Shown here: positions 1 through 27,575 of the stretch, piece after piece
Layout of the letters: each line of letters begins with the position of its first letter
Position numbering within the stretch: the stretch's first letter is position 1
DNA from: a virus
DNA: 27,575 bases
Direction: 5' to 3' (one strand)
Virus record (IMG/VR): IMGVR_UViG_3300031951_000986
Coordinates: 1-27,575 of that record
Program-made: the position numbers and the translations under genes
The notes under the pieces: generated by a model
Told to the model about the DNA's origin: nothing
Database searches by the model: none
Seen by the model: the letters and a program-made list of their open reading frames with translations, nothing else

Positions 1-1
1 C

Positions 2-493
2 CCGGCGCCGTTCCGCACCGCGATCCTGTTCGCAATCCTGACCGGCCTTCGCGGGGGCGATCTGGTCAAGATCACATGGCCCCAGGTCGGGAACGACGGC
101 ATCCGGTTACGCACGTCCAAAAGCGGGGGGAAGCGATCCGCCGTCATTCCCCTGACCCGGAAGCTGCGTGCGCTGTTGAACAAGATTGGACGCCGCGACG
201 TCGGAACCGTCCTCGTCAGCGCCACCGGCAAGCCTTGGACGCTGGGCGGGCTAAAGACTGCAATTCAGCGAGAGAAGACCGCCAAGGGCATCACCGGCCT
301 GCGGTTCCACGACCTACGCGGAACAGCGGCGACGAACTTTATACGCGAGGGGTTGCCGGTCGCGGACGTGGCGATGATCTTGGGATGGGATCAACAGCGC
401 ACCGCCGCGCTGGCAAGCTATGTCACCGCCGACGCTGTTGCAGCGGGCATGCTGAAACGGCTAGAGAGGAACAGATCGGGGGCGGGTTTGTAA
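2..493 (+). CDS. int: Tyrosine recombinase integrase, C-terminal catalytic part (5' truncated by window)
   Basis: This is the phage site-specific recombinase that joins attP to the host attB. The open frame enters from outside the window, and 163 residues are visible, all from the catalytic domain. The catalytic set can be read in order: Arg in TGLRGGD (fragment residue 17), a beta-hairpin Lys in TSKSGGKR, the HxxR box HDLRG (His 103, Arg 106), Trp in LGWDQQ (129) where many family members have His, and the nucleophile Tyr in ASYVTAD (about 140). The TAA stop (491-493) lies inside the first of four TGTAAAA repeats, so the gene ends within its own substrate site. It reads toward the tRNA-like core. 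Family assignment is firm. The N-terminal arm-binding domain is not visible. Confidence 0.95.
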   Translation, partial: PAPFRTAILFAILTGLRGGDLVKITWPQVGNDGIRLRTSKSGGKRSAVIPLTRKLRALLNKIGRRDVGTVLVSATGKPWTLGGLKTAIQREKTAKGITGLRFHDLRGTAATNFIREGLPVADVAMILGWDQQRTAALASYVTADAVAAGMLKRLERNRSGAGL

Positions 494-500
494 AAGATCG
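489..500 (+). repeat. Arm-type integrase site, P arm copy 1
   Basis: TGTAAAAGATCG overlaps the integrase stop codon. An identical 12-base copy lies at 645-656 on the other side of the core. Such matched direct repeats beside an integrase gene are the usual signature of arm-binding sites. Binding is inferred. Confidence 0.55.
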
Positions 501-509
501 GCGGCGACC

Positions 510-516
510 TGTAAAA
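510..516 (+). repeat. Arm-type integrase site, P arm copy 2
   Basis: CTGTAAAAAGGCCCC contains TGTAAAA at 21 bases (two helical turns) from copy 1, so both would lie on the same DNA face. Its 3' context resembles the copy at 697-703 rather than the GATCG type. Confidence 0.5.
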
Positions 517-572
517 AGGCCCCGTCAACGATCAGACAGCGAGCGCGGGAAACCACTACAGCGCAAGCGATT

Positions 573-610
573 GCCGGCTTAGCTCAGATGGTAGAGCAGC
601 GGTTTTGTAA
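573..610 (+). tRNA. tRNA-Thr(UGU) 5' half, attP core (fragment, not a complete tRNA)
   Basis: The bases read as tRNA positions 1-38. They comprise a 7-base acceptor strand GCCGGCT, T8 A9, a D-arm GCTC with loop and GAGC, A26, the anticodon 5' strand GCGGT and a full 7-base loop TTTGTAA with anticodon TGT. Homology stops at once: a real tRNA needs the 3' strand ACCGC, but the sequence continues GCGGGCC. No variable loop, T-arm or 3' acceptor strand follows. It cannot make a tRNA alone. Placed next to the integrase between arm repeats, it is best read as the identity block shared with the host attB inside a tRNA-Thr gene. Confidence 0.75.
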
Positions 611-644
611 GCGGGCCGACACCCAGCAAAATCAACGGCCAGCC

Positions 645-656
645 TGTAAAAGATCG
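645..656 (+). repeat. Arm-type integrase site, P' arm copy 1
   Basis: TGTAAAAGATCG is identical over 12 bases to 489-500. It lies 34 bases right of the tRNA-like core in the same orientation. Confidence 0.55.
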
Positions 657-696
657 CGGCAGATGACCACGAAGCGCAACGGGTTGCGGGCGCCTG

Positions 697-703
697 TGTA
701 AAA
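697..703 (+). repeat. Arm-type integrase site, P' arm copy 2
   Basis: GTGTAAAAGCCCCC contains the fourth TGTAAAA, 52 bases beyond copy 1 of this arm. It ends six bases before the stop end of the ribbon-helix-helix gene, so attP fills the whole intergenic space. Confidence 0.45.
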
Positions 704-708
704 GCCCC

Positions 709-897
709 CTACCCCTCAACCAGCCCCTTCTCGACAAGACGGCGGATGGCTTCGGAGCGGTTTTCGGACAGGTCGTGTTCAGCGGCCCAAGCGTCGATCC
801 TGGCCAGCGCGTCAGGCGTGAACCGGAGGGCGATCAGCTTGTGACCCGTTGCCGGTCGCCCGCGCCTTTTTTGTATAACATCTGTTGCATCGGTCAT
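709..897 (-). CDS. Ribbon-helix-helix (CopG/Arc-like) DNA-binding regulator
   Basis: This 62-residue protein has a basic N-terminus (KRRGRPATGHK), a short beta strand LIALRFT, and then two helices (TPDALARIDAWAAEH and NRSEAIRRLVEKGL). That is the order of the ribbon-helix-helix fold, in which a dimer inserts its paired strands into the DNA major groove. I start at the ATG at 897. An upstream in-frame TTG at 933 has no ribosome site and would run through the promoter region. A promoter-like TTGCTC-N17-TATACA (933-905) lies so close that the message may be leaderless. The gene diverges from the unknown gene at 939, so it may regulate itself and that operon. A role in lysogeny control or excision is possible but not shown. 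Fold call firm, role unknown. Confidence 0.85.
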   Translation of the reverse strand: MTDATDVIQKRRGRPATGHKLIALRFTPDALARIDAWAAEHDLSENRSEAIRRLVEKGLVEG

Positions 898-933
898 GGA
901 TTGCTGTATAACAACATCAACGCACAGGAGCAA
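885..933. promoter_or_regulatory. Overlapping divergent promoters with TGTATAACA direct repeat (candidate operator)
   Basis: Rightward: TTGCAT (885-890), 16 bases, TATAAC (907-912), leading to the gene at 939 with ribosome site AGGAG at 926-930. Leftward: TTGCTC (933-928), 17 bases, TATACA (910-905), leading to the regulator ATG at 897. Both -10 elements use the same bases. The nine bases TGTATAACA occur here (905-913) and again at 872-880 inside the regulator gene, 33 bases (three helical turns) apart. The repeat is a natural candidate binding site for the ribbon-helix-helix protein. Promoter calls rest on match and position only. Confidence 0.45.
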
Positions 934-938
934 CCCAC

Positions 939-1271
939 ATGACCGCCCTCGCCACCATCACCCGCGCCAATCTCGCCGAAGCCCTCGCGGCCTGCACCGA
1001 CGACGAACTGGTCTCGCTGGCCTACGCCGAACACGCGCCGATCCCGCTTCTGGCCGACATTCCCGCTTGGCTGGCCGAGGCCGCCTATGACGAACACGAC
1101 CGCCGGATGGCGGCTGTTAACGAGGGCTTGGCCCTTGAAGTCAGCGGGCCGGTCAACGCGACCCTCTACGCCCGAGACTTCCGCGAGTTCAACGGCTGGA
1201 TCGCCAGCTACCGGGCGAAGGGCTGCGACGTGAACGCGATCCTGCCGCCGATGCCGCATCTGGCCGCCTGA
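939..1271 (+). CDS. Hypothetical protein, 110 residues
   Basis: I do not recognise this acidic, soluble protein. It begins MTALATITRANLAEAL and contains an Asp/Glu-rich helix (CTDDELVSLAYAEHAP), a segment AEAAYDEHDRRMAAV, and a C-terminal part with FNGWIASYRAKG. No membrane segment, signal peptide or cysteine motif is visible. The start is well supported: AGGAG lies eight bases before the ATG, under the candidate rightward promoter at 885-912. It ends two bases before the methyltransferase-like gene, so the two probably form one transcript. This is the only stretch of the window besides the integrase that reads on the + strand. An accessory (moron-type) or early-control role fits the position, but nothing in the sequence shows it. 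Confidence 0.75.
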   Translation: MTALATITRANLAEALAACTDDELVSLAYAEHAPIPLLADIPAWLAEAAYDEHDRRMAAVNEGLALEVSGPVNATLYARDFREFNGWIASYRAKGCDVNAILPPMPHLAA

Positions 1272-1273
1272 CC

Positions 1274-1915
1274 GTGAGGGTTCTGATCGCCTGCGAGTAT
1301 TCCGGCGCCACGAAGGACGCCTTTCGCGAACGCGGCCATGATGCGTGGTCGTGCGACCTTGACCAAGAGCCCGAGGGCCGCTGGCCTGAGTGCCACCTGC
1401 GCGGCGATGTGGCCCAATACCTCGACATGGGCTGGGACCTGATGATTGCTCACCCGCCCTGCACCTATCTGGCCTCGTCGGGCCTGCACTGGAACGGACG
1501 GACGGAAGGGCGCGCGGCGAAGACCGAAGACGCCCTCGCCTTTGTCCGCCTGCTCATGGCCGCGCCAATCCCGCGCATCGCCATCGAGAACCCTATCGGC
1601 TGCATCGGCACGCGCATCCGCCCGGCAGACCAAATCATCCAGCCATATGAGTACGGCGACGACGCCAGCAAGGCGACGTGCCTTTGGCTCAAGGGGCTGT
1701 CGCCGCTTCGCCCCACCGCTCGCGTTCCGGGCCGGATCGTTGACGGGAAAGAGCGATGGGCGAACCAGACCGACAGCGGCCAGAACCGCCTTGCCCCGTC
1801 CGCCGACCGCTGGAAGCTGCGCTCGACCACATACCCCGGCATAGCCGCCGCGATGGCCGACCAATGGGGCGAGCCTGACGCTTGCCTTCCGCTTCTCGCG
1901 GCAATGACCACCTAA
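1274..1915 (+). CDS. Orphan DNA cytosine methyltransferase-like protein
   Basis: The 213-residue protein begins with a SAM-binding-like strand and loop (MRVLIACEYSGATKDAF), then WSCDLD. It has HPPCTYLASSG at 60-70, equivalent to the catalytic PPC of C5-cytosine methyltransferases (motif IV). IAIENP at 103-107 resembles the ENV/ENP motif VI, and QPYEYGDDASKATCLWLKG follows near 123-141. This pattern is common in phage-borne methyltransferase-like proteins. It is shorter than classical C5 enzymes and no target-recognition domain of normal size is obvious, so its activity and target are uncertain. Start is GTG at 1274, two bases after the previous stop. No restriction partner is next to it, so self-protection or host signalling is more likely than a restriction system. 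Confidence 0.7.
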   Translation: MRVLIACEYSGATKDAFRERGHDAWSCDLDQEPEGRWPECHLRGDVAQYLDMGWDLMIAHPPCTYLASSGLHWNGRTEGRAAKTEDALAFVRLLMAAPIPRIAIENPIGCIGTRIRPADQIIQPYEYGDDASKATCLWLKGLSPLRPTARVPGRIVDGKERWANQTDSGQNRLAPSADRWKLRSTTYPGIAAAMADQWGEPDACLPLLAAMTT

Positions 1916-1921
1916 ACGCAG

Positions 1922-1949
1922 AAAAGGCCCCCGGCTTTCACCGAGGGCC
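1922..1949 (-). terminator. Intrinsic terminator at the end of the leftward lysis/late operon
   Basis: On the - strand a hairpin forms between GGCCC (1949-1945) and GGGCC (1930-1926). It extends past one mismatch by three more pairs, with a six-base loop at 1940-1935, and is followed at once by TTTT (1925-1922). It lies between the convergent stops of the outer spanin gene (1986) and the methyltransferase-like gene (1915). The T run is on the leftward side only, so termination of the late operon is the better-supported role. It may slow rightward transcripts too. Confidence 0.7.
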
Positions 1950-1985
1950 ATTCTACCGGGGTCTTGTGTGACGAGCCGTCCCGAA

Positions 1986-2258
1986 CTAACCCCCACACGC
2001 CTCAGCCTGGGCCTTAAGCCCGGCGATCTGCGCGTCACGTTGCGAGCGCCCGCCGATGAGGAGCGCGACCACGGCATCTGATCCACGCGCTGCGGCGGCT
2101 TTGAGGGCGTCCAGCGTGTCGACGTAGGCGGGCTCCGTGGTGTCGATGGGGCAAGGCGTGACGACGGGGACGCGCACTTCCTTGACCACGATCTGCGGCT
2201 CTTGCGTGGTCGCGCACCCGGCGAGGGCCAGCGCGAGAATGGCGGCGGCGCGTTTCAT
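1986..2258 (-). CDS. Outer-membrane spanin lipoprotein (Rz1-like)
   Basis: This 90-residue protein has a short signal peptide and lipobox (MKRAAAILALALAGC), with the lipidated Cys at 15. A periplasmic part rich in Val, Pro and Ala follows (VVKEVRVPVVTPCP). After export and lipidation it would sit in the inner leaflet of the outer membrane. There it would pair with the inner spanin encoded just upstream, fusing the two membranes in the last step of lysis. The ATG overlaps the inner spanin stop as ATGA, so translation is probably coupled. Rz1 genes are often nested inside Rz, but here the two are in tandem. Assignment rests on lipobox, size and position after an endolysin and an Rz-like gene, because spanin sequences are poorly conserved. 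Confidence 0.75.
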   Translation of the reverse strand: MKRAAAILALALAGCATTQEPQIVVKEVRVPVVTPCPIDTTEPAYVDTLDALKAAAARGSDAVVALLIGGRSQRDAQIAGLKAQAEACGG

Positions 2259-2671
2259 CGGTCCAGCCCTTCGATCAGATCGGCCACGTTAGCCTCCCTT
2301 GCCTCGCACGTTTTGCCCGGCGTAAACGTCGCCAGCTTGGCCGCGAGCGCGTCGGCTTTGCCTTGGGCCTTCCGGGCGTCGCTGGCGGCTTTCTTCGCGG
2401 CTTGGGCCATTGCCTCGCCCGCAGCCTGTGCGACCGCCACAGCCTCATTCTGGCGGGTTAGCGCCCCGTCCAGCGCGGCGACGTTCGCCCGGCATGTTCC
2501 AAGCGCATCCGCGAGGCGTCGGCTTTCTGCGACCTGGGCCTTAAGGTCAGAGCGAACCTGCCCGACTTCCAGCCTCGCGCCGATGAGCATGAAGGCCAGA
2601 ACAGCGCAGCCAGCCAGCGCGACAGGCCCGGCGAAACGAGATGTGATGAGGGAGAGAACGGCGGCGATCAA
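2255..2671 (-). CDS. Inner-membrane spanin (Rz-like)
   Basis: The 138-residue protein has one N-terminal membrane segment (about residues 12-31, PVALAGCAVLAFMLIGA). A long helical, Ala/Glu/Arg-rich periplasmic part follows with coiled-coil character (VRSDLKAQVAESRRLADAL, then Ala/Lys repeats). That is the layout of the inner spanin, whose coiled coil reaches across the periplasm to the outer-membrane lipoprotein. The start is TTG at 2671, overlapping the endolysin stop as TTGA, with AAGGAG about nine bases upstream. Two Cys in the periplasmic part (GTCRAN, KTCEAR) could form disulfides. Call based on architecture and gene order. Confidence 0.75.
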   Translation of the reverse strand: MIAAVLSLITSRFAGPVALAGCAVLAFMLIGARLEVGQVRSDLKAQVAESRRLADALGTCRANVAALDGALTRQNEAVAVAQAAGEAMAQAAKKAASDARKAQGKADALAAKLATFTPGKTCEAREANVADLIEGLDR

Positions 2672-3285
2672 AGCACAATCTCCTTCGCGGCCTTCGTCGC
2701 GGCGATGCGCTCGGCAAGCCCGTTCAGGCCCCCGTTGATCTTGCGCGTTACGGCCTCAACATCGTCAGCCCGCGCCGGGGCGATGCACCCATGCCGGGCG
2801 AAGAAGTTAGCCGCCGCGAAGGCGCTGGCCTTGATGTCCGTTCGCAGGGTGTCGGGGTCATCCTCGTGACCAGCCTCGCGGAAGTTGGACCGGCCCGTGA
2901 TCTGCTTCACGCCAGAACCCCGAAACCTCCACCCGTCGCCGGGCTCTGTGTTGCCCAGGTTCTTGCGGCCCCACTCCCCGCCGTAGATGATGTTGGCGAT
3001 GGCGTTCTGGTTCGCAGGCTGACCGGGCTTGCGACCGAACTTGTCGCAGTCGGCGGCGCTGATCCGGTGGCGCCCGAACATCTTGAGCAGGCCCTCGACG
3101 CTGTAGTTCAGGCTTTCCGAGAGCGTGGTAAACCCGGCGCTCTCGACCCGCATCTGCCCCAGCCAGTGAGCAAGAGCGAGACGGTCGGCAATCCCGCTCT
3201 TTGCCGCCGCAGCTTCCAGCGCCTCACGGGTGCCGGGCAGAGCGCGGGGGGCGAACGCGGCGAACTTCGATGGGTCAATGCCCAT
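2668..3285 (-). CDS. Endolysin, GH19 (chitinase-like) peptidoglycan hydrolase
   Basis: The enzyme cuts the glycan strands of peptidoglycan during lysis. The 205-residue protein matches the phage GH19 layout: WLGQMRVESAGF with the likely general-acid Glu near 48, SESLNYSVEGLLKMF with a second conserved acid, and then NAIANIIYGG. It continues with GDGWRFRGSGVKQITGRSN (the hallmark W-R-x-R-G and Q-TGR-N signature) and the C-terminal TRKINGGLNGL. No signal peptide or membrane segment is visible, so release to the periplasm should need a holin, and small membrane-protein genes lie directly upstream. ATG at 3285 has GAGGA about eight bases before it. GH19 endolysins are common in phages of Gram-negative hosts. 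Confidence 0.9.
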   Translation of the reverse strand: MGIDPSKFAAFAPRALPGTREALEAAAAKSGIADRLALAHWLGQMRVESAGFTTLSESLNYSVEGLLKMFGRHRISAADCDKFGRKPGQPANQNAIANIIYGGEWGRKNLGNTEPGDGWRFRGSGVKQITGRSNFREAGHEDDPDTLRTDIKASAFAAANFFARHGCIAPARADDVEAVTRKINGGLNGLAERIAATKAAKEIVL

Positions 3286-3346
3286 GTTGCATGTCCTCGT
3301 GATGTGGTAGGAGTTGCTTGCGCCGGGTTGATCGTCGGCAGCTTAC

Positions 3347-3388
3347 GGCGGCGGCTTCGGACTGGGATCTCTCGGTAGGGCCGCCGCC
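3347..3388 (-). other. Inverted repeat upstream of the endolysin gene
   Basis: GGCGGCGGC (3347-3355) and GCCGCCGCC (3380-3388) are perfect nine-base complements, separated by 24 bases, in the 105-base gap between the tiny membrane-protein gene and the endolysin. In the leftward message this would form a long-loop GC hairpin. There is no T run, so it is not a standard terminator. It could stabilise the message or delay endolysin expression, but no function is shown. Confidence 0.35.
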
Positions 3389-3390
3389 CA

Positions 3391-3495
3391 CTACCTCCAC
3401 AGATGCCGCGCGATAGCCCGACGAACGGCCAGCACCATCAGGGCAAGGACCCCGACGCAAAGGGCCACACCGAAGGCGATAAGCGCCCAGATCAT
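3391..3495 (-). CDS. Tiny single-pass membrane protein in lysis cassette
   Basis: This 34-residue protein is nearly all one hydrophobic helix (MIWALIAFGVALCVGV then LALMVLAV), with a positive C-terminus (RRAIARHLWR). The ATG at 3495 overlaps the previous stop as ATGA, in the same coupled style as the rest of the cassette, so I accept it despite its size. A one-helix protein in this position could be a pinholin-like or antiholin partner, or a helper of the neighbouring 113-residue membrane protein. The sequence alone cannot choose. Confidence 0.55.
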   Translation of the reverse strand: MIWALIAFGVALCVGVLALMVLAVRRAIARHLWR

Positions 3496-3833
3496 GGCTT
3501 TGCCTCGACAGCGGGGGTAACTTCTGGGGTCATCGGCACGCCGTCCGCCTGCGTCTCGATCTCGCCCGCGAATCCGCCCGGCCCGCTGACCTTCAGCTTC
3601 TCCAGCCGGTTGCGTTGGAACCACTGGCCGCCCAGCCCGATCAGCACCGCCAACGCTATCGACAGGGCGCCGAGGTAGTTGATCCTCTGAGCCTGTGTAT
3701 CAGCCTCCCACGCTCCATAGGCGAGAATGCAGATCAGCCAGACCAGGATGACCGACAGGACCGGCGTAAACAGCAGGGCGAACACGTCCCGTGCGGCTGA
3801 GGCCCAGGCCTTCACACGGTCAACGCCGTTCAT
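3492..3833 (-). CDS. Two-helix membrane protein, holin candidate
   Basis: The 113-residue protein has two clear membrane segments (about 17-40, FALLFTPVLSVILVWLICIL, and about 54-70, ALSIALAVLIGLGGQW). They are joined by a short loop with acidic residues (EADTQAQ). The C-terminal tail of about 40 residues is hydrophilic and Pro-rich (VPMTPEVTPAVEAKP). Two or three helices at this size fit class II or III holins, which permeabilise the inner membrane at a set time and let endolysin out. Start ATG 3833 overlaps the upstream stop (ATGA), with GGAGGA nearby. I do not recognise a named family. The holin call is from architecture and position. Confidence 0.6.
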   Translation of the reverse strand: MNGVDRVKAWASAARDVFALLFTPVLSVILVWLICILAYGAWEADTQAQRINYLGALSIALAVLIGLGGQWFQRNRLEKLKVSGPGGFAGEIETQADGVPMTPEVTPAVEAKP

Positions 3834-4084
3834 CCCTCAATCCTCCGGCGAAGGTCGGCCAGTTCGCGTTGGCACCTTTCGTCCTGGATTTCCAACTCGC
3901 CGATCCGCTCGTTGAGGCGGTGGATTTCCTCGCGCAAGCTTTGAATGACGGACCCTGCGGCATCCTGCGCTATGGTGATCAGATCGGCCTTGGTCTTGCC
4001 CCGAGCCCCAAGATAGGCCCAAAGCCCCCCACCCCCGACCACGGCGACAAGCACGCCTGACAGCAATTCAGCGCTCACGTTCAC
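3830..4084 (-). CDS. Single-pass membrane protein with coiled coil
   Basis: This 84-residue protein has an N-terminal membrane helix (about 7-25, LLSGVLVAVVGGGGLWAYL), a basic turn (GARGKTK), and a charged helical region with a heptad feel (IQSLREEIHRLNERIGELE). Start is GTG at 4084, overlapping the previous stop as GTGA. This outline also resembles an inner spanin, but a better spanin pair lies downstream next to the endolysin. It could be a holin partner or a second lysis-timing factor. Function unknown. Confidence 0.6.
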   Translation of the reverse strand: MNVSAELLSGVLVAVVGGGGLWAYLGARGKTKADLITIAQDAAGSVIQSLREEIHRLNERIGELEIQDERCQRELADLRRRIEG

Positions 4085-4569
4085 GACGCCCCCACGTATG
4101 CCAGACGAGAGCGATGCCAGCCGCCAAGCATCCGAAGGCGAGCGCCGATACCAGCAACCACATAACGGCCTCCCGCCACCGTCAAAATCAACAGTTCGGC
4201 GATAAAGACCGCGTTGTTCTGGATGATGTAGGAGCGCAGCGCGCTTGCATCATGCGCCCACCAGAACGCGGCGTGCATGTAAAGCTGAACGGCGAAGCAC
4301 GTCGCCAGCAGGACCGCCCACCATTCCCGACGCACCTGAAACCAGCCAAGGCACAGAGCCAACATGAACAGGTCTTGCGCCGGGTAGTGCGCCATTGACC
4401 AAGGGGCCGGAACAAGGGCCGAGACTATCCGGCTCATTCCCACCCCGAACGCCAGCCATGCCGCCGCTCTGGCCACGCGGTCGGCGTCGTCTGTACAGTT
4501 CCGCGCAATGGCGCACACCAGGAACATTGCCAGCGTCGCCAGCGTGTAGGCTGTCGCGAGCGGCCCCAT
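4081..4569 (-). CDS. Polytopic membrane protein, function unknown
   Basis: The 162-residue protein has about five hydrophobic segments: AYTLATLAMFLVCAIA, AAWLAFGVGMSRIVSALV, DLFMLALCLGWF, WAVLLATCFAVQLYM and AVFIAELLILTVAGG. Aromatic residues, mostly Trp, cluster at segment edges (WWAHD). I start at ATG 4569, directly after the upstream stop at 4571. A longer frame to 4689 would run across most of the upstream gene, and its extra N-terminus (RSPRPKRRW) looks like frame shadow. No family is recognised. It sits in the lysis region but is larger and has more passes than common holins. Membrane location is clear, role is not. Confidence 0.65.
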   Translation of the reverse strand: MGPLATAYTLATLAMFLVCAIARNCTDDADRVARAAAWLAFGVGMSRIVSALVPAPWSMAHYPAQDLFMLALCLGWFQVRREWWAVLLATCFAVQLYMHAAFWWAHDASALRSYIIQNNAVFIAELLILTVAGGRYVVAGIGARLRMLGGWHRSRLAYVGAS

Positions 4570-4570
4570 G

Positions 4571-4747
4571 CTATTGAGGCGGCTTGTCGTCGCCGCCGGA
4601 GCGGGCGGCAGGATCGATGCCACGATCAGCCGCGACCAGATCGGCAAACTCCTCCAGCGCCTCTTTGGCCTTGGCGACCTTGCGCTCAATGCCGTGGAAA
4701 AGGTGCCTGACCTTTGCTTCCCAAGCGATCAGTTCTTCGTTGGTCAT
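4571..4747 (-). CDS. Small helical hypothetical protein
   Basis: This 58-residue protein has one amphipathic, charged helical stretch (NEELIAWEAKVRHLFHGIER, KVAKAKEALEEFADLV) and a polar tail (DDKPPQ). No membrane segment. ATG 4747 has GGAGG eight bases upstream and is preferred over an in-frame ATG at 4771 that lacks a ribosome site. It ends one base before the next gene start. It may be a tail-fibre or lysis-associated accessory protein. No family recognised. Confidence 0.6.
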   Translation of the reverse strand: MTNEELIAWEAKVRHLFHGIERKVAKAKEALEEFADLVAADRGIDPAARSGGDDKPPQ

Positions 4748-4856
4748 TTGCAGTCCTCCGTTGTAAGCCATCGGGCCGCCCGATGACGCTGATTTGTCGC
4801 TAGGTATGGCGTTTGTCTGGTTTCAGCCGGGACCGCCGCAGGGGCCGGCGATGCCC

Positions 4857-5405
4857 CTAAATGTCGGCGCTGAACTGAACCCGCCACAGAACGCCGGGGT
4901 TGGTCCCCAGCACTGTGATGGTCCCCGCCGCCGCAAAGCCCAGCCACAGCTTGCCCGCCGCGTTGCAGCGAACGCGCAGCCCGCCGTTCATGGTCCATTG
5001 GGTGTTGCAGCACAGCGCATTGCTGATGACCGCCGATCCGCCCGCCGTCGAAACCGAAAGCCACGGAATAACCTTGGCCAAATCCGCCGCCGCAAGCACA
5101 GTCGGGGCGTCGTTCGTCCAGGTCGAAGCGGTCGGGTTGTCGTTGAACAACACCGGGATCAGGGCGATGTTCGTCGGGGCGGCGTCGGCGCGCTGCGTGG
5201 AGTGAATCAGCGTCACTGAAATCCACGTGTTGGCCATGCTGACGCCGGTTGCCGCGCTGATGTCCAGTTCGATCAGCGAGCCAACCGCATCGTTCTGGAT
5301 ATAGGAACCAGAAGGCGTGAACGTGCCGCTGATTGAGAACGATTGCGGCAGATTGCCTTCGGCGTCCACCGCCCAGATTTTGCGCGGAGTGTATTCGAGC
5401 GTCAT
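4857..5405 (-). CDS. Beta-rich hypothetical protein downstream of the tailspike
   Basis: The 182-residue protein is rich in Thr, Ser, Ala and alternating hydrophobic residues, as in beta-sandwich virion proteins. It opens MTLEYTPRKIWAVDAEG. Middle segments such as TWISVTLIHSTQRAD and the end KLWLGFAAAGTITVLGTNP also suggest strands. Adjacent Cys residues occur in NALCCNTQW. AGGACAAGAG precedes the ATG at 5405. It follows the tailspike gene by 22 bases, so it is probably part of, or a partner to, the adsorption apparatus. A decoration or chaperone role cannot be excluded. No named family recognised. Confidence 0.65.
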   Translation of the reverse strand: MTLEYTPRKIWAVDAEGNLPQSFSISGTFTPSGSYIQNDAVGSLIELDISAATGVSMANTWISVTLIHSTQRADAAPTNIALIPVLFNDNPTASTWTNDAPTVLAAADLAKVIPWLSVSTAGGSAVISNALCCNTQWTMNGGLRVRCNAAGKLWLGFAAAGTITVLGTNPGVLWRVQFSADI

Positions 5406-5427
5406 GGTCTCTTGTCCTGGTTGGGGG

Positions 5428-8292
5428 CTAGTAGGCGCGGGCCAGCATGGCCGCGGCTTCGTCCACGGTCGGCATTGTCGGCCATTGGGTCATGGTCCAG
5501 TCGGGGCCGACGTTGTTGGCTTCGCAGTAAGCCTTGATGGCCAGCGCGACGTTCGTTTGCGCCCAGCGATAGTCGCCGTTGGCCGGGTCCATGAACACCG
5601 CCCGCGCGCCGCGCGGATCGTCCCGCAGGTCCACGAACAGGCTGTTGCCGTCGTGACCCGTGAACTCCGCCAGGTACTCCGCAACCGTGCGCTTGGTCCC
5701 CGTGCCGCTGGTCTTGAAGCTGGTAATGTTGCGCTTCGGGCAGAAGATGTAGACGTTGTAGTTGCTCTGAAACGCCGTGGAGAGCGCGCCCGTGACGATG
5801 GTTTGCGCCGTCGCGAGATGGGTCTCGACCAAAAAGATGTTCTGGCGAGCGTTCGGGTTGTTCAGGCCCGTGGCCACGAGATCGAAGATCGTCGCCGAAT
5901 AGTCGGACAGGGCCGCCGCGTAGCCGCTGACGTCCGTGTTCGTCGCGTGGACGATGCATTTTTGCACAACATGATCTTCCGACATGCGGCACAGAATCAT
6001 GTTGCGGTTGTTTACGCTGTCAGGATCGCTCTGGTTCTCGACCTGAGCGATACAGTTCTCGGTCAGCTTGTTGCTGTAGAAAATGCCGATCTCGCGGAAC
6101 AGGCAGTTCCGCAGAATGGAGTTGACCGGACCAACGGAATTGCCCGCCCGCGTAGGCCGCTGATGGCCTTTGACGTAGCACCACTCCGTCAGTGTGGCCG
6201 TGACCTGATCGCAGACGAAGGCGTCGCCCATGACCAGCGCGCCGTTGGCCTGGCGCTCGCCGTTCACCCAGCAGTAGAGATATTCGCCTTTGGTGTAGGA
6301 GCCCGCCGCCGCGTGGCTGTAGAACGCGCTCGTGTAGCAGTCGTAGGCCATGCCGTTGACCCAGCGCCACGAGTAGCCGTTTGCGTTCGGCGAAATGTAG
6401 CAGTTGCCCGCGCTGGCGACCGTCCCCTTGTTGTAGAGGATGAAGTCACGGACCTCGCCGGCCTCGATCTTGAGCGTGTGCGTACCGCCGTGGGAGGCGA
6501 TGATCCCGGCAAACATCGACTTGGGGCCGCCCGAGATGGCGCCGTAGCCGAAGGCGCTATCGTAGACCTCGATCCCCTGCATAACGCCCTGGCGGACGTT
6601 GCCGGCCACCCAGTTGACCACGCAATAGCGATCCGTCGCTTCATAGGTGTAGAGCGTTGAAGACGAGGGGATAGTCGCATCGCGCGGGTTGACGTAGACG
6701 CGGCGGTTGGCGCCGGTCAGGTTCTCGACGAAGAACGAGCCGACCGTGGCGATGCAGTTTGCCTTGGACGTCGCGCGGGTGAGCGCCCGCGTGGAGCCCA
6801 GCGGCTTGGCCGTGGCGTCGGCCACGGTGGTCTCGATGACCTTGATGTAGCTGTAGCCGTCATAGGCCGTCGCGGCGGCGTCAGTGACGATATCGGTGTA
6901 CCAGCAAGCCCCGCTTTCCAGCGTCCAGGTCGCGCCCGTCAGGGACTCGCACCCCTTGATGAGCGGCAGGCGCTGGCCGACCTCGCCGTCTGCATAGTTG
7001 CGCAGGCGGATACCCTTGGTCGTGGTCCCCAGGTCGTTGTAGCTCTCGCGCCAAACGGACCCTTTTTTGAACCCGACGACCGCGCCCTCGGTCAGGGTAG
7101 ACCCGGCGTCCAGCGTTTGCTTGGGCGCAAACCGCGTGCCCGCCGCCGCGTCCGATCCGGCGACGCTATCGAACGCCACCGTGATCCCGGCTTCCGTCAG
7201 CACCGCCTCGGCGTTGTCGCGCTGGCCCCAGCGGGCGTAGGGCGAGATCGCGTCCCAGTCGATGATCCGGCGGTTCTCGGGGACGAACACCGTTTCGGCC
7301 ATCGACAGCACCTGCGGCAGATAGGCCGTATCCGTCTGGTAAAGCTCGATCGGGTAGAGGTTGACCGTCGAGCCGCTGACGTTCGTGATGGTAATGGTGA
7401 TGCTGGACAGGGGAGCGGTGTTGCTCCACGTCTGCTTGTAGACGCCGGGCGAAGGCTGCGTGACGGTGTTCCCCGCCTTAATCGTGGTCCCGGCTTGGTG
7501 GATGCGGATTTCCAGCGCGCCGGTTTGCTGGCCCGTCAGGACCGCGTAGAGGAAGATGTTGCCGGAGGCGTTGAACGGGGCGAAATCCAGACTGGCAGAA
7601 ACCCACGTCGCCCCGGCGGCGAGCGGATAGGTGCCGTCCGCGTTGACCGATCCAGTGGACAGCGTGCCGGCGTACATGCGTACCGGCAGGAGGGCGGGGT
7701 AGTCGCGGAAGTCGCGGACCACTTGGGTGTCAAGGCGCGCCTGCGCCTGCACCAGCGTTTGCGGGTTGGCCGCGTCCGAGCCCCACACTTGAGCCACGAG
7801 AACGGCGGTCCCGGCGCTGTCCAGCCAGTAGTCGAGCGCGGCGCCGTTGGTTCCCGGCGTGGAGAAGTAGCCCCCGCTGGACGTGGCCGCGAGGCCCGCC
7901 GACGTCGTGGCGTACAGAGTCGCGGCAGACGCGGCGGCGATCAGCGCCAGCTTGGCGTCCCCAGCGGCGTCCACGACACCCGCCGACGTCACCCCTTGCG
8001 CCGCGACAGCCGCAATCGCCTCCGCTTCAGCTACGTCAAGCGTGCCAGTGGTCGGGGCCAGGACGAGCGCCGCAGCCGCTTCGATGTCGTCAATGCTATC
8101 CTGTGTAGCGACGTAAAGACCGCCAGTCGGGCCGGTCGCGCTTTCGACCACCTTCGCCGCAACCGCCGCCGCAACGGCAGCGACCGACGTGGCTTCCTGC
8201 GCTTCAACGGCGTCAATAGCCGCCGCTTCCGCCGCCTCTAGGTCAGCAATTCCCACACCCTCGCGGGGCGGCAGGTTAACCGTGATGGGCAT
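5428..8292 (-). CDS. Tailspike / receptor-binding protein with right-handed beta-helix-like region
   Basis: At 954 residues this is the largest protein here and most likely the trimeric adsorption protein. The N-terminal 130 or so residues are extremely Ala/Glu/Val-rich (AAEAAAIDAVEAQEA) and probably form a coiled-coil stem or virion anchor. A beta-rich carbohydrate-binding-like part follows (about 200-350). A long central region (about 370-900) has repeated short strands with Asn, Gly, Cys and aromatic residues (NGYSWRWVNGMAYDCYTS, SILRNCLFREIGIFYSNK), as in parallel beta-helix polysaccharide-degrading or -binding spikes. Catalytic acids cannot be assigned by eye. It sits at the P22 gp9-like position after the ejection genes, although P22 gp9 is shorter. 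Host surface glycan as target is inference. Confidence 0.8.
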   Translation of the reverse strand: MPITVNLPPREGVGIADLEAAEAAAIDAVEAQEATSVAAVAAAVAAKVVESATGPTGGLYVATQDSIDDIEAAAALVLAPTTGTLDVAEAEAIAAVAAQGVTSAGVVDAAGDAKLALIAAASAATLYATTSAGLAATSSGGYFSTPGTNGAALDYWLDSAGTAVLVAQVWGSDAANPQTLVQAQARLDTQVVRDFRDYPALLPVRMYAGTLSTGSVNADGTYPLAAGATWVSASLDFAPFNASGNIFLYAVLTGQQTGALEIRIHQAGTTIKAGNTVTQPSPGVYKQTWSNTAPLSSITITITNVSGSTVNLYPIELYQTDTAYLPQVLSMAETVFVPENRRIIDWDAISPYARWGQRDNAEAVLTEAGITVAFDSVAGSDAAAGTRFAPKQTLDAGSTLTEGAVVGFKKGSVWRESYNDLGTTTKGIRLRNYADGEVGQRLPLIKGCESLTGATWTLESGACWYTDIVTDAAATAYDGYSYIKVIETTVADATAKPLGSTRALTRATSKANCIATVGSFFVENLTGANRRVYVNPRDATIPSSSTLYTYEATDRYCVVNWVAGNVRQGVMQGIEVYDSAFGYGAISGGPKSMFAGIIASHGGTHTLKIEAGEVRDFILYNKGTVASAGNCYISPNANGYSWRWVNGMAYDCYTSAFYSHAAAGSYTKGEYLYCWVNGERQANGALVMGDAFVCDQVTATLTEWCYVKGHQRPTRAGNSVGPVNSILRNCLFREIGIFYSNKLTENCIAQVENQSDPDSVNNRNMILCRMSEDHVVQKCIVHATNTDVSGYAAALSDYSATIFDLVATGLNNPNARQNIFLVETHLATAQTIVTGALSTAFQSNYNVYIFCPKRNITSFKTSGTGTKRTVAEYLAEFTGHDGNSLFVDLRDDPRGARAVFMDPANGDYRWAQTNVALAIKAYCEANNVGPDWTMTQWPTMPTVDEAAAMLARAY

Positions 8293-8295
8293 TAA

Positions 8296-9231
8296 TCAAT
8301 ACCTGATGATGTAGTTGAGAGCGACGTTGCGCGGGCGGGTTTCTGACGCCGTGCCTGCGGTTTCAGTAGCCAGCGTAGTGCCTGCCGTATTGAGGCCCGA
8401 CAGAGCGCGCGTGCCGCCGAAGCTGTTCGAAAACACCAGGATGTTGTGGCTGTGTTGCTCGAACTCGTCGGTTTGCGCCGAACCCAGAACGCGCGAGGTG
8501 TCAACGCCCCGGCTGTTGTCCCAGCCCCGGACGAACTCGCCGCGAAGATCGGGGAGCGGAAGCCGCTTGTTCGCCGCAAAGTCCGCCGCAGCGTTCGCCC
8601 CACGGGTAGAGCCCGCGCCCGCGCTCGTGGTGATCGGGTAGTCCGTCGCGTTGAGCGCCCAAATCAGCGCAAACAGGGTCGCCGTGTCGGCATTGGCCCG
8701 CGACGTACCGCCCGAAGATGCCGAGCCGATGGTTCCGCCGTTACAGATCAGCGCGCCGCCTGGAGCGGTCGTGCCAATGTAGGGCTCCACAATGCCGACA
8801 CGGTTCAACAGCGCGTTGATCGCCGCCGAAGTCAGGCCCGCAAACGCCGCTTGAGGCGTAAAGCCCAGCTTGTCTTCAATCGCGGTCGGACCCAGCTTGG
8901 CCGCCGTCACCGCCTCGTCAACGATATCCGCCGTGTTGACGCCCGAGGAGCCCTCGATAGTGTTGATCGGGTCGGCGCTGTACTTGGCGATGGTGACGTC
9001 CGCCGACGTCTTGATAACGACGCGATATTCCTTCGTCGGGTCCAGATAGACCAGCTCGGGGAAAAACCCGGCGCTGTCCGCAACAACCGGGTTCGACAGG
9101 GGCGTCGTCAGGGCGTCGTCTTCGAACACGTTTGCCAGCGTGGTCGTGCCGGTCAGGTAGAAGTACGCCTTGCCCGCATTGAGAGGGGCGCCAGCGGTCG
9201 TTACCCGGTAGCCGAGTTGATATGCTTGCAT
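8296..9231 (-). CDS. Tail fibre protein with collar domain
   Basis: This 311-residue protein has an N-terminal virion-binding-like domain (YRVTTAGAPLNAGKAYFY, FFPELVYLDPTKEYRVVI). That domain is shared by many short-tailed phage fibres, where it begins with a description-like beta segment and the conserved LDP.KEYRV. A middle linker with helix follows. The C-terminal half carries the phage tail-collar signature: PYIGTTAPGGALICNGG, LPLPDLRGEFVRGWDNSRG, DEFEQHSHN, and the typical end RPRNVALNYIIRY. Collar-domain fibres bind host surface structures. The gene stops two bases before the tailspike start, so the phage carries two adsorption proteins made from one transcript. Confidence 0.9.
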   Translation of the reverse strand: MQAYQLGYRVTTAGAPLNAGKAYFYLTGTTTLANVFEDDALTTPLSNPVVADSAGFFPELVYLDPTKEYRVVIKTSADVTIAKYSADPINTIEGSSGVNTADIVDEAVTAAKLGPTAIEDKLGFTPQAAFAGLTSAAINALLNRVGIVEPYIGTTAPGGALICNGGTIGSASSGGTSRANADTATLFALIWALNATDYPITTSAGAGSTRGANAAADFAANKRLPLPDLRGEFVRGWDNSRGVDTSRVLGSAQTDEFEQHSHNILVFSNSFGGTRALSGLNTAGTTLATETAGTASETRPRNVALNYIIRY

Positions 9232-9404
9232 GGGGTCTCCCCCGGCGTCGGGCGCCGTGGTAAGGGTCGGGGATTATGAGGGATTGCCGTTGAAGCCGGT
9301 TCGCTGGGAACTCGGAAGTTATATGTACGCCAACAGCAAGGCGCTGCCCGGCGTGTTCTTCATGGTTTGGGGCGTGGCCCTGGCCATTCTATGGGTTCGG
9401 GAAG
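9232..9404. other. 173-base gap between fibre and ejection genes
   Basis: This is one of the few non-coding stretches in the leftward operon. It contains a five-pair GC hairpin (CGGCG/CGCCG, around 9243-9257) ahead of the fibre gene. On the + strand an open frame encodes a hydrophobic stretch (GVFFMVWGVALAILWV) that runs on antisense into the ejection gene. I see no T-rich terminator or convincing promoter. A promoter for the adsorption genes is possible here but unsupported. Confidence 0.4.
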
Positions 9405-12110
9405 CTATCGCTCACGCATTGCGTTCACTGACGCCCCGGAAGCCCTACCTACTCTTGCCGCCGCCTGATTACGAAGTCGCGCCATTTCCGATTCAGGAGC
9501 AGGAAGGGCCAGCGGGTTTTGACGCGGAGCCGCCGACGCCGCAGGGCGGGCAAGCAGGTTCCGCGCCTCATCCGGGCTCATCATAAGCACCCGACCGGCA
9601 GCATCCCGCACCGGAACAGACATCCCGCGCGTTTTGATCCTGTCCGCACCCGCCTGGACAACGCGCCCGACAAGCTCACCCATGCCGGCGCGACTGCCCT
9701 GGGTGATGGCAGTGGTCCCGGCGCTGATCAGCACGTCCTCGAAGCTGTCATCCTGTTCGCGGATGGCCTGAGTAATATCTGACGTGACCGATCCGGCGCC
9801 CGGCGCATAGCGACGCTCAAACGCCAGCATCACATCTTCGTCTCGCGCCAGTCGTTGCAGCTTGGCCGCGCCATCCGGCCCAAACAGCGCCTCTAGCTTG
9901 CGCTGCACATGGGGAACCTTAAGGGCGCCGGGCTTAAGACGGCCCGTCTGTTGCAGGCTAAAGAATGCATTGGCCGCACCGGCCTGAGCCGCCTTCCGTT
10001 CTGCCGGCGACATCTTCGCCACTTGTTGCTGAAACTCAGCCGCCGAAACGCGCGACGAAAACAGCCGCCGTTGCGTATCTCCAAACGCCGATTCCGCCGA
10101 CAGGTAGTCCCCCGCCTCGCGCACCGCCGAAACGTATTCGGGATTGCGGTTGCCATCTTCAGCAAGTCGGAACATTTCCTGCCGAAGTTCGGCCCGCGTG
10201 CTTTGAAGGTCGCGCACCGCACCCGTCCTCGGCAGTTTGCCGGTCATGGGATCGCGCAGCGCCTCGATCTGGTCATCCAGCCCGCGCACCACGTAGTCAA
10301 GACTTTGCGTTGTCGGCTGGCGTTCATAAACAGGCGATCCAGCGGGCTCCGGTCGGCCCTCATAGACCCCCTCGAAATCATCGCCGACCGAGTTGCGATA
10401 GTCGGCATCATCTGCCGCTCGCATCCGATCCAACGCGGCCTGGTCGGCTGGCCTAGCAAAACGGCGTTTGCCGGCCAAATTGTCGTCAATGGCGCGCAGC
10501 AGATCGTCACCCGAGACCGCTTGCATGTTGCCGCCGCCATCCATTGAGGGCGGCGGCACGTCGGGGAAATAACCCGCGTCATAAGCCCGTTGCGCGGCCT
10601 CTTCGAGCGAGACGCCTTGCGGGTTCACCAGCTTGCGGCGGAACGGTGAATCCCGGTGCCATTGGTCGGCATCACGCGCGACCAGCTCGCCGCCGTCGTC
10701 ACGAATGCCGCCCAGCTTGCTAACAAAGGTCGCCAGATCATCGCCCTGCGACGGCGCCCTTTTCGGCGCTCGCGGAGCCTGAACAGGCGCAGGCGCATCA
10801 AACGGCGTCACGTCGCTCGCCCACTCCCCGGCGTCGTCAGCAAAGACGATGCCGAGCGTGTCGGGATCAAGGTCCTGGTTACGCATCATGTCGCGGGCGC
10901 GCTGGATGGCCTTGCGGGCCACCGGGCGCTGAAGGATGCGGTCAATCTTGGGGCTGACCATCGGCGCAGTATTGGCAAACGCCTCGTCATAGAGCGGGCG
11001 CGCGGCCTTCTGTCCCCGGCTGACGACATTGTCAATCTGACCTTGCGCCGATGCAGCGGGAACGCCCGTCGCGGCGTCAATGGCGTTCAGCATCCGCTCT
11101 GGGCGGTCGATGGCTCGCGCGTAGAGCTGGCCGCTCAGCGCGTCCGCCGTTGCGCCTTCACGCCTCGCCAGCGCGCCAAGTGCGACTTGGCCGCGACGGC
11201 CCATGACCTCGCCAGCCAAAACCGGCCCGTCAATCGGCGATACAGCCGGAATCTCGCCCTGTTTGGCGACATACCGCAGCGCTTGCTTGGCCACATTGTC
11301 GGGGACGTCGGGAATAATCCCGCCAACCGGGACCGGTTCGCCGCGCGTAAACGGCACGCGACCGCCACCGGCCACGTAACCGCCCGCAGCGCCAAGCGGC
11401 GCAGCAATCAGCGCATTGAGTTGCGCTTGGCCGACGCGCTGTTGACCCGAGCCGCGATCCAGCAGCCCCGACGCGTAGCCTTGCGCCGCAGCGTTCACGC
11501 CACCCGTAAGAGCAGCCGCACCGACACGCCCAGCCGCAGCCGCCTGGAAAGCAGGAGCGCCGGGAACCACTATCGTTGCAGCCGTGCCAGCCCCTTGAGC
11601 CGCGCCGGCCACCAAAGGCCGACGTTCGCGCGCGTCATCTTCGACCCGGCGCGTGGTCGCCATGTTGCGGTCAAACGCATCACCGACGCCGCGAAGCCCC
11701 GCCATAAGGGCGTTGTCACCCGGCATCGCGCGCGGCCTGACCTTGCCAGTCACGGCGTCCGTAACCGTACCAAGTCCGGCGGTAAACTCGTCGCCGATCA
11801 GCAGCCCGCGATTGAGGTTTGCCGCAACGCCCGCCAGTTCATTGAGAATAGGCAGGCCCTTGCCGCGCGCAGCAGCCTTGCGCGGCGCCGTGACAATGGG
11901 ATTGCCCTTGTCAAAGTTTTCATTTCGCCGGATGTTGCCCTCCGGGTCGCGATAATACGAGCCTTTAGGAATACCCGTGCGCGAGCGTCCATCTGACAAG
12001 TCAAACGGATTGGCGTAGCTGCCCTTGCCCCTCGGCTTGGCCGCCAAAGCGGCCACCGGGTCACTCGCGCCCCAAGTGGTGACGGGATCAGACTTTCCCC
12101 ATTCGGCCAT
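9405..12110 (-). CDS. Large DNA-ejection / internal virion protein (gp16 position)
   Basis: The 901-residue protein is the last of four ejection-type genes and sits where P22 has gp16. It starts with Asp/Trp repeats (MAEWGKSDPVTTWGASDPVA) and a basic Gly-rich stretch. It then has long Ala/Gly-rich segments with a hydrophobic character (ATIVVPGAPAFQAAAAGRV, PLGAAGGYVAGGG) that could insert into membrane. Further helical repeats follow. A motif near residues 505-545 (SLEEAAQRAYDAGYFPD then DDLLRAIDDNLAGK) recurs in large polyvalent or ejection proteins of alphaproteobacterial phages. No lysozyme or transglycosylase motif is evident. Such proteins leave the capsid ahead of the DNA and build a trans-envelope conduit. 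The ATG overlaps the previous stop (TAATG). Role from position and composition. Confidence 0.7.
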   Translation of the reverse strand: MAEWGKSDPVTTWGASDPVAALAAKPRGKGSYANPFDLSDGRSRTGIPKGSYYRDPEGNIRRNENFDKGNPIVTAPRKAAARGKGLPILNELAGVAANLNRGLLIGDEFTAGLGTVTDAVTGKVRPRAMPGDNALMAGLRGVGDAFDRNMATTRRVEDDARERRPLVAGAAQGAGTAATIVVPGAPAFQAAAAGRVGAAALTGGVNAAAQGYASGLLDRGSGQQRVGQAQLNALIAAPLGAAGGYVAGGGRVPFTRGEPVPVGGIIPDVPDNVAKQALRYVAKQGEIPAVSPIDGPVLAGEVMGRRGQVALGALARREGATADALSGQLYARAIDRPERMLNAIDAATGVPAASAQGQIDNVVSRGQKAARPLYDEAFANTAPMVSPKIDRILQRPVARKAIQRARDMMRNQDLDPDTLGIVFADDAGEWASDVTPFDAPAPVQAPRAPKRAPSQGDDLATFVSKLGGIRDDGGELVARDADQWHRDSPFRRKLVNPQGVSLEEAAQRAYDAGYFPDVPPPSMDGGGNMQAVSGDDLLRAIDDNLAGKRRFARPADQAALDRMRAADDADYRNSVGDDFEGVYEGRPEPAGSPVYERQPTTQSLDYVVRGLDDQIEALRDPMTGKLPRTGAVRDLQSTRAELRQEMFRLAEDGNRNPEYVSAVREAGDYLSAESAFGDTQRRLFSSRVSAAEFQQQVAKMSPAERKAAQAGAANAFFSLQQTGRLKPGALKVPHVQRKLEALFGPDGAAKLQRLARDEDVMLAFERRYAPGAGSVTSDITQAIREQDDSFEDVLISAGTTAITQGSRAGMGELVGRVVQAGADRIKTRGMSVPVRDAAGRVLMMSPDEARNLLARPAASAAPRQNPLALPAPESEMARLRNQAAARVGRASGASVNAMRER

Positions 12111-12871
12111 TAGGGCTTCCTTTTGATCGTGCCGTCAGGGTGGAGATAGACCGCGCCTTTTGGCAGGGCGTTGTATTGTTGTTCTGAGACAGGAATCGAT
12201 GGGTTGCCTTCAGTCCCCGAGGGGGCTTTCGATCCACGAAAACGGCCTGCCGCGCGGCGTTGGGCCGGGGTCATGGCGCCAAAGTCCGGCTTGACCGTAG
12301 TCTGACCAGGAATACCCGTTACTGGTTTGGCGCGGGCCGCCGGCGCTCCCGCTGGCTTTTGAGCTGCCCAAGCGGCTTCCGCGCCCAAAAGCGTCCCGTT
12401 TTGTTGCGCGTATTGGTCAAGAAACGCTGCATAACCCTGAGAGCGGCTAGCCTCATCTTTAAGACGACGGGCAATAGCTGCATTAGTCGGGCCGGGGAAA
12501 TCTGGATTTGGGACGGAGCGTTTAAACAGCGCAACGTCTTTGTCCGACATAGCGCCGGAACCCGCCTGACGTTGAGCCGGCGCCATTCGATTCGTCAGGC
12601 TTTGCATTTCGGCAAAACGCGGATCAAATGCGCCGCGAACCTCTGACGCGGCTGGCAGAGACCAAAATTCGCCAGTGCCCACATCCTGGTTGATTGCAAT
12701 AAACCGATCAGCGTCACGCGCCGCCGAACCGCTCGATTGTGCAGTTTCGCGCGCGGCGCGAAGCTGGGCCGCCTCTTGCGAGGTTAGTTTGCGCGGCGTG
12801 GCCGAAGGCGTCTTTGCGCGCTGATAAATTGCCAGAAGCTCTTGATCGGACAGCGCCGAAAAATCGGTCAT
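12110..12871 (-). CDS. Hypothetical ejection-associated protein, 253 residues
   Basis: This hydrophilic protein is rich in Ala, Gln, Arg and Pro. A helical N-terminus (ALSDQELLAIYQRAKTP) leads to a long low-complexity region. Mid segments such as RSQGYAAFLDQYAQQNG suggest helices. The last 60 residues (NPSIPVSEQQYNALPKGA then VYLHPDGTIKRKP) match a small terminal motif, YxxLPxGAxYxxPDGxxRxK, that is frequent at the ends of phage ejection or tail proteins. A related sequence, KGSYYRDPEGNIRRN, occurs near residue 50 of the next protein. Start ATG 12871 overlaps the upstream stop (ATGA). The position between two ejection-type genes implies it is packaged or ejected with them. Confidence 0.65.
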   Translation of the reverse strand: MTDFSALSDQELLAIYQRAKTPSATPRKLTSQEAAQLRAARETAQSSGSAARDADRFIAINQDVGTGEFWSLPAASEVRGAFDPRFAEMQSLTNRMAPAQRQAGSGAMSDKDVALFKRSVPNPDFPGPTNAAIARRLKDEASRSQGYAAFLDQYAQQNGTLLGAEAAWAAQKPAGAPAARAKPVTGIPGQTTVKPDFGAMTPAQRRAAGRFRGSKAPSGTEGNPSIPVSEQQYNALPKGAVYLHPDGTIKRKP

Positions 12872-13644
12872 TTCAACACACCACGCCTGCGAAGTTCGGC
12901 TTCAATGGCGCTTAGGTCTGGCGCACCACCCGTCGCCGCCGCCAAAGCGCCACTCATGCCGCCGCCACCCGAGCGCGGCCGCTGCGGGGCAAATGCGCGC
13001 GGCGCCGGGCCAAAGGTCGCGACCTTTTTCCAGCCTTCCGGCGTGCGCTCATAAATGCCGTCCGGGCCTTCGACGTACTCAGGCTCCTGGGTCCCTTGGG
13101 CGGGCTCCCGCAGCGTCCGCACGTCCTGCGTTCGCGGGTTAACCGCCGCGATGCCGCCGTTCCCGAGGTTGAACAGTTGGTACTTGTCCGCTTCGGCTCC
13201 AAGCGCCTGGCTGAACGTGTCGAGCGTTTGGTCTGACAGGTCGGATTGCGCGATCTGCGCCAACATGTCGGGATCAAAGCCGGGAAAGTTCCCCATCGCC
13301 GGGAGGATTTGCGATTGCAGCATTTGGCCCCGCTGTTCAGCCGGTAGGCCGCGAAGGGTTTGCGCCGCCCGCATCAGGAATTGCACCCGCTCGCCAGCCG
13401 CCGCCTTTTCCTGTTCGGAGAGTTGGCGCTGTTGCGTCGCCATGCGGTCTTGTTCGTCGCGCTGATACCGCTGGACGCCCATCCCGGCGTCAAGCATCCC
13501 ACGGCCCAACAGGGCGCCCGAAGCGGCCCCGTAGTCGCCCTGGGCAAGCGCGTTGCCCGCCTGACGCTTGGCCCGATCCTGAGCCATGCCCTCAAGGACG
13601 TTGTAGGTGTCGGAGAACGCCGCGAGCGGGTTAACGAGGTTCAT
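12868..13644 (-). CDS. Ejection-type protein (gp20 position), 258 residues
   Basis: The protein is helical and Gln/Ala-rich. It starts MNLVNPLAAFSDTYNVLEGM and continues with a coiled-coil-like stretch QRYQRDEQDRMATQQRQL. A middle part with QILPAMGNFPGFDPDML follows, and then a beta-like segment (YVEGPDGIYERTPEGWKKV). It ends in a Gly-rich linker and the short helix DLSAIEAELRRRGVLK. I use ATG 13644, seven bases after GGAGGA and overlapping the previous stop (TGATG). An upstream GTG at 13656 lies inside the previous gene and lacks its own ribosome site. Synteny with P22 gene 20 supports an ejection role, but sequence similarity is not visible by eye. Confidence 0.65.
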   Translation of the reverse strand: MNLVNPLAAFSDTYNVLEGMAQDRAKRQAGNALAQGDYGAASGALLGRGMLDAGMGVQRYQRDEQDRMATQQRQLSEQEKAAAGERVQFLMRAAQTLRGLPAEQRGQMLQSQILPAMGNFPGFDPDMLAQIAQSDLSDQTLDTFSQALGAEADKYQLFNLGNGGIAAVNPRTQDVRTLREPAQGTQEPEYVEGPDGIYERTPEGWKKVATFGPAPRAFAPQRPRSGGGGMSGALAAATGGAPDLSAIEAELRRRGVLK

Positions 13645-14360
13645 CAGTTCCTCCACGCGTTCATCGACGGCGATTTATACCCGCCCATGTGAGCGCCAGC
13701 CGATCCGCCGCCAGCCGATCCGCTCATCGGAAAGTTGTTCAGGCCCCAGCCTACGGCGCCGGCAGCACCGCCCAGACCTTGCGCCCATGCGTTGGCTTGG
13801 TTCATGTAAGACGAACCCTGCACCCCGGCATTGTTCATCAGGGCGTTCTGGCTGTTGTTTGCGTACTGCGACCCGGCTTGCTGATTGGCGTTGTTCGCCG
13901 CCTGACCCACACCGGCAAGGCCCGATTGACGGTTCCACCAGTCGCCGTACTCGCCCGCCGCCGTGTTCTGGGCATAGTCGGACACGCCCCGCAGCGCCGA
14001 GCCCGATTGAAGCAGGCCCGCCGTCGCCCGGTTCTGGTTAACCGCCTTCAGGCCCTCCGACATGCGGAAGTTATAGTCCGGGGACGCCTCAAAGCTGGCC
14101 AGCGGGTTTTGCAGGCGACCAAGAGCGCCGACGCCAGCCTGACGCCACGGCTCCTGATCGGCCCGCGTCTGGTTGTATTGGTCCCGCTGGAGCTGAAGGC
14201 TGGCGTCAGTGGCCTGTTGATTGGCCTGCGCCGCCTTTTTGGCCGCGCTCGCCTGTTTGCTGGCGCCATAGATCGACGTACCTGCGGTAAGGGCGGCCGA
14301 CGCCGTGACGGCGCCAGCGGTTGTTCCCAGAAAGCCGACGGCTGCTGCAACGAGGGGCAT
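13644..14360 (-). CDS. Ejection-type protein (gp7 position), 238 residues
   Basis: The N-terminus is hydrophobic and glycine/alanine-rich (LVAAAVGFLGTTAGAVTASA, residues 3-22) and may cross or attach to membrane. A coiled-coil-like Ala/Gln/Lys stretch follows (KQASAAKKAAQANQQA), then DQEPWRQAGVGALGRLQN. Its end is Asn/Gly/Ser-rich, with AGGGSAGAHMGGYKSP last. The motif W-R-x-A-G-x-x-A-L followed by SPDYNFRMSEGLKAVNQNRA is widely seen in phage DNA-transfer or injection proteins of this type. I use ATG 14360, which has AAGGAG upstream and overlaps the previous stop (TAATG). A longer frame would run into the upstream gene. Role well supported by motif plus position. Confidence 0.75.
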   Translation of the reverse strand: MPLVAAAVGFLGTTAGAVTASAALTAGTSIYGASKQASAAKKAAQANQQATDASLQLQRDQYNQTRADQEPWRQAGVGALGRLQNPLASFEASPDYNFRMSEGLKAVNQNRATAGLLQSGSALRGVSDYAQNTAAGEYGDWWNRQSGLAGVGQAANNANQQAGSQYANNSQNALMNNAGVQGSSYMNQANAWAQGLGGAAGAVGWGLNNFPMSGSAGGGSAGAHMGGYKSPSMNAWRN

Positions 14361-14803
14361 TAGTGCATTCTCCTTCGCGCTGGCGAGGTTTCCCAAGCGT
14401 CCAGCGTTAAAACCCACGTCCGCACCGGGCCAAAGTCAGACGGCTCAAAGCCCCCGACCGCTCGCCAGCCGAACGACAGCGGCGGGGCAGTCCAGCCCTC
14501 AACCTCGTACGTCGTAATGATCCTGGCCCCCCGGACGAACATCGCCAAGAACGCCTCTTTCGCCGCCCCTGAGACCTCGCGCCCCCAGCCCTCGGGACGA
14601 AACAGCGTGTGAAGCTCAAACACCCGCCCCAGCCCGTCCAACCGGCAAAACAGGAACCCCCCGTTCTCACTGGCCAGCGGGGTCACGCTTTCATGTTCTA
14701 CCAGTTGGGCGATATCGAACGGCATTCCGAACTTGATGTGAGACACCTGCGGATGATCGGCGACGCCCCGCCAGAAGTCAGGATTGCGCTCCTCGCGGAT
14801 CAC
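14360..14803 (-). CDS. GNAT-fold-like phage protein, P22 gp14 position
   Basis: The 147-residue protein begins MIREERNPDFWRGVADHPQV and has alternating strands and helices such as NGGFLFCRLDGLGRVFEL, HTLFRPEGWGREVSGAAK and EAFLAMFVRGARIITTYEV. It ends SFGWRAVGGFEPSDF. This is the pattern of small GNAT-like phage proteins (as I recall, the DUF2824/gp14 group) encoded between tail-plug and ejection genes. P22 gp14 is a head-assembly protein of unclear activity. Start is GTG at 14803, overlapping the upstream stop (GTGA). No catalytic claim is made. Confidence 0.65.
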   Translation of the reverse strand: MIREERNPDFWRGVADHPQVSHIKFGMPFDIAQLVEHESVTPLASENGGFLFCRLDGLGRVFELHTLFRPEGWGREVSGAAKEAFLAMFVRGARIITTYEVEGWTAPPLSFGWRAVGGFEPSDFGPVRTWVLTLDAWETSPARRRMH

Positions 14804-14940
14804 GGCTCCAACACCTCAATGCGCTTTTCGTGGTCCTGCTGTTGGGCGACTAGCTGTTCGAGGAACGCCCGCCAAACCTTCGTCATCTGGCCGGCGGCGT
14901 CGAACATCGGTTCGCCCCAGGGCGGCAGCTTCGGCGTCAT
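14800..14940 (-). CDS. 46-residue protein at the tail-needle position
   Basis: The short frame encodes MTPKLPPWGEPMFDAAGQM, followed by a helical, Gln-rich stretch (VWRAFLEQLVAQQQDHEKRI). The ATG at 14940 overlaps the gp10-like stop as ATGA, and the TGA overlaps the next GTG as GTGA. Both junctions follow the operon's coupling style, which argues for a real gene. P22 has the 233-residue tail needle gp26 here. This protein is far too short to be a full needle, although its helix could trimerise. Function unknown. Confidence 0.6.
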   Translation of the reverse strand: MTPKLPPWGEPMFDAAGQMTKVWRAFLEQLVAQQQDHEKRIEVLEP

Positions 14941-16274
14941 TCGTTCACCATCACGCCGTAAGGGACGAACAGCACGTCATCCGAACACCGGAACTGCACC
15001 ACCCGGCCCGGCGGTCGCATCTGGCCAAGCTGGAACCACCGCGCACGAGGATGATTGCCGTGGCTTCCGAGCGCGGCAGGCGTCCAGTCTGTCCAGCCCG
15101 CATCATCAGTGTCAGTGTAACGCATCTCGACCACGGGCGAGGTTCCTAGCCCGCCCTCGCCGCGCGACACGTAAACCTCCAGCCGCTTGCACCGCAGCGG
15201 GGCGGACGTCGGCAGATACACCGAACACTCGCGGACCAGAGCGTCCGTCCCGTCCTTGTTGGCCTCCGCATCGAACGTCCACAGCTGGCCGCTGTTGGCG
15301 TCGCCATAAAGCCCGGCGTCGGCGCACTGAATGCGGAACGTGTCCTCGCCGTAGGATGACCATTCCGCCCAGGTCTTTTCCCGAACGTCGAAGGCCACCG
15401 TCGTCACGCCGGGAATGTTCAGGACGTAGAAGCTACGCCCCTCGGTCGGAACCTCGATAGCCGTCGCAAGGCTGATGTCCGCGCATTGGGAAAGCAGCGC
15501 GTCAATAGCCGGCGTTGACACCACCTCCGCAACAGCCCCGGTGCGATAGACCTTCAGGTCCGTCCGGTCGGTCGCCTGTGACGTGCCGACGAAGAAAATC
15601 CCGTTATCAATCCGCGCCGCGCTGTTTTGCGCCGCCGATCCGACGTCATAGCGGCGCCCGTCATAGCGTTGGAACGGGGCAGCGGTCGAAGACGTCGGCC
15701 CCCACCATTCCGTAGACTTCTCGCCAAAGAACAGGATGTCAGAGCCCAGCGCCTCAATCGACACCAGGTCGTCAGGATCGCTTTCCGCCGTGGCGAAGTT
15801 CAGGTCCCCAATGTCCTCCGCGTCCGCAATCTCGGAATAGCGATAGCGCCCGCCGGTTCCGACCGCATAGACGAACCGCCCGTTAGAGAACGCCACATCA
15901 GACACCGCGTCGCCATCGGGCATGATGATCTGAGACACAGACGCCCCGACCAGCCACGCCGCGTTTTCAGCGACGATCACCAGTTGCGTGTCGGACTGGG
16001 CAAACCGCGCCCGCGACAGGCCCTGGATAATCCCGATGTTCACGCCGTCGCGGTAGACCCGCGTCCCCGACAGGACGTAGCGATAGCCCAGATGGGTCGC
16101 CACAGCCCGGATCGGCCCAAGGCCCACCGTCGAGCTTGCCACCAGCCCCGGCCTTGACCGCAGCGCATACGGTGTCGGCCCTTCAGGCGTCCGCTCAACG
16201 TAGCTGTTGACCAGTCGGGCCTTGGGAAGACCCGCGCGACCATAAGTCTGTGTCGCGAGCGGCAGGAGAGGCAT
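14937..16274 (-). CDS. P22 gp10-like packaged-DNA stabilisation / tail hub protein
   Basis: At 445 residues this is close in length to P22 gp10 (472). The N-terminus MPLLPLATQTYGRAGLPKAR then LVNSYVERTPEG, and the repeated beta-propeller-like segments (YRYVLSGTRVYRDGVNIG, FVYAVGTGGRYRYSE, DILFFGEKSTEWWGPT), are typical of the gp10 family. The end is also strand-rich (WFQLGQMRPPGRVVQFRCSD). The protein seals the portal channel after packaging and forms part of the short tail. Its ATG overlaps the upstream stop (TGATG). It lies directly after two gp4-like genes as in P22. Family call strong from pattern and synteny. Confidence 0.85.
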   Translation of the reverse strand: MPLLPLATQTYGRAGLPKARLVNSYVERTPEGPTPYALRSRPGLVASSTVGLGPIRAVATHLGYRYVLSGTRVYRDGVNIGIIQGLSRARFAQSDTQLVIVAENAAWLVGASVSQIIMPDGDAVSDVAFSNGRFVYAVGTGGRYRYSEIADAEDIGDLNFATAESDPDDLVSIEALGSDILFFGEKSTEWWGPTSSTAAPFQRYDGRRYDVGSAAQNSAARIDNGIFFVGTSQATDRTDLKVYRTGAVAEVVSTPAIDALLSQCADISLATAIEVPTEGRSFYVLNIPGVTTVAFDVREKTWAEWSSYGEDTFRIQCADAGLYGDANSGQLWTFDAEANKDGTDALVRECSVYLPTSAPLRCKRLEVYVSRGEGGLGTSPVVEMRYTDTDDAGWTDWTPAALGSHGNHPRARWFQLGQMRPPGRVVQFRCSDDVLFVPYGVMVNE

Positions 16275-16921
16275 CAGGCGCCCTTACGCGCCCGGCTGAC
16301 CAGAGCGCGCGGGTTGTAACGCTCCATGATGATGTCGCGGCCCCGTTGGGCGTTGTTCACCAGATGGGCCGGCGGCGTCGTTTCGTATTGCGGGAACAGG
16401 ACCAGCGCCAGAATGTCAGCGAGCGCCGTATGATAGGCGTCGGGGAAGTATGGCGTATCGGTCAGCGCCCAATCGGCCTCCTCGATCCACGCGCCGACGT
16501 CAGCGCGGTAGAACCACGCCTTGCTAACGCCGTTTGTCGCAAGCGCCTGGTTGGCCGTGGCATAGGTGCCGATGGCCGTGGCAATCCGGCGGTTGTTTGG
16601 GTTGATCGTCAGGTTGTGGGTCGCGAAGTTGGCCGCGACGTCCACCACGCCAACGCGCCAGCCGTCCTGTGGATTGTCGGGAAGGGTCAGGGTCGCCGGA
16701 GCCGCCAGCTTGACCTGATACAGCGCGCCATAGACGCCCGTTCCCGTAGCGGTCAGCGACACGGCATCCAGCCGGGGACCAACCTCCATACCGAAGAAGG
16801 ACCGTTGCAGGCCGTTCAGAGCGTCCAGAGCCGCAGCGGCTTGAACCGGCGTAGCTTCGGCGCCCGCGTCCATGACGCCAGCGGCGCGCAACGCCTGTTT
16901 GATAATCGCACTGACCAGCAT
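16274..16921 (-). CDS. P22 gp4-like tail accessory / head-completion protein, copy 2
   Basis: The 215-residue protein begins with the gp4-style helix (MLVSAIIKQALRAAGVMDAG) and a second helix with ALDALNGLQRSFFGMEVG. A beta-rich middle follows (LTLPDNPQDGWRVGVVDV). It ends with a helix ILALVLFPQYETTPPAHLV and a basic end RARKGA. gp4 binds below the portal as the first tail factor and stabilises packaged DNA. AGGAG lies five to six bases before the ATG. Its N-terminal layout parallels the upstream 194-residue gene, so the two may be diverged copies or head-tail adaptors with separate positions. P22 has one gp4. Confidence 0.7.
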   Translation of the reverse strand: MLVSAIIKQALRAAGVMDAGAEATPVQAAAALDALNGLQRSFFGMEVGPRLDAVSLTATGTGVYGALYQVKLAAPATLTLPDNPQDGWRVGVVDVAANFATHNLTINPNNRRIATAIGTYATANQALATNGVSKAWFYRADVGAWIEEADWALTDTPYFPDAYHTALADILALVLFPQYETTPPAHLVNNAQRGRDIIMERYNPRALVSRARKGA

Positions 16922-16929
16922 AACGGCTC

Positions 16930-17514
16930 CTAGAAGAACGCGGCTTCAAGATCGCGGCGCGGCGCGTCGTATCTGCTGACAAGGGCAAGGATGCCTTGGC
17001 CCTCTTGGCGGCGAAGTTCGGGAGTTACGGCAACGCCGTGTTCCTCAGCCAAGCGCACCGCCAAGCGAGCCTCCAGCCCGGCGCGATAACGCACCGCAAG
17101 AGGCGCGTAGCTGTCCAGCGTCAGCCCCTCCACAAGCGTCCATGCCGCATAGGCCGCGTCATAAATGTGGATTACGATGTCGGTCGAATAAACGTCCGTC
17201 GTCATGATCGCCGCGCCGTCACGCGGGGGGCGATACCCACCTTCCGCCGCCTCATCGGCGACAGTCTGGGGGTAGGTAATCGAGACAGCCGATTCCGTGT
17301 TGACCAGGATACGGTCCTGTTCTTTGGCCGTATAAGCAGCCGTCACCAGCACGTCGTTGAACCTGCCGAACGCTCCGGAGCCGACAAGGCCCAGATAGAC
17401 GTCCTGAAGCACCTGAAGCCCACGCGCCATCTCGCGGGGCGACACCTCGTCCAGATCGCCGGAAATCCGGGCGCGCTTGAACGCGGCTTTGATGATGTCC
17501 CGACAGGTCGCCAT
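16930..17514 (-). CDS. P22 gp4-like head-tail adaptor protein, copy 1
   Basis: The protein has 194 residues. The N-terminus TCRDIIKAAFKRARISGD and the following EMARGLQVLQDVYLGLVGSG have the helix-loop-helix seen in gp4 and related head-completion proteins. The middle has strands (RILVNTESAVSITYPQTV). The end, LEARLAVRLAEEHGVAVTP then LRRQEGQGILALVSRYD, is helical, as in adaptor C-terminal regions. GGAGG lies six bases before the ATG. It stands between the putative head protein and copy 2. The adaptor role is from family pattern and location. Confidence 0.65.
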   Translation of the reverse strand: MATCRDIIKAAFKRARISGDLDEVSPREMARGLQVLQDVYLGLVGSGAFGRFNDVLVTAAYTAKEQDRILVNTESAVSITYPQTVADEAAEGGYRPPRDGAAIMTTDVYSTDIVIHIYDAAYAAWTLVEGLTLDSYAPLAVRYRAGLEARLAVRLAEEHGVAVTPELRRQEGQGILALVSRYDAPRRDLEAAFF

Positions 17515-17527
17515 TCATGCCTCCGTT

Positions 17528-17551
17528 GGGCGCGGAGTTTCCCCCGCGCCC
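17528..17551 (-). other. GC-rich hairpin after the beta-rich head gene
   Basis: GGGCGCGG (17528-17535) and CCGCGCCC (17544-17551) form a perfect eight-pair stem with an eight-base loop in the 43-base gap, seven bases beyond the gene's stop. No T run follows on the leftward strand, so it is more likely a message-stabilising or weak pausing structure than an intrinsic terminator. Confidence 0.4.
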
Positions 17552-17557
17552 TTGGGC

Positions 17558-18040
17558 TTAGGTCGCGACGTAGAGAACGACGATAGTCAGGGTGCCCGTG
17601 CCGCCGGCATTGGCCGGAGCGTTGAACACAGCCTGGATCGACGTTTCAGCGTCGAACGAGACCGGGCCAGTTGCCAGCGTCCCGTGAAGCGGGAGCAGGA
17701 ACCCGCCTTCAGGAAGGTAGTTCGTCACGGCAGTGCCGTTCAGCACGCCGAAGTTGCCGAAGCCGTCCGGGTCAGCCGTGGCGCCGACGCCGGTTCCGCC
17801 GTTGGCCGCCCAGCCCACATCGATATCCAGCGCAGCGGTGCCAGTGTCGATGTCGGTCCCACGAAGCCAGCCGGCGATGACAGTCGAGCCCGCCGGGATT
17901 TTGCAGGCGAAGAAGATGTCAGCAGCCGTCGGATTGGCGGTCAGGGTGAACGAACCGTAAGCGGCGTTGACAACGCCAGCCCCGGCAAAGAGCGTTGCGG
18001 GAAAGCCCGCCGTCGCGCGAGTGGAAGTCACGTTAGCCAT
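17558..18040 (-). CDS. Beta-rich putative head decoration protein
   Basis: This 160-residue protein follows the major capsid gene. Its composition is almost purely small and beta-forming residues (VVNAAYGSFTLTANPTAAD, IFFACKIPAGSTVIAGW, TIQ-like and TLTIVVLYVAT at the end), with a TGTAALDIDVGW segment. It has very few Lys or Arg residues. Size, composition and position fit a capsid decoration or head-fibre protein. I do not recognise a named family. P22 itself has no gene here between coat and gp4. It begins 12 bases after a likely terminator, so its level may be set by read-through. Confidence 0.6.
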   Translation of the reverse strand: MANVTSTRATAGFPATLFAGAGVVNAAYGSFTLTANPTAADIFFACKIPAGSTVIAGWLRGTDIDTGTAALDIDVGWAANGGTGVGATADPDGFGNFGVLNGTAVTNYLPEGGFLLPLHGTLATGPVSFDAETSIQAVFNAPANAGGTGTLTIVVLYVAT

Positions 18041-18051
18041 TGATTGGCCCT

Positions 18052-18085
18052 TTCAAAGAGAAAGGGGCCAGCGCCAGCCGGCCCC
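18052..18085 (-). terminator. Intrinsic terminator/attenuator just behind the major capsid gene
   Basis: On the - strand, nine bases after the capsid stop, GGGGCCGG (18085-18078) pairs with CTGGCCCC (18071-18064), including one G-U, around a six-base loop. The bases TTTCTCTTT (18063-18055) follow. The structure lies inside the late operon rather than at its end. Partial termination would give more capsid message than downstream tail message, a known strategy in phage head operons. Strength cannot be judged by eye. Confidence 0.65.
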
Positions 18086-18094
18086 GAGTTGGGG

Positions 18095-19195
18095 TTAGCT
18101 GTCGGCGGCAGCGCAGAAGAAGCCCGTGACCATGCCGTGTTGCTTGCCGTTGTAAGCCAGCTTCTTGACGGTCACGAGTTCTTCGATGGCGACGCCCGGA
18201 CGGAAGGAATAGTCCTTCGTCAGGTCCGTTTTCATCATCGGCTCTTGACCCCAGGCGATGCCCACGGCCTGTTGACCGCAGAGAAACACCGGGCGAACGT
18301 CCGCCGAGGAAGCGCCGATGCCGTTCAGGGTGTAGGCGCCCGAGCTGGCGACGTCATCGATCTCCGGGATTTCCCGGTGGATGATGCCGTCATAGATCAG
18401 GTCGCCGTCCTGGAAGATCGGGTTGGCGCCCACGTCACGCTGGCGAGCTTCGCGGTTGGCTTGCGCCATCACGTTGTCCGCCTTCAGGTCACGGAACGTC
18501 CGCGAGCCGTGGAAGGCCACGAAATACTCGCGACCATCTTCGGAGCGGAACGGGCGGATGTGCGGGTCCGCTTGCTTGGCGATCCGCTTCATCAGCGACA
18601 GGGCCGGGACGTTGCACTTGTCGTCGGTCGTGTCGAGCGTGGCCACCGCAGTCGCCCAGGTCGCCGAGTAGTTGGACTTCAGCTTCCCGAACAGAAGGCG
18701 GTCGGCGTTGGCGGCGTTGTAGGCGTTGCGGTTGGCGGCGGTAGAGGCCCCCATAGCAACAGTGGTGTCGCCGGTCGTGACCACCGACAGCATGGCGGTG
18801 ATGACGTCATCACGCATCTTCTCCGCTTCCCACTGCTTCAGCATGTCCTTGGCGGCGCCGAACAGATCGATCTCGGTGCGGTAGGACGTGCTTTTGGGGA
18901 CGCGGACGGCGTTACGGCGCCAGTCAACCGACAACGAACAGTTGTAGTTGCCCAGGTCCTCTTCCGCGCCGTCAAGCACTTGCGAACCGGTAACACCGTT
19001 GCCGGTCAGGCGCAGGATCAGCGGAATGTTGATCGTCTTGCCGGCTTCGCTTTGCAGCTCGTACTTGGCGACGATGATGGAGGACGAGGAGCGACCCATG
19101 TACGGCTTGAAGCCGGATTCACGGATGTACTCGGCGAAGTAGTTCTTGAGGTAGACCTGCTTTTCAGAGGCCGTGGCGAGCGTCACTTCAGACAT
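18095..19195 (-). CDS. Major capsid protein, N4-gp56-like
   Basis: The 366-residue coat protein starts MSEVTLATASEKQVYLKNYF. It has the family's core pattern: GKTINIPLILRLTGNGVTG, the hallmark-like VLDGAEEDLGNYNCSLSVDW followed by RRNAV, and then FGAAKDMLKQWEAEKMRDDV. A mid region with EYFVAFHGSRTFRDLK and a C-terminal part with FLCGQQAVGIAWGQEPMMK complete the HK97-type fold outline. AGGAAC precedes the ATG. The gene is four bases after the scaffold stop, so scaffold and coat are co-expressed. The N4-gp56 (DUF4043) assignment is from the G-EE and D-R pattern and deserves a profile check. The capsid role itself is secure from synteny. Confidence 0.85.
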   Translation of the reverse strand: MSEVTLATASEKQVYLKNYFAEYIRESGFKPYMGRSSSSIIVAKYELQSEAGKTINIPLILRLTGNGVTGSQVLDGAEEDLGNYNCSLSVDWRRNAVRVPKSTSYRTEIDLFGAAKDMLKQWEAEKMRDDVITAMLSVVTTGDTTVAMGASTAANRNAYNAANADRLLFGKLKSNYSATWATAVATLDTTDDKCNVPALSLMKRIAKQADPHIRPFRSEDGREYFVAFHGSRTFRDLKADNVMAQANREARQRDVGANPIFQDGDLIYDGIIHREIPEIDDVASSGAYTLNGIGASSADVRPVFLCGQQAVGIAWGQEPMMKTDLTKDYSFRPGVAIEELVTVKKLAYNGKQHGMVTGFFCAAADS

Positions 19196-19198
19196 TGG

Positions 19199-19912
19199 TT
19201 AGTTCCTGAAAACAGCGTCGAACGCGGCGCCGTCGTAGATCGGTTGCGCGCCGGGCTGTGAGCCTCCGGCGTTGGGAACCGATGCGATGGAGCGCGGCGG
19301 GGCGACAGGTTGGGGGGTGGCTTGCGCCTGTTGCTGGTTCAGCGGGTTGGCCTTGGCCTTCCACGCCCGGAATTGTTCGAGGTCTTCAGGCGTCACTTCG
19401 GCGAACAGTTGCTCGCGCTTGAAGCTGCTGACGACGTACTCGTAGGGGTTTCGATGGCTGAGGACTTCCTGCCGGAAAGCCGGGTTCGTGGCGTACTTGG
19501 CCAGAGCCCAATCCCGCGCCTGGTCCACGACACCTTCGCCGTGTTTGGAGCGGGCCATGTCTTCGCTGATGTCCAGCTTGACAGTGAGCGCGATGTTCGC
19601 GGCCTGCTCTTGCTGGAATGCGGCGAAGGCTTCCGGGTCAGTGAAGACGTCCGGGACTTCACGCTGCGCGCTGTACTGGCGAAGCTGCTCCTCTGCCGCC
19701 TGACGCCGTGTTCGCTCTTGCTCCAGAGCCGAAAGCGGAACCTGCGTCTGTTTGGGGGCGAAGCGGCCTTGATCGTCACGGATCGGCCCGCCTTCCGGCT
19801 GTTCAACCGGCTGCGGTGCGGCTTCCTGCTGTACGGTCGGGGCTTCGACCGGCTCGGCAGGCGTGGCGACGTCTTCCGCCGAAGCGGAATCCAGAAAGTC
19901 CAGATTGTCCAT
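19199..19912 (-). CDS. Scaffolding protein
   Basis: The 237-residue protein is acidic, Glu/Gln/Pro-rich and largely helical, as internal scaffolds are. It starts MDNLDFLDSASAEDVATPAE, with RDDQGRFAPKQ and a coiled-coil-like LEQERTRRQAAEEQLRQYS in the first half. Helices rich in Phe and Arg follow (PYEYVVSSFKREQLFAEV). The C-terminus, AQPIYDGAAFDAVFRN, is a likely coat-binding tail. It directs capsid assembly and is lost or cut before DNA enters. Position between portal and coat is the same as P22 gp8 (303 residues). No protease domain is seen. Confidence 0.8.
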   Translation of the reverse strand: MDNLDFLDSASAEDVATPAEPVEAPTVQQEAAPQPVEQPEGGPIRDDQGRFAPKQTQVPLSALEQERTRRQAAEEQLRQYSAQREVPDVFTDPEAFAAFQQEQAANIALTVKLDISEDMARSKHGEGVVDQARDWALAKYATNPAFRQEVLSHRNPYEYVVSSFKREQLFAEVTPEDLEQFRAWKAKANPLNQQQAQATPQPVAPPRSIASVPNAGGSQPGAQPIYDGAAFDAVFRN

Positions 19913-19977
19913 GATTACCCTAGCGCCCTTGTCGGAGGCGTCCCGAAAATCGCCCGAAGCCCGGCGACGGCTGGCCT

Positions 19978-21801
19978 TTACGCTAGGCCCTGCGGAACGC
20001 CCGGTAGAACCCCGGCGGCGGGTTGCATCGACGACATGACGGCTTGGGCCGCCTTCACATCGCTGTCGAATACGGTCGTTTCGGCCTTGGCCACCTTCAA
20101 GGCGGTGTCGGCCTGCTTGTTCTCGATATCGGCCTGCATTCCAGCCTGCGCCAGTTGCGCTTGCATCTGCTGCATCTGCTGTTGAGCTTGCCCGGCTTGC
20201 TCAGCACGGCCCTTGCGCCTGTCCATGACCTCGCGCTTGCCCGGCATGGCCGAGAGCATCAGGAGATCGTCGAACGGCACTTCCTGCGGCCCATACATGC
20301 GGGCCAGCTCGACTAGCGTCTCGAACTGCTCTTGCTGGACGTTGGCCGTGTCGGGCACGCTGTCCAGCATGATATCAACGTCCATCTGGCCAAGCTGGTT
20401 TTGCATCGACTGGACGGGGAACCCCATCTCATCGAAGCCCTGCTCAATCTGGTTCACGCCGATGAACTCCGGCGCCCCTTCGTCGTCCGTCACGCGGATA
20501 TACATCGGCGCGGTCCAGAACTGGCGCACGCGCGCCCAGATTTGCCGGTAGATACGAAGCTCCCACGCCTCGACCCCGGCATAAATCACGGCTTGCTCAG
20601 TGAGCCCGGCCTGTTGACGCACAAGCTGGGCACGGCCCGAGCTGCTTTCGCCCTGGCGCCCAAGAATGGCGGGGTTTGGCCCCATCCGCTCAATTTCCGC
20701 CTTGGCTTCGGCGAGGAGTTGCGCTTGGCCAGCCGCAACGTCCGACGTCGGGACCTTTTGCCAGCCGAACGGGATCACGCCGTCAGGCTTGGCCGCCTCC
20801 GCCCGCGCCGTGTTGCTGTCCACCTCGACCGCAGACGGATCGACCGCCTGAATCTGCGAAGCGTTCAACAGGTGCAGCAGCTTGGAGCGCCGCTTGTTGA
20901 TCTCGTCCTGCGGCCCGCGCATGTCGCGCACGATGCCGTAACGATTGTTCTCACGGTCCACGAAGCACGATTGCGCCTCGATAGGACAGGACGGGATGCC
21001 CTTTTCGTTCAGGTAGCCGCTTTCGCCGGCCTCCAGCACGCCACCGGAATGGAACACGCACCGAAACCAGCGATCACCCTCGCGATGGTAGATTTCCACC
21101 ACCATGACCCGGCGCTTCTTGCGGTCGGTCCATGCAACCGTGTTGCTGGCGTCGGTCGGGCGATCTTCAAACGTGTCGTCAACGGCGCCGATAGAGCCTT
21201 CCAGAGCGTCTTCAATGCCCTTGGCCGCTTGCGGGTAACGCGCCGCCACGTCGTCGGCATATTGCCACTTGGCAACGCCCAGGTATCGCGCGTCAGCAAA
21301 GTCCTCGCGGCGTGACCGGGGATCGGCGAAGAACTCTTCGGCGTTGATGTCGGTGATCTTCACCTTCATCTCGCCGTCAACCTCGACGATGGCCGCGCCG
21401 GTCCCGCCAACAAGGTAGTCCCGCGCCACCCGGATTTTCAGGTTGTCGAACTGGTTATCGTCGGCGACGTACCGCAGCACCTTGGACGCCACGTCGGCGG
21501 CGTCTTCGTCACCAGGGTTGCGGGGATAGCCTCGCGGATCGGTCGCGCCCTGTTGCAGAACGCCGAGCGTCCCGTTGACCGCCGGGCGGACGCGATTGAA
21601 CACGCTGTCGGGCTGTTTGCGGCGTTGGAGAGCGTCGCGCTCCTCCTTCGTCCACTGGTAGCCGTGGTAATAGTCCCCGTCCCTGCGGCTTTCCAGACGC
21701 GCGGTCTTGGTGAGGTCGGAAGCCTCCTCGAACATCTTTCGAAGGGACGGAAGGTTAGGTTGATACCCCTCCCCTTCGTAATTGTTCAGGCCACCTTCCA
21801 A
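19978..21801 (-). CDS. Portal protein, P22-like
   Basis: The 607-residue protein matches the P22-type portal outline. The early motif RRDGDYYHGYQWTKEERDAL then RRKQPDSVFNRVRPAVNGT is the family's standard entry, followed by AADVASKVLRYVADDNQFD and ARDYLVGGTGAAIVEV. The middle crown/stem region has YGIVRDMRGPQDEINKRRSK and LLHLLNASQIQAVDPSAV. The C-terminal barrel is a Gln/Ala-rich coiled coil (QAQQQMQQMQAQLAQAGMQ). Twelve copies form the DNA channel in the capsid vertex. P22 gp1 is 725 residues, so this one is shorter, mainly at the barrel. Start is TTG at 21801 with AGGAG upstream, overlapping terminase by 16 bases. Confidence 0.9.
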   Translation of the reverse strand: MEGGLNNYEGEGYQPNLPSLRKMFEEASDLTKTARLESRRDGDYYHGYQWTKEERDALQRRKQPDSVFNRVRPAVNGTLGVLQQGATDPRGYPRNPGDEDAADVASKVLRYVADDNQFDNLKIRVARDYLVGGTGAAIVEVDGEMKVKITDINAEEFFADPRSRREDFADARYLGVAKWQYADDVAARYPQAAKGIEDALEGSIGAVDDTFEDRPTDASNTVAWTDRKKRRVMVVEIYHREGDRWFRCVFHSGGVLEAGESGYLNEKGIPSCPIEAQSCFVDRENNRYGIVRDMRGPQDEINKRRSKLLHLLNASQIQAVDPSAVEVDSNTARAEAAKPDGVIPFGWQKVPTSDVAAGQAQLLAEAKAEIERMGPNPAILGRQGESSSGRAQLVRQQAGLTEQAVIYAGVEAWELRIYRQIWARVRQFWTAPMYIRVTDDEGAPEFIGVNQIEQGFDEMGFPVQSMQNQLGQMDVDIMLDSVPDTANVQQEQFETLVELARMYGPQEVPFDDLLMLSAMPGKREVMDRRKGRAEQAGQAQQQMQQMQAQLAQAGMQADIENKQADTALKVAKAETTVFDSDVKAAQAVMSSMQPAAGVLPGVPQGLA

Positions 21802-23036
21802 CTACTCGTCTCCTGTTTAGGCCGCCCCCAGAGATCGGGCGGGTTGCGGTTGGGCGTGGCTGGGGTTTGCTTGGGAGCGCGTCGCAGGCCTTCGCAGGCG
21901 TAGCGCAGGGCGTCGATGACGTGGTTGTCTTTGTCTTCCAGGATCGGGAGGACTTCCCCCGTCTGTTTGTCTTCCTTGAACTTGTAGTGGGTCAGCTCAT
22001 GGATCGTCCGCTTGCAGCGCGGATGCACAACGATGTCGTAGGACTTCAGGAACTCAATGCCGTCCTCGACCGACCCCGGACCCTTGACCGCCGGGATGAT
22101 CTTGAAGCCCTTGCGCTGCATATAGCTAACCGTCTCAGGCCGCGCGCTATCGGCCCGGATCGTCCACTTCCGTGAGCCCTCGACCGTATCGAACAGGGCA
22201 GGCGTGTTGTCGATCTCGCAGCCGACTGCGTAAGCCTCCTGGTCAACGTAGAGCGTGCGACCGATGATATAGGCGCGAACCAGAACCGTTGGATCAATCG
22301 AGAAGCCCCAGTCTGCTCCGAGCCGGAACACCGCATCGGGCGGCGTCGTGAACTCCTCGACCTTCCAGTTGCGGAACACCGCCGCTTCGCCCATCCGCTG
22401 ATAGGCGCCCTCCCAGACGTGGAGGTACTTGTCGTAATCCCGCGCCTTGTCGCGCTGCATGTCGGCGTGCAGCTCGAGAGGAAACCACGGGTTGTCCGAC
22501 CAGTTGGCCGTCACCAGCACAAAATCAGGATCGGCCTGGTTCTCATTGAAGAACCGCTCTACCGGGTCGGACTCGCTCACCGGGTTCCATGTGAACCACA
22601 TTTGCGAGCCGGGGCGGCGAAACGTCGGGCGGGCGATGTCCAGAGACTTCTGGCTAATCGTCTGCGCTTCCTCGACCCACGCCCGGTTAAAGCCCTCCAG
22701 CGACTTGATGCTGGTCACGGTGTGGTTCTGCAAACCCCGGAAAATCAGCAGGCTATCGTTCGGCCCCCGGATTTCCGTCTCGGTCGACTTGAACAGGTGC
22801 GACACGCCAAGCGCCGCTATCTTGTCCTCGATAAGCTGCTTAACGCTGTCCTTGATCGAGTTCTGGACTTCGCGAAGGCAGGCCCCGCGAATGTGACTGG
22901 CCACACACTCGGCAACCAGCTTGGTCGCCATGATGTGAGACTTGCCAGAGCCCCGGCCTCCTCTAGCGCCCTGATAGCGTTGGCTTCCGAGTAGGGGCCG
23001 AAACGCTCTAGGGATCGACGGGTTCAGGATCGACAA
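21786..23036 (-). CDS. terL: Terminase large subunit (ATPase and nuclease)
   Basis: The 416-residue packaging motor has an N-terminal ATPase with Walker A GARGGRGSGKS (23-33). Walker B-like NRAWVEEAQ follows (117-125, acid Glu), then the coupling segment WFTWNPVSES. The C-terminal nuclease begins at LGADWGFSIDPTVLV (catalytic Asp near 236), with further acidic residues in TIRADSARPETVSYM and LEDKDNHVIDALRYACE. It resembles the PBSX/phage terminase-3 type. It translocates DNA into the procapsid and cuts concatemers. Start is TTG at 23036, overlapping the small subunit by 29 bases. No clear stronger start is nearby, so the exact N-terminus is somewhat uncertain. Confidence 0.92.
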   Translation of the reverse strand: MSILNPSIPRAFRPLLGSQRYQGARGGRGSGKSHIMATKLVAECVASHIRGACLREVQNSIKDSVKQLIEDKIAALGVSHLFKSTETEIRGPNDSLLIFRGLQNHTVTSIKSLEGFNRAWVEEAQTISQKSLDIARPTFRRPGSQMWFTWNPVSESDPVERFFNENQADPDFVLVTANWSDNPWFPLELHADMQRDKARDYDKYLHVWEGAYQRMGEAAVFRNWKVEEFTTPPDAVFRLGADWGFSIDPTVLVRAYIIGRTLYVDQEAYAVGCEIDNTPALFDTVEGSRKWTIRADSARPETVSYMQRKGFKIIPAVKGPGSVEDGIEFLKSYDIVVHPRCKRTIHELTHYKFKEDKQTGEVLPILEDKDNHVIDALRYACEGLRRAPKQTPATPNRNPPDLWGRPKQETSSWKVA

Positions 23037-23310
23037 TCGACCACCTAACCTCTTCGACCTGCTCCGTAACCGCTACCTTGGCCTCAACGGCTGACAGGCG
23101 GGCGTGAACGTAGGGCGCCGCAGCTTTGGCCATGTCCAGCCGTTCGGCTCTGGTCGCGTTGTTGTCGCGCATAACCTGGAGCATGAACTCCAGCGGGGTT
23201 ACGCCGGTCTCCTCGACCATCTTGCGGGCGGCTGCGGTGGCGCGGTTGATGGCGCCGGGCGGGCGGCCCGCACCTTTGCGCTTGCCTCCCCGTTGGGACG
23301 GTTCAGCCAT
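23008..23310 (-). CDS. terS: Terminase small subunit-like protein
   Basis: The 100-residue protein has a basic N-terminus RGGKRKGAGRPPGAINRAT, a motif frequent in small phage proteins encoded directly ahead of terL. Helical segments follow (RKMVEETGVTPLEFMLQVM, ERLDMAKAAAPYVHARLSAV) and an acidic tail. The small subunit recognises pac or cos DNA and starts packaging. It is shorter than P22 gp3 (162 residues). The 5' flank (200-base gap) holds a candidate late promoter. Call from motif and position. Confidence 0.75.
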   Translation of the reverse strand: MAEPSQRGGKRKGAGRPPGAINRATAAARKMVEETGVTPLEFMLQVMRDNNATRAERLDMAKAAAPYVHARLSAVEAKVAVTEQVEEVRWSIVDPEPVDP

Positions 23311-23510
23311 GTTTGATTTCTCGATAATTTATCAAAGGACTCGCCCGCCGGTCAGCGGTCATGTGTCAGGCTTGGCCTATGGGGTGTGGCCGTGCCGGTC
23401 GGGCGATTGGGGTGCGCGTTGGCGCGAAACTCAACGGGGCTGCGCTACAGGCGCAAGACCCCGGATACCAAATGTATGCCCTGTTCGGTGCGTCGGCGCA
23501 AGGGGTAGCG
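23311..23510. other. 200-base intergenic region between early operon and terminase genes
   Basis: No convincing gene is present on either strand. The half nearest terS is A/T-rich against the GC-rich background and holds the palindrome GATAATTTATC (23323-23333), a GANTC site and a promoter-like pair. The half nearest the early operon can form a hairpin with an internal loop (about 23427-23464, GGGG..GCGC..GCGC..CCCC on the - strand) but lacks a T run. This is the largest gap in the leftward genes and the natural place for a late-operon control region. Confidence 0.5.
23323..23366 (-). promoter_or_regulatory. Candidate late promoter with GANTC methylation site
   Basis: On the - strand TGACCG is followed after 17 bases by TAAATT, just upstream of the small terminase gene. 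The spacer includes GAGTC (23342-23338), a GANTC site. The -10 candidate overlaps the palindrome GATAATTTATC (23323-23333). In alphaproteobacteria the host methylase CcrM marks GANTC, and GcrA activates sigma-70 promoters that carry it between -35 and -10. The phage also encodes a GcrA-like protein. The match to sigma-70 consensus is weak and the regulatory link is inference. Confidence 0.35.
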
Positions 23511-24104
23511 TTACGCCGCCCTCGCCTTCCGTTCCCGCGCCGCATAGTCCAGCGCCTGCCATGCCAACACAAGGTTCTGACACGCCGACCGGATGACCGC
23601 CGCCTGGGCTTCCTTGCGGCTTTCGTCGGTGATGCGCTCTACCGTGTCCCGCCAGCTCGCGCCAAGCCGGGCGTTGGAGCCCGACATAAGGGCGCATAGC
23701 AACTCCGCGTCCCGCCGGCCGCATTTGCCGAGAACGATCTTCAGCGTACCCGACGCGTCAATCATCGCCTGCGTGATTTGCTCCGATGATCCAGCGTTGG
23801 CCTTGTCCACCCGGTCCATGCTGATCTCCGGGCGCTCGTGGCCGAAGGCAAGGGCGATGGTTTGCTCAAGCCGCCTCGCCGCCTGAAACTGCGTATCGGT
23901 CAGCGCGGCCTTGCCCTCGGCTCCCTTGCGGGAATGCAGCAGCGAGAACACGTCCAGCCGGTGAGCGGCGATGATACGGTATTCGCTGTCATGGACCACG
24001 CGGACGCCAGAGGCCCGCAAGGCGTTGACCTGGGCCTTCCGTTCGGCGCGCTCGGCAAGATGCTCGGCGGTGTCCGGCTTTTTGCGTCGGGGCGTGCGGG
24101 TCAC
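23511..24104 (-). CDS. DUF6456-like phage protein, possible late regulator
   Basis: The 197-residue protein has a basic N-terminus (MTRTPRRKKPDTAEHLAER), then GVRVVHDSEYRIIAAHRLD and RKGAEGKAALTDTQFQAAR. Its second half is mostly helical (SGTLKIVLGKCGRRDAELL, KEAQAAVIRSACQNLVLAW). The pattern of an RRLE-type middle followed by a helix-rich end resembles DUF6456 proteins of alphaproteobacteria, but I rate this as similarity, not identity. Start is GTG 24104 with GAGGAG upstream and GTGA overlap. It is the last early gene before the gap and late promoter candidate, the place where phages often encode late activators or antiterminators. That role is inferred from position only. Confidence 0.6.
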   Translation of the reverse strand: MTRTPRRKKPDTAEHLAERAERKAQVNALRASGVRVVHDSEYRIIAAHRLDVFSLLHSRKGAEGKAALTDTQFQAARRLEQTIALAFGHERPEISMDRVDKANAGSSEQITQAMIDASGTLKIVLGKCGRRDAELLCALMSGSNARLGASWRDTVERITDESRKEAQAAVIRSACQNLVLAWQALDYAARERKARAA

Positions 24105-24316
24105 AGGAAGCTCCTCAGCCAGATGGAAGGGTGTACGAAGCCTTGCTCCCGCATGTGTCCTGCAAGGGGCTCTATGGCCGCCGGAGCGAGGCGTTCAGCG
24201 TCCAGATCAAGGCAGGCGTCGAAGGGGCGGGTTGTCACCCCTCTGCGCTGGTTGATGATCTCTGTGTCTAGGGCTTCAGAGATGCGGAAGACGATGGCGG
24301 GAACGGGGTTGCTCAC
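24101..24316 (-). CDS. Small hypothetical early protein, 71 residues
   Basis: The protein begins (GTG) SNPVPAIVFRISEALDTEII, continues RRGVTTRPFDACLDLDAERL and ends EQGFVHPSIWLRSFL. No membrane segment or metal motif is visible. It is near neutral and probably globular. I choose GTG 24316: it overlaps the previous stop (GTGA) and has AAGGAG nine bases upstream. An upstream alternative at 24352 lies inside the neighbour. The function is not recognised. Small early genes of this sort are often host-takeover or anti-defence factors, but nothing here shows it. Confidence 0.6.
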   Translation of the reverse strand: MSNPVPAIVFRISEALDTEIINQRRGVTTRPFDACLDLDAERLAPAAIEPLAGHMREQGFVHPSIWLRSFL

Positions 24317-24510
24317 TGTCCCGGCTCCTTCATGCGAAAGGAACCGCACCAAAGGTCAGGCCCCACGGTCGGCCAAGCGTACCCGTTGACGCCGGGCGCC
24401 GGGTGCGGGGGGCTCCCTCTGCACTCCGCTGCTGTCGCAAGGTGGCGATACTTGGCCGCCCACCACATGCAGTTAGAGCACTTGCGGGTCTGTTCGGGGG
24501 TGAGGGTCAT
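24313..24510 (-). CDS. Small Cys-containing protein, possible zinc binder
   Basis: The 65-residue protein has CSNCMWW (CxxC), then AECRGSPPHPAPGVNGYAW and LWCGSFR. The four cysteines and aromatic residues fit a small zinc-ribbon-like fold seen in many phage early proteins. ATG at 24510 overlaps the previous gene's TGA. A longer frame reaching 24705 is rejected because it would overlap two better-supported genes. Biochemical role unknown. Confidence 0.65.
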   Translation of the reverse strand: MTLTPEQTRKCSNCMWWAAKYRHLATAAECRGSPPHPAPGVNGYAWPTVGPDLWCGSFRMKEPGQ

Positions 24511-24626
24511 TCCATCAACTCCAGCTTTGCGCCGATCCGATAGAGCCAGCCTGTCAGCACCGGCATATTCAGCCAGTCGCCGAACTCGATCAGGGCATGA
24601 CCGATGGCGTTGAGGGCGCGGATCAT
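24507..24626 (-). CDS. Tiny hypothetical protein, 39 residues
   Basis: The short frame reads MIRALNAIGHALIEFGDW, then LNMPVLTGWLYRIGAKLELME. It is amphipathic, mildly hydrophobic and Trp-bearing, and may associate with membrane or a partner. Both ends overlap their neighbours by ATGA (24626-24623 and 24510-24507), and without it there would be an unexplained gap in a fully coupled chain. That pattern is the main evidence that it is a gene. No family recognised. Confidence 0.6.
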   Translation of the reverse strand: MIRALNAIGHALIEFGDWLNMPVLTGWLYRIGAKLELME

Positions 24627-25111
24627 GCGGCCACCTGTTCCGGCTGGACATCGAACAGCCATGCGACCTCAGAGGCAGGCCAGCCCGCACGGCGGAACCA
24701 TCCAATGAACCGGGCCTTGTCGGGGCTCATCGGGCAGATGCGCTGGACGCGGGCAATGCGCTTGACGCCGGGAACGCGGGTGCGAGGCGATGCCAGCTTC
24801 AAAAGCGCCGCCTTGCGGATCACGGCGCGCTCTGTGCAGCCGTTGCCGATCTTGCGGGCGATGATGGCGCAAGTGACGGTCTGGTCAGGGTACATCCGGC
24901 GTAAGGCGTTTGTGGCCTCTGGCGTCCAGTTAAACGCGTTTGACGCGGTGCGGGGGCGCTTCATGCCGTGGATACGAACGGCGGAGCTGATGGTTACGGG
25001 GTTGCAGCCGTCGCCGAAGTGGCGGGCAATTTCGACCGGCCCGCGCTGTTCGTCCAGGTACAGGCGGCGAAGATCGGCGAGACGTTCGGGGGTCCAGTTG
25101 AAACGGGTCAT
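24623..25111 (-). CDS. GcrA-like DNA-binding protein with tandem helix-turn-helix repeats
   Basis: The 162-residue protein has two copies of a GcrA-type N-terminal domain. Copy 1 (about 4-56) has FNWTPERLADLRRLYLDEQ and IARHFGDGCN; copy 2 (about 61-110) has FNWTPEATNALRRMYPDQT, IARKIGNGCT and RAVIRKAALLKL. The order W-T-P-E, Leu-rich helix, I-A-R and R-A-V-I matches GcrA, the alphaproteobacterial regulator that binds CcrM-methylated GANTC promoters. A third helix-turn-helix-like part at the end (ARFIGWFRRAGWPASEVAWL) could bind DNA or the sigma region. Start ATG 25111 overlaps the upstream stop (ATGA). It could mimic or redirect host GcrA. Domain reading is good, target unknown. Confidence 0.75.
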   Translation of the reverse strand: MTRFNWTPERLADLRRLYLDEQRGPVEIARHFGDGCNPVTISSAVRIHGMKRPRTASNAFNWTPEATNALRRMYPDQTVTCAIIARKIGNGCTERAVIRKAALLKLASPRTRVPGVKRIARVQRICPMSPDKARFIGWFRRAGWPASEVAWLFDVQPEQVAA

Positions 25112-25614
25112 GCGGCGCCTTTGTAGCTGGCCAGCTTCTCGCGAAGGCTCGCGGCTTCGGCGCGATGGTTTCGGGATCTGGCCTTGTGGTCGTGATAGGC
25201 TGGCGGCATGTCCTCCAGCGCAATCGGGCCGCCGTTGCCCCACATCGGCCCGGCAAGGCGATCCTCGCGCATCGCCAAAAGCGTATGTTCATCGATCTTC
25301 CGGGACAGGCTCATGGCCTGATATTCGGCGTCGCTGGCTGGCTCCCACGCCTTGGCCTTGGCGTTCGGCTCCACAGAGCCACGCGCGTTGACGGAGCGCA
25401 CCAGCGGCAAAAACTGACCAGCCATCGGAAACTTGGGGTTGGTCCCCATGCGCCACCGCTGACAGGCGGTCTGAATCGCATGGGCGGGAAACTCTTTCAG
25501 GTCGTTGCACCAGTCGGCCATCCACCGGCCCCGGTCTTCCACGCTCATCAGCGGCGGGCGGCAGTGAACGGCAAGACTTTCAAGAGCGTCCAGGATTTCA
25601 GCTTGGTCAGCCAT
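25108..25614 (-). CDS. Phage replication protein, possible helicase loader
   Basis: The 168-residue protein begins MADQAEILDALESLAVHCRP and continues with a helical body: DRGRWMADWCNDLKEFPAH, AIQTACQRWRMGTNPKFPM and AGQFLPLVRSV. The pattern D-L-x-x-F-P-x-x-A-I-x-x-A-C-x-x-W followed by KFP is common in phage proteins encoded next to O-like initiators and thought to load the helicase (lambda P-like role). No Walker motif is present, so it is not DnaC-like. ATG 25614 is preferred; an upstream TTG at 25635 overlaps further and lacks a better ribosome site. It follows the initiator directly, as P follows O. Function from position plus pattern. Confidence 0.6.
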   Translation of the reverse strand: MADQAEILDALESLAVHCRPPLMSVEDRGRWMADWCNDLKEFPAHAIQTACQRWRMGTNPKFPMAGQFLPLVRSVNARGSVEPNAKAKAWEPASDAEYQAMSLSRKIDEHTLLAMREDRLAGPMWGNGGPIALEDMPPAYHDHKARSRNHRAEAASLREKLASYKGAA

Positions 25615-26407
25615 GTTGCGCTTCCAGTCTGGCAAAGGCGAGGCGTCGGGCCTCAGCGTGTTCAGCGGCGATGCGGTCGGTAAGGCTCACCACGGACGGC
25701 CCGGCTCTGGGTTCAGGTATGGCTAGCTCGCGTGTGTTGTCGGCAATGGCTTGGCTGATGGCCGCGTCAAAATAAGACCAGCTACCGACAGGGCTGCGCC
25801 GCTTGGCGCACACGCCGCGAATAACCGGCAGAACGTCTCGCTCCCACCCAGCCCCGGCGGCTCGCCAGCGGGCGATTGACCCAGCCGTCGTAATCAGGCC
25901 CGGCGTTTTGGCAGGGTCCAGCCAGGGCGAAGCAATCTCACCGACCAACGCCTCGACGATGCGTGTCTCTGGCCAATCGCTCGCGCGCTCGCGTTCAACA
26001 ACAACATCTTTCTGATGGTTCTCTGACGGTTCTAACGTAGTGAGCCCGGACATGGTGTCCGGTGAGATCGGGCTCAAATGTCCGGTGAGATCGTTCCCAA
26101 ATGTCCGGTGAGGTTCTGCACTAGCGGACATGGTGTCCGGTGAAATTGTGAGCGTAATAACGTCGCTCGCGCGGTAGCCATCAGGGCGCCGCCGCTCTTT
26201 TTTCGTCATCAGGCCAGCCTGAATGAGCGAAGCAACCACGCGGCGGATTTGGCGCTCTGTGAGGCCGGTATCGAGCGCCAACCGCGCCTGCGACGGCCAG
26301 CACTTGCCATCGGCATCGGCGTAGTTAGCCAAAGCCAGCAAAACCAGCTTTTCCGAGGGCGTGACGCCTTGAACCGCAAAGGCGGCGCTAATGGCCTGAA
26401 CGCTCAT
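25607..26407 (-). CDS. Replication initiator, O-like, with N-terminal helix-turn-helix
   Basis: Residues 12-75 form a winged-helix domain of the phage-initiator type: GVTPSEKLVLLALANYAD, CWPSQARLALDTGLTERQI and RRVVASLIQAGLMTKKER. A linker with unusual composition (about 85-125) is encoded by the DNA repeats described at 26046-26145. The C-terminal half has SPWLDPAKTPGLITTAGSI and a helix-rich end, typical of the partner-binding portion. In lambda-type systems the initiator gene contains the origin and its product binds the iterons there, then recruits the helicase loader encoded next. The same arrangement is seen here. ATG at 26407 overlaps the previous stop (ATGA). Initiator call good, detailed mechanism inferred. 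Confidence 0.8.
   Translation of the reverse strand: MSVQAISAAFAVQGVTPSEKLVLLALANYADADGKCWPSQARLALDTGLTERQIRRVVASLIQAGLMTKKERRRPDGYRASDVITLTISPDTMSASAEPHRTFGNDLTGHLSPISPDTMSGLTTLEPSENHQKDVVVERERASDWPETRIVEALVGEIASPWLDPAKTPGLITTAGSIARWRAAGAGWERDVLPVIRGVCAKRRSPVGSWSYFDAAISQAIADNTRELAIPEPRAGPSVVSLTDRIAAEHAEARRLAFARLEAQHG
26012..26033. repeat. 11-base tandem repeat beside the iterons (possible unwinding element)
   Basis: CTGATGGTTCT (26012-26022) is followed at once by CTGACGGTTCT (26023-26033). The surrounding 26000-26040 is richer in A/T than average for the window. It flanks the iteron block on the C-terminal side of the gene. Lambda has an A/T-rich segment beside its iterons where strands open. 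Here the match is positional only. Confidence 0.4.
26046..26145. other. ori: Iteron cluster inside the initiator gene: candidate replication origin
   Basis: TGTCCGGTGA occurs four times in the same orientation at 26056, 26079, 26102 and 26134, spaced 23, 23 and 32 bases. Two copies extend to TGTCCGGTGAGATCG. The first and last copies are preceded by the complement, making palindromes CCGGACA-TGG-TGTCCGG (26046-26062) and CGGACA-TGG-TGTCCG (26125-26139). Spacings not divisible by three place the copies in all three frames of the gene, giving SPDTMS, PHRTFG and LTGHLS, so the conservation is of DNA and not of protein. Iterons within the O gene define the lambda origin, and this matches that logic. 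Origin activity is inferred. Confidence 0.65.
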
Positions 26408-26718
26408 GCCGCCACCCGCTCAGCCGCCAAGCGCGCCGCGTGCTGGCGTTCGCCATAAAGAACCGTAGTGTGGTCCCTGCCCCCGAGAAGGCGGCCTATG
26501 AAGGGGTAGGAGTACCTGGGCTTTCCGTCCCTGCCCTTGACCTGACGACAAGCCCACATCGCCTCTTGACGTGCATGAGCAACGCGCTTGGTGCGAATAG
26601 GGCTTTCAAAATGCGCGGGGGTTAAGCCGTGGCTTTCAGCGACCTCGGCAATGATTTCGCGGGCGGTTTTAACTTTGGCCAGCATCTGGCCGCGCCAGAG
26701 CGACAGCACGACCGTCAT
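26404..26718 (-). CDS. Stand-alone DnaA domain IV-like protein
   Basis: The 104-residue protein carries the DNA-binding domain of DnaA without the ATPase. It has a helical lead KTAREIIAEVAESHGLTP with FESPIRTKR, ARQEAMWACRQVKG in place of the usual A-R-x-I-A-M-Y-L, and then PFIGRLLGGRDHTTVLYG, the diagnostic DnaA signature (79-88 core GGRDHTTVLY). Full DnaA is about 450 residues, so this is only the last quarter. It could bind DnaA boxes to hijack or block host initiation, or help the phage initiator. ATG 26718 overlaps the upstream stop (ATGA), and it is encoded directly before the initiator gene. Domain call strong, biological effect unknown. Confidence 0.85.
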   Translation of the reverse strand: MTVVLSLWRGQMLAKVKTAREIIAEVAESHGLTPAHFESPIRTKRVAHARQEAMWACRQVKGRDGKPRYSYPFIGRLLGGRDHTTVLYGERQHAARLAAERVAA

Positions 26719-27125
26719 GCGGCCACCTGTGAGCGTCTGGCGTTGCGTTCGGCGGTAAAGGGCACATAAGGGCCAGTCAGGCGAACAGCGCCGTTAGCGC
26801 CTCTGGTTTCGAGGAAGCGCCCGAACCCGCCTTCAGCCAAACAGGCGGCGCTATAGTCCTCGTCACGGTTCGGCAGCGGGATGTCGTAAATCCCCACAGT
26901 GCCGTTGCGGTCGTGCTGGCCTTGCGCCAACGCCGCCTCTTTAGCCGCCTGCGAACGCCGCACGCCAAGAACAAGAGCGCGGTTGCGAATGGCGTCGCGC
27001 GACACGTTCCAGGCTTTGGCCCAGCTCGTAATCATCTCGCTGGACGCATCCGCGTATTGCTCGCGCAGGATCGCGTCATGCTCGGCAAAAAACACGCGGC
27101 GCCGCTTTTCAGGGTAAGACCTCAT
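26715..27125 (-). CDS. Helix-turn-helix DNA-binding protein, 136 residues
   Basis: The N-terminal half reads as a three-helix DNA-binding domain of the Myb/GcrA-like type (FFAEHDAILREQYADASSEM, ITSWAKAWNVSRDAIRN, RALVLGVRRSQAA): acidic lead, spacer, then a recognition helix ending R-A-x-x-L-G-V. The C-terminal half has IYDIPLPNRDEDYSAACLAE and a basic end ERNARRSQVAA. Start ATG 27125 overlaps the HNH stop (ATGA). It is likely an early regulator or replication accessory. No specific family name can be given. Confidence 0.65.
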   Translation of the reverse strand: MRSYPEKRRRVFFAEHDAILREQYADASSEMITSWAKAWNVSRDAIRNRALVLGVRRSQAAKEAALAQGQHDRNGTVGIYDIPLPNRDEDYSAACLAEGGFGRFLETRGANGAVRLTGPYVPFTAERNARRSQVAA

Positions 27126-27481
27126 GACCGCACATCCCCGCGCTTGGCAAACGAACGGCCCTGGATCTTGCGGGGCGAAGGCGGCCAGTAGCCGAAGTGT
27201 TTGGCGTGCATCCGATCAGCCTTCGAACGCGGCCCGGCTTCCTTGGCGGTCTTAGCCCGGTGAGCTTCGCGGCTGACCAGTTGCAGGTTGCTTTCGGCGT
27301 GCTTGCCGCCCATCGACAGAGGCGTGATGTGGTCAAAGTCCACGGCATCGCCCGGCCCCAGCTTGCGGCCCGACAAGGCGCAACGGCCCTCGCACTTCAG
27401 CCAGACGCGCGCCTTGACCGTCTTCGGAATAACGGCGTTGGGATTGTTGCTGGACCACTCGGGAACGGTGCGGCCGGTCAT
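27122..27481 (-). CDS. HNH endonuclease
   Basis: The 119-residue protein has the beta-beta-alpha-metal HNH fold in order: the Cys pair in KCEGRCALSGRKLG (30 and 34), the catalytic stretch DAVDFDHITPLSMGGKH (Asp 50, His 51), the Asn in ESNLQLV (65), and the distal His in SREAHRAKTAKE (74). A basic tail follows. Free-standing HNH enzymes of this size in phages serve in packaging or recombination, or act as homing nucleases. Here it lies in the early operon rather than next to the terminase, so packaging is less likely. The ATG overlaps the previous stop (ATGA). Family firm, role open. Confidence 0.85.
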   Translation of the reverse strand: MTGRTVPEWSSNNPNAVIPKTVKARVWLKCEGRCALSGRKLGPGDAVDFDHITPLSMGGKHAESNLQLVSREAHRAKTAKEAGPRSKADRMHAKHFGYWPPSPRKIQGRSFAKRGDVRS

Positions 27482-27575
27482 GCAACACCCGCCACGGAAA
27501 GCAGCGAAGGGCCGGTCGATTGCGCTTCCATTTCCGTCAGGTTGCGGACGGCTTGTCGGAAATAGGCGGGCTTCA
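27478..27575 (-). CDS. C-terminal end of an unidentified early gene (cut by window edge)
   Basis: A leftward frame enters from the right edge and reads KPAYFRQAVRNLTEMEAQ, then a Ser/Val-rich end finishing in VAGVA, with TGA at 27480-27478 overlapping the HNH ATG. At least 32 residues are visible. If the base just outside the window completes a start codon, this could be a whole 33-residue peptide. Otherwise it is the tail of a larger gene. No function can be given. Confidence 0.5.
   Translation of the reverse strand, partial: KPAYFRQAVRNLTEMEAQSTGPSLLSVAGVA

Follow-up and report, generated by a model that had tools for sequence, protein, structure and literature searches.

A short word that recurs at regular intervals inside the gene of a replication initiator raises the question of whether the repeats form a replication origin, serve as binding sites of another kind, or reflect the protein that is encoded there. 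We examined this for the initiator gene of an IMG/VR virus contig, the whole of which (27,575 bases) is referred to below as the window.

The repeats and the initiator that contains them

The window carries four exact copies of TGTCCGGTGA, spaced 23, 23 and 32 bp apart as an earlier preliminary description had recorded, on the plus strand and all within 88 bp (Table 1). No further exact copy occurs elsewhere in the window, for which base composition predicts 0.032 copies per strand by chance. The same description had held that the copies encode three different peptides, and in the coding sense they indeed begin in frames 0, 2, 1 and 0 and yield SPDTM, PHRTF, LTGHL and SPDTM, the first and last copies sharing one frame. 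Moreover, the observed copy number was reached by none of 60 synonymous shuffles and none of 60 codon shuffles of the initiator gene. The palindromic ends noted at the first and last copies were also recovered by direct reading. Specifically, the inverted half of CGGACATGGTGTCCG (26125-26130) lies between copies 1 and 2, inside their gap of 32 bp, and CCGGACATGGTGTCCGG faces the AT-rich patch, while at the internal copies 2 and 3 the inverted half matches just 2/6 and 1/6 bases, respectively. The AT-rich patch itself is modest, and the gene is GC-rich.

Table 1. Features of the initiator locus, in window coordinates, with iteron copies numbered in gene direction
Feature	Position	Strand	Basis
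Initiator gene, 266 aa, HTH_36 / PHROG 'replication initiation O-like'	25607..26407	-	Pfam E=5e-16, PHROG, AlphaFold2
Winged-helix DNA-binding domain, residues 1-90	26138..26407	-	AlphaFold2, pLDDT mostly >90
Linker-encoding segment, residues 91-147, carrying nearly the whole array	25967..26137	-	AlphaFold2, pLDDT about 40-60
C-terminal helical module	25610..25966	-	68% identical in L006/L007
Iteron copy 1, TGTCCGGTGA	26134..26143	+	Exact match
Iteron copy 2, half-site only	26102..26111	+	Exact match
Iteron copy 3, half-site only	26079..26088	+	Exact match
Iteron copy 4, adjoining the AT-rich patch	26056..26065	+	Exact match
Palindrome CGGACATGGTGTCCG, CGGACA-TGG-TGTCCG, 15 bp	26125..26139		Direct reading
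Palindrome CCGGACATGGTGTCCGG, CCGGACA-TGG-TGTCCGG, 17 bp, copy 4 plus inverted half 26046-26052	26046..26062		Direct reading
Most AT-rich 40 bp of the initiator gene, presumed DNA unwinding element	25994..26033		60% AT vs 38% in the gene

The encoded protein combines an N-terminal HTH_36 domain with PHROG initiator matches (PHROG 391 and 1032). In its AlphaFold2 model the recognition helix comprises residues 51-63 and the wing strands residues 67-70 and 83-86, the linker at residues about 91-147 is probably disordered, and confidence is low for the C-terminal half. Iteron copy 1 spans the point at which the winged helix ends, and the remaining array lies within the linker-coding DNA, the part of the gene in which constraint on the protein is lowest. 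The C-terminal module can be exchanged, with the protein of L005 matching residues 1-139 only and those of L006 and L007 matching residues 142-266 only. In the latter two (both at 2572-3375, in a similar gene neighbourhood) this module is joined to a DUF1376 N-terminal domain where the window protein has its winged helix. An array was not found in the L006 initiator gene, and the L007 gene reads the same, indicating that repeats and winged helix move as a unit. This suggests that DUF1376 takes over from the winged helix in these genes, the origin then being of another type or at another place.

Directly upstream of the initiator gene and overlapping its start, a minus-strand gene (26404-26718) encodes a 104-aa protein that is hardly more than the C-terminal (box-binding) domain of DnaA. 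The gene that follows the initiator (25108-25635, minus strand) encodes 175 aa, is conserved with L006 and has a position that fits a helicase loader; family searches gave no match for it, and no helicase loader was identified there. Further along (24623-25243, minus strand) lies a gene for a GcrA-like protein in which two HTH-like segments (FNWTPE..) resemble each other and match DNA repeats spaced 168 bp apart at 24835/25003 and 24918/25086.

Arrays in related initiators

Relatives were collected by protein only, using alignment scans (gamma-type, actino/soil-type and close initiators) and named phages, with the caveat that one of the two patterns in one scan was a linker peptide whose alignment derived from a locus found by TGTCCGG. 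The resulting 173 genes were reduced to 53 representatives sharing <80% identity over their first 130 residues. An array was scored as at least three direct copies of an 8-mer spaced 19-25 bp apart, one gap of 30-36 bp being allowed by design. As a positive control, this test recovered the four known iterons of lambda in gene O (codons 117-140), with the same kind of signal as in the window initiator. Just after the DNA-binding domain, arrays of at least three copies were present in 48 of the 53 representatives versus 21 of 159 codon-shuffled genes, and arrays of at least four copies in 34/53 versus 1/159, with a median array start at codon 98. Under the stricter condition of an unchanged protein, 27 of the 53 genes beat their synonymous shuffles. 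Two or three reading frames were used in 38 of the 48 arrays, and all copies shared one frame in the other ten.

Repeats at the same place in relatives, to which the preliminary description had pointed as a check, were therefore the rule in the survey, and relatives with an intact initiator and no repeats, which it had named as the opposing outcome, were few. The array test failed in Whytu, L313, L396, L406 and SI8, which have another spacing or no detected array, and in Whytu CCGGACA still occurs four times, at different intervals. Arrays were also present in HTH_36 genes from several plasmid records of Streptomyces, Thermobifida, Enterobacter and Pseudomonas, and none was detected in the HTH_36 gene of one Rhizobium and one Azospirillum. 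Firmicutes wHTH proteins from one contig scan (mostly Oscillospiraceae) were rejected as initiators, being mostly stand-alone proteins of about 85 aa with no array.

Across these lineages the repeat sequence differs and the helical spacing is kept. Spacings in the survey arrays clustered at 21-23 bp, with a second class of 30-36 bp that formed the first gap in 23 of the 24 arrays having one, and the recurrent layout consisted of a first gap of about 33 bp followed by 22 and 22 bp. Read in gene direction, the 32, 23 and 23 bp of the window are typical of this survey (compare Sansa with 33, 23, 22; L255 with 32, 22, 22; L370 with 33, 21, 22; and L407 with 32, 22, 22). Several arrays, including those of the window, L255, L028 and L090, contain an inverted copy that is set about 10-12 bp away from copy 1 within the long gap. 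At the other end, an inverted partner of the last copy was found on its outer side in 18/46 cases and on its inner side in 0/46, and beyond internal copies in 4/83. An AT excess was present 20-40 nt past the last copy (+0.198 AT, s.e. 0.012, n=48), and the most AT-rich 40 bp were located there in 36 of 48 arrays against 14.7% expected.

These features might in turn reflect a single blueprint, independent of site sequence, for HTH_36 phage and plasmid initiators, in which a palindromic first site is followed by a 33-bp step, two 22-bp steps and a palindromic last site that faces an AT-rich melting patch. We regard it as an evenly balanced proposition that they do, that they form a class distinct from lambda's all-palindrome array, and that their recognition code can be read from databases alone. 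Our search, which covered the open literature, found no description of such a conserved geometry or of a self-carried recognition code.

The word itself also recurs. When DNA was scanned blindly for TGTCCGG words in spaced groups of three, 16 of 120 loci fell inside a wHTH initiator ORF, compared to 0/120 for the dinucleotide-matched control word TGGTCCG (p=2e-5), and a seventeenth locus, L038, is HTH_36 by Pfam. At least three TGTCCGG copies were present in 6 of the 53 protein-found representatives versus 3 of 5300 shuffles. Since most members of this class, the closest relatives excepted, share 29-44% identity with the window domain, the word is common to distant initiators. Clustered TGTCCGG also occurs outside initiators, about 103 of the 120 loci being other genes or unassigned, many of them with codon-multiple spacing, and a literature search for the word returned unrelated papers only. 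TGTCCGG arrays with a period of 8, 17 or 13 bp were seen in unassigned viral DNA of L069, L092 and L031. Other replication-like genes (L027 3282-4376, L060 5685-6578 and L077 8166-9074) contain CCGGACA words 11-12 bp apart and TGQQTGQ-like peptides, gave no HTH_36 match, and are possibly a second initiator type using the CCGGACA word.

Probable binding by the initiator, proposed origin function and alternatives

To relate the repeats to the protein, we compared iteron similarity between genes with sequence identity in every 10-residue stretch of the domain, after accounting for identity elsewhere in the domain. Residues 49-58, the recognition helix, correlated best (partial r 0.34), and a second peak was located at residues 76-85, the wing (0.275). 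For helix residues 47-58 the value was reached in 0 of 2000 permutations, a figure that is optimistic with relatives being partly dependent and relatedness partly controlled. Pairings of helix and iteron were also visible by eye within subfamilies: VQYQ with GGGTGCAA, VQRQ or VIRL with GGGTGACA, SRSTVQR with GGGTGTCA, and [QH][IV]RR with CCGGACA or GGCGGACA. Because similarity between repeats follows the recognition helix and wing more closely than other parts of the domain, these data provide strong indirect evidence that the initiator would bind its own array. They also agree with the earlier proposal that selection acts on the DNA, since the repeats vary between lineages with their helical spacing kept and co-vary with the recognition helix and wing.

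We consider it very probable that the array is a lambda-type theta replication origin that belongs to another initiator family and has half-sites as its internal iterons. From the sequences we infer binding, melting, helicase recruitment and origin activity along the following lines. The origin would sit within the initiator gene in the coding DNA of the disordered linker, where the N-terminal winged helix would bind TCACCGGACA half-sites. The palindromic copies 1 and 4 (in gene order) could accommodate two subunits apiece, against one for each of copies 2 and 3, placing about six subunits near-phased on the DNA. Assembly of these subunits would melt the AT-rich patch adjoining copy 4, while recruitment of a helicase loader or helicase would fall to the exchangeable C-terminal module. 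The lambda-like origin put forward in the preliminary description is thereby retained as far as repeats in relatives, helical spacing, an AT patch on the same side as in lambda and helix/wing covariation are concerned, and has to be qualified in that the protein belongs to HTH_36 and not to the O family and that only the end copies are palindromic.

The initiator-bound array might instead be only an operator, or an incompatibility or handcuffing site by which initiator expression or copy number is kept in check, with the origin located elsewhere. Initiators often autoregulate, the sites come after the start codon, a position at which a roadblock could work, and covariation speaks for binding while being silent on what the binding does. 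Such a role is nevertheless improbable as the sole one, given that the AT-rich patch keeps to a fixed side of the array, that the geometry fits a multi-site nucleoprotein complex, and that proven origins occupy the equivalent place in lambda and SPP1 (PMC7466680, PMC6316719).

It is less probable still that the repeats bind another protein, such as a phage repressor or the DnaA-domain-IV protein encoded next door. Although the proximity of the latter gene is suggestive, the repeats are unlike DnaA boxes (no exact one is present in the window) and their sequence follows the initiator's own recognition helix; moreover, L006 and L007 keep a similar upstream neighbour where the wHTH is replaced and the repeats were not found. 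Finally, the repeats could be a feature of the protein, with repetitive low-complexity linker peptides being the object of selection, as the arrays confined to one frame (10/48) would allow. This we find hardly credible, for the window copies occupy three frames and most survey arrays two or three, the copies are set 21-23 and about 33 bp apart without regard to codons, the copy number beats protein-preserving shuffles in about half of the genes (27/53), and the linker is predicted to be disordered.

Comparison with known systems

An origin inside an initiator gene is of a general kind already known, and more interest attaches to the geometry common to the arrays and to a recognition code that could be read from the genes than to the single case. 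Beyond a small number of model systems, most phages have no mapped origin, and a positional rule that points to the linker-coding segment just after the HTH_36 domain would allow origin prediction in many uncharacterised phages and phage-plasmids. As each initiator gene displays its own sites, the family would constitute a ready data set on winged-helix DNA choice, with recognition-code predictions that are testable by exchanging recognition helices.

RepA_N plasmid initiators also have sites inside rep. The winged helix of the window protein resembles the folds of PDB 4pql and 4pt7, which we take to be such initiators, with Z 8.5 and 8.3, no better than TFIIE or CRP, and Pfam gave no RepA_N sequence match in the protein. 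The plasmid pSCL1 and related Streptomyces plasmids have an HTH_36 gene with repeats about 22 bp apart after the wHTH, followed in pSCL1 by an ATPase gene. The pSCL1 repeats differ, however, in being full palindromes (GAGTCAAAATGACTC) that start later (codon 146), with three copies detected only. The related rep1 of pSLA2 reportedly contains a phage-like origin inside the gene, as Chang, Kim and Cohen are said to have described in 1996.

HTH_36 proteins are further mentioned for the replication regions of Stx phages and as Rep proteins of Paracoccus plasmids, in passages that describe no origins (PMC8951638, PMC6209633). In repABC plasmids, oriV lies inside the repC coding sequence and requires an AT-rich region, as revealed by silent mutations (PMC3155836). 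The location within the initiator gene is thus shared, and the window protein has a marginal RP-C N-terminal match (24.8 vs 24.4 bits), but repC is without iterons (PMC3155836) whereas these are the main feature of the window. RepC of repABC was rejected as an assignment, with the RepC equivalog far below cut-off, the RP-C N-terminal match barely over it, and iterons present. In SPP1, oriL lies inside gene 38 and consists of direct repeats and an AT-rich unwinding element, bound by the gene product (PMC6316719). This arrangement of direct repeats and an AT-rich patch inside an initiator gene is that of the window; SPP1 is, however, a phage of Gram-positive bacteria, and the likeness concerns the described layout.

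The initiators of lambda and of the window belong to different families. Lambda O matches Phage_rep_O (PF04492), whereas the window protein matches HTH_36 and not PF04492; a profile comparison of the two, with a single sequence on the lambda side, gave no significant match (probability 2.2), and lambda O was absent among the structural matches listed for the initiator, an absence that is uninformative. The sites differ as well, in that each lambda iteron is a 19-bp inverted repeat to which an O dimer binds, so that every one is palindromic (PMC7466680) compared to the end copies only in the window, and in that lambda spacing is 20, 24 and 23 bp, whereas the first gap of the window is 32 bp. 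What the two loci have in common is their layout: four main copies of a helically spaced repeat, in all three frames, inside the initiator gene straight after the DNA-binding domain, and an AT-rich region that flanks the iterons (PMC7466680, PMC5043065), in the window on the 3′ side of the last iteron in gene direction.
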